This document shows, one piece after another, positions 1-64,000 of a stretch of 64,000 nucleotides of DNA. The DNA is from Verrucomicrobiales bacterium (GTDB lineage: Bacteria; Verrucomicrobiota; Verrucomicrobiia; Limisphaerales; UBA11358), in assembly GCA_028712475.1 (NCBI GenBank), contig JAQTQB010000002.1:1-64000 (forward strand), given 5' to 3'. The notes beneath the pieces were generated by a model. The model worked only from the letters and a program-made list of their open reading frames with translations. It was not told where the DNA came from and did no database searches. Each line of letters opens with the position of its first letter. Position 1 is the first letter of the stretch. The position numbers and the translations under genes were made by a program.

Positions 1-312
1 ACCGTTGTCGCTGGGTGTCGAGAGGATGCCTAACGTTTTTTTTAATATCTCCCGCTGCCGGATCAGTCCCGTCATCTCCCGGCGCAGCCGCCGGTTCTCC
101 GCCTCCAGCGCTTCCACCGTGCGGGGCGCACTGCTGCCCGGCGGCATCACCGCCAGCTGCTTCCAGATTTTAAGCGTCTGGGCATTGATGCCCAGCTCTG
201 TGGCCACCTGGTTGGCGCTCTTGCCGCTGCCCAGCCAGTGCTCCACGGCGGAGCGTTTGAAGTTTTCGTCGTATCGCTTCTTGCGGACTTTCGGTTCAGG
301 TTCGTTGTTCAT
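1..312 (-). CDS. IS3-type transposase OrfA (partial, runs off the window)
   Basis: This is the N-terminal 104 codons of a small transposase subunit; the rest lies beyond position 1. Residues 10-50 form a helix-turn-helix of the IS3/IS911 OrfA kind (YDENFKRSAVEHWLGSGKSA, then NQVATELGINAQTLKIWKQL). A leucine/arginine-rich coiled segment follows (VEALEAENRRLRREM) and leads into ILKKTLGIL, the usual end of such OrfA proteins. OrfA binds the IS ends and normally fuses to the DDE subunit OrfB by a -1 frameshift. A run of eight A residues on the coding strand (T run at 36-43) lies where such slippage would occur. The IS end appears to lie about 40-70 bases upstream of the start, inside a helicase-like gene read in the same direction. 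The family call is secure; the exact IS group is not. Confidence 0.8.
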   Translation of the reverse strand, partial: MNNEPEPKVRKKRYDENFKRSAVEHWLGSGKSANQVATELGINAQTLKIWKQLAVMPPGSSAPRTVEALEAENRRLRREMTGLIRQREILKKTLGILSTPSDNG

Positions 313-323
313 GGCGTGTAGTT

Positions 324-977
324 CTAGCTCACACGCTCACACTTTGGTAGTCCACAAAACCGAGGCAAGGCCACTTTCGAGACTTCAGCAGCTTTCGCCC
401 AAAGTTCATTGAATTTGGCCAGCGCGAAGTCGTAATCCGAACGATTTTTCAATTCGACGTTGAACTCCAGATTTTCCACAAGCCCGGCTTCGGTGAAATT
501 GCTCGAACCGGTGATGACGCGGCCTTTATCCCGGTCATCTTCATGAAACGTCATGATGTAAAGTTTCGCGTGAATCCGCTCGGACGGGTAAGCCTTGATT
601 TCCAGTTTGCCGGATGTAATCCACTCGACGAATTTCCTGACGCCTTCCTCGACGTTGGCAGTGTCCTCGGACTTCTCCAGTTCGCCACGGACAGCTCCAG
701 CCACAGCCGCCCGTGCCTGTGCGTGAGATTCCAAAACCAACTCTTGCTGCTTCGCATCCTGAATTAGTTCGTAGGTTTTACCATCGGTTTTGATGCCGAT
801 CAGAATGCGCATTTTTTCGGTCTTATTAAGCGAGGGGTAAAGTTTGTAGAAACCGCTGATGTAAAAGTAACCGACGAGGCAATCGAAGAAACGCGTATCT
901 TCGCCGAGCAAAACACCAAAACGGTCACGGAGATTTTTGCCCGCTTCGTTTGTGATAAAAGTCAGGTCAGATGACAT
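324..977 (-). pseudogene. 5' fragment of PLD-domain helicase-like defence gene, cut by an IS element
   Basis: The 217 residues match the N-terminal phospholipase-D-like domain of large SNF2-type helicase-related proteins. They include FFDCLVGYFYISGFYKLYP near the start, an HxK motif (IHAKLYIM) and GSSNFTEAGL near residues 160-170. Such proteins are normally about 1,000 residues or more and continue into a superfamily II helicase. Here the family-like sequence ends around LWAKAAEVSK. The last 15 or so residues are unrelated and run into sequence upstream of the IS3-type transposase, so the gene is most likely broken by that insertion. It lies 169 bases downstream of the AbiE pair on the same strand. 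The intact family occurs in defence islands; a defence role here is inference. The missing 3' part would lie beyond the left edge. Confidence 0.7.
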
Positions 978-1146
978 TTTGTAAAATTCTGTTAGCGAGC
1001 TTTTTTAGCGCAAATCCCCTGACGTGAACATAGCGAGAATACAACTCCAGCGATAAGCGGCAAGAGCGTTTTGCCGAATAGCGGAACGCGGATACGCGAA
1101 AATAATTTCGTCCGTGAATCCCAAAATCCAAGAGTCGGTTGGCGGG

Positions 1147-2175
1147 TCATGCAGGTAACGATTGATTGAAACGTTTCTCAAAGTCGCCGACAACGCGAAT
1201 GATTTCGTCAAATTTTGGCACGTCGCCGAAAAACATTTCGCCACGCATAATTTGGTAATCTTGACGCCAGGCAGCCAGTTGGTCATCCGATGGAATGAGC
1301 CGGAGCGAACCGGGGCGGAGAGTGCTGTAATCTACCCATGACCAGCGGAAGAAAATTTCACGGTGAGCGGCGACACGTTGGAACAAGCCCGGATCAGCCA
1401 TAGCTTGAGCGGCAACGCCCTTGTTGATGAGACACCAGAGATCGTAATAATGCCGGGCGAGCCGCACTTTGCGCGGCTTGTCCGCCGGGCGAAAATTTTC
1501 CTCATGGACGAGCATGGCCTTTTCCCAGAAAGTGCGGCGCGGAGCAACTGCGCGGACTGAAAATCCGTCCGGGCCGAGAATTTGCGGAAACGCGGCGGCG
1601 AGATAAGACTGAATTTGCGGGGTCTCGGAAGGCTCGGTGTCGGAGCGAGCGCCGAGTTCAATTTTCACCACTGGCTGAACGTAAGCGGCGGTTTCAATCA
1701 CCGCCGGATAAAAAAATGACAACGATTGTCCGTCGGGGTCGGCGGAGTCTTCTTCCAATCTCCAGACCGCATCCGTCGGCAGCAACGATTTGAATCGTGC
1801 AGCCAGAGCCGGTTTAAGGGAATGTTGAATGCGCTGCCGACATTCGGTCTTGAGCGCGTCCAACCGCAGGCGCTGCTGTTTTTTGCTCGGAGCGTGTTCA
1901 GGGCCACGGTCGCCGCCGAAGCCGAGGAAGTCGCGTTCAATGACGATGTCAATGTCTTCGGAAAATCGCTCGATGAGTTTCCACGCTTTGGCGAGTGACG
2001 TTCCGCCTTTGAAAGTCAGATGCGCTCCCCATTCCGGGAGTTGAAATAATTCGCGCAACGTCCAGCAAACCCAAAAATCTTTTTCCACGCTGACCGCATG
2101 AAGGCCGAGGGTCGCCTGTGCTTCATTGCAGAGGCGTCGGCGTCGGTCGGGTGGAAGTTGGGCGAAAGATTGCAT
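1147..2175 (-). CDS. AbiEii/AbiGii-type nucleotidyltransferase toxin
   Basis: A 342-residue protein of the AbiEii family, the toxin of type IV toxin-antitoxin and abortive phage infection systems. Known members are cytoplasmic nucleotidyltransferases that block growth by modifying nucleic-acid substrates such as tRNA ends. The signature is visible at residues 55-78: FKGGTSLAKAWKLIERFSED followed by IDIVI, which is the G-G-T/S plus D-x-D nucleotidyltransferase core. It starts 3 bases after the stop of the AbiEi-like gene, so the two are co-transcribed and probably translationally coupled, antitoxin first. The length is normal and no key residue is obviously lost. It belongs to the accessory segment next to tRNA-Ser. 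Confidence 0.85.
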   Translation of the reverse strand: MQSFAQLPPDRRRRLCNEAQATLGLHAVSVEKDFWVCWTLRELFQLPEWGAHLTFKGGTSLAKAWKLIERFSEDIDIVIERDFLGFGGDRGPEHAPSKKQQRLRLDALKTECRQRIQHSLKPALAARFKSLLPTDAVWRLEEDSADPDGQSLSFFYPAVIETAAYVQPVVKIELGARSDTEPSETPQIQSYLAAAFPQILGPDGFSVRAVAPRRTFWEKAMLVHEENFRPADKPRKVRLARHYYDLWCLINKGVAAQAMADPGLFQRVAAHREIFFRWSWVDYSTLRPGSLRLIPSDDQLAAWRQDYQIMRGEMFFGDVPKFDEIIRVVGDFEKRFNQSLPA

Positions 2176-2178
2176 GGC

Positions 2179-2799
2179 TTATTTTTTTGAAATTTCGGCA
2201 ACCTGCCGCATGAACCGGGCGATCCATCCCGACGCATAGCGAAAATCTTTGAGAAGTTGTCGTTTGTCGGCGGCGCTTAACCGGCGGCGAAGAGTGCTCA
2301 ACACGCTGTCGTCCACATGACGCTGTCCCAAATGGCGAAATGCCTGGATTACCAATCCGCTGACTTTTCCGGCGGTCGCCATGTTGCGCGGCGTTGTGCG
2401 CTTGAGAACAATTTGCAGTTTGCCCAATTGAATCCGGCGGGGAGAACCATCGGTTAGAAAAACAATTTTCATCGGCACCTGATCCGAGAGGCCGAGCAAA
2501 TTGGCCGCGTAAGCGCCGGAAGGTTGCAGGCGGACGGCGTCTCGTCCCTGCAAGGCTTTGGCAATGGCATCTATCGCGGGCGATAGCAGGCCGAGTTGCG
2601 GGTCTTGGCGCGGATAATCGTAGAGACCGCGAGCCAGTTTTCGGATGATTCCACCTTGTGATTGCCGGGAGAGAGTTTTGTCCACGGCGTCACGGCTGCC
2701 GAGGTCCAAAAAGTTGCTGGCCGTGAAAACCCAACCCCTCCCGCTGGTTTTCACCCGCTGAAGAATTTGATTATCAATGGATTTTGCGTGCTTTCCCAT
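2179..2799 (-). CDS. AbiEi-type antitoxin / transcriptional regulator (DUF6088-like)
   Basis: A 206-residue protein with an N-terminal winged-helix-like region (residues 5-60, including FTASNFLDLGSRDAVDKTL and GGIIRKLARGLYDYPR), followed by a domain of the AbiEi/DUF6088 type. Proteins of this type pair with AbiEii toxins, neutralise them indirectly and repress their own promoter. The gene lies immediately upstream of the AbiEii gene with 3 bases between them. Upstream of the ATG, a short inverted repeat (ATGCAG at 2821-2826 and CTGCAT at 2846-2851) could be its operator. The function follows from family similarity and gene order. Confidence 0.8.
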   Translation of the reverse strand: MGKHAKSIDNQILQRVKTSGRGWVFTASNFLDLGSRDAVDKTLSRQSQGGIIRKLARGLYDYPRQDPQLGLLSPAIDAIAKALQGRDAVRLQPSGAYAANLLGLSDQVPMKIVFLTDGSPRRIQLGKLQIVLKRTTPRNMATAGKVSGLVIQAFRHLGQRHVDDSVLSTLRRRLSAADKRQLLKDFRYASGWIARFMRQVAEISKK

Positions 2800-3170
2800 T
2801 CAATTCTTGTCGTAAAAAGTATGCAGTATTTCTGACAAAAACAAGCTGCATTTTATCCGGTTTTACCTTTATAGAATCATTGCACCAAATGGCATTGAGC
2901 AACTGCGTTAATCAATACCATGCGTGATTCTTGATGCAATCATGTTCGCTATTTGCACGCTTCGGTCAGCGGTTCGGCGAGCGGAAAAGTGAAGTGCAGG
3001 CGGAGAGCCGACTGGAACGGAGCCGGAACGCAACGACCGCCGCCGTGCCGCTGACGGAAGCTGAACGCAACTGCGTTATCTATTCCGTCCACGACGAGCG
3101 CGCGTGAAGCAAAGCGGAACGCGCGTTGGTCGTGGACGCTAAAATAAATTGTCTTGGTGTCGAGCGGTGG
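2800..3170. other. Gene-free stretch with repeats and a long hairpin
   Basis: No convincing gene is seen. The stretch holds the 12-base direct repeat GCAACTGCGTTA (2899-2910 and 3067-3078). It has inverted copies of GTCAGCGG (2966-2973) and CCGCTGAC (3048-3055). It also has a strong hairpin at 3086-3138 with 20-base arms matching at 18 of 20 positions around a 13-base loop. It separates the AbiE module from the small accessory gene downstream of tRNA-Ser. Confidence 0.6.
2821..2851. promoter_or_regulatory. Inverted repeat upstream of the AbiE-like pair, possible operator
   Basis: ATGCAG (2821-2826) and CTGCAT (2846-2851) are exact inverted copies separated by 19 bases. They sit 22 bases upstream of the antitoxin start, and on the minus strand A+T-rich sequence resembling a -10 box (TATAAA near 2870) lies further upstream. 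AbiEi proteins are known to autorepress through inverted repeats. The assignment here is by position only. Confidence 0.35.
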
Positions 3171-3668
3171 TCACGGTGAGGAGGTTTTTCCTGGCGGATG
3201 GCTGGCATTGAATTCTTTGGCTTCCTCTGCTTTCATCATTATCACGTTGGCAATGTGCGGTCCGCGTGAACGGTATGGAGAATTTTCTCGTGGTGGCGGA
3301 ACATCGTTCGCCGGCGCAGTAGTCGGCAAGACTGTTTTAGCCATAACTGGCGCACTTTGAGACGTGGCCGGAATGTTTATGGCTGGCATGGTGCGAGCGC
3401 GTTTGCGCCGTTTGCGAGATTTCCCGCCGTCCAAGGCGATGCGGCCGTATTCGGCCACGCGCGCCCGGCTGGTCTTGATGCCATTTTGTTGCAGCAGTTC
3501 CGCAATCACAGAATAAGACGCCTGCTTGTCACGCAACGTAGCGATGGAGTCATGGAATGGCTTGAGATTGCTGAATGGGACGCGCTGCGGATTAGGCCGG
3601 AACTCCTGAACCGCCTTGTGCAGCGATTCGAGATCGGGCGTTGGTTGTAATGTGGTTGGTGTGTTCAT
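3171..3668 (-). CDS. Small accessory protein of mobile elements, possible helix-turn-helix
   Basis: A 165-residue soluble protein with an ATG start. Residues 38-80 (for example DSIATLRDKQASYSVIAELL and NGIKTSRARVAEYGRIAL) read like a helix-turn-helix in which a repeat-sensing pair of helices is followed by a recognition helix. The segment resembles the short DNA-binding accessory proteins found on plasmids and integrative elements. A basic patch follows (KSRKRRKRAR, about residues 83-92), then a Pro-rich low-complexity C-terminus. The location in the tRNA-adjacent accessory segment fits a mobile-element role. I do not recognise a named family and assign no function. Confidence 0.55.
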   Translation of the reverse strand: MNTPTTLQPTPDLESLHKAVQEFRPNPQRVPFSNLKPFHDSIATLRDKQASYSVIAELLQQNGIKTSRARVAEYGRIALDGGKSRKRRKRARTMPAINIPATSQSAPVMAKTVLPTTAPANDVPPPRENSPYRSRGPHIANVIMMKAEEAKEFNASHPPGKTSSP

Positions 3669-4252
3669 AATTTTTGAATGTCGTGGTCAAAAGCCGATGG
3701 CGAGAATCCGGCAAGCTGCCCATGAGATGTTGCATTGGCCGTTGAGCAGACTGCGGCCCGGCTGTTGCACAACCGTGTTGCGATCTGTCTCGCAAGTTTC
3801 TGGCGCGGACATTGCGTGTCCATGTCCGGCGCAAGGTGAGTTGTCTTGCGAGTCATCTTGACGGACGCTCGGCGGCATTGCTGTCGCCGTTGTCCGGCCA
3901 TTGCCGGGAAGTCGCGCGGCCATGACGCAAGACGTTTCGCCGGATGTCTTACCGGACGGTTTACGGTCGCTGCTCGACCGTCTCGCGGGACTCCGCTGAA
4001 CCATCGGCGAGATATGAGCGAGCCAAAAAACCTTAGCTTGGCTAAGGGGTAACGCGTGCCCATCCATAAAATGACAAATCAGTGACAAGCGACTGCACCG
4101 TGACTTGAAAATTGTTGCATCGGGCTTTTCACACTTCGTGAATGTAACTGTGCAAATTGATGATGCAATTTGTGACATGAAATTGAACATGCCAGAGTTT
4201 TCGTTTTTGCGAGCGCGCCGGGCACAGTCTGATTGCCGGGAATGAAAAGTTG
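3669..4252. other. Structured stretch without a supported gene
   Basis: This 584-base stretch is packed with short, partly nested inverted repeats. One example is GCGCGGACAT at 3803-3812 against ATGTCCGGCGC at 3822-3832; similar small stems recur to about 4010. A 189-codon open frame on the minus strand begins at 4256, overlapping the upstream stop by ATGA. However, its translation is Ser/Arg/Cys-rich with no recognisable domain, so I do not call it a gene. The stretch could hold a structured RNA or element-specific recognition sites. Confidence 0.4.
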
Positions 4253-4543
4253 TCATGGTTGATCCGTTGTTTCGTCGTCACCGTTCCATGTCTGGTCAGC
4301 CTCGATGCCAATGATTGGCGGTGGTGGTTGACTCGGCGTTTGCATGGCGAAGATGATTGCGGGAACGACCGTGATGGAGTTTCCTTGTGGCCGTTTCCGT
4401 CGCAGGCCGCCGCTTAAAATCCAAACGATGGCCAGTAGTGCCAGCCGGACAAACACCAGATAGAGATAAACGCCGTAATTCGAGATCAGGGCGTCCAGAA
4501 CGTCGAAGATGGGATTTAGCAATTCAGCGGGATTTAAGTTCAT
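4253..4543 (-). CDS. Small single-pass membrane protein of the accessory element
   Basis: A 96-residue protein. Residues 1-22 look amphipathic or membrane-proximal, residues 23-46 form one hydrophobic segment (GVYLYLVFVRLALLAIVWIL), and a basic stop-transfer patch follows (LRRKR). The remaining 45 residues are polar and Pro-rich. The ATG overlaps by four bases (ATGA) the stop of the short in-frame tail that runs out of the tRNA-Ser gene, suggesting translational coupling to the original upstream gene. Its position beside the tRNA attachment site suggests an element-borne gene. No family is recognised. Confidence 0.5.
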   Translation of the reverse strand: MNLNPAELLNPIFDVLDALISNYGVYLYLVFVRLALLAIVWILSGGLRRKRPQGNSITVVPAIIFAMQTPSQPPPPIIGIEADQTWNGDDETTDQP

Positions 4544-4701
4544 GGCTGGCCCTCCGCTGATTTGATGATGGCGAGAACTGCTGCTTTGAGTGGTGCCGGA
4601 AGTTTAGCCCAAGCCGTGACAATTCGTGTCAGGTCAGGACAGGAAAGGATTGAATTTCGGGAGTATATTCGGGAGTCATCTTCCGATTTCCCAATAAAAA
4701 G
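4540..4701 (-). pseudogene. Orphan 3' tail of an element gene abutting the tRNA 3' end
   Basis: Read on the minus strand, the frame ending at the TGA at 4540-4542 is open through the CCA end of tRNA-Ser. It codes for a peptide ending CPDLTRIVTAWAKLPAPLKA, then about 14 further residues. The motif PDL..IV.AW..LP.. followed by a hydrophobic helix is one I associate with short C-terminal tails encoded beside site-specific integrase genes in Verrucomicrobia and Planctomycetes elements. No start codon or integrase body precedes it; the tRNA lies there instead. It may be the part of an integrase reading frame left at one attachment site. This is inference from one motif and the position. Confidence 0.35.
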
Positions 4702-4794
4702 TGGCGGAGAGAGGGGGATTCGAACCCCCGATAGGGCTTTTGGCCCTATAACGGTTTAGCAAACCATCGCCTTCAGCCACTCGGCCATCTCTCC
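4702..4794 (-). tRNA. tRNA-Ser (GCU anticodon)
   Basis: The minus strand folds as a class II tRNA. The acceptor stem GGAGAGA pairs with TCTCTCC, followed by discriminator G and an encoded CCA. The anticodon loop TTTGCTAAA puts GCU at 4758-4760. A long variable arm (ATAGGGCC/AAAAGCCCTAT) and the T arm GGGGGTTCGAATCCCCC follow. The anticodon GCU reads serine codons AGC and AGU. The 3' end faces the accessory element, the usual arrangement for a tRNA used as an integration site. Confidence 0.95.
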
Positions 4795-4935
4795 GCCCGA
4801 CGCCAGTGAAACCCGCCCGCGCCCGTCACTCAAGCAAATTTTGCGAATCAATCAGCCCCAAAATAAAATTCTTATCGGACAACCGGCTCAAACATCCTGC
4901 CATTCAAGGTTAAAGCGTTTCCAGCACCGGAAGCT

Positions 4936-5331
4936 TCATCCACCCGCGAACACCGGACGGAAATTCGCCTCGGACAAAATGCGCGCGACCTCGGCGCGCT
5001 TGTCGCCTTGGATCTCGATCTGGCCGTCCTTGACCGTGCCGCCGGTGCCGCAGGCGCGCTGCATCGCCTTGGCCAGTTGTTCCTTTTCCGGCAGGCCGAT
5101 GCCCACAAAATTTTTCACCACCGTCACCGTCTTGCCGCCGCGTCCCGCTGTTTGGCGCACAATGTCCACGCGCCCGCGATTTTTCCGCGCCGCTTTCCCT
5201 GCCACCGGCGGCACGGCAGCGGCAAGTAAATTTTCAGAACCGGGCGGGAAGCCTTCGTTCGACAGAGCGGCAAAAGGATTGTGGCTCAAGCCGGATCCGC
5301 CGTCGGTGGGAATGCGTTTGGAACCGCTCAT
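4936..5331 (-). CDS. yciH: SUI1/YciH family translation initiation factor-like protein
   Basis: A 131-residue protein. Residues 60-128 form a SUI1 domain (GGKTVTVVKNFVGIGLPEKE, then CGTGGTVKDGQIEIQGD), the fold of eukaryotic eIF1 and bacterial YciH. YciH-type proteins bind the small ribosomal subunit and influence start-site fidelity. The basic N-terminal third is low in complexity and probably disordered. The C-terminal motif VARILSEANFRPVFAGG is typical of the bacterial branch. It lies 9 bases downstream of a VF530-type gene on the same strand, so the two are probably co-transcribed. Confidence 0.9.
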   Translation of the reverse strand: MSGSKRIPTDGGSGLSHNPFAALSNEGFPPGSENLLAAAVPPVAGKAARKNRGRVDIVRQTAGRGGKTVTVVKNFVGIGLPEKEQLAKAMQRACGTGGTVKDGQIEIQGDKRAEVARILSEANFRPVFAGG

Positions 5332-5340
5332 GTTATTTCT

Positions 5341-5562
5341 TCAAAGCTCGCCGATAAACCAATCTTCCACCCGCTTGCGCGCCCACGACGTTTTGCGCAG
5401 GAACGTGAGACTGGACTTCACCGTAGGGTTGAATTGAAAACAGCGGATGGGAATGCGCCGTCCCATCTCGCCCCAGCCATGCCGCTGGACGAGCTGGTTG
5501 AGGATGCTTTCCAGCGTGATGCCGTGCAACGGATCGCGGGGAGGTTTTTCAGGGGAAGGCAT
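5341..5562 (-). CDS. VF530 family DNA-binding protein (DUF2132)
   Basis: A 73-residue protein closely matching the VF530/DUF2132 family along its whole length. The recognisable blocks are [41 protein letters not shown] and VEDWFI. The family is a small helical fold described as a double-stranded DNA-binding protein; its cellular role is poorly known. It is the first gene of an apparent two-gene unit with the YciH-like gene. The length is normal. Confidence 0.88.
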
Positions 5563-5579
5563 AAGTCATAAGCGCTGGT

Positions 5580-5996
5580 TTAGTAGCTGCTCCCGGTGAC
5601 CCAGCCTGAATTCTCGGTCCACACCGCCCATCGGTTTTCGTCATTCGCTCCGTCAGCCCCAGCCATGTCGGCGTCCACGCGGTTCTGGCCGGCGATTTTG
5701 TTGTCCTCAAGAATCTGCTGATAGTTCTGATACTGCTCCGGGCTGCCAACGTAAAGCTGGTTGTGCGCCGGGTCGGGGAAAACGTAGTAGGTCTTCCCGT
5801 TGCGTTTGGCCACGGTCAATTTATCCGCCGGCAACGTTTTGATCTGCTGTTCCTGTTGGGGCGTGTTGGGAACGACCATTTTGAACCCGGCGGCGGAGAG
5901 CATCTGTTCCGTGTGCTTCGTGGTGGCACAACTTGCGGCCAATGTCAGCAACGCAACGACGATGATGAACTGAAACGAGGTCAGGATATTTTTCAT
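5580..5996 (-). CDS. Hypothetical lipoprotein
   Basis: I chose the ATG at 5996 because it places a signal peptide at the N-terminus: KN, then a hydrophobic run (FIIVVALLTLAASC) ending in a lipobox with Cys at about residue 22. This predicts an acylated envelope lipoprotein of 138 residues before processing. An earlier start would add a long non-signal extension. The mature part has NTPQQEQQIKTLPADK and KTYYVFPDPAHNQLYVGSPE and looks like a small globular domain seen in verrucomicrobial lipoproteins of unknown function. It is divergent from the membrane-protein gene starting at 6163. Confidence 0.7.
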   Translation of the reverse strand: MKNILTSFQFIIVVALLTLAASCATTKHTEQMLSAAGFKMVVPNTPQQEQQIKTLPADKLTVAKRNGKTYYVFPDPAHNQLYVGSPEQYQNYQQILEDNKIAGQNRVDADMAGADGANDENRWAVWTENSGWVTGSSY

Positions 5997-6050
5997 GGCT
6001 TTGATTGGCGCAATTGTCGGCGCTCCTTTTGCGCGAGTCAATTTATTCAT

Positions 6051-6093
6051 CGCCGCCTTTGGCTGGACAAATGTTTTGGACGGCAGCAAAGTC
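6051..6093 (+). repeat. 43-base leader-type repeat, copy 1
   Basis: This segment begins CGCCGCCTTTGGCTGGACAA and ends GCAGCAAAGTC. It matches a second copy at 7094-7136 at 38 of 43 positions by eye. Each copy lies a short distance upstream of a plus-strand membrane-anchored protein gene: 70 bases here and 7 bases for copy 2. The orientation is the same relative to the gene in both cases. Confidence 0.75.
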
Positions 6094-6162
6094 ACCTTCA
6101 CGCGTCCGGCAGCCCGGTCGTTCAGGCGACAACTTGAATTCGCTGCCGCGAGCAACTTGATT

Positions 6163-6929
6163 ATGTCCAATAAAAAATGGTTCATCCTCATCGCTGCGGT
6201 TCTCGCGCTCGGCCTGATGGGCGTGGCGCTGGCGCTGATATTGGCGTTTGGTTTTTTTGTTGGCCATCAGGAGGCGACAGCGGACGGTTCCAGCCTGCCG
6301 GTTTATCAAACGGAGCAGACCGCTTCGTCGCACGCTGGTTATCGCCACAGCACGTTGACGTGCAGCAATGAGGTTTATGTGAACGACTACGAGGAAGCCG
6401 CCTTGCAACTGGCCTACCCTGATCCGCAAACCTTCATCGGCCGAATCGGTTCCATCGGCGACGCGAAAGTCTGCGCGATTCCCAACCAGCCCATCACCGC
6501 CTATGTCGCCGGCGATTGCGGTTCCGAGATGCCCGCGCATGTTCCCTACCACAACATCAAGCAACCGCCGTTCGACTGGCGCACCGCCACGTTCCGCCAG
6601 ATGACCGCATTCCAGCAATATAAATTCGGTCCGCTGGTCGCCACCACCAACGCCGCGCTCATCGCCGAAGTGGTGCGCGTGCTGCGCGAGGGCGCGCCGG
6701 TGGAATTGAAGCCGTTTCCGTTTTCCGGCGCGACGAATCTCACCACCATCACCTGACCAGCGACCAACTGCCCGGCATGTTGTTTTGCCCGGCGCTCTGT
6801 TACTACGGCGACGGCAACATTTATCTCGCCGAAAGTTTGATACCGGATTTCACCGTCACGTCGCCGCAAGTCCGCGCCCGCTGGATTCCCGCCAGCCCGA
6901 TGCTGATGGAGTGGCTGAAAACACCATGA
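6163..6929 (+). pseudogene. Hypothetical membrane-anchored protein with an apparent frameshift
   Basis: The ATG at 6163 opens a frame with a signal anchor (WFILIAAVLALGLMGVALAL). A soluble domain follows that stops at 6756. Directly afterwards, a different frame continues with convincing protein sequence (LTSDQLPGMLFCPALCYYGD, then GNIYLAESLIPDFTV) to a TGA at 6927-6929. The two pieces join if one base is restored, or two removed, around 6720-6735, giving about 255 residues. Either the gene is newly inactivated or the base is a sequencing or assembly error. No known domain is recognised. A conserved 43-base leader repeat precedes the gene. Confidence 0.6.
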
Positions 6930-7086
6930 AGCGCCGTAGGCGCGGCATATTTGTAGAAAAATTCATTATTGAAACGCCAAGCTCCGTAGGAACGGCATCG
7001 GGTGACCGTGCGGAATATGCCGCTCCTGACGGAGCTTGATTTGTTTTGGAATCGCATTCTACAAATATGTCGCCCCTGACGGGGTT
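6930..7086. repeat. Nested inverted repeat (interspersed repeat type)
   Basis: The outer arms are 6930-6958 (core GCGCGGCATATTTGTAGAA) and 7057-7086 (core TTCTACAAATATGTCGCCCC). The inner arms are 6979-6998 (AAGCTCCGTAGGAACGGCAT) and 7017-7037 (ATGCCGCTCCTGACGGAGCT plus T). Both pairs match with few differences, so the whole 157 bases could fold as one long bulged hairpin. Repeats built on GCTCCGTAGGAGCGGCAT are, to my knowledge, dispersed in verrucomicrobial intergenic DNA. Confidence 0.75.
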
Positions 7087-7093
7087 GGATGAC

Positions 7094-7136
7094 CGCCGCC
7101 TTTGGCTTGATAAATGGTTTGGACAGGAGCAAAGTC
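7094..7136 (+). repeat. 43-base leader-type repeat, copy 2
   Basis: Begins CGCCGCCTTTGGCTTGATAA and ends GGAGCAAAGTC. It matches copy 1 at 6051-6093 except for five substitutions. It sits between the nested inverted repeat and the ankyrin gene and ends 6 bases before that gene's ATG at 7143, so it overlaps the ribosome-binding region and probably belongs to the transcribed leader. Confidence 0.75.
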
Positions 7137-7142
7137 GAGAAC

Positions 7143-7859
7143 ATGAACAAGCGATCTATCCTTCTGATGGCAGGTGTCGCCTTGTTATTGATCATACTTG
7201 TTTTTGCCAGTCTATTCTTATGCGGGAAATTTGATATTCATAATGCGGCCAGACATGGGGAGATAAGAAAAATCAAAATGTTGCTTTGGCTAAATCCTGA
7301 TTTGGTTAACAGCAAAGACATCTACGGCAATACGCCTTTGCATATTGCGGCAAATGGAGGATCAGTGGACGAACTCGCGTTGCTAGTTGACTACAAGGCC
7401 GACGTCAATGCCAAGAGCAACAATGGCGGGACGCCCCTACTTTTTGCGTCGTATGCCAACCGTCAGGACGAGGCAGAATGGCTGCTGGCGCATAAGGCCG
7501 ATATCAATGCAAAAAATGACAAGGGCGAAACACCCTTACAAAAAGCAGCAGCACTTAACAACAAGGATATGGTGGAAATGTTGCTTGCCAACAAAGCGGA
7601 CGTTAATGCCAAGGACAACGACGGCATGACTCCTTTGCATTGGGCAGCCAAATATGCAAAGAAGGATTTGGTGGAATTATTGTTAACAAACAAAGCCGAC
7701 ATCAATGCCAGAGACAAGAACGGTTATACCCCTTTGCACTTGGCGGAGGTTAGGAAACCAACCCAATATCGTCACATGAGTCAGGAATTTTTGGATATGG
7801 AAAAAAAAGATATAGCAGACTTGGTTGAATTTCTGCACCAGCACGGTGGCCAGGAATAA
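7143..7859 (+). CDS. Membrane-anchored ankyrin-repeat protein
   Basis: A 238-residue protein. The ATG at 7143 puts a short basic N-terminus (MNKR) ahead of a hydrophobic anchor (SILLMAGVALLLIILVFASL). Residues 35-215 hold about six ankyrin repeats with the usual core, for example GNTPLHIAANGGSVDELALL, GETPLQKAAALNNKDMVEML and GMTPLHWAAKYAKKDLVELL. The consensus is unusually regular (KADVNAKD, KADINAKN), consistent with recent internal duplication. Ankyrin arrays mediate protein binding; the partner is unknown. The anchor predicts the repeats lie outside the cytoplasmic membrane, in the periplasm. The gene is preceded by the 43-base leader repeat. Confidence 0.88.
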   Translation: MNKRSILLMAGVALLLIILVFASLFLCGKFDIHNAARHGEIRKIKMLLWLNPDLVNSKDIYGNTPLHIAANGGSVDELALLVDYKADVNAKSNNGGTPLLFASYANRQDEAEWLLAHKADINAKNDKGETPLQKAAALNNKDMVEMLLANKADVNAKDNDGMTPLHWAAKYAKKDLVELLLTNKADINARDKNGYTPLHLAEVRKPTQYRHMSQEFLDMEKKDIADLVEFLHQHGGQE

Positions 7860-7893
7860 TTTGTTTTCAATAATTGGCCGAGGCGTCTCGCCC

Positions 7894-9492
7894 TCACCAA
7901 TCCGTCGGCTGATAATCCTTCAGGAACTTCCCCCAGACATGTTCACCGGTGTTGAAGCCGGCGATGATCGGGTCCACGATGCGCGCCGCGCCGTCCACGA
8001 TGTCCAGCGGCGGATGGAAGCGATGCTCCTTCACCTTGCGCACGGCGATGTGCACCGGGTCTTCATCCGTCACCCAGCCCGTGTCCACGGCGTTCATGTG
8101 GATGCCGCCGGTCTGATAATCCGCCGCCGAGGTGCGCGTCATCATGTTGAGCGCGGCCTTGGCCATGTTCGTGTGCGGATGCCGAGTGGTCTTGAACTTC
8201 CGGTAGAACTGCCCCTCCACCGCCGAGACGTTCACGATGTGCTTGTCGCGTTCCGGCGTGCGGAGCATGAGCGGTTTCAGCCGCGCGTTCAGGATGAACG
8301 GCGCTATGGCATTCACAAGCTGCACTTCGAGCAGTTCCACGGCTGGAACTTCGTGCATGAGCAGACGCCACGAATTGCGCTCGCGCAAATCCACCTGCTG
8401 CAAATCCTGATCGAGCCGGCCTTCGGGAAACAAGCTTTTCTGCGCCGCGAACTCCTCAGCGAGGAGTGGCAATTGTGATAAAGCTGCCGAATGTGTGATT
8501 CCCGCGAGCGGAGAATTTGGAGCACCGGTCTCCGACCCGGCGTGGAGAATCCCATTTTTCAAACGTGCCGGGTCGGAGACCGGCGCTCCGCCTTCCGGCA
8601 ACAGGTGATAACCACGCAATCCTTCGTAAGCGCCGAGCAATTTACGCGCGTCTTCCGGTAAATCGTGGAGCGGCCCGTGCTCGCGTTCCATCATATGTTC
8701 GTAGAAATCCGGCGGACGACGCACGGTCTGGCAGGCGTTATTGATGATGAAATCTAAACGGCTGCGGGTCGTGAGGAGATGTTTGCAGAACGCCTCCACG
8801 CTCGGCGTGTGGCGAAGGTCGAGCCCGAAAATTTCCAGCCGATGCCCCCACTCCTTGAAATCCGGTTCCCCTGCGTAACGCATCGCCGAGTCGCGCGGGA
8901 AACGCGTGCTGACGATGAGTTGCGCCCCGGCGCGCAGCAGCTTGATGCCCGCCTGATAACCGATCTTCACGCGCCCGCCGGTGAGCAGCGCCACGCGCCC
9001 TCGCAAGTCCGCCGTCTCGGTGCGCTTGAAATAATTCACCTCCGCGCATTTCGGACAAAGCTGGTCGTAGAAATGGTGGAGCTGCGCGTAATCCTGTTTG
9101 CAGATGTAACAATTTTGTTCTTCGACCACCTCGCGGAATTCCGGGTCGTCCTCGATTTCCTTCTGCTCGAAGCCGAGGGGCGGATGCACGTTGGGCGTGG
9201 TGAAAACCGTTTGCCGGCGCAATTTGCGGATGCCGGTCTTGTTCAGCACGCTCTCGGCGCGCTCCGATTTGGCGGCCTTGCGATGGCGCTTGGACGCCTT
9301 CACCAACTGCCGCCGGGCGCGCGCATCGGGCCGGGAAATCTGGCCGGCGGCAGTGAGCAGGCGCGTGCGTTCGGCCTCGGAAACTCCGGCGAGCAGCTCG
9401 CGATTGCTGGCGATGGACTCCAGCAATTCGGCGGCGGCCCGCATCCGTTCCTTCAGCGGGGAATGGTTCAATTTGTTTTTATCGTGGCTCAT
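7894..9492 (-). CDS. Unusual short-chain dehydrogenase-like protein with N-terminal Cys4 motif
   Basis: A 532-residue protein, about twice the usual SDR length. Residues 60-120 are basic. C128, C131, C146 and C149 form a likely zinc-binding CxxC-x14-CxxC module. A Rossmann SDR domain follows: the glycine motif [14 protein letters not shown] (about 171-184), IINNACQ (about 250), and VNVSAVEG in the catalytic region. The usual Y-x3-K is read here as T-N-M-A-K, so the catalytic tyrosine seems to be absent. Residues 302-325 are encoded by a 71-base palindromic repeat inserted in frame. The substrate is unknown. Loss of Tyr suggests altered or lost oxidoreductase activity; that is inference. Confidence 0.75.
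8519..8589. repeat. Palindromic repeat inserted in frame in the SDR-like gene
   Basis: GGAGCACCGGTCTCCGACCC (left arm, extending to about 8541) and its near-perfect inverse ending at 8589 flank a short central spacer; 22 of the first 23 arm positions match. The segment is read through in frame by the SDR-like gene and encodes 24 residues ([20 protein letters not shown], then TGAP) that look foreign to the fold. Confidence 0.8.
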
Positions 9493-9633
9493 CGTTGCAT
9501 TGGCAATCCGTAGTTTGGTTTCAGCGGAGCACCGGCGTCAATGCGTTTCCGGCGGGGCGATGTCCGGCATAAAAAACCCTCTTGTTTTTTGGCGGCCTTG
9601 TCCTGGAAGGGCGGGCTGGAGCCGGCGGCACGT

Positions 9634-11109
9634 TCAAAGCGATTTTGCCACGCGCCGGAAGTGGTAGCCGAGGATGGCAAGTTCGATGGCGTGCGGAAAC
9701 TGGCGCGGACGCCGGATCAGCGTGCCCCAAAACAAACGCCAATATCCCACACGGCCCCGGTGCCAGACGCCCAGCACCCAGAACGATTTGAGAAATGCGA
9801 TGAAGTCGGCACGGGACAGCAGTCGCCGGTGCGGACCGGCCGGCCGATGGCTTTTGAGAAATGTGCGGATGCGACGATAATAATTACCCGGCTCGTAAAG
9901 TTTTTTCACCAGCTCGCGATAACCGGATTCCAGAAAGTCGCGGTTCAATTTAGGTTTGAAGTTCAGCGCCGCGTCGGTGTTGTTGCCGGAACTTTCTGTC
10001 TCGAGGCGGCCTTCACGTTTCAAGCGCTGCCACAAGCGCGTCTGCGGAAGCGCGGTGAGCAATCCCACCATCGCCGTCGCCACGCCGGAACGCTGGATGA
10101 ATTCAAACTGCCGCTTGAAGATGTCGCCCTGGTCGCTGTCGAAGCCCACGATGAATCCGCCCATGACTTCCAGCCCGGCGCGTTGCAATATCTTCACCGA
10201 GGCCACCAAGTCACGGTTCCGGTTCTGGACCTTGTGACATTCCTCCAGCGCCTCGACCGAGGGTGTTTCAATGCCCACAAAAACTTTCTTGAATCCTGCC
10301 TCAATCATCAGCGCACACAGTTCCGGGTCGTCAGCGAGATTCACCGACGCCTCGGTGAGAAAGCCGATGGAAGTCCGCGTGCGTTTTCGCCACTCGATCA
10401 GCGTGTGCAGCAGCGTCCTGGTCCGCGCTTTGTTGCCGATGAAATTATCGTCCACGATGAACACCATGTCCTTCCACCCGCGCTGCCGCAATCCGTCGAG
10501 CTCGGCGATCAACTGCGCCGGCGCTTTCGTGCGGGGCACGCGCCCGTTCATCACGATGATGTCGCAAAATTCGCAGTCGAACGGACAACCCCTTGAAAAT
10601 TGCACAGACATCGTGACGTAATTGCGAAACTTGATGAGATCCCAGCGCGGCGCCGGCGTGTGGGTGATGTCCGGCCGATGCGTCGCACGATAAACGGACT
10701 GCAACCGCCCGCCCCGCATGTCTGCCACGACCTGCGGCATCACTTCCTCTGCCTCGCCAAGAACAAAGTGCTGGATTTCCGGAAACGCTTCGTGGCCGGT
10801 GGTGAACAGCGGCCCGCCCGCAATGATGGTTTTTTGAAAGACCGCGCAGCGCGCCACGATTTCGCGGACTGAATCCTTGTGCACGATCATCGCACCCAGC
10901 AGAACATAATCCGCCCAGCGCAGGTCTTCGTCCTTGAGCCGTTCCACGTTCAGATCCACCAATTTGAGTTCCCACTCCGGCGGAAGCATCGCGGCCACCG
11001 TCAACAATCCCAGCGGCGCCATGGAGGCCTTGCGGGAAACAAAACGGATGGCGTGCTTGAAACTCCAAAACGTGTCCGGCGTCTGCGGGCTGACGAGAAG
11101 TATTTTCAT
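9634..11109 (-). CDS. B12-binding domain radical SAM protein (DUF4070 type)
   Basis: A 491-residue cytoplasmic enzyme. I chose the ATG at 11109 because MKILLVSPQTPDTFWSFKHA is the standard start of this family. Residues 1-150 are a cobalamin-binding Rossmann-like domain, with GGPLFTTGHEAF and VLGEAEE. The radical SAM core carries CxxxCxxC as SRGCPFDCEFCD (about residue 190), which ligates the 4Fe-4S cluster that cleaves S-adenosylmethionine. The C-terminal extension (FIVGFDSDQGDIFKRQFEFI onward) matches the DUF4070-containing group. Relatives include hopanoid- and lipid-modifying methylases, but the substrate cannot be named here. No pathway partner lies beside it. Confidence 0.85.
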   Translation of the reverse strand: MKILLVSPQTPDTFWSFKHAIRFVSRKASMAPLGLLTVAAMLPPEWELKLVDLNVERLKDEDLRWADYVLLGAMIVHKDSVREIVARCAVFQKTIIAGGPLFTTGHEAFPEIQHFVLGEAEEVMPQVVADMRGGRLQSVYRATHRPDITHTPAPRWDLIKFRNYVTMSVQFSRGCPFDCEFCDIIVMNGRVPRTKAPAQLIAELDGLRQRGWKDMVFIVDDNFIGNKARTRTLLHTLIEWRKRTRTSIGFLTEASVNLADDPELCALMIEAGFKKVFVGIETPSVEALEECHKVQNRNRDLVASVKILQRAGLEVMGGFIVGFDSDQGDIFKRQFEFIQRSGVATAMVGLLTALPQTRLWQRLKREGRLETESSGNNTDAALNFKPKLNRDFLESGYRELVKKLYEPGNYYRRIRTFLKSHRPAGPHRRLLSRADFIAFLKSFWVLGVWHRGRVGYWRLFWGTLIRRPRQFPHAIELAILGYHFRRVAKSL

Positions 11110-11217
11110 TTTGAAACTTTGCGATGATGACTGAACTATAATTAATTTAGCCCCATGCAAAAATTCCGCGAGAGGAATCCCCGTCCTGCCGCCACACTTT
11201 TATTGCTGGCCGCAGAG

Positions 11218-11970
11218 CTATTTAAGTTCGATGCCGACCGGACAATGATCGCTGCCTGAAATTTCCGGGCGGATGAACGCTTTTTTAAGCTGCGGGCGCA
11301 GCGATTTAGAAATGAGAAAATAATCAATGCGCCAGCCGACGTTCCGTGAACGCGCGCCGGACATCGGACTCCACCATGAGTAATGTCCCCCGCCCTTCTC
11401 GAATTCGCGGAACGTGTCCACAAACCCGGCATCCACAAACGCGGTGAAACCGTTGCGCTCCTCAATCGTGAAACCGTGGTTGCGGACGTTGGCCTTCGGA
11501 TTCGCGAGGTCAATCTCCGTGTGCGCCACGTTGAGGTCGCCGCAGAAAATCACGGGTTTTTTCTTCTCCAGGTTTTTCAGGTAGCGCAGAAAATCGGCGT
11601 CCCAAACCTGGCGGTAAGGCAGCCGCTCCAGTTCGCGTTTGGAATTGGGGGTATAAACATTCACCAGGAAAAAATCTTTATATTCGGCAGTCAGCACGCG
11701 GCCTTCGTTGTCATGTTCGCTGATGCCGATGTGCGGCGTGACTTTCAGCGGACGTTCTTTCGTGAAAATGGCCGTGCCGGAATAGCCTTTCTTTTCCGCG
11801 CAATTCCAGAAGGTCGTGTAGCTCGCCGGCCAGAGCTGCTCCACCTGGTCGGGCGTGCATTTGGTCTCCTGCAAACACAGCACGTCCGGCTTTTCGGCGG
11901 CGAGGTATTCCAGAAAGTTTTTCTTCAAGACGGCGCGCAGGCCGTTGACATTCCAGGAAATCAGTTTCAC
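11218..11970 (-). CDS. xth: Exodeoxyribonuclease III (AP endonuclease)
   Basis: A 250-residue enzyme of the EEP nuclease superfamily, of normal length. Exodeoxyribonuclease III cleaves at abasic sites and removes 3' blocking groups in base-excision repair. The motifs are in order: SWNVNGLRA at 5-13, LQETKC with the metal-binding Glu35, the YTPNS loop, GDLNVAH near 144-150, and GSDHCPVG near the C-terminus carrying the catalytic Asp-His pair. The ATG at 11970 gives the standard MKLISWNVNG start. It is divergent from the exported protein gene at 12072 and lies on the same strand as the radical SAM gene. Confidence 0.95.
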   Translation of the reverse strand: MKLISWNVNGLRAVLKKNFLEYLAAEKPDVLCLQETKCTPDQVEQLWPASYTTFWNCAEKKGYSGTAIFTKERPLKVTPHIGISEHDNEGRVLTAEYKDFFLVNVYTPNSKRELERLPYRQVWDADFLRYLKNLEKKKPVIFCGDLNVAHTEIDLANPKANVRNHGFTIEERNGFTAFVDAGFVDTFREFEKGGGHYSWWSPMSGARSRNVGWRIDYFLISKSLRPQLKKAFIRPEISGSDHCPVGIELK

Positions 11971-12071
11971 GGTGACGAGGTTATTGAAAAATCAGCTGTG
12001 CGCAAAGCCGCAGTTTAATCATCGTGTCCTGGATTTGAATAAACCCGCCGGGCCGGGCATCTAATTTCCGT

Positions 12072-12899
12072 ATGAAAACAAGATTATTGACCCTGGCCGT
12101 TTTACTTTCACTGGCACGGCTGCTGCCTGCGCAAACCAGCAACGTCGGCCTCGCCGACTCAAAACCATTGCCGGCATTGGACTTTGTGCTGCAACAGGTG
12201 GTCGCGCGCGCCGTCAACAAGGAGGATGCGAACGACAATTTGTTCGACATGAACTACCAATACACCCGCACCCGGACGTGGGAATACCGTAACAGCAGCG
12301 GCGAATTAACAAGTCGCGAAGACAAGAGCAGCGTGGAAAACAAGCCGCTGCGCATCGCTGCCAAGGCCGCCCGGCTCGCCGCAGCCAACAAGCCCGTCCC
12401 GCCACCGGTCGTGAAAGATGAGCCGGTGTCGGAAACGCATTCCAACATCCGTGGCAAGGCATTAAAAGTGAAAGATTATTCCATCCCGGAACTGTTAAAA
12501 CGATTCCAATTCACGCTCACCGGGCGGGAAATGCTGAACGGCCGGCCGACGCTCGTGGCAAATTTCAAACCCGCCAGCGATCAACTGCCGGTGAACCAAT
12601 TCGCGGACAAGTTCCTGAATAAAGCCGCCGGCCGCGTGTGGATAGACGAGGAGGATTATGCCATCGCGCAGGCGCATGTGTATTTGACCAGGCAAGTCAA
12701 CGTCCTCGGCGGCCTGGTCGGTGCGGTGTGGAAGTTCACCTACGATTTCACCCGGGCGCGGACGCCGGAAGGCTACTGGTTCGCACAAAGCCTGGACTGG
12801 CACCTTGAAGGCCGCGAAGTGGTTATCAACCGCATTGTGGATTACCACGAGCGGAAACTGGATGAGCAGAAAATCGTGACGGTGGCGACCGCCCGTTGA
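12072..12899 (+). CDS. Hypothetical exported protein, possibly LolA-like fold
   Basis: A 275-residue protein with a clear Sec signal peptide (MKTRLLTLAVLLSLARLLPA, cleavage near AQT). The mature part has a helical stretch, a Pro-rich segment around residues 115-125, and then a beta-rich C-terminal domain. That domain includes LTGREMLNGRPTLVANFKPA and RVWIDEEDYAIAQAHVYLT and ends in a strand-rich half. Such layouts occur in outer-membrane lipoprotein-sorting-like (LolA/LppX fold) proteins of Acidobacteria and Verrucomicrobia; the assignment here is tentative. It is probably periplasmic. No operon partner is evident. Confidence 0.65.
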   Translation: MKTRLLTLAVLLSLARLLPAQTSNVGLADSKPLPALDFVLQQVVARAVNKEDANDNLFDMNYQYTRTRTWEYRNSSGELTSREDKSSVENKPLRIAAKAARLAAANKPVPPPVVKDEPVSETHSNIRGKALKVKDYSIPELLKRFQFTLTGREMLNGRPTLVANFKPASDQLPVNQFADKFLNKAAGRVWIDEEDYAIAQAHVYLTRQVNVLGGLVGAVWKFTYDFTRARTPEGYWFAQSLDWHLEGREVVINRIVDYHERKLDEQKIVTVATAR

Positions 12900-13347
12900 C
12901 GATCTATGAAATCCGTTTCACAACCGCAATAACCAGAACCGGTCAGCGAGGCGACGACTTGATTAATGAAACAAAGAAGGAAACGGACGAACGATTTCGG
13001 ATACGGCAGGTTTGCCTTTAGCCCGGAGATTCGGATTGGAAATTTTCAATCCCAAATGTGTTCCAGTCAATTCCGACGGACTTGTCGTCGCGGAGCCACT
13101 TTAAGAAGGGATCGTCGGCATCGGTCTCGCTGGCTTCAGCGACAAATTCCCAAAGCAACTGACCGAAATCAGCTTTCAGCATTTCTGGCTCAAAATCTAT
13201 TGCGTCGGAGTCCAAAACATTTTGATAATAATTTTAACCTGATTAATAGCAAGCTACGATTTGCCATTTACCAACCTTCTATTGAAGCCGGATTTTACGG
13301 CGCGTTGACGGTGAGGACGCGAACGGCTACCTTGCTGGCAGTTAAAA
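12900..13347. other. 448-base gap, one doubtful small minus-strand frame
   Basis: No secure gene is present. A 65-codon minus-strand frame at 13018-13215 (starting with TTG, acidic, MDSDAIDFEPEMLKADFGQL) has protein-like composition but no ATG and no clear ribosome-binding site. An ATG in another frame nearby suggests it may be a decayed gene. The gap ends in the inverted repeat around the start of the IscA-type gene. Confidence 0.4.
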
Positions 13348-13370
13348 ATGATTGCCAACCTTGCCAGCAA
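13332..13370 (+). promoter_or_regulatory. Inverted repeat enclosing the IscA-type start codon
   Basis: TTGCTGGCA (13332-13340) and TGCCAGCAA (13362-13370) are perfect inverted 9-mers. The ATG at 13348 lies in the loop. In mRNA the hairpin would hold the start region and could affect initiation, or the repeat could bind a regulator in DNA. Confidence 0.4.
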
Positions 13371-13734
13371 ACCAACGTCCGCACCGAACTTCCGCACGGG
13401 CGATGAACGCCTCGTCAAGCTGACGCCCAGCGCGGCGCAAAAAGTTTCCACGCTGCTCACCAAGCAAGGCCGGCCCGCTGGCGTGTTGCGCGTGGCGGTC
13501 GTCGGCGGCGGTTGCTCCGGCCTGCAATACAAAATGGATCTTCAGGACGGCCCGGCCAGCCGCGACATTCTTGTCGAAAGCGGCGGCGTGCGCGTCGTCG
13601 TTGATCCCAAGAGCGCGCTCTACGTCACCGGCAGCGAACTGGATTACATCGAGGCGTTGCAGGATGGCGGCTTCAAGGTGAAAAATCCCAACGCCGCCAC
13701 GAGCTGTTCCTGCGGCGAAAGTTTCAGCGCGTGA
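13348..13734 (+). CDS. IscA/ErpA/HesB-type iron-sulfur cluster assembly protein
   Basis: A 128-residue A-type carrier that receives and delivers Fe-S clusters. The three conserved cysteines are C56 in GGGCSGLQY and C120 and C122 in the C-terminal SCSCGESF. The core (VKLTPSAAQKVSTLL, then a GVLRVAVVGGG strand) is typical. The N-terminal 20 residues are extra and poorly conserved. The next gene, 97 bases downstream on the same strand, is an HscB-like co-chaperone, which supports a role in Fe-S assembly. IscS, IscU and HscA are not in the window. Confidence 0.93.
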   Translation: MIANLASKPTSAPNFRTGDERLVKLTPSAAQKVSTLLTKQGRPAGVLRVAVVGGGCSGLQYKMDLQDGPASRDILVESGGVRVVVDPKSALYVTGSELDYIEALQDGGFKVKNPNAATSCSCGESFSA

Positions 13735-13738
13735 ATTC

Positions 13739-13827
13739 AATTAAAAATTCAAAATGAAAAATGAAAAATTGAAAGCCAACCCGTTGCCAAGCCGATTTTT
13801 TGCATTTTTAATTTTTAATTTTTAATT
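13739..13827. repeat. A+T-rich inverted repeat
   Basis: AATTAAAAATTCAAAATGAA at the left and an inverse run ending TTTTTAATTTTTAATTTTTA at the right flank a short G+C-richer centre. It lies between the IscA-type and HscB genes. Similar repeats of AAAATTAAAAAT blocks are common between verrucomicrobial genes. Confidence 0.6.
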
Positions 13828-13831
13828 CGCC

Positions 13832-14437
13832 GTGGCCGATTACTTCGCCCTCCTCAACGAACCACGCCGTCCGTGGCTGGATGCCGATCTGCTCAAGCAG
13901 AAATTTCTCGCGCTCGCTTCGGACGCCCATCCCGACCGCGTCCACAACGCGAGCGAATCCGAGAAGGCAGAAGTCACGCAACGCTACGCCCAGTTGAACG
14001 CGGCCTTCAATTGTCTGGCCGAACCGAAATTGCGCCTGCTCCACCTGCTTGAACTGGAGCTCGGCGCAAAGCCGAAGGACATCCAGCAGATTCCAGCCGC
14101 GCTGGCGGATTTATTCGCTGAAGTTGCGAACAGTTGCCGGAACGCAGACGGTTTTCTCGTTGAAAAGAACAAGACGACTTCACCGCTGGTGGAAGTCCAG
14201 TTGTTTGAGCGCGGCCATGATTGGGTCGAGAAGCTGAACGGCTTGCAACGCAAACTGAACGCGATGCGCGAGAAACTGACAGACGAACTGAAATCACTCG
14301 ACGCGCAATGGATTTCAGCGGACGCCGCCACGCGCCGGGAAATTTTGCCAAAGCTGGAGGAGCTTTACCGGCTGTTTGGTTATTTCAACCGCTGGAGCGG
14401 CCAAATACAGGAGCGCGTTGTTCAGCTTTCATTTTGA
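13832..14437 (+). CDS. hscB: Fe-S cluster co-chaperone HscB-like J-domain protein
   Basis: A 201-residue protein with a GTG start directly after the A+T-rich repeat. Residues 1-75 are a J domain (DYFALLNEPRRPWLDADLLK) with the diagnostic HPD at 33-35, which stimulates the ATPase of an Hsp70 partner (HscA or DnaK). The C-terminal half (residues 95-200) is a long-helix bundle like the HscB C-terminal domain that holds the IscU scaffold. Its neighbour upstream is the IscA-type carrier. Normal HscB is about 170-175 residues, so this one is slightly long, mostly through a loop near 100-130. Confidence 0.85.
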   Translation: MADYFALLNEPRRPWLDADLLKQKFLALASDAHPDRVHNASESEKAEVTQRYAQLNAAFNCLAEPKLRLLHLLELELGAKPKDIQQIPAALADLFAEVANSCRNADGFLVEKNKTTSPLVEVQLFERGHDWVEKLNGLQRKLNAMREKLTDELKSLDAQWISADAATRREILPKLEELYRLFGYFNRWSGQIQERVVQLSF

Positions 14438-14459
14438 TTTCAGCCGCCGCTCCGCAGTT

Positions 14460-16655
14460 TTACTCCGCCTGAAACACAATCACGCTCAACGGTGGCAGAT
14501 TAAATTCCGCCGAGTATTGCTGGCTGTGGCACGCGTGATTGTCCGCGGTGACGCCGCCAAAGTTTCCCTGGTTGCTGCCGCCGTAAATTTCCGAGTCGCT
14601 GTTCAGCACCTCGCGCCACTTGCCGCCGCGCGGCAGGCCGATACGGTAGTGCGGACGCGGCACGGGCGTGAGATTCAGGATGACGGCGAGCTGATTGGAA
14701 CCGTCCGGTGTCTGGCGCAAAAATGACAGCACGCTGTTCTCGCGGTCGTTGCAGTCAATCCAGTTGAAGCCGGCATGGTCGTAATCCGCCTGCCAGAGTC
14801 CGGGCGTGGCAGCGTAAAGCTTGTTCAAGTCGGCGACGAATTTTTGCAGGCCGCGATGGAACGGGCCGGCGTCGAGCAGCCACCAGTCGAGTTGCGCGTT
14901 TTCATTCCACTCGGCGCGCTGGCCGATTTCGCCGCCCATGAACAACAGTTTTTTTCCGGGGAACAGCCATTGATAACCGAGCAGCGCGCGAAGATTCGCG
15001 AATTTCTGCCAGTCGTCGCCGGGCATCCGGCCAAGCATCGAGCCTTTGCCGTGAACGACCTCGTCGTGCGAAATCGGCAGCACGAAATTTTCGTTGTGAT
15101 GATAAAGCATCGCGAACGTGAGGTCGTTCTGGTGGTATTTGCGATGCACCGGCTCGTGCATGAAATAGCCGAGCGTGTCGTGCATCCAGCCCATGTTCCA
15201 CTTGAAGGAAAAACCAAGTCCGCCGATGTAAGGTGGTCGCGTCACCTGCGGCCACGCGGTGGATTCCTCGGCGATGGTCATCACGCCGGGAAATTCCGTG
15301 TGCGTGATGTGGTTGAATTTTTTCAGGAATTCAATGGCCTCGAGGTTTTCACGACCGCCAAACTGGTTGGGAATCCATTCGCCGGCTTTGCGCGAGTAAT
15401 CGAGATAAAGCATCGAGGCGACGGCGTCCACGCGCAGCCCGTCAATGTGAAAGCGTTCGCACCAGAACAGCGCATTGGCGACGAGAAAATTTGAAACTTC
15501 ATTCCGGCCAAAATTAAAGATCAACGTGCCCCAGTCCTGATGCGCGCCTTTGCGCGGGTCTTCATGCTCGAAAAGCGCGGTGCCGTCAAATCGTGCGAGC
15601 GCCCATGTGTCGCGCGGGAAATGTGCGGGCACCCAGTCCACGATGACGCCGATGCCGGCGGCGTGCAGCGCGTTGACGAGAAATTGAAAATCCTCCGGCG
15701 TGCCGAAGCGGCTGGTCGGCGCAAAAAAACCCGTGACCTGATAACCCCACGACGGATAAAACGCGTGCTCGGCCACGGGCATGAATTCGACATGCGTGAA
15801 GCCGAGGCGCGTGACGTATTCAACGAGCGGCCGGGCAAGTTCGCGATAGCTCCACGATTCGGTCGCGGTCTTTTTCTGCCACGAACCGACGTGCATTTCA
15901 TAGACGCTCATCGGCGAACGCAGCGCGTCGCGTTCACGCCGTTTCTTCAGCCACGCGTCATCGTTCCACTTGAATTTTTTGGTGTCCCAGACAATCGCCG
16001 CCTGCTTGGGCGCAACCTCGAAGAAAAATCCGAACGGGTCGGTGTTCAGCTTGATGTGGCCATGCGCGTCGCGGATCTCAAATTTGTAATGCGCGCCCTG
16101 CCCCACGCCGGGAATGAAAATCTCCCAGACGCCGGACGCGCCGAGCAGACGCATCGGATGAAACCGTCCGTCCCAGTTGTTGAAATCGCCGACGACACTG
16201 ATGCGCCGGGCGTTTGGCGCCCAGACGGCGAAGCTCGTGCCGTGGACGCCGTCAATCGTGCGGAGTTGCGCGCCGAGCTTGTCGTAAATTTTCCGCTCGT
16301 CGCCTTTTCCGAATAAAAACAAATCCGCCTCGCCGAGCGTGGGCAGAAATGAATACGCATCGCGCGTGCGGCGGGTTTTTCCATTGTGGTTCGTGACGAC
16401 CAGATCGTAGGCGTAAACGGCGGTGGCGTTTTTGGTGATGCCTTCAAAAACATCTGTGTTCGGAATCCGGGCAAGCTCGAACCTGGGTTTGTCCTTCTCG
16501 TGCACCGGCTGGATTTCAACTTTGGCGGCGTCCGGCAGCAGCGCCCGGACGACCAGCCCCGAACCATCGCCGAGCGGGTGAATCCCGAGAAGCGTGTGCG
16601 GCGATTGATGGGTCAGTTCAACGAGGCTGCGGAGTTCGTCTTTGGTGAGCAACAT
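14460..16655 (-). CDS. glgB: 1,4-alpha-glucan branching enzyme
   Basis: A 731-residue GH13 enzyme that makes alpha-1,6 branches in glycogen. An N-terminal N1-type domain (SPHTLLGIHPLGDGSGLVVR) precedes a CBM48 domain (SFAVWAPNARRISVVGDFNN). The catalytic barrel has GVIVDWVPAHFP, the nucleophile region DGLRVDAVASMLYLDY (near residue 408), the acid region VMTIAEEST (near 457) and ISHDEVVHGKGSM (near 528). The length is normal for the two-domain N-terminal type. No other glg gene is in the window, so it is not in a glycogen operon here. A hairpin terminator separates it from the upstream coaE. Confidence 0.97.
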   Translation of the reverse strand: MLLTKDELRSLVELTHQSPHTLLGIHPLGDGSGLVVRALLPDAAKVEIQPVHEKDKPRFELARIPNTDVFEGITKNATAVYAYDLVVTNHNGKTRRTRDAYSFLPTLGEADLFLFGKGDERKIYDKLGAQLRTIDGVHGTSFAVWAPNARRISVVGDFNNWDGRFHPMRLLGASGVWEIFIPGVGQGAHYKFEIRDAHGHIKLNTDPFGFFFEVAPKQAAIVWDTKKFKWNDDAWLKKRRERDALRSPMSVYEMHVGSWQKKTATESWSYRELARPLVEYVTRLGFTHVEFMPVAEHAFYPSWGYQVTGFFAPTSRFGTPEDFQFLVNALHAAGIGVIVDWVPAHFPRDTWALARFDGTALFEHEDPRKGAHQDWGTLIFNFGRNEVSNFLVANALFWCERFHIDGLRVDAVASMLYLDYSRKAGEWIPNQFGGRENLEAIEFLKKFNHITHTEFPGVMTIAEESTAWPQVTRPPYIGGLGFSFKWNMGWMHDTLGYFMHEPVHRKYHQNDLTFAMLYHHNENFVLPISHDEVVHGKGSMLGRMPGDDWQKFANLRALLGYQWLFPGKKLLFMGGEIGQRAEWNENAQLDWWLLDAGPFHRGLQKFVADLNKLYAATPGLWQADYDHAGFNWIDCNDRENSVLSFLRQTPDGSNQLAVILNLTPVPRPHYRIGLPRGGKWREVLNSDSEIYGGSNQGNFGGVTADNHACHSQQYSAEFNLPPLSVIVFQAE

Positions 16656-16762
16656 AACGGTAAAGATTTAGCAGAGTCTTTTCCTCAAGGCACGCCAAAG
16701 CAATGCCAAAGCGCAAAATTTATCAATCAGGCAAGACCAGCCGCAAGTTACCGCACAAAAGA

Positions 16763-16792
16763 AAAGAGGCCGGACACTACTCCGGCCTCTTT
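16763..16792 (-). terminator. Rho-independent terminator downstream of coaE
   Basis: A perfect 12-base-pair stem, AAAGAGGCCGGA (16763-16774) with TCCGGCCTCTTT (16781-16792), encloses a 6-base loop. On the minus strand it continues into CTTTTCTTTTG, giving the U-rich tail. It therefore serves the minus-strand unit that ends with coaE. Confidence 0.85.
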
Positions 16793-16908
16793 CGAGAACA
16801 ACACTTAAATCTTGATTGATGACCACCGCCATCAACGCGATCAGAATATACAATCCGCCGTCCCCAGCCAGTCACCAGTTCTGGGGACAAGCCGACGAAG
16901 CGGAGAAA

Positions 16909-17493
16909 TCAGAGTTTCTGAAGGATTTGCCCAACCTGCCGGTGCTGGACTTCGAGCAAGCCCTCCGTCCAGATCACAAAATGGGAGCGGGCGATTTTTT
17001 GTTCGACCGGCAGTTGCGCCGCGATGCGGTGGCGGACTTGATCCGCGTCCCAGCCGCGCGCGGCCAGCCGTTCCTGCTGTGCTGCGGACGAACAGGCCAC
17101 GCAAATGATCTTTTCAAAGTGCGCCTCCGCCTGCGTTTCAAACAGCAGGGGAATCACGACCACGGCCAGATGATGACCCTCTTTGCGCCAGGCTTCGATT
17201 TGCGCGAGCCAGCGTTCGCGGATGCGCGGATGGAGGACGGCCTCAAGTTTCCGGCGGGCGGCGGCATCGGAAAAAATAATCCGGGCCAGTTCGTCGCGGC
17301 GCAACCGGCCGTCGGACGCGACGATGTTTTTGCCGAAGTGGATTTGGATTTCAGCAAGGGCGGGTTCGCCGGGCTGGACTAGCTGGCGGGCAAGTTCGTC
17401 GGTGTCCACGACCCGGACACCGTGCTGCAAAAAGAAACCGGCGGCGGTGGATTTGCCCATCCCAACGCCGCCGGTCAATCCGCAAACTTTCAT
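16909..17493 (-). CDS. coaE: Dephospho-CoA kinase
   Basis: A 194-residue kinase of the P-loop NTP superfamily that phosphorylates the 3'-OH of dephospho-CoA, the last step of CoA synthesis. The ATG at 17493 places the P-loop GGVGMGKS at residues 8-15. VVDTDELARQLV, LHPRIRERW and VIPLLFE follow in the order expected for CoaE. It begins 7 bases after the stop of the preceding exported-protein gene on the same strand and is followed by a strong terminator, so it may be the last gene of the long minus-strand unit. Confidence 0.95.
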   Translation of the reverse strand: MKVCGLTGGVGMGKSTAAGFFLQHGVRVVDTDELARQLVQPGEPALAEIQIHFGKNIVASDGRLRRDELARIIFSDAAARRKLEAVLHPRIRERWLAQIEAWRKEGHHLAVVVIPLLFETQAEAHFEKIICVACSSAAQQERLAARGWDADQVRHRIAAQLPVEQKIARSHFVIWTEGLLEVQHRQVGQILQKL

Positions 17494-17500
17494 GGCGAGG

Positions 17501-20149
17501 CTACCAGCCCTGCTTGGCACGGTAAAACTGCTGCTTGTTGGTGGTAAAACCAAAATCGTTGAAGGTGAACGGCGGCGCGCCGGTATAGACGTTCACCCAG
17601 TTCGGGGAGATCAAATTGGTGGTGGCCTGAATGATGACCTTGTAATTGGAGCCGGTTGCCAGACCGGAAGGGAACTGAACCCCGCTGACCTTGAAATGAA
17701 AGGATTCGGGCGGGTCTGATGGCTCAAGCAGCGTTATGCTGGCCTGCGCCAAATTTGCGAGATTAACCCAGCGAAGCCGGTTGTTGTTCCAACCATTGAT
17801 ATTCGTTGTAACATCCACCCCGTTGGCGAAAGCCTGCTGGTAGTAGATGACCATGCCCGGACTGATGGCCAGAGCCGTGGCGTTGCTGGTGGTGAAGTTG
17901 AGCGTGGCGGCGAAGTTGGTGAGAACAAGCACATCCACATACATCGCATTGGTAGCTCCCGCGCCGTTGAAAGTGAGCACGCTGTGGGGCGGAACGCTTA
18001 ACGCATTCAAAACCAGCCGGCCCACCGCCACATTATCCACATAGCCGCTGGTGGAAACTCCGCGATCCTCCCCGGCCCAGGTGTTGACAACATTTTTATT
18101 GGTTGAGGCAACCTCCGAAATGCTCGTGCCAAGCAGGTCGCCGGCGGCCGGCTTGATCGGCAGGTTCAATGCCACCAAGCTGGATCCACCCACCGTCCAG
18201 TTGTTGCTGCTGTTCAGGTCGGTCAGCAGATTGGTCGCCCGCAACGTGAGCGACCGGCCCATCGTCAACACCACATTGCTCGCCACCAGACTGTCGGCGG
18301 TGATCGAAATATCGCCAATGGCGGTGATCGAACCACCGGTCAGAACGGCCGTCAGTGATTGCAGGGAGAAATTGCCCAAACCGTTGAGAATGGTTCCGCT
18401 ATTTTTGAAATAACTCGCATAAACCGCCGAGCCTTGATCTGAAAGCAACCCATTGTTGATGAAGGTTTGATAATTGGCCGGCGGCGGGCCGCCAAAGTTG
18501 CCGGCATTGCCCATCGTAATTTTCCCATTATTAGTCAGCCAAAGCAGATTTGGCAACGAACTGGCAAAAAAAACATTGTTGTTTTCCAAATTCAACTCGC
18601 CTTCGGGCGAACCGGCTCCAGTTGCTGGATATCCAACATTGGCCGTCAATGTCAGGCTTCGGGCGTCAATGGAAAGATTGCGGCTGATATTGAACACATC
18701 GCTAATGATCACGTTGGTGCTGTGCAAGGTCAGATCCTGGACTTGCGGCGAAGTGAAAGGAAAAACCTGACTGTCCACGAGCAAAACGCGAAAGTCGTAA
18801 TCTACGCTGGGAACGGCATTGGTATCCGTATAAAGCCAGCGCGTGCTCCAGGCCTGAACCGACCCGACCCAATTCGGAATGACGGACTGCAACAAATTGC
18901 TGACCACAATAGACCCGTTCGTGACGCCCAGATTGATGTCGCTGAAAGGCGAGACAATCGTCGCACCGTCACTGCCATCAAACTGATTGGTGCAGGTGAG
19001 CGACAGATAATTCTGACCGCTGATTGTGGCCAGTGCCAGGTTGAGTTGCCGGCTGGCAGAAATCTGGGTGCGCGCCGGCAGATTGGTGAGTGCGCCGCTC
19101 GGGTTTGAGGCCGTGGGACCGGTCGCCACCGAGGTGGGAACAAACTCCGCGAGCGTGTAGGAGTAAGGATTGGTGATGGATGCGGAGGGGAGCAGAGGCT
19201 GAAAACTTGGCGCAGCCAGACCCGTCAGGGGCAGCGGGACGGTTGATTTGGTGAATTGAAAATTATCAGGGATGCCGTTTACAAGGGTGACATTGGTGGT
19301 GGCTCCCAGAAGATAATCATTCGCCAGATAAAGATAATTGGTCAATGTCTGTCCGGTCGCCGGATTCACATAGGTGCCAATCCACTCGACATTGACAACA
19401 TTAGAATTAACTGGGAAATAAACCTTGTTGGTGACAGTGGGATACGGGTTTCTGATGAATACTGCCCGGACAATCTTATTGGACGGAGTGATCGCATCAG
19501 TCTTAAAATATGACTTGGAATTGATCAAGGTGAAAACATTAGGATCCGAAGACGTGGCGCTGTTCGCCGTCAACATGGCACCAGGATTCCAATTCTGATT
19601 CGTGTTCAGGCCAAAGTTTCCCGCCGTGCCGATAATGCCGAAAGAAGAGTTGTTGCCGCCGCCCTGTGATATCGTAAGGGTGCTGTAAGTCAAATCCACA
19701 TTCTGTCCCGTGAGCAGGATTCCACCATTCAGACCTACATCCATCACGCCGGGACTTGCTATGTTGGTCGCGTTGACGATGATCTGGCCGAACTGGCCGC
19801 CTGAAAGACAAGCGATGGATCCCGGATTGTAAAAACTGACTGCCATCGAGCGCGTGCTGCCGGAGAACGTGTCAAACCGAAACCCGCCAAGTCCAATCAT
19901 TGTGTCATTGTTGGTGTAATTCCGCGTGGACGTCGTCTCGTAAGGAAAAACCGTTCCCGATGAAAAGTAACTGTTGTTGATGAAATTGGTCGCGTCAATG
20001 TTGGGCGCACTGCTGACCACGTCGTTATTGATGTAATATTCCTGCCCCGCCGGCACGGTTTGCGCGAGCAGCAGGCCCGACAGCCCGCAAATCACCGGCC
20101 ATTTCATCAGACGTTTCATCAAGCGACTATAGTGTGTGGTGCCGTTCAT
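17501..20149 (-). CDS. Large exported surface-type protein (third of three)
   Basis: An 882-residue Asn/Thr/Ser-rich protein. I chose the ATG at 20149 because it overlaps the preceding stop by four bases (ATGA), a sign of translational coupling; the signal peptide (MKWPVICGLSGLLLAQTVPA) follows. The body consists of many short beta-strand repeats (for example NNGKITMGNAGNFGG and SITAIGDISITADSLVAS), as in beta-helix adhesins. A C-terminal beta-sandwich-like module ends in NKQQFYRAKQGW, which resembles C-terminal segments I know from other verrucomicrobial exported proteins. It is probably displayed on or released from the cell. Ligand and function are unknown. Confidence 0.75.
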   Translation of the reverse strand: MNGTTHYSRLMKRLMKWPVICGLSGLLLAQTVPAGQEYYINNDVVSSAPNIDATNFINNSYFSSGTVFPYETTSTRNYTNNDTMIGLGGFRFDTFSGSTRSMAVSFYNPGSIACLSGGQFGQIIVNATNIASPGVMDVGLNGGILLTGQNVDLTYSTLTISQGGGNNSSFGIIGTAGNFGLNTNQNWNPGAMLTANSATSSDPNVFTLINSKSYFKTDAITPSNKIVRAVFIRNPYPTVTNKVYFPVNSNVVNVEWIGTYVNPATGQTLTNYLYLANDYLLGATTNVTLVNGIPDNFQFTKSTVPLPLTGLAAPSFQPLLPSASITNPYSYTLAEFVPTSVATGPTASNPSGALTNLPARTQISASRQLNLALATISGQNYLSLTCTNQFDGSDGATIVSPFSDINLGVTNGSIVVSNLLQSVIPNWVGSVQAWSTRWLYTDTNAVPSVDYDFRVLLVDSQVFPFTSPQVQDLTLHSTNVIISDVFNISRNLSIDARSLTLTANVGYPATGAGSPEGELNLENNNVFFASSLPNLLWLTNNGKITMGNAGNFGGPPPANYQTFINNGLLSDQGSAVYASYFKNSGTILNGLGNFSLQSLTAVLTGGSITAIGDISITADSLVASNVVLTMGRSLTLRATNLLTDLNSSNNWTVGGSSLVALNLPIKPAAGDLLGTSISEVASTNKNVVNTWAGEDRGVSTSGYVDNVAVGRLVLNALSVPPHSVLTFNGAGATNAMYVDVLVLTNFAATLNFTTSNATALAISPGMVIYYQQAFANGVDVTTNINGWNNNRLRWVNLANLAQASITLLEPSDPPESFHFKVSGVQFPSGLATGSNYKVIIQATTNLISPNWVNVYTGAPPFTFNDFGFTTNKQQFYRAKQGW

Positions 20150-22362
20150 TGGATGATAAGCGAGTAGTTCCACTGCACCGAGCGCGACACGACATCGGTC
20201 AGTTGCAGGGTGAAGTCAAAGGTGCCGGTCTGGGTTGGCGTGCCGGAAATCGTGCCACCCGAAGACAAGGTCAAGCCCGACGGCAGGCTGCCCGACGACA
20301 GCGACCAGTCGAACGGCGGTGAGAATGCACCGCCGGTGGCGATAAAGGTGGTTGCGGGATAAGCCACCCCATTGGTTCCGACCGGCAGACTGGCCGGAGA
20401 AATCTGCACCAGCACCTGATTGGCCAGATTTTCAATGCTGGTGCCGTTCGGATAGACGACCGGGGCGTTGGTGGAGCCGTCGAACGATCCCCATGTCAGC
20501 ACTGAAAGCCCCCCGGTCAATTGATCCCCGTCCGGAATATTTTCAAAAATAGTCCCGACCTTGTCAAACGTGATCGTGGTGGCCGGATCAATGGTTCCCG
20601 GGCCGGCCAGACCTGGCAGTATGTTGGCCTGGTTAAAATTCACATTGCGGGATAAAACAAAGACACCGTTAGGTAATTCAGCGGGTCCATCGGCCAAATC
20701 CGCCGCGCTAAACAGAAAATCCGGGGTCGTCACCACGCGCTGGAACGTCTGATTAACCAGCTTGCTGTTGCTCACCAACTGCATCGTGTAGGTGTTGGTG
20801 ATGGGCTGGTAGAACTGGCCGAGCAGCGAATCGAAACTCGTCTTCACAAACTTGATTTTGCCGATGCCTTGATACAGGCCGGCGGCATTGGTCGTCCCGC
20901 CGGCGGCCGCCCCGCAAATTATCGGCTCCGCCACGAAAATGTGGTTGGTCGAGCGGGTCACCAGGCTTTGGGAATAGAACAAACCAGCCGAATTGCTGGC
21001 GGAAATAATCAGGTTGGTCTCCACCACCACATTGGTGAACAACGTGCTTAAAATCAGGTTCGGGCCGCAGGCATTGGTGTTAATATAGTAATCACCCGAC
21101 GGCACATTGGTGAGCGTGATGTTCTTGCTGGTGGTGTTCGTGGTCAGCGTGCCGGCGGGGGCGCCGGCAAGCTGCTGCACCTGCACCGTCACCAGCGTGG
21201 CGCTGCTGTTGGGACGGTAGTTGTTGGTGACAACGTTGGCAAAGGTGGTCACATAATTGGTGACCACCGTGTAGGTGTAATTCGTGGTGATGACCAGGGT
21301 TTGCGAGCCGGCCGGCGCGCCAATGAGGTTGGTGAAGTAGGCGACAATGGTCGGCGTGGCCTGCATCGTAAAGTAGTTTGAGGAACTGACAATCACCAGC
21401 CCCGGAAACAGATTGGACATGGTGACCGGGTCATTGGTCCGGGCGGCCAGCGCAAAGGCGGTGTAGTTGGAAGTGTAAAGCGGGAATGGCGCGCCATAGT
21501 TGGTGCCGCCGGACACGGTGGAACTCAACAAAACGCTTCCCGGCGCGGACGATTCAAAATTAATGTTGTTCGTGTTGAGCATATACCGCAGCCCTCCGAT
21601 GTCGTCCCGCGTCAGGCTGATATAATAACCGCCGGTTTGAAGACCCTCGCTGGCCACCGACGGACGGGAATCCGCCAAAGGATCCACTTTCACCGGCGCG
21701 GCCAGCGCTTGAGGATCCGGAACGGAGGCCGGGCAAGCCTCCAAAATGATATAGGTATAAAGCGTCGCGTTGACGTAAGGCGAGTATAGAACCTGATTCA
21801 ACGGGGTGGTTGTGAAATCGAAATTCCTCTGGACCACCAGATATACCTCGTCATCTGGACAGGTGCCACCCGGCAATGTAACCCGGTTGTGCAACGTCCA
21901 GGCATAACGAACCGGATTGTCCAGACCCAGCTGCTCCATCATCGCTGACAAAGTGGTGGACTTCAAATCCAGCAAACCCAAAGCACTCGCCTGATAATTG
22001 ATGGCCTGTGAATACAGCGGAAATTCCGTGAGCGCACTGCTGTAACTGTTCACATTGGTCAGGCTGGCGTTCAGAATGGTGAACGCCTGGTCAATTGCCA
22101 CCACCCCGTTGGAACCGAAGAAATCCAAAAAGTTGGCGTTGGGCGCCCAATACATCACCGGCGTGTTGCGACGGTATTCCTCACCTAGATTTTTGGGTGC
22201 CGTGAGATCGCCGCCAATCCCGTAGCCAATTGTGGTCGCCTGCCAGTTATCGCCGCCGTTGTTGATCGGCCCCCCCAGGGAAAAAGCCCACGCCGCCTGC
22301 TGGCCGGACGCCAGCAGAAGAATCCACGAAAATTTTTTGAGTGATTGCAACATACTGCTCAT
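20146..22362 (-). CDS. Large exported protein with C-terminal putative Ig domain (second of three)
   Basis: A 738-residue exported protein. The ATG at 22362 lies one base after the stop of the upstream gene and opens a signal peptide (KKFSWILLLASGQQAAWAFS). The middle is Asn/Thr-rich beta structure. The last 90 residues form a putative Ig-like domain of the He_PIG/cadherin-like type, with LPSGLTLSSGGTISGTPTQT and GTFDFTLQLTD. Such domains are common in surface adhesins and enzymes. No catalytic motif is seen. The tight spacing with its neighbours suggests one transcript and a joint function. Confidence 0.75.
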   Translation of the reverse strand: MSSMLQSLKKFSWILLLASGQQAAWAFSLGGPINNGGDNWQATTIGYGIGGDLTAPKNLGEEYRRNTPVMYWAPNANFLDFFGSNGVVAIDQAFTILNASLTNVNSYSSALTEFPLYSQAINYQASALGLLDLKSTTLSAMMEQLGLDNPVRYAWTLHNRVTLPGGTCPDDEVYLVVQRNFDFTTTPLNQVLYSPYVNATLYTYIILEACPASVPDPQALAAPVKVDPLADSRPSVASEGLQTGGYYISLTRDDIGGLRYMLNTNNINFESSAPGSVLLSSTVSGGTNYGAPFPLYTSNYTAFALAARTNDPVTMSNLFPGLVIVSSSNYFTMQATPTIVAYFTNLIGAPAGSQTLVITTNYTYTVVTNYVTTFANVVTNNYRPNSSATLVTVQVQQLAGAPAGTLTTNTTSKNITLTNVPSGDYYINTNACGPNLILSTLFTNVVVETNLIISASNSAGLFYSQSLVTRSTNHIFVAEPIICGAAAGGTTNAAGLYQGIGKIKFVKTSFDSLLGQFYQPITNTYTMQLVSNSKLVNQTFQRVVTTPDFLFSAADLADGPAELPNGVFVLSRNVNFNQANILPGLAGPGTIDPATTITFDKVGTIFENIPDGDQLTGGLSVLTWGSFDGSTNAPVVYPNGTSIENLANQVLVQISPASLPVGTNGVAYPATTFIATGGAFSPPFDWSLSSGSLPSGLTLSSGGTISGTPTQTGTFDFTLQLTDVVSRSVQWNYSLIIQ

Positions 22363-22363
22363 T

Positions 22364-24340
22364 TTATTGACGCAACAACAACACGCGGTAATAGCCCGCC
22401 GCACCGCCGCCGACAAAAATTGAATCATTGGTGCCCGCCGCAAACCGGGGCGAACCCAGATTGCTCCACGCCGCCATGTTCGACGCCGCCTGCACCTGAT
22501 ATGTCTGGCCGGGCTGCGTATTCCAGCTCAAGAACATTCCCTGCGACGTATTGGCCAGCGATGTCCGCAGCCATGTGCCCGGGTCAAGCGGGTTGCCCCC
22601 GCTCAAGAAGACCTGCCGCAGGGTCAGACCGCCGGAGGCCAGCGGCGCGTTCACATTGGCCGGCCAGCTGGCGATGGTATTGCCGTAATATAGTTCCAGC
22701 CATTCCACCGGGACGTCATAATAATTGCCACCGCCCCAGGTCGTGCCGCTGGTGGCCGGAGAAATCGGCGAGATTGCCCCGCCCGTCGTCACATAATCCA
22801 CCTGAAACGAGTGCGTGCTGCTGGCGGCCAGACCGTTTGTCACAGTCATTGTCCAGATGTTGCCCGCTGTCACACCCGCCGGCACGCCGGAGCCGTCCAC
22901 ATAGACTTCATAATTGGAAACGGAAATTCCCAGCAACGGGGGCCAGGAAACCTCCAGTTGCGGCTGATAAACCCCGTCGGCGTCCAGCGTGAACGGCGCA
23001 TAGACGAACGGCGCGGCCATGGGCTGCAGCAGCGCCGCGACATTGAGATAACGCTGCGCAAACAGATCAAAACTGTTCGGCGAACCGGCATAGCCCGTCC
23101 AGACCGCCAGAAACTGGCCCGCGCCATCCGAGGTCAACGCCGGGTGCATTTGCTGGCTGACCGTGGTGGTGTTGACCTGAAATTCACCGCCCACGGGCGA
23201 ACCGTTGTTATGCACAAACTGTCCGAACAAGCCTTCGCGGGAACCGTCCTGGCCCAGACTCGTCCATGCAATCATGTAATCGGCGGCAATGACACTGATG
23301 CGCGGCGCGTATTGGTCGCCTATAAGATGCGAATTGACACGCAAGGTAGTGCCGCCGGTGCCCGAACTGGAAAATGTCCGCGCATAGATGTCAAAACTGT
23401 TGGTCTGATTCAGCATGTCACGCGCGCCCCACGTCACCATGAAACTGCCGTCGGACACCGACGCCACGGCTGGGTTGGCGCAGGGATTGGAATCTGTGTT
23501 CACGAGAAATTCACTGCCTGCAGGCACGCCATTGCTGGCGTAAAGCCGCGCATAGATGTCCACGCTCGGAACCACCAAGGCGCTTGCAGTGGAATACGTT
23601 GAATTTGCCCCCAGATTCGGAGCCACCACGCGTTGCTGTTCGGAAACCCAGCCCACAACGAATCCGCCGTTTTTCAAGGCGGCAACCGCCGGCGTGCGCT
23701 GGTTGTAATTGGTGAATTGATTGATTCGAAACTGGTTGCTGACGGTCGTGCCAGTGCGTGAAAGGATTTTGCAATAAACATCCTGCAAGCTGTTTGAGCC
23801 GGCCTGATTGAAACTGGCCCACACCACCACGACGTTGCTGTTGTTCAGCGTCGCCACGGCGGGGTTGATCTGAAAATTGTTGGTGAAGGTGCTGACCACC
23901 AGGTCGGTGGTCGTCAAAAAGGTGTTGGTCGGGGTGAGAAAACGCGCGAAAATGTGCTGGTAGCCTTTTTTGCCGCCCTGCCAGACAAACACGGCCCCGC
24001 CATTTTTCAACAGCGCGACGCGGGGGTTTTCCTGATCGTTGGTTCCCTGCTGGTTCACTCGAAACGCGCCCAAGGTGCCGGACAGCGTGCTGTCCAGACG
24101 CCGGGCGCTCACGCCCCAGCCGTTGCCGTCCGTGCTGTTGTCCTGCCAGACCACAAATCCGCCGGCGGGAGTCACCGCCGCATCCGGAAAAACCTGGTCG
24201 CCTGGCAAAGAACCCACCACGGCATATTCGGTCCCATTCTTGGAATAATAATTGGTCTGCGCCATGACGGCGGGAGGAATCATGAGGAACAATCCCCAGC
24301 AAATACAAATGGCGGCCCTGCGGGCGAACAACAAAAACAT
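22364..24340 (-). CDS. Large exported protein with repeated beta-propeller-like units (first of three)
   Basis: With the start at 24340 this is 658 residues, beginning MFLLFARRAAICICWGLFLM as a signal peptide; an alternative ATG at 24460 would add 40 residues before it. The body repeats a unit around AVAALKNGGFVVGWVSEQQ and AVASVSDGSFMVTWGARD, i.e. xVxLxDGGFVVxW followed by a polar loop, about every 50-60 residues, as in propeller-type domains. It continues into a fibronectin-III-like region and a C-terminal segment (TYQVQAASNMAAWSNLG, ending YYRVLLLRQ) typical of verrucomicrobial exported proteins. Function unknown. Confidence 0.75.
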   Translation of the reverse strand: MFLLFARRAAICICWGLFLMIPPAVMAQTNYYSKNGTEYAVVGSLPGDQVFPDAAVTPAGGFVVWQDNSTDGNGWGVSARRLDSTLSGTLGAFRVNQQGTNDQENPRVALLKNGGAVFVWQGGKKGYQHIFARFLTPTNTFLTTTDLVVSTFTNNFQINPAVATLNNSNVVVVWASFNQAGSNSLQDVYCKILSRTGTTVSNQFRINQFTNYNQRTPAVAALKNGGFVVGWVSEQQRVVAPNLGANSTYSTASALVVPSVDIYARLYASNGVPAGSEFLVNTDSNPCANPAVASVSDGSFMVTWGARDMLNQTNSFDIYARTFSSSGTGGTTLRVNSHLIGDQYAPRISVIAADYMIAWTSLGQDGSREGLFGQFVHNNGSPVGGEFQVNTTTVSQQMHPALTSDGAGQFLAVWTGYAGSPNSFDLFAQRYLNVAALLQPMAAPFVYAPFTLDADGVYQPQLEVSWPPLLGISVSNYEVYVDGSGVPAGVTAGNIWTMTVTNGLAASSTHSFQVDYVTTGGAISPISPATSGTTWGGGNYYDVPVEWLELYYGNTIASWPANVNAPLASGGLTLRQVFLSGGNPLDPGTWLRTSLANTSQGMFLSWNTQPGQTYQVQAASNMAAWSNLGSPRFAAGTNDSIFVGGGAAGYYRVLLLRQ

Positions 24341-24475
24341 AACAGGTTTGGCAGACTCTAAACGCACCGCTGCGTTTTGTCCAAAAATTCCCATGACGGA
24401 ACAGACGCGACCCGCGCATCCGCCCATCGGCACATTTTGAATCCAGCTTGACAAATTCATCTTTCTTGCAAATTT

Positions 24476-25360
24476 CTAAATCAACACCGTCTGTCTCATG
24501 CTTGGCGATGTTCCCAGGTCTTCAAGCATTCCCTTGAATCCCCACCGCCTGAACAGTTCGCCCAATTGTCCGGCATCCGCCGGTTTTTCAACCAGGTTTT
24601 CCGGCGAAAAATCGCACGGCAAATCATCCTGCAACCGCACCAAATTCAAATTCCGCCGCACGGCTTCCGCCGAAGCGCGCAATGAAGCCCGCAGTTTTTC
24701 CTGCTTCACTTCATCCAGACGCCCAAACAACCCGTCCACCGAACCAAACCGGTTCAACATGCCGGCGGCGGTCTTTGATCCGACACCCGGCACGCCAGGA
24801 ATGTTGTCCACGCTGTCACCCATCAGGGCCAGCCAGTCCACAATCTGCGACGGCCCAACGCCGGTCTTGGCCCGCACCTGCTCGTCCGTCCAGACGGTTT
24901 CGCTTTTGTCGTTCGGATTTAACAACCCGACTTGCGGCGAGACCAGCTGCATAAAATCTTTATCCGAACTGGCAATGACCACGGCCATGCCCGCGTCCGA
25001 CGCGTGCCGCGACAGGCAGGCGATGTAATCATCGGCCTCCACGCCTTCGCGCCGGAATGACTCAACCCGCGCCGCTTTCAAATAACTGACTATCTCATCC
25101 AGTTGCGGCCTCAAATCGTCCGGCATTTCCGGACGCTGCGCCTTGTATCCTGGCAGAGCCGCCATGCGATGCGCACTCAATCCGCCGTCCCACACCACGA
25201 TCAAATGCGTCGGCTTGATGGTCGCACGCATCTTGGCCAGCATTTTGACGAATCCATAAATTGCATTCGTCGGCTGGCCCGACGGCGAACGCAACTCGCG
25301 GATCGCATAAAACGCGCGATAGGCGTAAGCATGGCCGTCAACAATCAGCAACCGGTTCAC
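24476..25360 (-). CDS. Stand-alone 5'-3' exonuclease (PolA N-terminal / flap endonuclease type)
   Basis: A 294-residue enzyme with a GTG start (GTGAACCGGTTGCTG). Residues 1-170 are the PIN-like catalytic domain: LLIVDGHAYAYRAFYAIREL, VVWDGG, EADDYIACL, and SSDKDFMQLV with the metal-binding acidic residues. Residues 170-260 are the helix-hairpin-helix DNA-binding region (GDSVDNIPGVPGVGSKTA). It matches the 5'-nuclease domain of DNA polymerase I but ends before any 3'-5' exonuclease or polymerase domain. Separate forms of this nuclease remove RNA primers or flaps. It lies between the secretin genes and the exported-protein genes on the same strand. Confidence 0.88.
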   Translation of the reverse strand: MNRLLIVDGHAYAYRAFYAIRELRSPSGQPTNAIYGFVKMLAKMRATIKPTHLIVVWDGGLSAHRMAALPGYKAQRPEMPDDLRPQLDEIVSYLKAARVESFRREGVEADDYIACLSRHASDAGMAVVIASSDKDFMQLVSPQVGLLNPNDKSETVWTDEQVRAKTGVGPSQIVDWLALMGDSVDNIPGVPGVGSKTAAGMLNRFGSVDGLFGRLDEVKQEKLRASLRASAEAVRRNLNLVRLQDDLPCDFSPENLVEKPADAGQLGELFRRWGFKGMLEDLGTSPSMRQTVLI

Positions 25361-25412
25361 AAATTTTCCCAAACACTGGAATTGACCCCGCCGCCTGCTG
25401 CAAAAGCGGCTA

Positions 25413-26078
25413 TTATTGCTTGACGTCCGCCGCTGCCGCCGCTGCCGGGCCGGGCTGGAACGTCTGCCCTGGCACCACCGGTTGCGTCGGAATGGCTGTC
25501 TGCGTAAACGGCAATTCATCGTCTGAATGCACCCGGTTGCCGGCCGGATCCACAATGGTGGCCGTCACAAAAATCATCAGGTTCTTTTTTGACACTTTTT
25601 TGGCCGAACTCTGAAACAAAATGCCAACCCCGGGTAAATCGCCAAGAACAGGAACTTTATCTTTGGTGCTTGCTGTAACGGCAGAAATCAACCCGCCAAT
25701 CACGATGGTCTGATTGTCCCAGATGTTCACCGTGGTGACCACTTGACGGACGGCGAACATAGGCAAACTGGTCGGCAATTGCACCACATTAAGCCCGCCC
25801 GTCACGTTGGGAACGGGCGGTGGATCCTGATAGCCCTGAAATTCGGTCAGTGACGGAATCAACGTCAAGTTGATAGTATAACCATCGGACAAAACGTAGG
25901 GGACAACATCCAGCACCGGACCGGTCTCAACCTGCTGGGTGACGGGGGTGATGGCGGAGACTCCGGGATTATTATTAACAACCTGCGCCTGGGCCACCTC
26001 GACCGCAGCAAAAGCGCCGCAAAGCAGCAACGCCGAAAACGTCAGTTTGGAAACCGTATTTGCCTTGAGTGATTTCAT
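25413..26078 (-). CDS. Secretin C-terminal half, separately exported polypeptide
   Basis: A 221-residue protein with its own signal peptide (LTFSALLLCGAFAAVEVAQA, cleaved near residue 31). The mature part is the second half of a bacterial secretin barrel: LDVVPYVLSDGYTINLTLIP (about 55-74), TVNIWDNQTIVIGGLI (about 117-132), and VPVLGDLPGVGILFQSSAKK followed by LMIFVTATIVDP. These are the conserved PulD/PilQ C-terminal strands. The upstream gene carries the first half and ends just before this part. The two genes are 23 bases apart with separate starts. The arrangement implies a two-chain secretin. The C-terminus is Ala/Pro-rich. Confidence 0.88.
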   Translation of the reverse strand: MKSLKANTVSKLTFSALLLCGAFAAVEVAQAQVVNNNPGVSAITPVTQQVETGPVLDVVPYVLSDGYTINLTLIPSLTEFQGYQDPPPVPNVTGGLNVVQLPTSLPMFAVRQVVTTVNIWDNQTIVIGGLISAVTASTKDKVPVLGDLPGVGILFQSSAKKVSKKNLMIFVTATIVDPAGNRVHSDDELPFTQTAIPTQPVVPGQTFQPGPAAAAAADVKQ

Positions 26079-26101
26079 TTTAGCTGGTGGTTAAATTATA
26101 A

Positions 26102-28402
26102 TTATTGGGTTGTGCCTGTGCCGGTCGTGGTGGCTGCCGTTCCTTGCTGGAAATCGTAGCCGGTGACGATGAATTCAAGCCGGGTTGCACGCATTTGTGT
26201 CTGTCGTCCGCTGGTGGTCACCACTTCCGGTTCCGCGAGAGCTTCTGCCCCGCTGCGCTGTTCCAAGGCTTTTATAACGACCCGGAAATTGGGATCCGTC
26301 ATGATGCCCGTCACCGTGGCGAGCGCCGGTGCGCCGAGGGGATTGCGGAGGCCGCCTGTCACCAGTTGATCGCCAGCTGACCCTGGAATCTGGCTGGCCG
26401 TCGTGTTCCCCGGAAACGTGCCCAACGGATTGGCCGCCGAAGTTGGAACATTCAGCGACGGCGCGCTGCCACCATTGGCAATGACCTTCCCATTCACAAA
26501 ATTTCCAAGATACCAGTCAAAGCCCAGCGCCGTATTGTCGTCCTGCAAGATTTCAATGAAACGGGATTTGATGTGAATCTGCGGAGCCACACGGTTCAAA
26601 ACTTCAATGGCATTTTCGATGGTGTCCAAATCCTGCGACGTGGCGCGGACAAACAGTTCACCGAGACGATCATTGAAAAAGAGGCTTTTACCAAGCCCGC
26701 CTGGCGTTGACGGATCCAAATTAACCCCCAGTGTGGAAAAGAAAAGCCGGGCTTGCGTGCTGATATCCACAGTCTGGCCAACGGTCGTCACATAATTGAC
26801 TCCGCCGTCGTTGTTGCCACCGCCAGCAGTGCCGCCAGCTCCACCTGCGCCAGTAGAGCGGCCACCGCCACCGCCACCACCACCACCACCACCACTGCCC
26901 GTCGAACGCAGGCCAGATGAACCGGGCGCCACGTTGATTATCGGCACAACCGCGCCGTTGTTGTTATTGCCATTGTTGCCGCCACCGCCACCGCCACCGC
27001 CGCCACCGCCGCCGCCGCTGGTGCCGCCACCAGTGCTGCCGCCACCAGAACTGCTGTTGGCCGAACCAAAGCTCTGCGCGCTCACGGCCTGCAAGCCCTG
27101 CTCAAATGTGTTCGGGTCAACTCTGAAATGACGGCTGTAAAGCGTCGGGGTTTCCGCTCCCTTGGCGGAAAAGACGATCGCATAATCTTGAACGCTGTAT
27201 TTTATCGGATGATCGGCCACCTGGACGATGGCATCCAACACGTCCGCCAGACGCACATCGCTCAAACCCGGGTTCATTTTGATGATCACCGTGTTCAGGT
27301 CAACCGCTTCAGCAGCAGTGGCGGCGGGAGCCACCGGCAAACCTGTGGCGGGATCAACTGTCTGGGCGGCGGGAAAGCCGCGCTCGGCAAAACCACCGCC
27401 GCCGGCAGCCGGGGCGAGCGTTGCAACGGAGTTGTCCGGATTGGGGTTGATCAAAAAATTGATGCCCTTTTTTTCGGGATCCCGGATTTTGGCCTGCTCG
27501 CTCAAGTTGCGGACGACCTCGCTCAACGGCAGCCCGTCATATAATGCGTCCATGCGGATGCGGTCCAGCTTGCTGACAATCGCCTGCCGTCCGGCACCGG
27601 TGTAGATCAAATTTGTCATCGCGTAGGCGTTCGGCGTCGGCAAACTTGTGTTCGGCCCGAGTCTTTCCCAGGCCTTCTCCACTTGCACAATGCGTTCACC
27701 GCTGGCCACGGTGTGCATCCGTTCTTCGCGCGCATAACGGGCCTGCTTGGTCAGGTTCAAATAGTAATAGGCACCGGTGTTGTTCGGGTCGAGTTTCAAG
27801 GCGGCATTAAATTTTGCATCCGCTTCTTCCAGTTTGCCCATCTCGTAAAGCAGCTTGCCGTCCTGCACCAGGGTGCCCGCATCGGTCTTCTCGTTCATGA
27901 TGGCTGGAACCTTTTCGAGCGTCGGGAGAGAGGGGGTTTTGCCGCGCATGGCGGCCATCATCTGGTCGTTCTGTTTTTTGAAGGCGATGGCTGCGGAATT
28001 GTTCGGATCCACCTTCAGCACGCGGCTGACTTCGGTGTTGGCTGCGTTCAAGTCACCGTTGCCCTGCGCCTGGCGGGCGAGCTGGAGCCGGGTTGAATCA
28101 AGGCCGGAAATGGTCTGCTCCTTTTCACTGTCAACGCCGGATCCGACTTGCTGCACCAGCGTATAAGCATCCTCGTAATATTTTGCGGCCGCCGTCAGAT
28201 CCCCGCGCGCGGCGGCACTGCTGGCTTCCGCAAGTTTTTGGCGCAGCACGATGGTGTTGGCCTGCCGGACCACACCTTCATTGACCGCCACATCGGTGGC
28301 GCTGTTTTGCGCCGACAGGCTGGCAACGGAGGCCAGCAGGAAAATGAAGCCGAGCGAGAGGGAAGCTGCTTTTGTCATGGTTGGTTTCAAGTTGATCTTC
28401 AA
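26102..28402 (-). CDS. Secretin N-terminal part with TPR region (Amuc_1098-like)
   Basis: A 766-residue protein with a signal peptide (AASLSLGFIFLLASVASLSA). Residues 35-235 are TPR-like helices (DLTAAAKYYEDAYTLVQQ, LEEADAKFNAALKLDPNNTG). Secretin periplasmic N domains follow (DVRLADVLDAIVQVADHPIK). Two poly-Gly tracts near 461-473 and 503-514 act as linkers. The first half of the secretin domain runs from about 590 (APQIHIKSRFIEI) to ALAEPEVVTTSGRQTQMRAT, after which the chain ends in a Thr-rich tail. A complete secretin would continue with the segment encoded by the next gene. Secretins form outer-membrane channels for type II secretion or type IV pili. Confidence 0.88.
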   Translation of the reverse strand: MKINLKPTMTKAASLSLGFIFLLASVASLSAQNSATDVAVNEGVVRQANTIVLRQKLAEASSAAARGDLTAAAKYYEDAYTLVQQVGSGVDSEKEQTISGLDSTRLQLARQAQGNGDLNAANTEVSRVLKVDPNNSAAIAFKKQNDQMMAAMRGKTPSLPTLEKVPAIMNEKTDAGTLVQDGKLLYEMGKLEEADAKFNAALKLDPNNTGAYYYLNLTKQARYAREERMHTVASGERIVQVEKAWERLGPNTSLPTPNAYAMTNLIYTGAGRQAIVSKLDRIRMDALYDGLPLSEVVRNLSEQAKIRDPEKKGINFLINPNPDNSVATLAPAAGGGGFAERGFPAAQTVDPATGLPVAPAATAAEAVDLNTVIIKMNPGLSDVRLADVLDAIVQVADHPIKYSVQDYAIVFSAKGAETPTLYSRHFRVDPNTFEQGLQAVSAQSFGSANSSSGGGSTGGGTSGGGGGGGGGGGGGNNGNNNNGAVVPIINVAPGSSGLRSTGSGGGGGGGGGGGRSTGAGGAGGTAGGGNNDGGVNYVTTVGQTVDISTQARLFFSTLGVNLDPSTPGGLGKSLFFNDRLGELFVRATSQDLDTIENAIEVLNRVAPQIHIKSRFIEILQDDNTALGFDWYLGNFVNGKVIANGGSAPSLNVPTSAANPLGTFPGNTTASQIPGSAGDQLVTGGLRNPLGAPALATVTGIMTDPNFRVVIKALEQRSGAEALAEPEVVTTSGRQTQMRATRLEFIVTGYDFQQGTAATTTGTGTTQ

Positions 28403-28431
28403 TCAGTCTGTTGACGCAAAATATCAAGCCA

Positions 28432-29226
28432 TCATGGCGTGTATCGCAAAGTTGTGTGTTTCTGGTTTGATTGGGCTGACAATATCACTTCGTCTGGATC
28501 AATTGCAACGACAATGTAATCTTCGCCACCGAAAGAAATGGATGAATTCTCACGCCGTCCGATAAAAGTTTTCTTGTCCAGATCATACTTCAAATCCGCC
28601 GCGTAGGCATCCGCACGTTTGAAGGGTTTTTGTTTGGACACCGACACCATCTCGCCGCTGTCGGCCAGTTTCAAAATCAACTCGCTTGGATTTTCGGGGG
28701 CGCCTTTGACCTCAACCAGCGTGAAGGCATCCTTCTTCCTGTCATCCATCGAGGCAAAACGCTTTTGTTTTTGGCGCAGCGCCGGAGTCGCCGCCGCCTG
28801 ACGTTCTATGCCGATGACATAGCGCGCCCCAAGTTCGTTGGTCGTCACCTGATCCAGCGTCACCACCAGATAGAGCGGCGTGATCTTGGTGACGACGGCC
28901 GCTCCGGCACCAGTTTCATTTCCTGTCTTGATTTTAATCGGATTGCCATCGATCCCTTTTTTCCAATCCATCGGGTTGAACAGCTTGTTGGTCGTGAAAA
29001 AATCAAAGTTAGCCCGCGCAAGCAGCCGCTCCGAGGCGCTTTTCTGCCGCGTCAAATCCAGCGCCGGCAGCGGCGGGACTTTGGGGGTTGTATATTCATC
29101 CCCCAATCTTTTTATTTCCTCCTGATCTCTGGAAATCATAAACGGCAAAACCACGAGCGCGCCTACCAAGCCCGCCAGCACGGCGCTCAATATGATTTTC
29201 TCGTAATGTTTTTTGACAAATTCCAT
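28432..29226 (-). CDS. Amuc_1099-like pilus-associated inner-membrane protein
   Basis: A 264-residue protein with one N-terminal membrane segment (IILSAVLAGLVGALVVLPFM) after a basic cytoplasmic start. A periplasmic domain of beta-rich character follows (KITPLYLVVTLDQVTTNELG, YIVVAIDPDEVILS). Its position between the Amuc_1100-like gene and the secretin gene is the position of Amuc_1099 in the Akkermansia muciniphila type IV pilus-like locus. The topology suggests a PilP-like bridge between inner-membrane components and the secretin; that role is inference. The start is 4 bases after the previous stop. Confidence 0.7.
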   Translation of the reverse strand: MEFVKKHYEKIILSAVLAGLVGALVVLPFMISRDQEEIKRLGDEYTTPKVPPLPALDLTRQKSASERLLARANFDFFTTNKLFNPMDWKKGIDGNPIKIKTGNETGAGAAVVTKITPLYLVVTLDQVTTNELGARYVIGIERQAAATPALRQKQKRFASMDDRKKDAFTLVEVKGAPENPSELILKLADSGEMVSVSKQKPFKRADAYAADLKYDLDKKTFIGRRENSSISFGGEDYIVVAIDPDEVILSAQSNQKHTTLRYTP

Positions 29227-29230
29227 GAAC

Positions 29231-30169
29231 TTATTTTTTGGGGAACGGTTTCACAATCACCACTTCAATCGTGACGCGCAAAAGCTGTTCATTCAAGAAA
29301 GTCTGCAGCCCGCCTTTTCCGGCCCCGGGCGCGGGCGCAACCGGCGGCGTATAACCTCCGCCAGGATAACCACCCCCATAGCGTCCAAACGCGCCGGATG
29401 CGTCAGGCACGCCAATCGAAGCCGTCGCGCCAGCAGGGGAAACATTTAGGCCCTTGACAATAAATCCGTTCGGCGCGGCGGCAAAACCGGTCAGCACCGC
29501 CGCCAGTTCAGGAGTGAAGGACCGGAAGGTGACCGCATAAGGCGTCAATACGGCAAGGTCGTTGGTGACGGCGGGATCAGCAATGTAGTCAGACTGCGAA
29601 CCGGCAGCATCGTCGTCTGACACCCGGAGACGCTGGATGCTGTCGAACGAGTTGACGCGTGCCGCAAAAAGAATTTCCGAAATGGTCTTCACTTCTCCGA
29701 GCTGCACCGCCAGCGGCGCGAGGCTGCCGGGCGCGAACCGGACAATCGAGCGTTGTGCTTCAAACGAAAAACCATACTTCGGCGGCAACTGGACGCTTGC
29801 GGTTTCCGCCTCACGTTGCAACTGGTCAATCGTCCGGCGCAGGGCGGCGGCAAAAGCCTCGCTGGTCACTTCCGGCAAATTGGGAATGGCCGCAATCGGC
29901 TTGAAATAATTTCCCGTCTGGTCGGTCCAAGCGCGGATTTCACGCTCCTGATCCTTGGCGGTCTGGGTATTGTTTATCTTCTTGCCGTCGCCGGGGGCTG
30001 GTTTCTGACTGTTAAGCGTCTGGAGATTGCCGTAGATCTCATTCAGTTTTTGAAACGCCACCGAGTTGTGGTTCCAGCCCTTAAAATTATAAAAGGCCGC
30101 CGCACCCAGCAGCAGCAAAGCGATGGCGCCGCCAATTGCAAAAAAAAGATTTCGTTTGATCCAGGCCAT
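29231..30169 (-). CDS. Amuc_1100 family pilus-associated membrane protein
   Basis: A 312-residue protein with one membrane helix (LFFAIGGAIALLLLGAAAFY) and a long periplasmic part that starts with a coiled helical region. The layout matches Amuc_1100 of Akkermansia: helical stalk, alpha/beta domain (LPPKYGFSFEAQR), second alpha/beta domain (LTPYAVTFRSFTPELAAVLT), a Gly/Pro/Ala-rich stretch (about 265-290), and a last strand (LLRVTIEVVIVKPF). The gene order (PilM, this, Amuc_1099-like, secretin) is the same, which strengthens the call. It probably takes the PilO place in a pilus-like machine. The stop of the pilM gene lies 1 base upstream of this start codon. Confidence 0.82.
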   Translation of the reverse strand: MAWIKRNLFFAIGGAIALLLLGAAAFYNFKGWNHNSVAFQKLNEIYGNLQTLNSQKPAPGDGKKINNTQTAKDQEREIRAWTDQTGNYFKPIAAIPNLPEVTSEAFAAALRRTIDQLQREAETASVQLPPKYGFSFEAQRSIVRFAPGSLAPLAVQLGEVKTISEILFAARVNSFDSIQRLRVSDDDAAGSQSDYIADPAVTNDLAVLTPYAVTFRSFTPELAAVLTGFAAAPNGFIVKGLNVSPAGATASIGVPDASGAFGRYGGGYPGGGYTPPVAPAPGAGKGGLQTFLNEQLLRVTIEVVIVKPFPKK

Positions 30170-30170
30170 A

Positions 30171-32009
30171 TTACAGTTTCAACGGATTTTGCAGCATGAC
30201 CGTGATGCCGAACGTGAATGTGCCGCTGGCATTGTCCGGCGTGATCTGACCGGTGAGCTGCGTTGTCTTCGGATCAAAGATCGGACACGCCTTTAACTGG
30301 GTTTCCACCGCATAGGCAATCTCGCTGTTCGCCGAGGGATCAATGCTGGTTAAATCCACGGCGCGACAAATCAAATTGATGGGCGTCCCTTGATTGACGC
30401 CCGCCGCAGCCGCATCCGGATTGGGAGCTTCCGGGGCGGGCCTCCCCTGATTATATCTTCCGGCAAATTCAGGATTATTATACACAGGCATCGGGTTTGC
30501 CATCATGCCACCGCTGGCGCTCTGCAAATCCGGCAGCGTCGTCATCTGCTCGATCCAGATGCCGACCTCGACATTCGACTTTTGTGCGGACAGTTTTTTC
30601 TTGACGTCATCCTCGGAGCGGATGAGCACGCCACGCAGTTGCGCCAGGACATCCCCCCAATAATACCGCTGTTCCAACCAGGTGGTGATCTGGTCGGCTT
30701 CCTTTTGGGCCGCCTGCAGCCTCGAATAAACTTTTTTGAACGCATCATACTTTAACTGGATCGCCTGAACCTTCGGCTCCAGCTCCTTGATTTCCTCTTC
30801 TTTTGATTGCGCCAGCTTTTCAAACAGGAATCCGACCGCAAACGCCACCAGCACGAGACTGAAAACCGTGGCAATGAAATAGGGCTTCTTCTGGTTGAAA
30901 GCCTGCCAGCGCAAGGTGCTGTCGGGCATCAGATTCATTTCCACCGGGCAATGCGCCAGATTCCGCAGGCCGAGACCGACGACTTCGCCAAGCGAATGGG
31001 CCACCCGCGCGAGCTCTTCCAGATTGACCGCCGGATCAATCTGGATGTTGCGGAGCGGATTGAAATATTCGACGGGGATGTTCAGCTTCTCGGCAAAAAA
31101 CTGCGCCGTGTAGGGCATTATGGACGCGCCGCCGGACAGGAACAACCGCTGCGGCGCCGCCCCGCCCTGCTGGCCGCGATAAAACTGCAAGGTCGAGTTG
31201 ACCTGGATGTGCAGCTTGGTCATGAACTGTCGCGCGATCTTGGAGATGGCCGCCTGGTGCGGGTTTTCCGGCTCTTCATACGCGCCGCCCAGGCTCACGA
31301 ATCCTTCGGCGATCTTGATTTTTTCCGCCTCGTCAAATTTCAGCTTCGCCTCGTTCGCAAAATCCTGCGTGATGCCATTCGCCCCAAGGTTGATGCTGCG
31401 CGAAAAAACCTTCCCCTTCTCGAAGAACAGCAGGTTGCTGGTCTTGGCCCCGATGTCCAGCAGCATGGCGCATTCTTCGAGGTCGCCATAATTATACCGG
31501 AAGGCGTTGCACAGGGCGGCGGGCGAGGCATCGCACAAATTCAGCCGCAGCTTCGCCTGTGCGGCCACGCGGAACAGTCCCTCAACCACGTCGGACTTGA
31601 CGGCGACCAACAATACTTCCAGTTCGCCGCCGGGCGCGGAACCCAGAATCTGGTAATCCCAGACCACCTCCGCCAGCGGGAACGGCACGTTCTGCTGCGC
31701 CTCGTATTGGATGATCTGCGTCACCTTGGTCGCGTCCACCGGCGGCAGCTTGACGAACTTGGAAAAAACATGGAAGCCCGGCGCGCAGACGTTGACGTTT
31801 TTACCCTTGATGCCTTTTTCAGCGAGCGTTTCCTGAAGGGCTTTGAGAATGACCGCTTCGCGCGTGGCATCCACCGAGCCTTCCAGCCCGAGCGGCTTGA
31901 TGACAAAACTTTTGAGGGACAATCCGCCGGCCTCGTTCGTCTCGAACTCCGCGAGCTTGAGGCTGCCCGCCCCAAAATCAACCGTCAAAAATGATTTTAC
32001 ATTCAGCAT
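30171..32009 (-). CDS. pilM: PilM-like ATPase fused to a PilN-like membrane segment (Amuc_1101-like)
   Basis: A 612-residue protein. Residues 1-345 are a PilM/FtsA-type actin-like domain: SFLTVDFGAGSLKLAEFE, IQYEAQQNVPFPLAEVVWDY, MLLDIGAKTSNLLFFEKGKV and RLFLSGGASIMPYTAQFFA. A single membrane helix follows near 375-395 (FIATVFSLVLVAFAVGFLFE), then a coiled coil (EEEIKELEPKVQAIQLKYD) and a periplasmic domain, the layout of PilN. In Proteobacteria PilM and PilN are separate proteins joined by the PilN tail, so this is a natural fusion. It would be the inner-membrane base of the pilus-like machine. It is the first gene of the minus-strand operon. Confidence 0.88.
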   Translation of the reverse strand: MLNVKSFLTVDFGAGSLKLAEFETNEAGGLSLKSFVIKPLGLEGSVDATREAVILKALQETLAEKGIKGKNVNVCAPGFHVFSKFVKLPPVDATKVTQIIQYEAQQNVPFPLAEVVWDYQILGSAPGGELEVLLVAVKSDVVEGLFRVAAQAKLRLNLCDASPAALCNAFRYNYGDLEECAMLLDIGAKTSNLLFFEKGKVFSRSINLGANGITQDFANEAKLKFDEAEKIKIAEGFVSLGGAYEEPENPHQAAISKIARQFMTKLHIQVNSTLQFYRGQQGGAAPQRLFLSGGASIMPYTAQFFAEKLNIPVEYFNPLRNIQIDPAVNLEELARVAHSLGEVVGLGLRNLAHCPVEMNLMPDSTLRWQAFNQKKPYFIATVFSLVLVAFAVGFLFEKLAQSKEEEIKELEPKVQAIQLKYDAFKKVYSRLQAAQKEADQITTWLEQRYYWGDVLAQLRGVLIRSEDDVKKKLSAQKSNVEVGIWIEQMTTLPDLQSASGGMMANPMPVYNNPEFAGRYNQGRPAPEAPNPDAAAAGVNQGTPINLICRAVDLTSIDPSANSEIAYAVETQLKACPIFDPKTTQLTGQITPDNASGTFTFGITVMLQNPLKL

Positions 32010-32193
32010 TGCCGTAACTGTTTTGCCTGACCGCCAACCAAGTGCGCCCGGACTTTTTATTTTTTCGGGACAGCCCGTCTTAACTATGGGAAATTGTCCG
32101 CAGGGTCAAACAGAATTCTCAAAAAAAAAGCGAAAAGACGGATGCGCGGCAAAAAACATTGCGTCACGCCGCCGACTTTGGCTTCATCCTGAC

Positions 32194-32505
32194 GTGCCGA
32201 TTCAACCATCAGCCAACGCACCGGCTTCAAACCGCCGCCGCCTGAAAATTTTTTATTCAGGCCGCGTGCAGGGCGTCGGGTTTCGTTATGCCGCGAAAGC
32301 CCTCGCCGCCGGTTTTGAAATCAGCGGCACCATCCGCAATCTGCCCGACGGCCGCGTCGAACTCATCGCCGAGGGCACGCACGAGGAACTTGATGCCTTC
32401 CGCACCGCCATCCGCAATGAAGGTCTTGCTGGCTTTATCCGCGACGAGCAGGTAACTTGGGCCGACGCGCAAAATGAATTTCGCGGCTTTGAAATTTCCC
32501 GTTGA
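32194..32505 (+). CDS. acyP: Acylphosphatase
   Basis: A 103-residue protein if it begins at the GTG at 32194; no ATG is available. The domain is complete: FYSGRVQGVGFRYAAKALAA holds the phosphate loop and catalytic Arg, and GTIRNLPDGRVELIAEG holds the catalytic Asn. Acylphosphatases hydrolyse carboxyl-phosphate bonds. The protein extends into FRGFEISR at the end, as usual. The following phosphoesterase gene starts 5 bases after the stop on the same strand. The first 15-20 residues are variable, so the start is uncertain. Confidence 0.85.
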   Translation: MPIQPSANAPASNRRRLKIFYSGRVQGVGFRYAAKALAAGFEISGTIRNLPDGRVELIAEGTHEELDAFRTAIRNEGLAGFIRDEQVTWADAQNEFRGFEISR

Positions 32506-32510
32506 CCGAC

Positions 32511-33233
32511 ATGAGATACGCCATCATCGCTGACATCCACGGAAACTTGGAGGCATTCCAGACCGTTTTGGACGACATCAAAACCCAGAACGTCCAGCAG
32601 GTCGTCTGCCTCGGCGATGTCGTCGGCTACAATGCCAACCCCAAGGAATGTCTCCAGATCGTCCGCGCCATGAACATTCCCGTCGTCAAGGGGAACCACG
32701 ACGAATACTGCTCCACCGACGACCATCTCGAAGGCTTTAATCCCCACGCCGCCGAAGCCGTCCTCTGGACCCGCAACCAGCTCACCGCCGACGACCGCCA
32801 ATGGCTGCGCGATCTGAAGTATTCCCGCATGGTCGCCAACTTCACCATCGTCCACGCCACGCTCGACGCGCCGCAGCGCTGGGGCTACGTCTTCGACAAG
32901 CTCGCCGCCGCCGCCAGTTTTCCGTATCAGAACACGCAGCTCTGTTTCTTCGGCCACACCCATGTGCCCGTCGCCTTCATGCGCGACACCGCCGTGCGCG
33001 GCGGAACGTATTCCAAATTCAAAGTGGATCCGGCCAAAAAATATTTCGTCAACGTAGGCGCCGTCGGCCAGCCCCGCGACAACAATCCCAGGGCCGGTTA
33101 CGTCGTCTATGACGCGGAAGCCGGCACGATTGAACTCCGCCGCCTCGACTACGACATCGCCACCACGCAGCAAAAGATCCGCGACGCCGGCCTGCCCGAA
33201 CGGCTGGCCGAACGCCTTGGGTTTGGCCGGTGA
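32511..33233 (+). CDS. Metallophosphoesterase (YfcE / diadenosine tetraphosphatase-like)
   Basis: A 240-residue cytoplasmic enzyme. Motifs of the calcineurin-like phosphoesterase fold appear in order: ADIHGNLEAF (residues 7-16), CLGDVVGYNANP, VKGNHDEY and FFGHTHVPVAF. These supply the two-metal site. The C-terminal part with VNVGAVGQPRDNNPRAGYVV is typical of the prokaryotic group that hydrolyses phosphodiesters or dinucleoside polyphosphates. The substrate cannot be read from sequence. I used the ATG at 32511 rather than a TTG nine bases earlier. It follows acyP closely. Confidence 0.88.
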   Translation: MRYAIIADIHGNLEAFQTVLDDIKTQNVQQVVCLGDVVGYNANPKECLQIVRAMNIPVVKGNHDEYCSTDDHLEGFNPHAAEAVLWTRNQLTADDRQWLRDLKYSRMVANFTIVHATLDAPQRWGYVFDKLAAAASFPYQNTQLCFFGHTHVPVAFMRDTAVRGGTYSKFKVDPAKKYFVNVGAVGQPRDNNPRAGYVVYDAEAGTIELRRLDYDIATTQQKIRDAGLPERLAERLGFGR

Positions 33234-33321
33234 ATGAAGAATTAAAATGTTCAATGAAGAATTTCAATTTGCGCGGAGCGCGCCACTTTTGTTTCTTCAT
33301 TCCTCATTCTAAATTCTTCAT

Positions 33322-34341
33322 TTGAAAATTCTCATCCTCAAACCCAGCTCGCTCGGCGACGTTATTCAGGCGCTGCCCGTCCTTCGTTTGTTGAAGCTTC
33401 ATCATCCCGCGAGCGAAATATTTTGGTGGATTGATTCCCCGCTTGCGCCGCTGCTCGAAGGCGATCCCGACCTGGCCGGCGTCGTCCGCTTCGAGCGCCG
33501 TCGCTGGGGAAGACCGCAGCACTGGCCGGAAATGCTCCGCAGCATCCGCTGGCTCCGCGCGCAAAAATTTGATCTCGTCATTGACCTCCAATGCCTTGCC
33601 CGCAGCGGCGTGTTCGCGTGGCTCGCGCGCGGAAAAATTCTCGTCGGCCTTGATGAGGTCCGCGAAGGCGCGCGCGGATTTTACGACATCGCCGTGCCGC
33701 GAAAGACATTTCACACGCACGCCGTGGACTGGTATCTCTCCGTGCTGCCGCCGCTTGGCGTGCCCGTTCACAATAATTTTGACTGGCTGCCCGGACGTCC
33801 CGCCATCGCCGCCGCCGTAAAATCAAAATGGAAAACCGACGGCGCGCGCTGGATTGCGCTTCAGCCCGGCGCGCGCTGGGAAAACAAGCGCTGGCCTGCC
33901 GAATATTTCGCCGGGCTCGTCCGGTCGCTGGCGGAAAAATTTCCCGACGCACGCTTTGCCATTCTCGGCAGCGGCGAAGACAAAACTCTCGGCGAAATCA
34001 TTTCACGCGCCGCGCCGGAACGCTGCCTGAATCTTTGCGGCGAAACTTCGCTCCCGGAAATGATCGAATGGGTGCGGCTCTGCGACTTGATGGTTACGAA
34101 CGACACCGGCCCGATGCACGCCGCCGCCGCGCTGGGCAAACCGCTAGTCGCGCTCTTCGGCCCCACCGAGCCGCGCCGCACCGGCCCGTATGGCCAGCTT
34201 GAAAATGTTCTGCGGTTTGAACTCCCCTGCTCGCCCTGCCTTTCCGCGCATTGCACTTACTACGCAAAGCCGAACGAGTGTTTGAAAGGACTTTCGCCCG
34301 CGTTGGTCTTCCAGCTCGCAAGCAAACTGCTCACGCGTTAG
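33322..34341 (+). CDS. Glycosyltransferase family 9 (heptosyltransferase-like)
   Basis: A 339-residue GT-B enzyme of the ADP-heptose:LPS heptosyltransferase family. It opens with a TTG codon at 33322, giving MKILILKPSSLGDVIQALPV, the classic WaaC/WaaF start. The donor-site half has IALQPGARWENKRWPAEYFA, FAILGSGEDKTLGEII and VTNDTGPMHAAAALGKPLVA, and the terminal region has SPCLSAHCTY with paired cysteines seen in the family. It is predicted to add a heptose or related sugar to lipopolysaccharide core at the inner membrane. The 3' end overlaps the convergent cca gene by 4 bases. Confidence 0.9.
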   Translation: MKILILKPSSLGDVIQALPVLRLLKLHHPASEIFWWIDSPLAPLLEGDPDLAGVVRFERRRWGRPQHWPEMLRSIRWLRAQKFDLVIDLQCLARSGVFAWLARGKILVGLDEVREGARGFYDIAVPRKTFHTHAVDWYLSVLPPLGVPVHNNFDWLPGRPAIAAAVKSKWKTDGARWIALQPGARWENKRWPAEYFAGLVRSLAEKFPDARFAILGSGEDKTLGEIISRAAPERCLNLCGETSLPEMIEWVRLCDLMVTNDTGPMHAAAALGKPLVALFGPTEPRRTGPYGQLENVLRFELPCSPCLSAHCTYYAKPNECLKGLSPALVFQLASKLLTR

Positions 34342-35855
34342 TTTTTCCCGACGCGTTTTTTTGCCCACGCCTTCGCCTGCTGCGGCGTTTTTAATTCATC
34401 CTGTAATTGTTTTTCACGGATTTCGTGCAGCAAAACGCCCAGCGCCGGGCCGGGTTTCACGCCAAGCGCGATCAAATCTTTTCCCGTGAGCAATGGCGGA
34501 CGGATTGCCGGCTGCTTTTCCAGTTCCGCCGCCTGCTCGACCAGAAAATCGTAAAACTCCAGATCGCCATGCGAGCCGAGGCAATCGAGCCGGTGCAGCT
34601 CCAGTTCCAGCGGAAAAGTTTCGCGCAGCATCAGGCGGCGCAACGTCGCCTTGCGCATCTGCTTCACGTCCTTGAACTGCATGTGATGCCGCACGCAAGC
34701 CACGATTTCTTCCGTCTGCCTGTTCGGAAACCGCAGCCGCGCCAGAATCTTTTCCGCCATGACCGCGCCGACTTTTTCGTGGCCGTAAAAATGGATTTTG
34801 CCCGTTGCCGCCTCGCGTTCCGCCGTCATCGGCTTGGCGATGTCGTGCAGCAAAACCGCCCACGGCAATGATTCGCCCGCGCCTGCCGGGAGTTTTTCCA
34901 GCATCAGGCAAATGTGATTGAACACGCTGCCTTCGGGATGAAAATCCGCCGACTGCTCGCAGTTCACCGTCGCCGCGAGTTCGGGCAAAATATGTTCCAG
35001 CAATCCGCTGTCGCGCAGCAAAACCAGACCGCGTGCGGCGGAAGAATAATTTGTAAGGTTGTCCCCCCTCACCCCAACCCTCTCCCCCAGGAGAGGGAGC
35101 TTGCTGTTCCCGCGCTGGGACGAACCCGAAAGAGTTCGAGTTAATATGGACGCCTTCACATCCCCCCTCTCCCCGGGGGAAAGGGCCGGGGTGAGGGCGG
35201 TCGTTGGGCTGTCTGGCGGTGAGAACAATTTCAGCAACTCATCCCGCACCCGTTCGGCGCTGATAAGTTTGATTTTCGGCGCGAGCTCTTGGATGGCCGC
35301 AAAAGTTTTTGCCTCGATCTGAAAATTTAACTGCGCAGCGAAGCGCACAGCGCGCAGCATCCGCAGATGATCTTCGCCAAAGCGTTCCTCCGGCGCGCCG
35401 ATGGTGCGGATGATTTTTGCGCGCAAATCCTTTTCACCACCGACCCAGTCGTGGATTTTTTCCGTGAGCGGATCGTAGAACAGTCCGTTCACGGTGAAGT
35501 CGCGGCGCGACGCGTCAGCTTCGGCGTTGGCGAAAATGATCTTCTCCGGGCGACGACCGTCCTGGTAATCCGCCTCGGCGCGGAAGGTGGCGACCTGGAA
35601 TTGATGCCCGCCTTCGACGACAATCATCACGCCGAATTTTTTGCCGACGGGAATGGTTTTGCGGAAAAGTTTTTCCACGTGCTCCGGTTTGGCATCCGTG
35701 GCGATGTCGAAATCCTGCGGCTCGCGGCCAAGCAGAAAATCGCGCACGCAGCCACCGACCCAGAACGCGGCGAAGCCTGCTTGCTGCAAGCGTTCAACAA
35801 TTTCTTTGGCGACGGCCTGTGGCGGATTGGCTGGCATTTGCGTTTTACGATACAC
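34338..35855 (-). CDS. cca: CCA-adding enzyme / poly(A) polymerase family nucleotidyltransferase
   Basis: 505 residues (an ATG at 35837 is an alternative start). The class II nucleotidyltransferase head is clear: FWVGGCVRDFLLGREPQDFD, the ATDAKPE helix, RRDFTVNGLFYDP and GAPEERFGEDHLRMLRAVRF. A C-terminal HD domain carries LLHDIAKPMTAERE and CVRHHMQFKDV. The enzyme adds or repairs the CCA end of tRNA, or 3' A tails; the HD domain fits tRNA repair. Residues 220-264 are encoded by a 133-base palindromic repeat lying in frame between the neck and body domains. The 3' end overlaps the convergent GT9 gene by 4 bases. Confidence 0.9.
   Translation of the reverse strand: MYRKTQMPANPPQAVAKEIVERLQQAGFAAFWVGGCVRDFLLGREPQDFDIATDAKPEHVEKLFRKTIPVGKKFGVMIVVEGGHQFQVATFRAEADYQDGRRPEKIIFANAEADASRRDFTVNGLFYDPLTEKIHDWVGGEKDLRAKIIRTIGAPEERFGEDHLRMLRAVRFAAQLNFQIEAKTFAAIQELAPKIKLISAERVRDELLKLFSPPDSPTTALTPALSPGERGDVKASILTRTLSGSSQRGNSKLPLLGERVGVRGDNLTNYSSAARGLVLLRDSGLLEHILPELAATVNCEQSADFHPEGSVFNHICLMLEKLPAGAGESLPWAVLLHDIAKPMTAEREAATGKIHFYGHEKVGAVMAEKILARLRFPNRQTEEIVACVRHHMQFKDVKQMRKATLRRLMLRETFPLELELHRLDCLGSHGDLEFYDFLVEQAAELEKQPAIRPPLLTGKDLIALGVKPGPALGVLLHEIREKQLQDELKTPQQAKAWAKKRVGKN
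35066..35198. repeat. Palindromic repeat (CCCTCACCCC type) inserted in frame in cca
   Basis: The left arm starts CCCTCACCCCAACCCTCTCC and the right arm ends GGCCGGGGTGAGGG; 20 of 23 outer positions pair. The central part is unrelated sequence. The cca frame stays open through it, giving about 45 added residues, including LTPALSPGERG and [10 protein letters not shown], which are translations of the arms. The same family occurs in ligA and between genes at 47536-47685. Confidence 0.88.
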
Positions 35856-35903
35856 GATTTACACGCTGGTTTGCCAGCAATCACGCAATCGCAAATCGGA
35901 AAT

Positions 35904-36818
35904 TCATTCCGCGCCCCAGATGTTTCTGATGTAGGCGATGCCAGCCTTGGCGGCCTCGACGGGCACTTTGTTGCTGAACTCAAAAACCTTGATGTGTTCC
36001 GGCTTCACGAACGGCTTGAGCGCGGCGAAATCAATCGTGCCGGTGCCGGGCGCGCAGTGGTCGCGCGCAGGAAACTGCACGTCGTGGATGTGAAATCCGG
36101 CCAGCCGGCTGGCAAGCGATTCGAGATGCTCGGCGTGCCGGATAAAGCCGAGGTTTTCCTTCATCTGCGCGTGTCCTGTGTCGTGCCAGTAAAGCACGTT
36201 CGGGCTGCCGAACTCGCGGAAGAACATTGCAAAATCGTTTTCCAGCGGCAGTTCCTCGACGCCTTCGCGGTTTTCGCAACCGAGCTTGAGGCCGCGCTTC
36301 ACGGCTTCAGGCAAAAGCAGGCGGAGGGTTTCCTTGGTGCGGGCAAAGAATTTTTCCTTGCCGGCATCGCGTTTGGCGGCGGCTTCGTTGACGAGCTTTT
36401 GAAATTTGGGCGAATCTTTTTCACCGCTTTCAAGCATCGCCTCCAGTTTGCCGGTGTAATCCTTCAAATCCATGCTGCCGAGGTGCAGCACGACGACGGG
36501 CGCCTTGACACGTTCGGCGAATTCAAAGGTCCGGAGCGTGTGCCGGATGGCGAGTTCGCGGTCGCGCGGGCGTTCGGCGGAAAATTCGTAGAGGTTGGGC
36601 GCGGAATGCGTGATGCCAACGGGCAGCGGGCAGAAATTATGGAGCGTGGAGATTTTCATTTCGCCCGCGTCCACGGCCTCGATGATGCCGGGCAAGAGGC
36701 TGATGCGGATGCCGTGGCTCAACTCGGCATGATCAAAGCCGAGGTCGCGGATTTCGCGCAGCATGGCGCGCCCATCGGTGTGGCGGCTGGAATTCCAGCA
36801 GGTGGAAAATGAATACAT
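35904..36818 (-). CDS. Sugar phosphate isomerase/epimerase-like TIM-barrel protein
   Basis: 304 residues with the ATG at 36818; an upstream extension read from 36872 has no family support. It is an AP-endonuclease-2/xylose-isomerase-like TIM barrel: MYSFSTCWNSSRHTDGRAML, LGFDHAELSHG, VVVLHLGSMDLK, LGCENREGVEELPLENDFAM, YWHDTGHAQM and FHIHDVQFPARDHCAPGTG supply the metal-binding His/Glu/Asp set. Members isomerise or epimerise sugars or related acids; the substrate is unknown. It follows rpsU on the same strand but is separated from it by a terminator. Confidence 0.85.
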   Translation of the reverse strand: MYSFSTCWNSSRHTDGRAMLREIRDLGFDHAELSHGIRISLLPGIIEAVDAGEMKISTLHNFCPLPVGITHSAPNLYEFSAERPRDRELAIRHTLRTFEFAERVKAPVVVLHLGSMDLKDYTGKLEAMLESGEKDSPKFQKLVNEAAAKRDAGKEKFFARTKETLRLLLPEAVKRGLKLGCENREGVEELPLENDFAMFFREFGSPNVLYWHDTGHAQMKENLGFIRHAEHLESLASRLAGFHIHDVQFPARDHCAPGTGTIDFAALKPFVKPEHIKVFEFSNKVPVEAAKAGIAYIRNIWGAE

Positions 36819-36856
36819 TTTGGCTCTGGGGTCTGGTCTCTCGCCTCCGGGCAAAT

Positions 36857-36895
36857 AAAAGGCCGGGCACATCCTAATGGGACGCGCCCGGCTTT
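36857..36895 (-). terminator. Terminator downstream of rpsU
   Basis: AAGGCCGGGC (from 36859) pairs with GCCCGGCTTT (to 36894) around a loop of roughly 15-20 bases. On the minus strand the stem is followed by CTTTTATTTG. It lies just after the S21 stop and before the isomerase start. Confidence 0.75.
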
Positions 36896-36914
36896 GGAAA
36901 TTGCAAAATGAAAA

Positions 36915-37112
36915 TTACAGGTCGGCGTAGCGGGCGGTCAGCATGGCGGAGAAACGCGCCACTTTTTCTTTGCGGCGGCGTTTTTCGCTGGGCTTTTCAA
37001 ACGCCCGGCGGCTGCGCACGATTTTCAACGTGCCTTCGCGATCGACTTTTTTCTTAAGCCGACGCAACGCGCGTTCCACGGGTTCGCCTTTTTTTAATTT
37101 AATTTCTGTCAA
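36915..37112 (-). CDS. rpsU: Small ribosomal subunit protein bS21
   Basis: A 65-residue, very basic protein matching bS21: MTEIKLKKGEPVERALRRLK, then KKVDREGTL and RRAFEKPSEKRRRKE. bS21 sits at the 30S platform and assists initiation. The start is TTG at 37112; the strong upstream Shine-Dalgarno-like AAGGAAG about 8-10 bases before it supports this choice. It is transcribed alone, divergently from the LOG-family gene, and is followed by a terminator. Confidence 0.95.
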   Translation of the reverse strand: MTEIKLKKGEPVERALRRLKKKVDREGTLKIVRSRRAFEKPSEKRRRKEKVARFSAMLTARYADL

Positions 37113-37291
37113 AGGAACTCACTTCCTTTCCTGGAGCGAGACAGGTCCGCACGCGCGGCTGCTCGCAGAATAAACGGAGGCGGAGATTAGTTTTTCCACG
37201 GCCAATGTCAATGCGCAAAAAGCGCGGGTTGCAATTGCGCCCAGCCCTGCTAAAGTCACAAAACTTTAATACAGGGAAGCAAGGAATAGAA

Positions 37292-38323
37292 ATGAAAGCA
37301 GTGAACAAAACGGTCATTGACCCCAAACTCAAACTCCAGATTCAGGAACTCATCAAGTTCAAAGGCGGCGGCTATAACGAAAGCGAAGTCGCCGACATCA
37401 TTGAAAACGCCCTGAAACTCCTCACCGACGTCAAGGACACCGGCGACGTGCGCGTCATCCAGACGGCGGTCCGTGAATTGCGCTACGCCTTCCGCCTCTT
37501 CGCGCCCTACGCCGGTGCGCGCAAGGTCACCATCTTCGGCTCCGCGCGCACCAAACCCGACCGCATTGAATATCAGCAGGCCGCCGACTTCGGCAAAAAG
37601 ATTGTGCAGGCCGGATTCATGGTCATCACCGGAGCCGGGCCGGGCATCATGCAGGCCGGACACGAAGGCGCGGGGCCGGAAAAAAGTTTCGGCGCGAACA
37701 TCCGTCTGCCGTGGGAACAAGGCGCGAACCCCGTCATCGCCGAGGACAAAAAGCTCGTCACGTTCAAATACTTTTTCACGCGCAAGCTCACCTTCCTCCG
37801 TCACTCGGATGCGATCGTGCTGTTCCCCGGCGGCTTCGGCACGCTCGACGAAGGTTACGAGGCCATCACGCTCATGCAGACCGGCAAGAGCCGGCTCATG
37901 CCGCTCGTGCTCGTGGACCGGCCCGGCGGCGCGTATTGGAAAACGTGGGATAAAAACGTCCGCGAACAACTGCTGCGCGACAAATTGATTTCGCCCGACG
38001 ACCTCGACCTGTATCACATCACCGACAGCACTGATGAAGCGGTGAAAGTCATCACGCGCTTCTACCGGAATTACCAATCCACGCGCTTCGTGAAGGACTT
38101 GTTCATCATCCGGCTCCGCCATGAGCCGACCGAATCCGCCCTCGCCGCGCTGAACGAAGATTTTGCCGACATCATCCTCGAAGGCAAAATCGAAGCCATC
38201 AAGCCCACGCCGGAGGAAATTGAAGACAAGGACAGCCTGGAACTGGCGCGCATCGCCTTTAATTTCAACAAGCGCGATTATGGCCGCCTGCGGCAGATGA
38301 TTGATGTGTTGAACGGGTTGTGA
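37292..38323 (+). CDS. LOG-family (TIGR00730-type) nucleotide phosphoribohydrolase-like protein
   Basis: 343 residues. The ATG at 37292 is preceded by a good ribosome-binding site (AAGGAATAGAA). The Rossmann-like lysine-decarboxylase-family fold carries VTIFGSART, MVITGAGPGIMQAGHEGAG and the diagnostic PGGFGTLDEGYEAITLMQTG. LOG proteins split nucleoside 5'-monophosphates into base and ribose 5-phosphate. An N-terminal 80-residue helical extension and a C-terminal extension make it longer than simple LOG proteins, closer to PpnN-like forms. The exact substrate is not known. Confidence 0.87.
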   Translation: MKAVNKTVIDPKLKLQIQELIKFKGGGYNESEVADIIENALKLLTDVKDTGDVRVIQTAVRELRYAFRLFAPYAGARKVTIFGSARTKPDRIEYQQAADFGKKIVQAGFMVITGAGPGIMQAGHEGAGPEKSFGANIRLPWEQGANPVIAEDKKLVTFKYFFTRKLTFLRHSDAIVLFPGGFGTLDEGYEAITLMQTGKSRLMPLVLVDRPGGAYWKTWDKNVREQLLRDKLISPDDLDLYHITDSTDEAVKVITRFYRNYQSTRFVKDLFIIRLRHEPTESALAALNEDFADIILEGKIEAIKPTPEEIEDKDSLELARIAFNFNKRDYGRLRQMIDVLNGL

Positions 38324-38398
38324 ATTCACAGAGCGCGGGGTCTGTGAGCCGTTATAAGAACGCTGGACAAGAACGGGAACGCAAAATACAGTTTAACC

Positions 38399-38830
38399 AT
38401 GAAACGGGATTGGCTTAACCTGCTTAAACTGGCTTCCAAAAAGTTCTGTCTGTTTCCGATTATTGCATTGTTTGCCTTTGGGTGCGCCGCGCAAAAGCCA
38501 GCCGCAGCAACCAGAACGGAAACAAATTCAACGAATGAATATCTCGTCTATGCGCTAAACACGAAGAAGGCGTATTTGGAAGTGTGGGACGTGGGCACAA
38601 ATGTTGTGCTTTCAGCCGGCCCAGTCAGGGTCAAGGCAAAAGTCTTGATAGACAAGGATGGGAAAGTGGAATCCGCGAAAATCGTCGAGTTCTCCGGGAA
38701 CCAGCCGGTGGATGAATCCGTGCAAAAAACCTTGGATCAGGTCAAATCTGTGCAGCCGTTTGAAACCGGCGCCACAGATGAGCAACGGACTTTCGTCATC
38801 AATTTTGAACTGAAACCAAAGTCGCAATAA
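38399..38830 (+). CDS. Hypothetical lipoprotein with TonB-C-like domain
   Basis: A 143-residue protein. A signal peptide (KFCLFPIIALFAFGCAA) ends in a lipobox-like site with Cys at about residue 29. The mature domain (VRVKAKVLIDKDGKVESAKI followed by SVQKTLDQVKSVQPFETGAT) resembles the C-terminal domain of TonB and energy-transducer-like proteins, in which a strand with xDxxGxVxxAxVxxSS is followed by a helix. It probably acts in the periplasm. It has no coupled neighbour. Confidence 0.65.
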   Translation: MKRDWLNLLKLASKKFCLFPIIALFAFGCAAQKPAAATRTETNSTNEYLVYALNTKKAYLEVWDVGTNVVLSAGPVRVKAKVLIDKDGKVESAKIVEFSGNQPVDESVQKTLDQVKSVQPFETGATDEQRTFVINFELKPKSQ

Positions 38831-38845
38831 AACGCCGTTAAATTC

Positions 38846-38898
38846 CCTGCGCACTCGACACTTCGCCCGCTGATGATTAGCTTTCGCCCATGAATTTT
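38846..38898. repeat. 53-base direct repeat, copy 1 (left of the PEP-CTERM gene)
   Basis: Starts CCTGCGCACTCGACACTTCG and ends CCCATGAATTTT. It is identical to 39722-39774 except for one C/T difference. Copy 2 contains the leader and start codon of the epimerase gene. Copy 1 carries the same leader and a start-like ATG just before the PEP-CTERM gene. Confidence 0.92.
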
Positions 38899-38916
38899 GA
38901 GAAGTGGCAAGAACTT

Positions 38917-39717
38917 ATGAAATATTTACGTTTGGTTTTTGCGTGTGTTTTGTGTGCGTTACCGGCCGTGCTTCATGCACAGAACGGGATTCAGATTCTC
39001 TCGCAAAGTTACAGTATCAGCGCCTCTTGGAATGCCACTTGGTATGATGGCAACGGGCAGCTTTACCCGCTGGGCGACTGGAGCGCCGGGTATTCGTCTT
39101 ATCCAATGACCGGCGGATACAGCCTGTCCTCCTCTGACGGCTCGCCAGTGGCGGCATCGACCGCATCTCCCAACCCGTTTGGTGGAACCGTATTGTCCGC
39201 GTCAGCAAGCATCGACCTTTTCTCTGTTCAGAATAATGCCACTGCAGGAATGTATAGAGACCCACTTAATCCTGATGCTCCATATGTAACTGGGTGGGCA
39301 AATACGTCTGTTCAGGCTGATTGGTTTTTTTCCCCTGCTGGTAACAATCTTGATGTTCATTTAAGTGACTCATGGGATTATAATTCAGATGGCATCCCGC
39401 CACAGAACCCTAATGTCATAACTTCAACTTTAAGGGACATAACCGACTCCATCACATTGCTGAATATTAACCCCATCTCAGGAACCTCAATCGGGGATTA
39501 TTCGTATGTTGTCAATCCCAGTCATATTTATGAATTTGTTGTAACTGGATATTCTGAATTTGGACTTAGCTATAATGGCTTTGCAAGTCAGAGTGCTTCA
39601 GCCTCAATCACGTCCGTGCCGGAACCAGCACCCGGCTCGCTCGTCGGCCTTGGGCTGGCTGTCATTTTCTTGCGGCGTAAAAAGCTGGAATTCATTTTCA
39701 GACAATCGACCCACTGA
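38917..39717 (+). CDS. PEP-CTERM sorting-domain exported protein
   Basis: 266 residues with the start at ATG 38917. The ATG at 38890 is also in frame but lies in a 53-base repeat copied from the epimerase leader. The signal peptide is KYLRLVFACVLCALPAVLHA. The mature region is Ser/Tyr/Asn-rich and beta-like. The C-terminus has the exosortase recognition signature VPEPAPGSLVGLGLAVIFLR followed by a basic cluster (RKK). Such proteins are processed by exosortase and attached or released with exopolysaccharide. The base composition looks more A+T-rich than that of its neighbours. An exosortase gene is not in the window. Confidence 0.85.
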   Translation: MKYLRLVFACVLCALPAVLHAQNGIQILSQSYSISASWNATWYDGNGQLYPLGDWSAGYSSYPMTGGYSLSSSDGSPVAASTASPNPFGGTVLSASASIDLFSVQNNATAGMYRDPLNPDAPYVTGWANTSVQADWFFSPAGNNLDVHLSDSWDYNSDGIPPQNPNVITSTLRDITDSITLLNINPISGTSIGDYSYVVNPSHIYEFVVTGYSEFGLSYNGFASQSASASITSVPEPAPGSLVGLGLAVIFLRRKKLEFIFRQSTH

Positions 39718-39721
39718 AACT

Positions 39722-39774
39722 CCTGCGCACTCGACACTTCGCCCGTTGATGATTAGCTTTCGCCCATGAATTTT
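39722..39774. repeat. 53-base direct repeat, copy 2 (epimerase leader)
   Basis: Identical to 38846-38898 at 52 of 53 positions. It covers 44 bases upstream of the epimerase ATG and its first three codons (MNF). Because it holds the natural start of a conserved gene, this is probably the parental copy. Confidence 0.92.
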
Positions 39775-40719
39775 CTGGTCACCGGCGGCGCCGGCTTCAT
39801 CGGCTCGCACGTTTGCGAGCGTTTGCTGCATGACGGCCACGCGGTCTGGGCGTTCGACGACCTCAATCATTCCTACGACCCGCAGATCAAACAGCGCAAC
39901 CTCCGCGACATCCAGTCGCTCGCCAAGCCGTTTGAATTTGTCCAAGGCGATTTCACCGACCGCGCCGCGCTGGACGAGATTTTTTCCTCGGTCAAATTCG
40001 ACCAGGTCATCCACCTCGCCGCGCGCGCGGGCGTGCGTCCGAGCCTCGCCGAACCGGCGCTTTACCAGCGCGTCAACGTCGAAGGCACGGTCAATGTCCT
40101 CGAAGCCGCGCGAACGAACGGCGTTAAAAAAATCACCATCGCATCGTCATCGTCCGTCTATGGCGTGAACGCGAAAATCCCCTTCAGCGAGCGCGACCCG
40201 ATTTTTTCCGCCATCTCGCCCTACGCCGCCAGCAAGCTCGCCTGCGAGGCGCTCGGCCACGTCTGGCACCACATCTACGGCATGGACGTGGCGATGCTGC
40301 GGTTCTTCACCGTCTATGGCCCGCGCCAGCGGCCTGATCTGGCGATCTATAAATTTGCCGCGCTCATCACGGCGGGCAAACCGATCCCCGTTTTTGGCGA
40401 CGGCGGCACGGCGCGCGATTACACTTATGTCACCGACACGCTGGAAGGCATCATCGCCTGCACGAAGAAGGAGTTCGGCTTTGAAATCTTCAACCTCGGT
40501 GAATCGGAAACGGTAAAATTGAGCCGGCTCATCGAACTGCTCGAGGCCGCGCTTGGCAAGAAAGCCGCCATTGACCGCCAGCCGATGCAGCCCGGCGACG
40601 TGCCGATCACGTTCGCGGATATTTCCAAGGCACGCGCCATGCTCGGCTACCTGCCGCAGGTGAAAATCGAGCAAGGCATCAAATTGTTTGCAGAATGGTT
40701 TAAGAAAAGTCACAGTTAG
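39766..40719 (+). CDS. NAD-dependent sugar epimerase/dehydratase (UDP-glucuronate 4-epimerase-like)
   Basis: A 317-residue extended SDR. The NAD motif GGAGFIGSH is at residues 7-15; DLNHSYDP, IHLAARAGVRPSLAEP, ASSSSVYG and the catalytic SPYAASK (YxxxK) follow. The later motifs FFTVYGPRQRPDLAIYKF, DGGTARDYTYVTD and IFNLGESETV match nucleotide-sugar 4-epimerases, in particular the UDP-glucuronate group. It would supply sugar precursors for surface polysaccharide. That fits the adjacent PEP-CTERM gene, whose products usually work with exopolysaccharide. The substrate is inferred. Confidence 0.9.
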   Translation: MNFLVTGGAGFIGSHVCERLLHDGHAVWAFDDLNHSYDPQIKQRNLRDIQSLAKPFEFVQGDFTDRAALDEIFSSVKFDQVIHLAARAGVRPSLAEPALYQRVNVEGTVNVLEAARTNGVKKITIASSSSVYGVNAKIPFSERDPIFSAISPYAASKLACEALGHVWHHIYGMDVAMLRFFTVYGPRQRPDLAIYKFAALITAGKPIPVFGDGGTARDYTYVTDTLEGIIACTKKEFGFEIFNLGESETVKLSRLIELLEAALGKKAAIDRQPMQPGDVPITFADISKARAMLGYLPQVKIEQGIKLFAEWFKKSHS

Positions 40720-40725
40720 CCCGCC

Positions 40726-41304
40726 ATGAATCCACCCGTGCCGTTCAAACGCCCGACCCTCGCCGAAGCCCTCGACGCCTGGAAAAAACTGCTGGCCGAG
40801 CGCGGCTTCGCGACGGACATCACCTGGATTTTCGAGGAGAACCTTTGCTTCGAGAAACTGAACATCGAGCCGGGCGGTTTTCATTTCGGCTTCCAGACAA
40901 AATTCACCCCGCCGTCCGAGGACGCGCTGGAGATCGCGTTCGACCATTTTGCCGAGACCGGCGCGCGCATGGTTTTTTACCGGCTCGGCGATGTGCCGGA
41001 CAAATCCATCTGCATCCTGCTGTGCGATCCGTGGTTTGAAGATAAAAACAATGCGGACGGTTATATCCGCCACGACGATTGGAAAATGTCCTTTCATCCC
41101 GGCCACACGGATGGCATTGAAGAGATCACCGACCTGACCCGCTGGCTGCGCCGCGTGAAACGCGACCGCACCTTTCACGATTTTGATTTTTGCATGGCAC
41201 TGGCGACGATTGACGAGATAAAGATCTACGGCCGCCCGCTCGCACCTTACGAACGTTTCGCCCAGACGATGCTCGACCGCCTGCGCCGGATCCTGGGGCA
41301 ATAA
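40726..41304 (+). CDS. Hypothetical protein
   Basis: A 192-residue soluble protein, 6 bases after the epimerase stop and so probably co-transcribed. It is mixed alpha/beta with no signal peptide or membrane segment; recognisable stretches are LCFEKLNIEPGGFHFGFQTK and SICILLCDPWFEDKNNADGY. I recognise no named family. Linkage to the epimerase suggests a link to polysaccharide or sugar metabolism, but nothing in the sequence shows it. It is convergent with mlaD. Confidence 0.7.
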   Translation: MNPPVPFKRPTLAEALDAWKKLLAERGFATDITWIFEENLCFEKLNIEPGGFHFGFQTKFTPPSEDALEIAFDHFAETGARMVFYRLGDVPDKSICILLCDPWFEDKNNADGYIRHDDWKMSFHPGHTDGIEEITDLTRWLRRVKRDRTFHDFDFCMALATIDEIKIYGRPLAPYERFAQTMLDRLRRILGQ

Positions 41305-41306
41305 GC

Positions 41307-42530
41307 TTAACGCGCTCTCGGCGGAAGCAACGGTTTCACAGTTGTCGGCGGCGCGTTGGTCTCTTTCGTCTTGAACGCCGACCGCAGCAGCCAGTGCCGC
41401 TTCAACCCCTGCACCAGATCGTCCGCATCCGTGACGGCCTTGGAAATTCCGCCCAGCAGGTTTGTGTTCGCCTGCACCTGCGCGTTCAGGTTGCTGGTGA
41501 TGCCGGCAAGTTGCGTGAGGAGCGCGTCCACACTCGTCAATGCGCCTTGAACCTGGTCGTTGCCGTTCGTCCCCAGCGCCCAGATCATCGGCCCGCCTGG
41601 CTCGCGCAACTGCGCGCTGATGACGGTAAAATTCGTCAGCATCGGCTGCGCGGCGGTGACGGTCGTGTTCAGATTGGAAGTCGCGGTCGCCGCGTTGTCC
41701 AGCACGGCTGAAATTTTATTCGTCAGCGAAAGGATTCCCGGCAAAGCCGATTGCACCTGTGAAACCATCGCCTGCAACTGGTCGGAAATCGGCGGCGTCT
41801 CCATGGCGATCAACCAGACATCATCGGAGCGGGCCGTGAAATTTACATAGCGATGCGTTGGCCGGTGCCATGTGGCGACAATATGGCTGGCCTTGATCTT
41901 GTTGTCATAGGCGCAAATGGAATTGGATTCGAGGTTCAATTGCGCCATGCGTTCCAGGTTCGATCGCGTGAGCATCGTGTAAGCGCCGAAGACGACGTTG
42001 GAATTTTCGTCGAAGACATCCTGATAAAGCTGCCAGCGGTTGGTCTCAATGGTGATGATCTGCTCCAGTTCAGGAATCGTCTTGATGAAACCCGGCTGGG
42101 TCACACAGATCGCCGGGCCGTTCGTGCCGCGCGTGATTTCGAGCTGCCGTTTGCCGAGAAAATCCGCCGAGTTCACCTTCACGAACGAACCGCCCGTCCA
42201 GATGTAGCGGAAATAACTGTCGCGCACTTCAAATTCCACTTTGACATTGTGCGGGTTTCCCGGCGGCATCGCATGAATCCGGGTGATGTCGCCGACTGGA
42301 AAACCCATCATCACCACGGGGTCGCCGACGTTCAGGCCGGAGGAACTTAAGACGTAGGTGAAGTAATTTGCCTTGATGAGAAACCAGCCCTTGCGCTCCG
42401 CCGTGTGATAAATGTAATAGCCGAAACCGAACAGCAGCAGCGCCGTCGCCAGAAAAACAAACCAGCCCACCGCGCGCTCCATCCGGCTCAAGCGCGTCCG
42501 TAGCTGCGGGGTCAAATCTTGTAGTGCCAT
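41307..42530 (-). CDS. mlaD: MlaD-type MCE-domain substrate-binding protein
   Basis: A 407-residue protein. One N-terminal membrane helix (AVGWFVFLATALLLFGFGYY) precedes an MCE domain (FTYVLSSSGLNVGDPVVMMG, FPVGDITRIH, VKVNSADFLGKRQLEITRG). A long helical region of about 200 residues follows (LTNKISAVLDNAATATSNLN and so on), as in PqiB/YebT-like or long MlaD forms, which build tubes or tails for lipid transfer. It carries phospholipid between inner and outer membrane with MlaE and MlaF, encoded directly upstream on the same strand. The C-terminus is Pro-rich. Confidence 0.88.
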   Translation of the reverse strand: MALQDLTPQLRTRLSRMERAVGWFVFLATALLLFGFGYYIYHTAERKGWFLIKANYFTYVLSSSGLNVGDPVVMMGFPVGDITRIHAMPPGNPHNVKVEFEVRDSYFRYIWTGGSFVKVNSADFLGKRQLEITRGTNGPAICVTQPGFIKTIPELEQIITIETNRWQLYQDVFDENSNVVFGAYTMLTRSNLERMAQLNLESNSICAYDNKIKASHIVATWHRPTHRYVNFTARSDDVWLIAMETPPISDQLQAMVSQVQSALPGILSLTNKISAVLDNAATATSNLNTTVTAAQPMLTNFTVISAQLREPGGPMIWALGTNGNDQVQGALTSVDALLTQLAGITSNLNAQVQANTNLLGGISKAVTDADDLVQGLKRHWLLRSAFKTKETNAPPTTVKPLLPPRAR

Positions 42531-42535
42531 GTTTT

Positions 42536-43321
42536 TTAGATTGTCGTCTCAAGCTGGATGGCCAGCAATTCTTTTACTGCGGGATCGCTGGCCGCCTCAA
42601 CTTCGCTCCAGGTGCCGAGCAGAATGAATTTTTTATCGGACAGCAGCGCGAAGTTCCGGCGCGCGTTCTGCCAGGGGCGCAAATCATCGGCGGTGGCGAC
42701 CAGCGTCATCGGCTTGCCGGCGAACTGCTCGTGGCCGCGCGACAACTGGTCGAGAAAACGCAGCCACCATTGCGAATGCCGCGCGCCGAGGCCGGCCAGC
42801 GGATTGTCCAGCAGCAGCACCTCCGGCTTGAGGATCAACGCCCGCGCCAGCGCCGCGCGCTGCCGCCAGTTGGCCGCGACGTTCGCCGGCGTCACATCGG
42901 CGAGCGGCGCAAGTTCCAGCAGTTCCAGCAACGCCTGCACCTCGCGCGCCGCCTCGGCAGCCGTAAAATCTTTTTGATACTGCAATGGCAGCGCGATGTT
43001 TTCGGCGATCGTCAACCGGTTGAAAAGGTGACCGCCTTGAAAAACAAATCCCACGCGCAAACGCTCGGCCAGTTCCACCTCGCCGAAATTTTTCGTGTCG
43101 TTGCCGAAAAGTTTGCAGCTGCCGCTGGCCGGCGGCATCAGCCCGGCGGCCAGCATCAGCAGATCGCTCTTGCCGGAATGTTCCTGGCCGGCAACGACCC
43201 AGAATCCCCCCGCCGCGACCGGCCAGTTCACATCCTCGACGACCGTGAACGACGCATCGCGCATCGCGGCGACGTTCACGCCGCACATTTCGATGGCCGG
43301 AATGTTTTGGTTTTCGCTCAT
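42536..43321 (-). CDS. mlaF: MlaF-type ABC ATP-binding protein with degenerate motifs
   Basis: A 261-residue ABC ATPase-like subunit encoded between MlaE and MlaD genes. The fold is recognisable, but key motifs differ from the consensus. The Walker A is GQEHSGKSD (45-53), with His in place of the fourth-position Gly. The signature LSGGQ is replaced by VAANWRQ (148-154). Walker B reads LLLDNP, so the catalytic Glu is Asn173. The H-loop region reads LVATADD with no His. The Q-loop-like VFQGG is kept. It may bind ATP but hydrolyse it poorly, or work with other residues. Its ATG overlaps the mlaE stop. Confidence 0.85.
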   Translation of the reverse strand: MSENQNIPAIEMCGVNVAAMRDASFTVVEDVNWPVAAGGFWVVAGQEHSGKSDLLMLAAGLMPPASGSCKLFGNDTKNFGEVELAERLRVGFVFQGGHLFNRLTIAENIALPLQYQKDFTAAEAAREVQALLELLELAPLADVTPANVAANWRQRAALARALILKPEVLLLDNPLAGLGARHSQWWLRFLDQLSRGHEQFAGKPMTLVATADDLRPWQNARRNFALLSDKKFILLGTWSEVEAASDPAVKELLAIQLETTI

Positions 43322-44202
43322 GCCACGAGATAAAGCACGATGAACAATGCGTCAATCAGCACGCACACGATGACGCCTTGCGTGACCGCACGCACCGCCA
43401 CGCGCGAAACGTCTTCGAGCCGCAACGGTTGCGCGAGGCCGTGATAACACGTCACGATCGCGATGAAAAATCCGAACCCAACCGTCTTCAGCGCGAGCAG
43501 CGCAAAGTCCAGCCAGCCCAGTGATTCCACCAGTTGCTTGAAATAATCGCCCGGCGTCAGCGGCACGTCCTGCAAAAACGCGAACAGATAACCGCTGCCC
43601 AGCGCGCCGATGATCAGATAGACCGTCAGCGAAAAAATCCCCAGCGCCATGCCGATCACGCGCGGCACGATGAGATAATGCACCGGATCAATGCCCAGCA
43701 CTTCCAGCGCCTCGACCTCGCCCAGCGCGCGCGCCGTGCCGAGTTCGATGACGTGCGCCGTGCCGACCCGCGCCAGCACCAGCACCGCCGACAGCAGCGG
43801 CCCCAGTTCGCGCACGACCACGATCACCATCGTCGAGCCGAGATAATTGATCGCGCCGACTTTCGCCAAAGCCGAGACCGTTTGCCCGACGACGAGAAAC
43901 CCCAGCGCCAGCGCCACAAAGGCGAACATCGGCAGCAACGCCACGCCCGCGCGCACGATTTCCTGCCGGATGCGCGGACGGATGACGTTTTTTGCCACGC
44001 TGGATTTTGAAAGGATGACGCCAAGCGTGATCAGTGCAAACGCGCCTAGCCCCTGCACCGTCAGCAGAAAGAGAAACAGCTTTCGTCCGAGCAAATCCGT
44101 GTAGGATTTCGGCAGCGCCGCACGCCGGAATATTTGTGTATCCGCGAACTCAAATGTCTTGGCCAGTTTTCCGCGCACGACAGCAGCGTAGCACAGCGAC
44201 AT
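43318..44202 (-). CDS. mlaE: MlaE-type lipid ABC permease
   Basis: 294 residues with the start at ATG 44202; an upstream in-frame start would add 33 residues lacking family similarity. It is a MlaE permease: a first helix near LFLFLLTVQGLGAFALITLG and a core with QEIVRAGVALLPMFAFVALA, VVVRELGPLLSAVLVLARVG and DPVHYLIVPRVIGM. A final helix ends VIVCVLIDALFIVLYLV. MlaE dimers form the inner-membrane channel of the MCE phospholipid transporter. It is the first gene of an mlaE-mlaF-mlaD unit on the minus strand; mlaF starts inside its last codons. Confidence 0.9.
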   Translation of the reverse strand: MSLCYAAVVRGKLAKTFEFADTQIFRRAALPKSYTDLLGRKLFLFLLTVQGLGAFALITLGVILSKSSVAKNVIRPRIRQEIVRAGVALLPMFAFVALALGFLVVGQTVSALAKVGAINYLGSTMVIVVVRELGPLLSAVLVLARVGTAHVIELGTARALGEVEALEVLGIDPVHYLIVPRVIGMALGIFSLTVYLIIGALGSGYLFAFLQDVPLTPGDYFKQLVESLGWLDFALLALKTVGFGFFIAIVTCYHGLAQPLRLEDVSRVAVRAVTQGVIVCVLIDALFIVLYLVA

Positions 44203-44337
44203 CCGTGAAAAAAAGATTTTCCGTTCCCGCCCGCCTGGCTCCGTGTCAAATTCCGGGACGCTGTGCATCAAACCAGGCTTGATTTTGGCCGTCCGCAGCA
44301 CCTTTGAATCTGGCCTGACCCATGCTTGAAGTCAGGC

Positions 44338-44517
44338 ATGGTGAAAATCAGTTACAGCTTGGGGAAGAAGCACCGGGTGCTCCACATGATTGTTCCGGCC
44401 AACCGTTCCGAGCAGACTTGGTTCGGCCGGGTTGATGAAGTGGTCATCGCGGTCATTTCCTTCTCCCTTCTGTCTCTTCTCTGCTTCATTGGCCTGGGTT
44501 ATCTCTGGGCGCATTAA
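44338..44517 (+). CDS. Possible small membrane protein
   Basis: A 59-residue open frame with ATG at 44338 that begins MVKISYSLGKKHRVLHMIVP and ends in one hydrophobic helix (EVVIAVISFSLLSLLCFIGL). It lies between the mla operon (opposite strand) and ligA (same strand). The composition is protein-like and a single anchor is plausible. There is no recognisable family and no strong ribosome-binding site, so it is provisional. Confidence 0.45.
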   Translation: MVKISYSLGKKHRVLHMIVPANRSEQTWFGRVDEVVIAVISFSLLSLLCFIGLGYLWAH

Positions 44518-44535
44518 AAACCGCCCGCAGGATGA

Positions 44536-47100
<2,565 letters not shown>

Positions 47101-47172
47101 CTCGATTGGCCGCGAACTTCTATCCCTTGACACTTTGTAATCGAGACCCAAACTGCAACAAAGCTGACTGAT

Positions 47173-47505
47173 ATGAATATAAAACCGGCACATTCAGGTG
47201 TTGTCATTCCAGACAAAGTATTGAAAGAAATTGAATCTTTCCTTTCAAACTTCTCAATTGTGGAATCAATAAATTCTGCAGATTTGTTCATTTTCAAGGA
47301 CTTCAAGAATGATGCACTTTTTACCGAGTGCCATATTTCAGCGGAGCAACTTAGTTCTCTATCCACGACGGAAGCCTCGCTCGACCCTCAAAACCAACCG
47401 GAGTATCGTTCAAATCGAGAAGTTGTTACTGATGATCCAGCTTTTTTGCAAATGAAAGAAGACGCTCAGCAAGGGCGCATTGCTGAAAAACATAATCCGT
47501 CCTGA
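47173..47505 (+). CDS. Hypothetical protein, possibly truncated
   Basis: A 110-residue frame with ATG at 47173, in sequence more A+T-rich than its neighbours. It begins MNIKPAHSGVVIPDKVLKEI and includes EYRSNREVVTDDPAFLQMKE. The last residues (QQGRIAEKHNPS) run to a stop 30 bases before a CCCTCACCC-type repeat, so the C-terminus may have been cut off by repeat insertion. No family is recognised. It may be an acquired fragment. Confidence 0.45.
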   Translation: MNIKPAHSGVVIPDKVLKEIESFLSNFSIVESINSADLFIFKDFKNDALFTECHISAEQLSSLSTTEASLDPQNQPEYRSNREVVTDDPAFLQMKEDAQQGRIAEKHNPS

Positions 47506-47535
47506 CGGGATGGTGGAAAATTGATTTCACGTCCT

Positions 47536-47685
47536 CCCTCACCCAACCCTCTCCCCAAGGAGAGGGCTTTCACGCTCCCCGCGCCTTTGAAAAGACCGCT
47601 ACTGGATTGGCCGGGCGGTCAACCGAGAAAATGGAGACTGGCACTGGCTGTTCCCTCTCATCGGGGGAGAGGGTCAGGGTGAGGG
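47536..47685. repeat. Intergenic palindromic repeat (CCCTCACCC type)
   Basis: The left arm is CCCTCACCCAACCCTCTCCC and the right arm ends GAGAGGGTCAGGGTGAGGG, with about 85 bases of other sequence between them. This is the non-coding copy of the repeat family found inside cca and ligA. The surrounding stretch 47506-47987 has no secure gene. A 71-codon minus-strand frame (47734-47949, MHGENILADCRLSSIWRSLP) is only weakly protein-like. Confidence 0.88.
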
Positions 47686-47987
47686 CGGGCGTAAAAACTG
47701 ATTCCGTCCCGGCGTCCCTTGCGGGACTGACAATTATTTTGCGGGATTGTTCCAGCCACTTCGTAGCTGGCTAATTTTCGTCGCCGCGCTGCGGCAAAAT
47801 TCATTTAACATTTTCCGAAATTCCGCGCACGCCATCGCCACATCCGGCGCGTTGAGGATGGCGGGAACGACGCAGATGCGCCGCACGCCCGGCAAACTGC
47901 GCCAGATGGACGACAGCCGGCAGTCCGCCAAAATATTTTCCCCGTGCAAACTTTTAATTTCCGCGCAACGGGCTATTCTTCGCGCCT

Positions 47988-49202
47988 GTGCTGACCACGC
48001 TGCGCAAAGCCGAATACTTTGAATTGCTCGTCCTGTTCTTCATCCAGGGCGCGGCGATGGCCGTCTGGTTCGTGCCGCTCGGCCCGATCCTTGATGCGCA
48101 CGGGCTGCATGGCATCAAGCCATTCGCCTTTGCCTCCTCCGCCGTGGCGGCGTTCATCTCGCCATTGATGTTCGGCGCGATGGCCGACCGGCATGTGCCG
48201 CCGGCAAAAGTGCTGCGCTGGCTCGCCGTGGCAACCGCCGTGTCCATGACGATCGTCAGCACCGCCATAAAAACCCATTGTCATCCGTGGCTGATCCTGC
48301 TGCTGATCCAGGTTTTTTATTTTTCCTACGCGCCGATGTTCAGCATTTCTTCCGCGCTCATCCTCGCGCGGCTGCAGGACGCGCAAAAGGAATTCGGCCC
48401 CATCCGCAGCATGGCCACGATCGGCTGGATGTCCGGCTGCCTGTTCGTCAGTGCGCTGAACGTGGATTCATCGGTCATCGCGGGCTACCTCGGCGCGGCG
48501 ATGTGGCTGATCGTGGCCGTCTTCACCTGTTTTCTCCCGGCGCTCGAGGTTCCCAAATCCGCCGAAAACCTGACATGGCACGAACGCCTCGGACTCGACG
48601 CGCTCACGCTGCTGAAAAATCGCGACACGCGCGTCATTTTCATCACCACGACGCTGTTCACCATCCCGCTCGCGGCATTTTATCCGTTCGCGCCCACGCA
48701 TCTGCGCGACCTCGGCTTCATGCGCACGAGCGCGTGGATGAGCCTGGCGCAAGTCTCGGAGATCGTCGTCATGTTCAGCCTCGGCTGGCTGCTGCTGAAC
48801 TGGCGGTTGAAATGGATTTTCGCCTGCGGTCTCGGCTTCGGCGTGCTGCGGTTCGCATTGTCCGCGTTTGACACTGAAACCGGCCTGCTGCTCGGCATCT
48901 TTCTGCATGGCGCATCGTTCACGCTCGTGTTCGTCATCGCGCAGATTTATCTCGAACAGCGCATTGACCCGGCGTGGCGGGCGCGGGCGCAGGCGCTGCT
49001 CTCGCTTATGAACGGCGGCATCGGTAATCTCATCGGCTACCTCGGCACCGGCTGGTGGTTCAGCGGATGTGCGCGTTCGACCGGAACGAAATGGCCGCTG
49101 TTTTGGGGCGGGCTGGCGGCATTGGTCGGCATGGTGCTGATCTATTTTCTCACGGCGTTCCGCGATAAAAGTTTGCCTATCCTCCAAACGAACCGAAAAT
49201 GA
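47988..49202 (+). CDS. MFS transporter, nucleoside:H+ symporter-like
   Basis: A 404-residue protein with a GTG start and about 12 hydrophobic segments. Diagnostic stretches are FELLVLFFIQGAAMAVWFVP, PLMFGAMADRHVPPAKVLRW (the MFS loop motif) and LGFMRTSAWMSLAQVSEIVV, and the end of the chain is typical of the NupG/XapB group and its verrucomicrobial relatives. It would move a nucleoside or similar small solute across the inner membrane with protons. The substrate is unproven. No metabolic genes for nucleosides are adjacent. The exported protein downstream starts 16 bases after it. Confidence 0.82.
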   Translation: MLTTLRKAEYFELLVLFFIQGAAMAVWFVPLGPILDAHGLHGIKPFAFASSAVAAFISPLMFGAMADRHVPPAKVLRWLAVATAVSMTIVSTAIKTHCHPWLILLLIQVFYFSYAPMFSISSALILARLQDAQKEFGPIRSMATIGWMSGCLFVSALNVDSSVIAGYLGAAMWLIVAVFTCFLPALEVPKSAENLTWHERLGLDALTLLKNRDTRVIFITTTLFTIPLAAFYPFAPTHLRDLGFMRTSAWMSLAQVSEIVVMFSLGWLLLNWRLKWIFACGLGFGVLRFALSAFDTETGLLLGIFLHGASFTLVFVIAQIYLEQRIDPAWRARAQALLSLMNGGIGNLIGYLGTGWWFSGCARSTGTKWPLFWGGLAALVGMVLIYFLTAFRDKSLPILQTNRK

Positions 49203-49217
49203 TTCAGCCCGTTTGTT

Positions 49218-50150
49218 ATGATTTATTTCAAGTGGCAAAAAAATTTGGCAGCCGGTTTTTTTAAACGGATCTGGTTTTGTTGTGTCTTCAGCGCATTCCT
49301 GTCGCAAGCCCGCGCCCAGCAACCCGCCAATGAATCAATGAAACCCGGCACGCTGGCTTATCACCTTTCAACCAATGCCGCCGGCCGAGCGGCAGGACGC
49401 TACGGCGGCTACAGCGACAAGGTTGTGCTCGTGGCGCCTCATTCAATCCGTCTGACCCACTACGCTGAAGCGGACTGGTCGCGCGCGTGCTGGCTGAAAG
49501 ATGTTCAAGGTTTAAGCGCGACGCCCATCGGCTTCAGCAATTCGCTTAGCGGCCAGGGATTGCCCACGATGGTTTCGCCACGGCACTACGTTTGCGCCAC
49601 GCACATGCACCCGGAGGGCTGCCTGAAAGCCTTTTTGGACACCAACAACGTGATCTTTTGGCGGAAGACTTTGCAACGGGTGGACGTGGGGAACGACACT
49701 TCAGTCGGCATTCTGGACGCGGACCTGCCGCCGTCAGTCGGTTTTCTTCCGGTGTTGCCCGCCAATTTTACCAACTACCTCCCCACGACCTCTTCAAATG
49801 TGGTTCAAGGCATCGGGATGAATCAGGACATGTATTTGTTCGGCCAGCCGATGACGTTTGGAAACGGGGGCTTCGTCAACTGGGACAGCAGTCAGACCGC
49901 TCCTTTCGGCCTCACGACGAACTGGAACGTGACGATCCGCGGAGGTGATTCCTCAAATCCGGACATGCTGCTCATCGGCAATCAACTGGTTCTGGTTTCC
50001 CATAATTCCGTTGTCCAGGGCGGACCAAACTACGCTTTCCAAATTCCCGCCATCAATCAGGCCATGCATCTGCTCTCCACAAATAATCATGTCCGCACGG
50101 ATTATCAACTGACCGGGTTCCCGCTGACCAACTGGCCGAAAATCCGTTGA
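49218..50150 (+). CDS. Exported protein with trypsin-like fold signature
   Basis: A 310-residue protein with a signal peptide (RIWFCCVFSAFLSQARAQ). The later sequence has three stretches in the order of a chymotrypsin-fold catalytic triad: His in YVCATHMHPEG, Asp in NDTSVGILDADLPP, and Ser in IRGGDSSNPDMLLIGNQLVL. The usual GDSGGP appears here as GDSSNP. This suggests a diverged serine protease or a pseudo-protease acting outside the cytoplasm. Overall similarity to known proteases cannot be judged by eye. It follows the MFS gene by 15 bases and may be co-transcribed. Confidence 0.55.
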   Translation: MIYFKWQKNLAAGFFKRIWFCCVFSAFLSQARAQQPANESMKPGTLAYHLSTNAAGRAAGRYGGYSDKVVLVAPHSIRLTHYAEADWSRACWLKDVQGLSATPIGFSNSLSGQGLPTMVSPRHYVCATHMHPEGCLKAFLDTNNVIFWRKTLQRVDVGNDTSVGILDADLPPSVGFLPVLPANFTNYLPTTSSNVVQGIGMNQDMYLFGQPMTFGNGGFVNWDSSQTAPFGLTTNWNVTIRGGDSSNPDMLLIGNQLVLVSHNSVVQGGPNYAFQIPAINQAMHLLSTNNHVRTDYQLTGFPLTNWPKIR

Positions 50151-50153
50151 AAA

Positions 50154-51146
50154 TTAACCGCCGAGAATCTTCTCAATCTGCGCCAGTTCCTCGCTCGTGA
50201 AATTCAGATTACGCGTCGCGCCCACGCAGTCGTCCACCTGGCTCACGCGGCTCGCGCCGATGAGCGCGCTCGTCACGACTTTGTGCCGCAGCACCCACGC
50301 CAGCGCCATCTGCGCGAGAGTCTGCCCGCGCGACTGCGCAAGATCGTTCAGTTTTTTAGTTTTCGCCAAAACTGCGTCGGTGATATCCGACGGACGGAGA
50401 AATCTTGGATCGTGACCCGCGCGCGAATCGGCGGGGATGCCCTTGAAATAGCGGTCGGTCAACACGCCCTTCGCCAGCGGCGAGAACGCCGTGCAGCCGA
50501 TGCCTTCCGATTCCAGCGTCGCGAGCAACTGCGGCTCCACCCAGCGATCCAACATGCTGTAACATGGTTGATGGATGAGGCATGGCGTGCCGAGTTCGCG
50601 CAGAATCTTCGCCGCCCGCACGGTCTCGGCGGGTTTATAACTGGAAATGCCGGCGTAAAGCGCCTTGCCGCTGCGGACGGCGTGGGCGAGCGCACCCATC
50701 GTTTCTTCAAGCGGCGTGTCAGGGTCGGGCCGGTGAGAATAAAAAATATCCACATACGGCAATCCCATGCGCTTGAGCGATTGATCCAGCGACGCCAAAA
50801 GATATTTCCGCGAACCCCATTCGCCGTAAGGCCCCGGCCACATGTCGTAGCCCGCCTTGGTGGTGATGATCATTTCATCGCGCCATTGGCCCAGGTCTTC
50901 ACGCAGAATGCGACCGAAGGTTTCTTCCGCCGAACCCGCCGGCGGGCCGTAATTATTCGCCAGGTCAAAACAGGTGATCCCCAGATCAAATGCACGGCAG
51001 GCGATGGCACGGGCATTCTCATAGGAATCCTTCCCGCCGAAATTGTGCCACAGGCCGAGTGAAATCAGCGGGAGCTTGACGCCGGAGCGTCCGCAGCGGC
51101 GGTAAAAGTTTTGTGAGTCGTAACGAGTTGTGGCAGGCGAATACAT
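50154..51146 (-). CDS. Aldo/keto reductase (YghZ-type)
   Basis: A 330-residue NADPH-dependent reductase, TIM-barrel fold. The start MYSPATTRYDSQNFYRRCGR and the motifs LPLISLGLWHNFG, FDLANNYGPPAGSAEE (catalytic Tyr), IITTKAGYDMWPGPYG (Lys) and FYSHRPDPDTPLEE (His) match the L-glyceraldehyde-3-phosphate reductase group of E. coli YghZ. This group detoxifies aldehydes such as methylglyoxal. The length and all four catalytic positions are normal. It is convergent with the exported protein gene (3 bases apart). Confidence 0.9.
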   Translation of the reverse strand: MYSPATTRYDSQNFYRRCGRSGVKLPLISLGLWHNFGGKDSYENARAIACRAFDLGITCFDLANNYGPPAGSAEETFGRILREDLGQWRDEMIITTKAGYDMWPGPYGEWGSRKYLLASLDQSLKRMGLPYVDIFYSHRPDPDTPLEETMGALAHAVRSGKALYAGISSYKPAETVRAAKILRELGTPCLIHQPCYSMLDRWVEPQLLATLESEGIGCTAFSPLAKGVLTDRYFKGIPADSRAGHDPRFLRPSDITDAVLAKTKKLNDLAQSRGQTLAQMALAWVLRHKVVTSALIGASRVSQVDDCVGATRNLNFTSEELAQIEKILGG

Positions 51147-51310
51147 AATGACTTCAGCTTAATTGAGAGAAGACGAAGCTTCGACAAAAAAATGCGGGCT
51201 GGCGTGGCGATGTTCTGATTTGAATGTAGCGTCGGGCCTCCGGCCTGACGTAGAGGGTCGCTGGCATATTGACACGCCGGTTTTGGCAGGTATGCTCGCC
51301 CGAAGAAATT

Positions 51311-52009
51311 ATGAATAATCCTGACACCTATGCGGTAGATGTTCCGGTCATTGAACTGGACACCCAATCGCGCGGCCGTTTTATCGCGCGCACCTACAAC
51401 CACCTGTTTGCCGCCATCTGCGCGTTCACGCTGATCGAGATCGGCCTCTTCAAGTCCGGCCTGGCCGAGCCGATTGCCACGGCCATGCTTGGCGGTTCAT
51501 GGCTGCTAGTCCTCGGCGGGTTCATGCTCCTCTCGTGGTTCGCCCGCAGCGTGGTGCATAAGACAACTTCCAAAGCCTCGCAATACGCCGCCCTTTTCGC
51601 CTATGTCATCGGCCAGGCGCTCATCTTTGTGCCGCTGCTGTTCATCGCCGACAAGTATGCGCCGGGCGCGATTGCCAGCGCCGCCATCATCACCTTCATC
51701 GCGTTCACCGTGCTGACGCTGGTCGTGTTCATCACCCGCAAGGATTTTTCCTTCCTGCGCGGCATCCTGATGTGGGGCGGCATCATCGTCTTGGTGCTGA
51801 TTGTCGGCGGCGTGATTTTTGGCTTCCAGCTCGGCACTTATTTCTCGGTGGGCATGGTGGCGCTGGCCGGCGCGGCGATTCTCTACGACACCTCGAATGT
51901 GCTGCATCATTATCCCGAAGACCGCTACGTGGCGGCGTCGCTGGAACTGTTCGCCTCCGTCGCGCTCATGCTCTGGTATGTCCTGCGCCTGCTGATGTCG
52001 CGGCGCTGA
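51311..52009 (+). CDS. Bax inhibitor-1 family membrane protein (YccA-like)
   Basis: A 232-residue integral membrane protein with about seven hydrophobic helices after a polar N-terminus (FIARTYNHLFAAICAF). Helices include ALIFVPLLFIADKYAPGAIA, AAIITFIAFTVLTLVVFITR and TYFSVGMVALAGAAILYDTS. The DTSNVLHHYPEDRYVAASLE region with paired acidic residues matches the BI-1/YccA family, proton- or Ca2+-linked channel-like proteins. The family role in bacteria is modulation of membrane proteolysis (FtsH) or ion leak. It is followed by a clear terminator. Confidence 0.9.
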   Translation: MNNPDTYAVDVPVIELDTQSRGRFIARTYNHLFAAICAFTLIEIGLFKSGLAEPIATAMLGGSWLLVLGGFMLLSWFARSVVHKTTSKASQYAALFAYVIGQALIFVPLLFIADKYAPGAIASAAIITFIAFTVLTLVVFITRKDFSFLRGILMWGGIIVLVLIVGGVIFGFQLGTYFSVGMVALAGAAILYDTSNVLHHYPEDRYVAASLELFASVALMLWYVLRLLMSRR

Positions 52010-52027
52010 AAGCAAAGCCAATCAACC

Positions 52028-52056
52028 AAGCCCGGCGTGCGAACGCCGGGCTTTTC
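52028..52056 (+). terminator. Terminator downstream of the Bax inhibitor-1-like gene
   Basis: AAGCCCGGCGT pairs with ACGCCGGGCTT around a 4-base loop, followed by TTTTC. It also lies at the 3' side of the convergent purB and may work in both directions. Confidence 0.88.
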
Positions 52057-52097
52057 GCTGTTATTAGGAATGCGGGGAAATTGAACCTCTAAAATTC

Positions 52098-53432
52098 TCA
52101 CAGCCCCAGTTTCTTAAACCGGTTGTTCACTTCCTTGAAATGAAAATTCAGCGAGCAGAGTTTTTCTAGCTCGCCCTGCTTGAAATGTTTTGCCACATCC
52201 GGCTCGGCTTTCAGGACTTCTAGGAAATCCGCATCGTCGCGGCCAGCGTGTTTGACGTCCCAGGTTTTCATCGCGGCGTCTTGAACCAGCTTGTAGGCGG
52301 CTTCGCGGGCAAGGCCTTTCTTGATAAGGGCGAGCAGGACGGTCTGGCTGTTCCACATGCCGAGCGAGAGGCCGAGATTTTTCTTCATGTTCGCGGGATA
52401 GACGACGAGGCCATCCATCAGGCGCGTGAGCAGGCCGAACATGTAATCAAGCAGCGTGCAGGAATCGGGGAATATAATCCGCTCGACGGACGAATGCGAA
52501 ATATCGCGTTCGTGCCAGAGGGCGACGTTTTCCAGCGCGGCGATGGCGTTGCCGCGCAGCACGCGCGCGAGGCCGGCGAGTCGTTCCCACGTGATGGGGT
52601 TGCGCTTGTGCGGCATGGCGCTGCTGCCTTTCTGCCCAACCGTGAAGGCTTCCTCCGCCTCGAGCACTTCCGTGCGCTGCAAATGGCGGAACTCAACCGC
52701 CCAGCGTTCGATGCTCGCGCCGATGAGGGCGAGCGTGTTCATGAATTCAGCATGGAGGTCGCGCTGGACGACTTGCGTGGCGATGGGCGCGGGCACGAGG
52801 CCGAGTTGGTTGCAGACGAAATTTTCCACCACCGGCGACAGATGCGCGTTCGTGCCAACTGCGCCGGATAGTTTGCCGATGGCGACAACTTTGCGGGCGC
52901 GTTCAAGACGTTCGAGCGCCCGGCCAAATTCGTCGTGCATGAGCGCCATTTTCAAACCGAACGTGGTCGGTTCGCCGTGGATGCCGTGGCTGCGACCGAT
53001 GCACGGCGTGAATTTATGCTCCTTCGCGCGCCGGGCGATGATGGGCAAAAGTTTTTTGACGTCGGCGATCAGAATGTCCGCGCTCTGAACCATCTGCACG
53101 GCGAAGCAGGTGTCCACGATGTCGCTGCTGGTCAGGCCGAAGTGAAGCCAGCGGCTGGCGCGGTCGTTGATCTGCTCGGCAACGGCGGTGGTGAAGCCGA
53201 TGACGTCGTGGTTCAGGACTTTCTCCAATTCCTTGGCGCGTTCGGTCAGGGCCTTGGTGTCGGCAAAACATTTTTTCGCGCCGCGTTTCATCCTGGCGAA
53301 GTCGGCCTTGGGCACGATGCCCTGCCTGACGAGCGCTTCGCTGGCGAGCAGTTCGATCTGGAGCCAGACCTTGAGTTTGTTTTCGTCGGTCCAGATGGCG
53401 CGCATTTCTGGGCGTGAATAGCGTAAAATCAT
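52098..53432 (-). CDS. purB: Adenylosuccinate lyase
   Basis: 444 residues with ATG 53432 (MILRYSRPEMRAIWTDENKL); an upstream extension has no homology pattern. It is a fumarase/aspartase superfamily enzyme that cleaves SAICAR and adenylosuccinate in purine synthesis. It has HFGLTSSDIVDTC, GRSHGIHGEPTTFGLK (catalytic His) and the signature SSAMPHKRNPITWERLAGLA. The C-terminal PurB domain has GLAREAAYKLVQDAAMK. The length is normal for bacterial PurB. It is convergent with the Bax inhibitor-like gene. Confidence 0.95.
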   Translation of the reverse strand: MILRYSRPEMRAIWTDENKLKVWLQIELLASEALVRQGIVPKADFARMKRGAKKCFADTKALTERAKELEKVLNHDVIGFTTAVAEQINDRASRWLHFGLTSSDIVDTCFAVQMVQSADILIADVKKLLPIIARRAKEHKFTPCIGRSHGIHGEPTTFGLKMALMHDEFGRALERLERARKVVAIGKLSGAVGTNAHLSPVVENFVCNQLGLVPAPIATQVVQRDLHAEFMNTLALIGASIERWAVEFRHLQRTEVLEAEEAFTVGQKGSSAMPHKRNPITWERLAGLARVLRGNAIAALENVALWHERDISHSSVERIIFPDSCTLLDYMFGLLTRLMDGLVVYPANMKKNLGLSLGMWNSQTVLLALIKKGLAREAAYKLVQDAAMKTWDVKHAGRDDADFLEVLKAEPDVAKHFKQGELEKLCSLNFHFKEVNNRFKKLGL

Positions 53433-53533
53433 GAGGCAGATTAGAAAGTCGATGGTCGAGAGTCGAGAGTCTAGTGATGGGCGTTTGCAAGAATTCTGGC
53501 TCTCGACCCCCGGCCTTTCGCCCTTCATCCGCC

Positions 53534-54430
53534 TTATCGTTTCGCCATTTTCGCGCGGGCTTTTTCGAGGGTCTCGCGTTCGCGCGCCGTCAGGCTTTGG
53601 ATGCCGTGGGCGGAAATCTTGTCGAGGATGGGATCCACTTCCTTTTGTAAAAACTCCTCGGCGGACAGGTCTTCAGCGGGCGGAATCGCCTGGGAACGCC
53701 AGAGTTTATTTTCCTTCAGACGGGCGGCCAGCTCGCGCGGCAGGTTGCGCCGGACGTGTGATTCCGATTGCGGCCAGCGGCCTTGAACCAGCCGGCGCAC
53801 ATAAAAAAACCCGGTCAAAATGCCGCCCAGATGCGCGGCGTTGGCGATGCTGCTGTTGGGCGTCAGGATGCCCAGCACGGCGAGCGCCACGCTGACCCAA
53901 AACAAGGTCCGCCCCCGCATGTTCACCGGAAAGAAATAGATCAGCAAGGTGAAGCGTTCCTGCCAGTTCAAAACGGCGAAGGCCGCCACGAGACCGGCGG
54001 CGCCCGCCGAAGCACCCACCACCGGCGCGTCGAATGACTGAAACATGAGCGCAAAGAGCATCTGAATCACGCCGCCGATGATGCCGCTGGCCAGATACAA
54101 CGCCAGAAACCGGCGGCCGCCCAGAGCCATTTCCACCGGCCGTCCGAAAAAAAAGATTGCCAGGCAGTTGAACAACAGGTGCCACAATCCTGCGTGCAGG
54201 AATTGGTAGGTCAAAAATTGCCAGACGCAGCCATGACGCAAACCTTCGAGGCTCAACGCGAGATAATTTTGAATGAACAGGCCGTTGTGTGGATTGAACA
54301 AAGCGATCCATTCGATGACAAAGAATGCCGCATTGAGGATCAGCAGCACCACCGTCCACGACCAGCGAAAACCGTGGAACAACGGGTCGCGGTATTTCGA
54401 CTGACGCATATAATCACGATCCTCAATCAT
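53534..54430 (-). CDS. Rhomboid-family intramembrane serine protease
   Basis: 298 residues from ATG 54430; an ATG at 54475 overlapping the previous stop is possible. Six or so membrane helices carry the rhomboid motifs: QFLTYQFLHAGLWHLLFN, the serine motif VVGASAGAAG, and the catalytic His in NAAHLGGILTG. The Ser-His dyad cleaves membrane proteins in the lipid bilayer. After the last helix there is a 90-residue cytoplasmic tail, charged and helical (EEFLQKEVDPILDKISAHG), a form common in Verrucomicrobia. It is downstream of and probably co-transcribed with the methyltransferase gene. Confidence 0.9.
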   Translation of the reverse strand: MIEDRDYMRQSKYRDPLFHGFRWSWTVVLLILNAAFFVIEWIALFNPHNGLFIQNYLALSLEGLRHGCVWQFLTYQFLHAGLWHLLFNCLAIFFFGRPVEMALGGRRFLALYLASGIIGGVIQMLFALMFQSFDAPVVGASAGAAGLVAAFAVLNWQERFTLLIYFFPVNMRGRTLFWVSVALAVLGILTPNSSIANAAHLGGILTGFFYVRRLVQGRWPQSESHVRRNLPRELAARLKENKLWRSQAIPPAEDLSAEEFLQKEVDPILDKISAHGIQSLTARERETLEKARAKMAKR

Positions 54431-54464
54431 AACTAACGCAAAGTAGTCGCAGCACGTTTCATTT

Positions 54465-55055
54465 TCAACGGACATCTGGCTTTTTCCGCCACCACAGCAT
54501 CAGCTCCAGCCCGGTGCGGTTGGGATAAGAGCGCGGCACCCACTCCGATAGCAGATCGAAATGCGGGGCGAAGCGTTCAATCAATTCCTCCCGCGTCGTG
54601 CCGAACGGCGGGCCGTCGCGGTCGGGAATCAAATAATTGACAGCGAGATACTGGCCACCCGGCTTGAGCCAGCGCCGCGCCGCCTGCACATACAGTTCGC
54701 GCTCGCCGGGATCAATCGCGCAAAAGAGCGTGTGCTCAAAAATCCAGTCGAACAAAAACGGCGGCTCGTCCCGCAAAAAATCAGCCAGCCGGAATTCCGC
54801 GCGCAAACCCGCCACTTGCGTCCGCTCCGCACTCAACCGGATCGCGCTCGGCGCAAGATCGTAGCCATAAACGCGGAAGCCGGCCTTGGCCCACTCGCGA
54901 ACGTCGTGACCGGTGCCACAGCCGGGCACACAAACGGTTTCACGGGTCAAGTCACTATGTGCGGCGAGAAAATCCACGAGGCCGGGTGCCGGTGCGCCCT
55001 TTTCCCACGGCATGTCGCCAGATTGATAACGCGTTTCCCAATCGGTGAGGCTCAT
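54465..55055 (-). CDS. TPMT-family SAM-dependent methyltransferase
   Basis: A 196-residue class I methyltransferase. The N-terminus DWETRYQSGDMPWEKGAPAP is diagnostic of the thiopurine S-methyltransferase family. SAM-binding motif I is CVPGCGTGHDVREWAKAG; FDWIFEHTLFCAIDP and GGQYLAVNYL follow. In bacteria relatives methylate thiols, selenium or tellurium compounds. The substrate here is unknown. The length and motifs are normal. It overlaps or abuts the rhomboid gene downstream. Confidence 0.9.
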   Translation of the reverse strand: MSLTDWETRYQSGDMPWEKGAPAPGLVDFLAAHSDLTRETVCVPGCGTGHDVREWAKAGFRVYGYDLAPSAIRLSAERTQVAGLRAEFRLADFLRDEPPFLFDWIFEHTLFCAIDPGERELYVQAARRWLKPGGQYLAVNYLIPDRDGPPFGTTREELIERFAPHFDLLSEWVPRSYPNRTGLELMLWWRKKPDVR

Positions 55056-55065
55056 GATTTAAAAA

Positions 55066-55129
55066 GTAGGAGTCGAGGTAACGAGACTCAAATTAAAAGA
55101 AATTAGAGACTCCTCACGTCGTCTCCTAC
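55066..55129. repeat. Imperfect palindromic repeat
   Basis: GTAGGAGTCGAGGTAACGAG at the left and an inverse copy ending CACGTCGTCTCCTAC at 55129 pair at about three quarters of positions. It separates the lol genes from the methyltransferase gene and could act as a weak terminator or a dispersed repeat. Confidence 0.6.
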
Positions 55130-55133
55130 AATG

Positions 55134-55808
55134 TTAATTGATCCGTCCGTCCACCAGCTCAATCACCCGTTCCGCATTCGCGGCGACCTTGGCGTCGTGC
55201 GTGGCAATGACCAGCGTCGTCTGTTTTTCGACACGCAGGCTTTTGAGCAGTTCAATGATTTCGCCGCCGGTGTGGGAATCGAGATTGCCGGTCGGCTCAT
55301 CCGCCAGAATCAATTCCGGCTCGTTGATCAACGCGCGGGCGATGGCGACGCGCTGCTGTTCGCCGCCGGAAAGTTCGGACGGCTTGTGTTCCAGCCGGTC
55401 TTTGAGACCGACGCGCACGAGCAGTTCCCGACCGCGCGCCTCTACCGTCGCAACCGAAATACGCGCCATCCGCGCGGGCAGACAGACATTTTCCAGCGCG
55501 TCGAGTTCCGGCAACAGGTGATACGCCTGAAAAATAAATCCGACGCGGCGGTTGCGGAAATGCGTCAGCTTGCTTTCCGAAAACGCGACGAGGTTCTGGC
55601 CGTCAAAAAGAATTTCACCCGCGTTCGGCAAATCCAGTCCGCCGATCAGATGAAGCAGCGTGCTTTTGCCCGCGCCGGACGCGCCGCGCAACGCCAGAAA
55701 TTCGCCGCGCGTCACGTTGAGGTCCACGCCACGCAGCACTTCCAGCGAGCGTTTGCCCATCGTGTAGGTTTTCGTGAGAGAGCGGGCGGAGAGCAGCAGA
55801 TCATTCAT
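55134..55808 (-). CDS. lolD: LolD-type ABC ATPase
   Basis: A 224-residue ATPase with the start at ATG 55808, which overlaps the stop of the permease gene by 8 bases. It has a canonical Walker A (GASGAGKST), Q-loop (FIFQAYHLLPELDALENV), signature LSGGEQQRVAIARAL and Walker B LILADEPTGNLD with the Glu present, and a His switch in VIATHD. LolD powers release of lipoproteins from the inner membrane towards the outer membrane, together with LolC/E-type permeases. The partner permease is encoded directly upstream. Confidence 0.93.
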   Translation of the reverse strand: MNDLLLSARSLTKTYTMGKRSLEVLRGVDLNVTRGEFLALRGASGAGKSTLLHLIGGLDLPNAGEILFDGQNLVAFSESKLTHFRNRRVGFIFQAYHLLPELDALENVCLPARMARISVATVEARGRELLVRVGLKDRLEHKPSELSGGEQQRVAIARALINEPELILADEPTGNLDSHTGGEIIELLKSLRVEKQTTLVIATHDAKVAANAERVIELVDGRIN

Positions 55809-57075
55809 AGCGCAGCGCCTCCACGGGTTTGAGGCGTCCGGCACGGATCGCCGGCAGCACGCCGCCAAAAATGCAGATCACAAACGACAGCCCGCAGATG
55901 ATCGCGATGTCGCGCGGATCAATCAAAGCGGGCAGATCGCCGAAGCCGTAGATGGACGCGGGGAACAGTTCAAAGCCGGTCATGCGGTTCATGAAGTGCA
56001 GAAACTCGTTGCGATATGTGATCGCCAGCATCCCGATACCGTAGCCGGAAATCACGCCCAGCACGCCGATGATCGCGCTCTGGCCGAGGAACACGCCGGA
56101 GATTTGCAGGTTCGTCGCGCCGAGCGCCTTCAACATCCCGATCTCGCGCGTCTTCTGAACGACGAAGGTGATCTGCGCGCTCAAGATGCAGAGCGCGGCG
56201 ACGAGGACGATGAAGAACAGGAGATAGAACATGACGTTTTTTTCGACGAGCAGCGCGTTGAGGATGCCGGAATTTTCCTCCGTCCAGATGCTCATGGTGT
56301 AATTCGATCCCAGCGCCACCGCCAGTTCGCGGCGCACTTGCGGCGCTTGATACGGGTCGCGCAGCATCACCATCAGGCCGTGAACATTGTCGTCCAGGTT
56401 GTAAAGCTCCTGCGCATTTTCGAGCGACGTGACAACGATGTTCGCGTTGTATTCAAAATAGCCGACGTCAAATATACCGCGCACTTCGTAATCGTCCGGC
56501 AACACCGCTTCCGCATCCGCCTTGCCCTGCCGCTTCTCCATTTTCGCCAGATCCGCCGGCGAATAAACCGAGATACGGTCGCCGACGGACAGGTTCAGGT
56601 TCCCGGCGAACTGGCTGCCGATCACGATGCCGCGCCCGCTCAAATCGAATTTGCCCGCGATGAGACTTTGCGGCAGGACGCTCACGAAACTTTCGCGATC
56701 CACGTCCACGCCGCGAACCCACGGAGCGCCGGTGAGTTTGGGCTGGCCCTCCGCCGGTTGCGTAACCACGAGCACCTGCCCCAGCACAAACGGTGCGATG
56801 CCCCGGACATTCTTGTTCGACGCGACGAGATTCAGCACGGACGAATAATTTTCCAGCGGTTTGCCTTGGGCGAAAATTTTGAGATGCGCGTTGAAGCCAA
56901 GAATTTTTTCGCGCAGGTCGTGGTCGAACCCGCTCATCACGCTGATGACGATCATGAGCACGGCCACGCCGAGCGCGACGCCGACGATGGAGATGAGCGT
57001 GATGATGGAGACAAACGTCCGTTTGGGCCGCAGATAACGCAGCGCCAGCAGCAGTTCAAACGGAAGCTTTGACAT
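55801..57075 (-). CDS. LolC/LolE-type lipoprotein-releasing permease
   Basis: 424 residues from ATG 57075. Four membrane helices are laid out as in MacB/LolC/E: helix 1 in TFVSIITLISIVGVALGVAV, a large periplasmic domain (about residues 45-260; FAQGKPLENYSSVLN, GRGIVIGSQFAGNLN), and then three helices including FYLLFFIVLVAALCILSAQI, IIGVLGVISGYGIGMLAITY and IAIICGLSFVICIFGGVLPA. It ends AIRAGRLKPVEALRYE, the family signature. It transfers acylated lipoproteins to the LolA carrier. Only one permease gene is present, as in organisms with a LolCE homodimer type. Confidence 0.92.
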   Translation of the reverse strand: MSKLPFELLLALRYLRPKRTFVSIITLISIVGVALGVAVLMIVISVMSGFDHDLREKILGFNAHLKIFAQGKPLENYSSVLNLVASNKNVRGIAPFVLGQVLVVTQPAEGQPKLTGAPWVRGVDVDRESFVSVLPQSLIAGKFDLSGRGIVIGSQFAGNLNLSVGDRISVYSPADLAKMEKRQGKADAEAVLPDDYEVRGIFDVGYFEYNANIVVTSLENAQELYNLDDNVHGLMVMLRDPYQAPQVRRELAVALGSNYTMSIWTEENSGILNALLVEKNVMFYLLFFIVLVAALCILSAQITFVVQKTREIGMLKALGATNLQISGVFLGQSAIIGVLGVISGYGIGMLAITYRNEFLHFMNRMTGFELFPASIYGFGDLPALIDPRDIAIICGLSFVICIFGGVLPAIRAGRLKPVEALRYE

Positions 57076-57169
57076 GGGCGGCAAGGCTAAAGGTGCGGTG
57101 CGGCGGTGTCAATTTTTGGCTCGCAGTCAAAAGGTTTTATAAATCACGGAATCGCGGCCCTGTGAGCGG

Positions 57170-57288
57170 GTGTGGACTGGCGCGCACGCGGACTACAACA
57201 AACTTGTGGGCTGATCGCCCGCCTCACCGTCGCCAAATACCGCGACGAACTGAACATCCTCCCGTCGAATCTGCGCAAGGTCTATTGA
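57170..57288 (+). pseudogene. Remnants of toxin and of sigma-54 (RpoN) C-terminus
   Basis: 57170-57214 codes in frame for VWTGAHADYNKLVG and a stop, nearly the last 14 residues of the toxin gene at 57562-57825. Overlapping that stop in another frame, 57211-57288 codes for LIARLTVAKYRDELNILPSN followed by LRKVY and a stop. This corresponds to the RpoN box (ARRTVAKYR) and the end of sigma-54 (as in ...KYRESLSIPPSNQRK of E. coli). No rpoN body lies upstream. A DNA block of about 70 bases around it recurs at 57781-57855. Confidence 0.7.
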
Positions 57289-57349
57289 AACGTGGTGGCG
57301 GAGTTAAGTCGGGCTTGAACCGGCTTGACCATTCAAATACATTGGAACC

Positions 57350-57565
57350 ATGAATACGGTGGAAGAAATTGAACAGGCCGCCGAGAAGCTCGCTCCATCC
57401 GACTTTGACCGGCTGGCTTCGTGGGTCAGCGCGCGCTACCACGAGCTTTGGAAGCGGCAGATGGAGCGTGATGCGACGGCGGGCAAACTGGATTTTCTTT
57501 TCAATGAAGCCGCTGCCGAACGTCAGGCTGGTTCGCTCCACGACTGGCCTGCGGACAAGAAATGA
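57350..57565 (+). CDS. Small antitoxin-like protein
   Basis: A 71-residue acidic helical protein (MNTVEEIEQAAEKLAPSDFD, then RLASWVSARYHELWKRQMER). The stop overlaps the toxin ATG by four bases (ATGA), typical for toxin-antitoxin pairs. It resembles the short antitoxins that accompany RelE/ParE-type toxins in Verrucomicrobia and Cyanobacteria, with a C-terminal tail AAAERQAGSLHDWP expected to bind the toxin. There is no obvious DNA-binding domain. It is probably a cytoplasmic partner. Confidence 0.78.
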   Translation: MNTVEEIEQAAEKLAPSDFDRLASWVSARYHELWKRQMERDATAGKLDFLFNEAAAERQAGSLHDWPADKK

Positions 57566-57825
57566 CCTCCAAAGCCACGCGCCGGTTTTGGAAACTCTAC
57601 GAAGAGTTGACCGAATCTGTTCAGCGTCTGGCGGTGAAAAATTACCGGCTCTGGTGCGACAATCCGCGTCATCCATCCCTTGATTTCAAGAAGCTCGGCG
57701 GTTCCGGCGAACGGTTTTCCATCCGCGTGGGCGATCACTATCGCGCCCTGGGACACAAAATCAGCGGTGGCTATGAATGGGTTTGGATTGGCACGCACGA
57801 GGACTACAACAAACTTGTGGGCTGA
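57562..57825 (+). CDS. RelE/ParE-superfamily toxin
   Basis: An 87-residue basic protein with the compact RelE/ParE fold: a helical pair (RRFWKLYEELTESVQRLAVK), then strands with FKKLGGSGERFSIRVGDHYR and YEWVWIGTHEDYNKLVG. Members cleave mRNA at the ribosome or poison gyrase; which one cannot be told. It is coupled to the antitoxin gene by a four-base overlap. Its last codons overlap a degraded RpoN-box sequence (57822-57860), which matches the copy at 57170-57288. Confidence 0.85.
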   Translation: MTSKATRRFWKLYEELTESVQRLAVKNYRLWCDNPRHPSLDFKKLGGSGERFSIRVGDHYRALGHKISGGYEWVWIGTHEDYNKLVG

Positions 57826-57860
57826 TCGCCCGCCGCACCGTTGCCACATGCCGCGTCACC
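57822..57860 (+). pseudogene. Degraded RpoN-box remnant after the toxin gene
   Basis: In the frame that overlaps the toxin stop, the DNA codes for LIARRTVATCRVT, i.e. the sigma-54 RpoN box ARRTVAKYR with KY changed to TC and then loss of the rest. Together with the copy at 57211-57288 it brackets the toxin-antitoxin pair. Confidence 0.55.
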
Positions 57861-57918
57861 CAAATTAAATTAGCTTGGCAAAACCCTTGGCCTATGGTCT
57901 AACAGGCAAAGACGCCAA

Positions 57919-59070
57919 ATGAGAAAATTCCTTCCAGAAGCAATCGTGCTCTGCGCCATTGTTATAGCCGTTAGTTACGGCTTCGCCCAAACTTGGACAC
58001 AAACCAGCGCCAACACTTACGGAGCGTCCATAGCTTTATCCGCCGACGGGAAAACGGTAATGTCTGTCGGATCGGATCAGCCAGTTATTTCAACCAACTG
58101 GGGCGTTACTTGGACTGCATTTGCCCCCTCTCTCTATTTTGGCGATATCGCTTCATCGGCGGATGGAACTAAATTGATAGCTGTTCGTGGTTTTAATGAC
58201 GACTGTATCTATGTTTCAATTGATTCAGGAAATTCCTGGATGCCAACCGGCTCGCCTATCCAACGTTGGGCCTCTTGCACATCTTCGACAGACGGCACAA
58301 AACTGGCCGCAGCAGCTCGTAACGGTTTTATTTATACTTCCACCGATTCGGGCACGACGTGGCAAACTAACAATTCGCCCACCAACTCCTGGCAATCGCT
58401 CGCTTCGTCCGCTGATGGAGCCAAGCTCGCTGCGGCTGCCAACGGCGGTAAAATTTACACGTCAACCAATTCAGGGCTGACTTGGGCGGCGACGAGTGCG
58501 CCAAGCAATTCCTGGATTTCCATCGCATCTTCAATTGATGGAAGCCAATTGCTGGCGGGAAGTGCTGCCGGCACATATTTTTCAACCAATTCGGGCTACA
58601 GTTGGAAGTCAAATTTTATGGGCCAATATATCAACCAATCTGTGGCATTGTCAGCCGACGGAGGCAAATGGATCGTCTGCCACTATGATTCTTTACATCA
58701 CGGTCATATTTACACATCCACCAATTCTGGAATTAATTGGATAACGAATAATGTTCCAGACAAGTGGTGGGCTTCTGTCGCTTCATCAGCGGATGGACTT
58801 GAGCTGCTCGCTGGTGCGATAGACCATGGCATTTGGATTTATCAAGCAACTCCGTCCCCTCAATTGAAACTTGCGCCTTTGGATACAAATCTTGCTCTTT
58901 CTTGGCTCGTGCCTTCAACGAATTTTGCCTTGCAGCAGAGTTTGGATTTGACCACAACGGATTGGGTGACGTTGACGAACACGCCCACGCTCAATCTCAC
59001 CAACCTGAACAACGAGCTTATCCTTTCACCGACCAATAGCAGCGGTTTCTTCCGGCTGATTGCACAATAG
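57919..59070 (+). CDS. Exported beta-propeller (BNR/YCF48-like) protein
   Basis: A 383-residue protein with signal peptide (AIVLCAIVIAVSYGFAQ). Residues 35-310 contain about seven repeats with the pattern ASSADGxKLxA followed by GxIYTSTxSGxTW, e.g. SLASSADGAKLAAAANGGKI and YTSTNSGLTWAATSAPSNSW. This is the Asp-box/YCF48-like propeller. The last 70 residues (LSWLVPSTNFALQQSLDLTT, ending SSGFFRLIAQ) form the C-terminal module shared with the other exported proteins here. It may act in binding or display; no catalytic residues are clear. Confidence 0.85.
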   Translation: MRKFLPEAIVLCAIVIAVSYGFAQTWTQTSANTYGASIALSADGKTVMSVGSDQPVISTNWGVTWTAFAPSLYFGDIASSADGTKLIAVRGFNDDCIYVSIDSGNSWMPTGSPIQRWASCTSSTDGTKLAAAARNGFIYTSTDSGTTWQTNNSPTNSWQSLASSADGAKLAAAANGGKIYTSTNSGLTWAATSAPSNSWISIASSIDGSQLLAGSAAGTYFSTNSGYSWKSNFMGQYINQSVALSADGGKWIVCHYDSLHHGHIYTSTNSGINWITNNVPDKWWASVASSADGLELLAGAIDHGIWIYQATPSPQLKLAPLDTNLALSWLVPSTNFALQQSLDLTTTDWVTLTNTPTLNLTNLNNELILSPTNSSGFFRLIAQ

Positions 59071-59073
59071 GTT

Positions 59074-59646
59074 TTACTTCTTCTTCAGCTCCGCCTTCGT
59101 CGCCGCTTGCAGCGCGTCCAGCTCGTCGCGGAATTCTTCCTTCGTTTTCCGCTCCATCCGGTCAATGAATAGAATGCCGTTCAAATGATCCGTTTCGTGC
59201 TGCACCGCGCGCGCCAGCAGGCCGCCGCAGCGGAATTCAATCACCTTGCCTTTTTCATTCAGCGCCTTCACGACCACGGATTCGGGGCGTGAAATCTCCG
59301 CAAAGATTTCCGGAAAGCTCAAGCAGCCTTCGCCGCCCGTCGCCGGTCCGCCCACCGGCGTGATTTCAGGATTGATGAGCACCAGCGGCATTAAATCAGC
59401 CACGTCGGCTGGCCTGCCCTTGAGTTCGAGCGTGGACGGACGATCTTTGGCGACTTCGCGCACGTCAAGCACCGTGAGCTGCAACGCATGGCCAACTTGT
59501 TGCGCCGCCAGCCCGACGCCGTGGTTCGCCGCCATCGTCTCAAACATGTCCGCGATAAGATGTTTGATTTCCGCCGTGACGCTCTCGATGCGCTCGCCTT
59601 TTTTCCGGAGAACCGGATTGCCGTATTTAATAATGGGTAAAATCAT
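59074..59646 (-). CDS. def: Peptide deformylase
   Basis: A 190-residue metalloenzyme that removes the N-formyl group from new proteins. Motif 1 is GVGLAAQQVG (43-52), motif 2 EGCLSFPE with Cys108, and motif 3 QHETDHLNG with His150, Glu151 and His154, which bind Fe2+. The start MILPIIKYGNPVLRKKGERI is standard. The C-terminal extension (RKTKEEFRDELDALQAAT) is common in the type. The inverted repeat at 59657-59714 separates it from parB. Confidence 0.96.
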   Translation of the reverse strand: MILPIIKYGNPVLRKKGERIESVTAEIKHLIADMFETMAANHGVGLAAQQVGHALQLTVLDVREVAKDRPSTLELKGRPADVADLMPLVLINPEITPVGGPATGGEGCLSFPEIFAEISRPESVVVKALNEKGKVIEFRCGGLLARAVQHETDHLNGILFIDRMERKTKEEFRDELDALQAATKAELKKK

Positions 59647-59656
59647 TTTTTAAAGT

Positions 59657-59714
59657 AACCACCAAGACACAAAGGTCACCAAGAAAAACTTTGTGACTTG
59701 GTGTCTTGGTGGTT
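59657..59714. repeat. Inverted repeat between def and parB
   Basis: AACCACCAAGACACAAAGGT and its inverse ending CTTGGTGTCTTGGTGGTT pair almost perfectly around a short centre (CAAGAAAAACTTT). It is a dispersed repeat of the TTTGTGTCTTGGTGG type and may also end transcription from parB. Confidence 0.78.
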
Positions 59715-59716
59715 GA

Positions 59717-60646
59717 TCAATCCTGTCTCACTCCCATCAGTTGCAAAATCCGCTCCAGTTCCGCGTCGCTGAAAAACGAGATCTCCACCGCGCCTTTGCC
59801 CTGCGCGTAACGCAACTGCACCTTGGTCGCGAACACTTCGCGCAAACGCGATTCCAGATCGGCGACGTGCGGGTCGCCGCCGGGTGCGGCCACGGTTTCC
59901 GGCTTGGCGGCGGCCACGCGCGAACCGCGCGATTGCAGCTTGGCGACCAGGCCTTCCGTCTGCCGGACGTTTAAGCCTTCCTTGATGACGCGCTCGGCGG
60001 CGTGGGTCTGATTCTTTTCGTCGGCCAGACCGAGGATCACCTTGGCGTGGCCGACGGAAATCCGGCCTTCGCGCACAAACTTCTGCACCGCCACCGGCAG
60101 TTTCAGCAGGCGCGTCGCGTTCGCCACCGCCGCGCGGCTCTTGCCGACCTTGAGCGCGATTTCTTCCTGCGTGAGTTGAAATTGTTCCGCGAGCTGCGCG
60201 TAACCGTGCGCCTCTTCAATCGCGTTGAGATTCTCGCGCTGCAGGTTTTCGATGAGCGCAAGTTCCAGCACCGCGCGGTCGTCGGCCTCGCGGACGATGA
60301 CCGGCACTTCCGGCAATTGGATGAGCTGTGACGCGCGCCAGCGGCGTTCGCCCGCGATCAGTTCAAAAAAACCGTTGCGTTCGCGCACGATGAGCGGCTG
60401 GACGACACCTTGTTCGCGGATGGAATCGGCCAGTTCGCGCAAAGCCTCGTCAGAAAATTCCTTGCGCGGTTGCAGCGCGGACGGGCGGATTTTATCCAGC
60501 GGCACGCGCAGCACGCGTTCGCGATTGTCCGGCGCGGGAACCGGGATGACGGATTGCGGGATGGATGCCACGGGCGCGGGTTGTGGGAACGGAGGATTGC
60601 CGCCCATCAATGCGCCCAGACCACGTCCCAATGCAGGTTTTGCCAT
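59717..60646 (-). CDS. parB: Chromosome partitioning protein ParB
   Basis: A 309-residue CTPase/DNA-binding protein. MAKPALGRGLGALMGG is the ParA-stimulating N-terminus. The ParB/Srx domain has VPLDKIRPSALQPRKEFSDE, FELIAGERRWRASQL (GERRW, CTP binding) and LIENLQRENLNAIEEAHGYA. A helix-turn-helix follows (TQEEIALKVGKSRAAVANAT), then the dimer domain at the C-terminus. It loads on parS and organises origin segregation. ParA is not adjacent in the window. It is divergent from the fumarase-type gene. Confidence 0.95.
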   Translation of the reverse strand: MAKPALGRGLGALMGGNPPFPQPAPVASIPQSVIPVPAPDNRERVLRVPLDKIRPSALQPRKEFSDEALRELADSIREQGVVQPLIVRERNGFFELIAGERRWRASQLIQLPEVPVIVREADDRAVLELALIENLQRENLNAIEEAHGYAQLAEQFQLTQEEIALKVGKSRAAVANATRLLKLPVAVQKFVREGRISVGHAKVILGLADEKNQTHAAERVIKEGLNVRQTEGLVAKLQSRGSRVAAAKPETVAAPGGDPHVADLESRLREVFATKVQLRYAQGKGAVEISFFSDAELERILQLMGVRQD

Positions 60647-60734
60647 GCCCGCAGATTGTCGCAGGGCGGGGAAGTTGTCAACGCGAGGCGTGAGGCTTGT
60701 CAGCGACGGCCAATCGCGCTAGTTTTCTCCGCAT

Positions 60735-61310
60735 ATGATCAAACTTTCATTCCCTTTCACCGAGGAAAAAATCCGCGCGCTCAAGGTCGGCGACGAGGTG
60801 CTCATTTCCGGCATCGTGTTCACCGGGCGCGACGCGGTTCACAAATACATCCACGAGGGCGGGGTGCTGCCGCCGGGCGTGAATTTGCGCGACGGGATTC
60901 TGTATCATTGCGGCCCGGTGATGTTGCAGCAGCCCGACGGCTCGTGGAAATGCACCGCCGCCGGCCCGACGACGTCCATCCGCGAGGAGCCGTATCAATG
61001 GCAGGTCATCCGGGACTGCGGCTTGCGCGGCGTGATCGGCAAGGGCGGCATGGGCGACCGCACGCTCGCCGCGTGCAAGGAACACGGCTGCGTGTATCTG
61101 CACGCAGTCGGCGGCGCGGCGCAGGTGCTGGCCGAGTGCGTGAAGAAGGTGCGCAATGTTTATCTGATGAAGGAATTCGGCGCGCCGGAAGCGATCTGGG
61201 AACTCGAGATCGTGGATTTTCCCGCCGTGGTGACGATTGATGCGCACGGCAATTCGCTGCACAAGGAAATCTTCGCAGCGAGCCAGGCGGCGCTGGCAGA
61301 AAGGCTTTGA
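60735..61310 (+). CDS. Class I fumarase / tartrate dehydratase beta-type subunit
   Basis: A 191-residue protein matching the beta (C-terminal) domain of Fe-S hydro-lyases: LKVGDEVLISGIVFTGRDAV, ILYHCGPVM, AAGPTTSIREEPYQWQVI, GLRGVIGKGGMGDRTLAACK and MKEFGAPEAIWELEIVDFPA. In two-subunit enzymes it pairs with an alpha subunit holding the 4Fe-4S cluster, and together they interconvert fumarate and malate (or a related acid). No alpha-subunit gene is near it in the window, so the partner must lie elsewhere. Confidence 0.9.
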   Translation: MIKLSFPFTEEKIRALKVGDEVLISGIVFTGRDAVHKYIHEGGVLPPGVNLRDGILYHCGPVMLQQPDGSWKCTAAGPTTSIREEPYQWQVIRDCGLRGVIGKGGMGDRTLAACKEHGCVYLHAVGGAAQVLAECVKKVRNVYLMKEFGAPEAIWELEIVDFPAVVTIDAHGNSLHKEIFAASQAALAERL

Positions 61311-61324
61311 TCCGCCACCCTCGT

Positions 61325-64000
61325 TTATTTTTTCTTTTTGAACAGGTTGAGCAGGCTGTCGGCAGGTGGGGCGTTGGTGGTGGCCGGGGTTGCATTTGTC
61401 GTTGCAGATTTGCCGCCGCCCAACAGACCGCTGACGGCGTTCAAGACAGAGCCGGCTTTTTCACCGCCCGCACCGCCGATTCCCTTGATTACACCGCCAC
61501 CAGTTTTGGCCGCCAGTTCCACGAGCGCGAGCTTGTCAATTTTCGTCTGTGGCTTGCCGATGGTGCCTTCCATTTTGAGAAAATCCGGCAAGGCGACATA
61601 AACAGCATTGGTCGGTGTGTTTGCATCCACAAGACCGATCTGGCCGGCCAATGACCGGCTCAACATGACCTGCACGGGGATGGCAATGGTGGAATTGGTC
61701 AGGTTTGGAGCGAGGACAATCTGCCCGGAGGCGAGCGCCTGAAACGCGGCGCTGCGGACTTCCGCCGATTGCAACTTCACCTGCCCGTCGCCGGCGCCGG
61801 CCTGCATGGCGATCTCATCAATCGGGGAAGAAGTCAGCGCATCCGCCCAGCCGCTTTTCTTTGTGCCGCCGCCCAGCAGATTTCCGAGCGCCGCCACTGG
61901 ATTGCGGATCAAATCCGGCAGGCCGATGATGACATTGATGATGGAACTGATCAGCGGCGAACGGACATTTGCGATCGAAAGATTCATGTTGGTGGCGGCA
62001 AAATTAAACTGGCCGGCCAGGTTCTTCTGCAAACCGGCGCCGGTGACGCCCGCGCCCTTGACCTGCACGCCGATGCTGGTCGTGCCGGCAATCTGTCCTT
62101 TACGATCCGGGGCGAAACTGTTCACGAGCGGGGCGAGCGGAATGGCATCGGCATTGAAGCCGACATCGTAAGTGTAGCCCGGCACGCTGAGATTTAAGTC
62201 GGTCGTTGCCTTGACCGGCGCGCCGTTGAGAGTGAGTTCACAGGGTTTGACGACGACGTGGCCGCCGTCGAGCAGGGCGGTCGTCTGCCAGTTGGCGATG
62301 TCCACTTCGCGCAGGAACAGATGACCGATGTTCAGGTCAAAGGTGAAATTCTTGAGCGGCAGCTTCATCGCGTCCGGTTCCTTGTCCGGACTGGAAGCAG
62401 GCGCTCCGCTTGTGGCTGCGGTTGGATTGTTGGTCGCGGCGGGTTTGATGCTGGAAAGCAGATCGTAATAATGCGTCACGTCCAATGATTCCGCCGCCAG
62501 TTTGAAACTGCCGGTGATGGCGTCGGCCTGGGCAATATCCACGTCACCGTTAAGTTGCAGCGTGTTTTTTGCACGACCGGTCGGCGTCAAAGCCAGCTCA
62601 CCGGTCAGGCCGATTTTCTTTTGTTTGCTGGTGACGTGGCCTTTGAAGCCAACCGCCCCATCCGCCGGACTGGCACCGGGAACGGCCATCAATTGTGCCA
62701 GCGCGGCCTGCACCGCCACTTGTAAATCCGCATCCTGGGTGGTGCTGTCAAACGTGGCGCTGCCGGATACTTTCACCAGGGATTTTCCCTGCCGCACAAC
62801 ATCCACTTGATAATCGTCCAGCTTGACCAGTTTCATGTCCGCCACGCTGCCGCTGACCTGCACACGCACGTTGCCCTGGTTGACGCTCGCGCTGCCGGTG
62901 CCGGTCGTAAGATTGTCCAGATGCGTGTCCACTTGAAATCCGAGCTGCTGGCCGGCCTTCTGCGAAAGCAGTTTTACGGTCAGGTTGAGAACGCCGCCGG
63001 GTGCAGCCTCGCCGGCGAACGACTTCCAGTCGGCCAGATTCAGGTTGTTGACGTTGAGATTGAGCGCGGCATCACCAACTCCACTGCTCGTGCCGCCCAA
63101 GGGAATCGTCATGGGGCTGGACAGGCTTATTTGGAGCAGGGCGCGCGAATCTTGCGTGCCGGCGAGGTTCAGCTTCTGAAGCACGGCGGATTGTGCCGTC
63201 TGATCCACCGTGACGGAATAATCGCCGTGCAGATCCAGCATGGGCGAAGTCTGCGTCTTCTGTTTCACCTGGAGATGCGCGAGGTCGAAATTTCCAGCCA
63301 ATGAAATCATCCTGCCGCCTTTGCCAAGCTCGATGTCGTTGGTGCAATTGAAGGTGGTGGGGCCAAAATCCATGCCGCTGGCCGCGCCGGCGAGGTTCAA
63401 TGTCTTTTTGTCCACCCCGGAAATTTCCAGCTTCAATTTGCCCTCGGTCTTCGCCGCGTCGAACGGCCCGCTGATGCGAATTTGCGCGAGCAGCGCATCG
63501 GCCTTGGTCAAACGAAATGCCAGCTCCTTTAAATCCGTGGCGGTCAGGTCGCAGTTAAGCATCGCCGCAAACGCGTTGAAATCCGCCATCAAACCGGCCG
63601 CCTGGTTGACGGTGAAACTGGTGCTGCCCTTGACGGACGCCGGTTTCAAATCCTGCGTGAGGGCAAAGTCAAATCCACCGTTCAGCCCGGCCTGCAACGA
63701 ACCGGCGGCGGCGTTGGTTTGAGCGGCTGTTTTTACAGCGATTGCCGCGGCAAGGGCGATCTTGCCGGACTGGCCGTTCTTCAAGCCGTTGACGGTGAAA
63801 TTCAATCCTGACACTTCCGTCACGTCCTGCCCGCCGTTGGGATATTTTTTCACGAGCCGGACGGTGGCGTTGTTCAGCGACACTTTCTTGATGTCAATCT
63901 GCGGGGGCCTGGACGGCGTGGAAGGAGCGGGCGTTGCGGGTTTCGTTTCTTTCGCGGACGGTTTGGTCAACGCATCGAGATTGCAGGTGCCGTCAGCATT
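61325..64000 (-). CDS. AsmA-like envelope protein (N-terminus beyond the window)
   Basis: At least 892 codons; the frame stays open at position 64000, so the start is outside. The segment shows the long beta-rich AsmA/TamB-like repeats: IDIKKVSLNNATVRLVKKYP, KLNLAGTQDSRALLQISLSS, and the AsmA C-terminal domain near 62000-62400 (LFLREVDIANWQTTALLDGG, LSVPGYTYDVGFNADAIPLA). AsmA family proteins bridge inner and outer membrane and are linked to lipid transport. The tail has Ala/Gly-rich low complexity and ends LLNLFKKKK. The N-terminal membrane anchor is not visible. Confidence 0.8.
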   Translation of the reverse strand, partial: NADGTCNLDALTKPSAKETKPATPAPSTPSRPPQIDIKKVSLNNATVRLVKKYPNGGQDVTEVSGLNFTVNGLKNGQSGKIALAAAIAVKTAAQTNAAAGSLQAGLNGGFDFALTQDLKPASVKGSTSFTVNQAAGLMADFNAFAAMLNCDLTATDLKELAFRLTKADALLAQIRISGPFDAAKTEGKLKLEISGVDKKTLNLAGAASGMDFGPTTFNCTNDIELGKGGRMISLAGNFDLAHLQVKQKTQTSPMLDLHGDYSVTVDQTAQSAVLQKLNLAGTQDSRALLQISLSSPMTIPLGGTSSGVGDAALNLNVNNLNLADWKSFAGEAAPGGVLNLTVKLLSQKAGQQLGFQVDTHLDNLTTGTGSASVNQGNVRVQVSGSVADMKLVKLDDYQVDVVRQGKSLVKVSGSATFDSTTQDADLQVAVQAALAQLMAVPGASPADGAVGFKGHVTSKQKKIGLTGELALTPTGRAKNTLQLNGDVDIAQADAITGSFKLAAESLDVTHYYDLLSSIKPAATNNPTAATSGAPASSPDKEPDAMKLPLKNFTFDLNIGHLFLREVDIANWQTTALLDGGHVVVKPCELTLNGAPVKATTDLNLSVPGYTYDVGFNADAIPLAPLVNSFAPDRKGQIAGTTSIGVQVKGAGVTGAGLQKNLAGQFNFAATNMNLSIANVRSPLISSIINVIIGLPDLIRNPVAALGNLLGGGTKKSGWADALTSSPIDEIAMQAGAGDGQVKLQSAEVRSAAFQALASGQIVLAPNLTNSTIAIPVQVMLSRSLAGQIGLVDANTPTNAVYVALPDFLKMEGTIGKPQTKIDKLALVELAAKTGGGVIKGIGGAGGEKAGSVLNAVSGLLGGGKSATTNATPATTNAPPADSLLNLFKKKK

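Follow-up and report, generated by a model that had tools for sequence, protein, structure and literature searches.

The gene trio C-B-A encodes three large proteins of predicted export, and we propose with moderate confidence that it is an accessory set specific to the order Limisphaerales, working with an Amuc_1098-related PilM-N-O-secretin machine as a surface or tip complex. The trio was found in a window of 64,000 nucleotides (the whole stretch of DNA that was analysed) from a Limisphaerales genome (Verrucomicrobia subdivision 3) of 3.4 Mb that is 98% complete. It lies in a minus-strand run made up of pilM, the PilN- and PilO-position genes, a two-piece secretin, an exonuclease, C, B, A and coaE:

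30171-32009, minus strand: pilM (PF11104, PilM_2, E 1e-35), which opens the run
29231-30169, minus strand: PilN-position gene, named from its position in the run; Pfam gave no match
28432-29226, minus strand: PilO-position gene, also named by operon place; no Pfam match
26102-28402, minus strand: N-terminal half of the secretin, with a signal peptide, TPR and the first part of the secretin region
25413-26078, minus strand: C-terminal half of the secretin (PF00263, E 3.5e-27), with a signal peptide of its own; Amuc_1098-related
24476-25360, minus strand: stand-alone 5'-3' exonuclease of the PolA N-terminal type (PF02739, E 4e-50; PF01367, E 7e-29)
22364-24340, minus strand: gene C as first read, an open frame of 658 aa
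22364-24460, minus strand: gene C as revised, with the probable start at 24460 instead of 24340
20146-22362, minus strand: gene B, an open frame of 738 aa
17501-20149, minus strand: gene A, an open frame of 882 aa
16909-17493, minus strand: coaE (dephospho-CoA kinase), 7 nt past A and the other flank of the trio
16793-16762, minus strand: strong terminator-like hairpin of 13 pairs followed by a T-rich stretch, after coaE; a consensus match only

The N-termini of A, B and C are all signal-peptide-like, as called with a simple hydrophobicity rule and not with SignalP. Their combined Asn and Thr content (C 15.8%, B 19.4%, A 21.3%) exceeds that of the exonuclease (6.2%) and PilM (9.6%). The first-pass annotation had described three large, Asn/Thr-rich genes with signal peptides, separated by 1 base and a 4-base overlap, and all of this stands; the measured spacing is +1 nt from C to B and -4 nt from B to A. 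Short gaps are kept across relatives, so the coupling is not a product of chance: the median is 8 nt between C and B (74 relatives, 70 of them with at most 20 nt) and 5 nt between B and A (73 relatives, 58 with at most 20 nt). The same annotation had placed the trio directly downstream of secretin genes. The shared strand and the secretin identity were borne out, but the exonuclease gene lies between, and what had been taken for separate genes turned out to encode a single secretin in two halves.

Gene C probably begins at 24460 and not at 24340, because an in-frame extension starting MNLxSWIN is conserved across most of the genus. Among genus relatives this extension begins 2-14 nt past the exonuclease stop, and in the window the revised start shrinks the gap between exonuclease and C from 135 nt to 15 nt. 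In most of the genus this added stretch (24341-24460; MNLxSWIN...FRQxRRxGL) stands ahead of C's signal peptide, and it resembles an extended signal peptide region.

A strong terminator or promoter between 24340 and 25413 had been named beforehand as evidence against the association of the trio with the pilus genes; a scan of the minus strand there gave zero terminator-like sites and one promoter-like match, at 24383, which scores 9/12 in a scan that returned 12 such sites against 7.9 expected. The hairpin at 16793-16762 is the probable end of the transcription unit. Upstream of pilM, plus-strand frames read as a metallophosphoesterase and, judged from sequence alone, an acylphosphatase. The minus-strand frame at 32286-33254 was considered as a further operon gene and rejected: it is antisense to the metallophosphoesterase gene and contains stops in relatives. 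Though conserved in relatives, this frame is not itself a gene. Elsewhere in the genome, T2SSE-family ATPases were found at several places and, with the secretin and PilM, make up a type IV pilus gene set. Two further secretins are also present, one of them adjoining a T2SSE ATPase.

The secretin itself is related to the pilus secretin PilQ of Akkermansia muciniphila, Amuc_1098, which is represented by the NCBIfam model NF042912 (PMC4960237). This model aligns to both halves in the window, at positions 18-385 for the N-terminal half (208.6 bits) and 638-804 for the C-terminal half (119.9 bits), and the two systems share the secretin domain, a TPR-bearing N-terminus (TPR E 1e-6) and a pilM-led operon. 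However, the window halves, as well as the fused relatives in the order, score below the 750-bit cut-off of NF042912, and the window secretin is thus a relative of Amuc_1098 and not a member of its family. It also differs in being split in two and followed by C-B-A, which the sampled outgroups in the class lack.

Of 79 loci scored, 30 encode the secretin by two adjacent genes; the window is one of them, and most of its genus shows this form. The break falls inside the secretin domain, with the N-terminal piece spanning positions 311-441 of the GspD model and the C-terminal piece starting from 478. By the simple rule, all 30 C-terminal pieces carry a signal peptide. Most of the order has the secretin in one piece, as do some members of the window's genus; the tree requires nine or more changes between the split and fused states, and two other families have split it separately. 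The only split secretin that we found in the literature is that of the rhizobial-type T3SS, divided into RhcC1 and RhcC2 (PMC3574062). It is likewise encoded as two polypeptides, whereas the window secretin is of pilus type, has adjacent genes, is broken inside the secretin domain, carries a signal peptide on both halves and belongs to a type found fused and split within one genus. The split secretin may be a more unusual feature of the locus than the trio.

C was detected in 218 of 245 genomes sampled over the order and in 108 of 115 genera, nearly always as a single full-length copy per genome. Since nearly all of these relatives are metagenome assemblies, an apparent absence may be an assembly gap. 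Relatives of C in the same genus are full-length in nearly all genomes and share 54-78% identity. For gene order, 89 loci were fetched: 35 belong to the genus, 40 represent 25 further families, and another 14 were selected for a weak or short match to C, so that 54 loci lie beyond the genus and 33 families are covered overall. The order pilM-N-O-secretin-(exonuclease)-C-B-A on one strand was seen in 89 of 89 loci as far as the contigs reach. Not one of them, including the 14 weak or short cases, had C-B-A unlinked from the pilus genes, and gene order in relatives, which had been suggested as a check of the association, therefore upholds it. Among the 40 other-family loci, the exonuclease occupies its slot in 20 and is missing from the other 20, where C-B-A directly follows the secretin. 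Conservation is highest for PilM (0.56), followed by C (0.44), B (0.40), PilN (0.36) and PilO (0.35). One genome (G050) has two complete copies of the pilus run with C-B-A, possibly the result of a mixed bin.

Profile searches outside the order found no full-length or core matches to C, B or A. There the profiles picked up only two modules, the one that ends C and A and the Ig-like one of B, together with a single partial match to the propeller (G369). Sixteen loci with a related secretin were compared from the other orders of this class: in 10 the secretin belongs to a pilM-led run that continues with the exonuclease, coaE or both, and in none is it followed by C-B-A. Since the outgroup runs have one or both of these genes without C-B-A, and the profiles match within the order, the simplest account is that the trio entered an older run, between its (exonuclease) and coaE, at the root of the order. 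The exonuclease and coaE belong to the secretin run in several orders of the class. At three outgroup loci (L295, L296 and L297), unrelated large signal-peptide proteins of 3142, 1358 and 1467 aa lie immediately past the related secretin.

Four genomes in the order lack exactly C-B-A. At these loci (L208-L211) pilMNO and a one-piece secretin are present and the exonuclease and coaE, the latter flanking the trio in relatives, are adjacent; no B core or A body was found elsewhere in the four genomes. Three of the four form a clade deep within the genus of the window in a FastTree phylogeny of concatenated PilM, PilN, PilO and the C-terminal part of the secretin, so the loss is secondary. Because the pilus genes remain when precisely these three genes are absent, the trio was lost as one unit, is dispensable and constitutes an accessory set, not a core part of the machine. 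A fifth candidate, G044, was discarded: its contig stops after the exonuclease, and a fragment of B lies on another contig.

The domain make-up of the proteins was examined by sequence searches and structure models. C consists of a signal peptide, seven repeats of ~55 residues, an FN3 domain, a TSP3-like segment and a C-terminal shared domain. The repeats centre on W65, W120, W174, W231, W304, W359 and W414, and the mean similarity score among segments at these sites is 10.1 compared with -26.5 (sd 2.1) for random placements, of which 0 of 300 reach the observed value. They presumably fold as a seven-bladed beta-propeller. The FN3 domain matches that of chitinase A1 (E 3e-5, PDB sequence search), and a TSP3-like segment of the form D-x-D-x-DG follows it in most relatives. 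In the short C proteins of some families, the match covers the propeller and then just the C-terminal part.

A comprises a signal peptide and a large predicted beta-helix, to which relatives add a DSDGDG calcium-type motif and the C-terminal domain of C. Its AlphaFold2 model (pLDDT 86.6) aligned best by VIA to secreted adhesins: the secretion domain of HMW1 (2odl; Z 14.8, rmsd 3.8, 274 aligned residues), EtpA (Z 14.8, 425 residues) and HxuA (Z 13.6), with tailspikes and polysaccharide lyases ranking below HMW1 and EtpA. The right-handed beta-helix passenger fold was recovered at Z 14.8 to both 2odl and 8vbb. Foldseek, run with the same model, returned nothing significant (best E 0.37). On the VIA alignments and the strands of the model, A is predicted to be a beta-helix; such structural likeness tells of fold and not of function.

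B has a signal peptide, a conserved N-terminal core of no recognised fold and a C-terminal Ig/cadherin-like domain. In the structure model (pLDDT 86.4), residues 643-738 align to SraP (4m03; VIA Z 10.7, rmsd 2.4, 88 aligned residues). This domain takes up all matches in the fold search with B and is missing from many relatives. An RDD[VI]GGL motif near a C-helix made a degenerate matrixin a tempting reading of B. It was not adopted: HExxH is absent from all 111 B sequences, and hhalign of the N-terminal core against matrixins of the order gave P 0.03, no better than controls. Matrixin-type proteases with an intact HExGH do occur in the order (L249-L269), and several end in the C-terminal domain of A and C.

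That domain, which takes up the final ~120 residues of C (22364-22730), closes both A and C and also matches the tails of numerous large frames throughout the class. Of 17 matched cases inspected closely, 16 have it ending 1-6 residues before the stop, and it looks like a candidate sorting or anchoring tail. Proteins carrying it also exist in the empty-site genomes, so C-B-A would be a user of the tail route and not the route itself. As a TSP3-plus-beta domain (also in L230-L247), it closes large exported proteins and is absent as a whole from Pfam and NCBIfam.

Searches of A, B, C and their distant relatives against Pfam and NCBIfam gave just weak matches to Golvesin_C, TSP3_bac and PDIAV_lipo, while the PDB sequence search yielded nothing for B and the FN3 domain alone for C. 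There was no whole-protein match for any of the three in Pfam, NCBIfam or PDB sequences, none in a phage collection, and no paper on this Limisphaerales locus was found. Within these searches, the earlier statement that the combination is not a described system holds.

Several known systems are similar in part. PilY1 offers the closest functional parallel: this propeller protein is exported by Sec, and beneath its secretin it plugs the pilus and primes it (PMC7541494). C is likewise large, predicted to be Sec-exported, a putative propeller protein and encoded with pilus genes. On the other hand, its propeller is N-terminal and of another repeat type, and A and B take the place of minor pilins as its partners. 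At E 0.1 none of the three proteins matched the PilY1 domain PF05567, and for this reason C may be said to work like PilY1 but not to be PilY1; in a PilY1 search across genomes of the order the controls stayed silent. The two-partner secretion adhesins HMW1, EtpA and HxuA are closest to the predicted beta-helix of A. However, A has no match to the N-terminal TPS domain in Pfam, no TpsB gene is present among the run genes examined (pilMNO, secretin, exonuclease, C-B-A and coaE), and the A family has the calcium motif and the C-terminal domain instead. Large surface proteins of alphaproteobacteria contain propeller-like repeats that match C at residues ~35-480 (28-31% identity, E to 8e-32), but there the repeats are parts of other proteins.

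How the trio relates to the pilus can be read in several ways. Operon membership alone is no proof of shared function, because the housekeeping-type exonuclease and coaE occur in the run class-wide. The same two genes lend something to the view that C, B and A act together in a job unrelated to the pilus and merely hitch-hike in its operon. We regard this as quite improbable given the linkage to pilMNO-secretin in every one of the 89 loci, a constancy that the neighbouring exonuclease, missing from half of the other-family slots, does not share and that argues for a pilus accessory. Strict linkage to the secretin, together with conservation of C and B at or above that of PilN and PilO, would also suit a periplasmic or outer-membrane helper of the pilotin or TsaP kind that stabilises or gates the channel. 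Such a helper is distinctly improbable: secretins do without the trio in the four empty-site genomes and in all other sampled orders, and a beta-helix with calcium-type motifs would be better placed on the cell exterior.

It is unlikely, though less so, that A, B and C are dedicated cargo, released through the PilMNO-secretin as an extracellular binding or digestive complex and not as pilus parts. All three have signal peptides, the class-wide C-terminal domain of A and C also ends large proteins of which some have matrixin domains predicted to be active, and at 3 of the 15 outgroup loci that could be read, unrelated large signal-peptide proteins come straight after the related secretin (the giant downstream frame of L286 was left out of this count owing to masked bases). 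Yet cargo usually varies, whereas the trio is kept across Limisphaerales as one set, in one gene order and one copy, and other proteins with the C-terminal domain persist without C-B-A, so that route does not depend on the trio. A fixed accessory pilus assembly is favoured over variable cargo by the strict linkage, the single copy, the intermediate conservation and the loss as a block.

The accessory pilus reading also draws on the secreted adhesins HMW1 and EtpA as the best structural matches of the A model, on the ending of A and C in a domain that, by sequence, sits at extreme C-termini class-wide, and, by analogy, on the PilY1 precedent. Against it stand the intact pilus operons without the trio in four genomes, the two other secretins that could export the trio (one by a T2SSE ATPase), and the class outgroups, which run a related secretin without C-B-A. 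A more specific form, that C-B-A is an undescribed, PilY1-independent and order-defining pilus tip or surface complex in which a beta-helix protein, a propeller protein and a third partner are made 1:1:1 and ride the pilus through the secretin, is put forward only tentatively.

We infer one complex of C-B-A together with its location, export route and adhesive role; the first-pass suggestions of production in a fixed ratio and of a part as substrates, tip or surface partners are of the same standing. As an accessory of the pilus, the operon would make A, B and C in step with the secretin gate. The three proteins would cross the inner membrane via Sec, and either this secretin or the general type II system would take them across the outer membrane, leaving them at the tip of the pilus or on the surface of the cell near the gate. 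In that position, the beta-helix of A and the propeller and FN3 domains of C could build a long, calcium-stabilised adhesive scaffold, which B may join or cap.

Members of Limisphaerales are common in both soils and fresh water, and to judge from titles they are known almost solely from metagenome assemblies. A trio found beside a pilus gate in some nine tenths of the order is a clear target for the study of attachment, feeding and movement in these bacteria. The locus extends the Amuc_1098 pilus family known from Akkermansia, and four natural deletions of the trio, together with naturally split secretins, are on hand for comparison.
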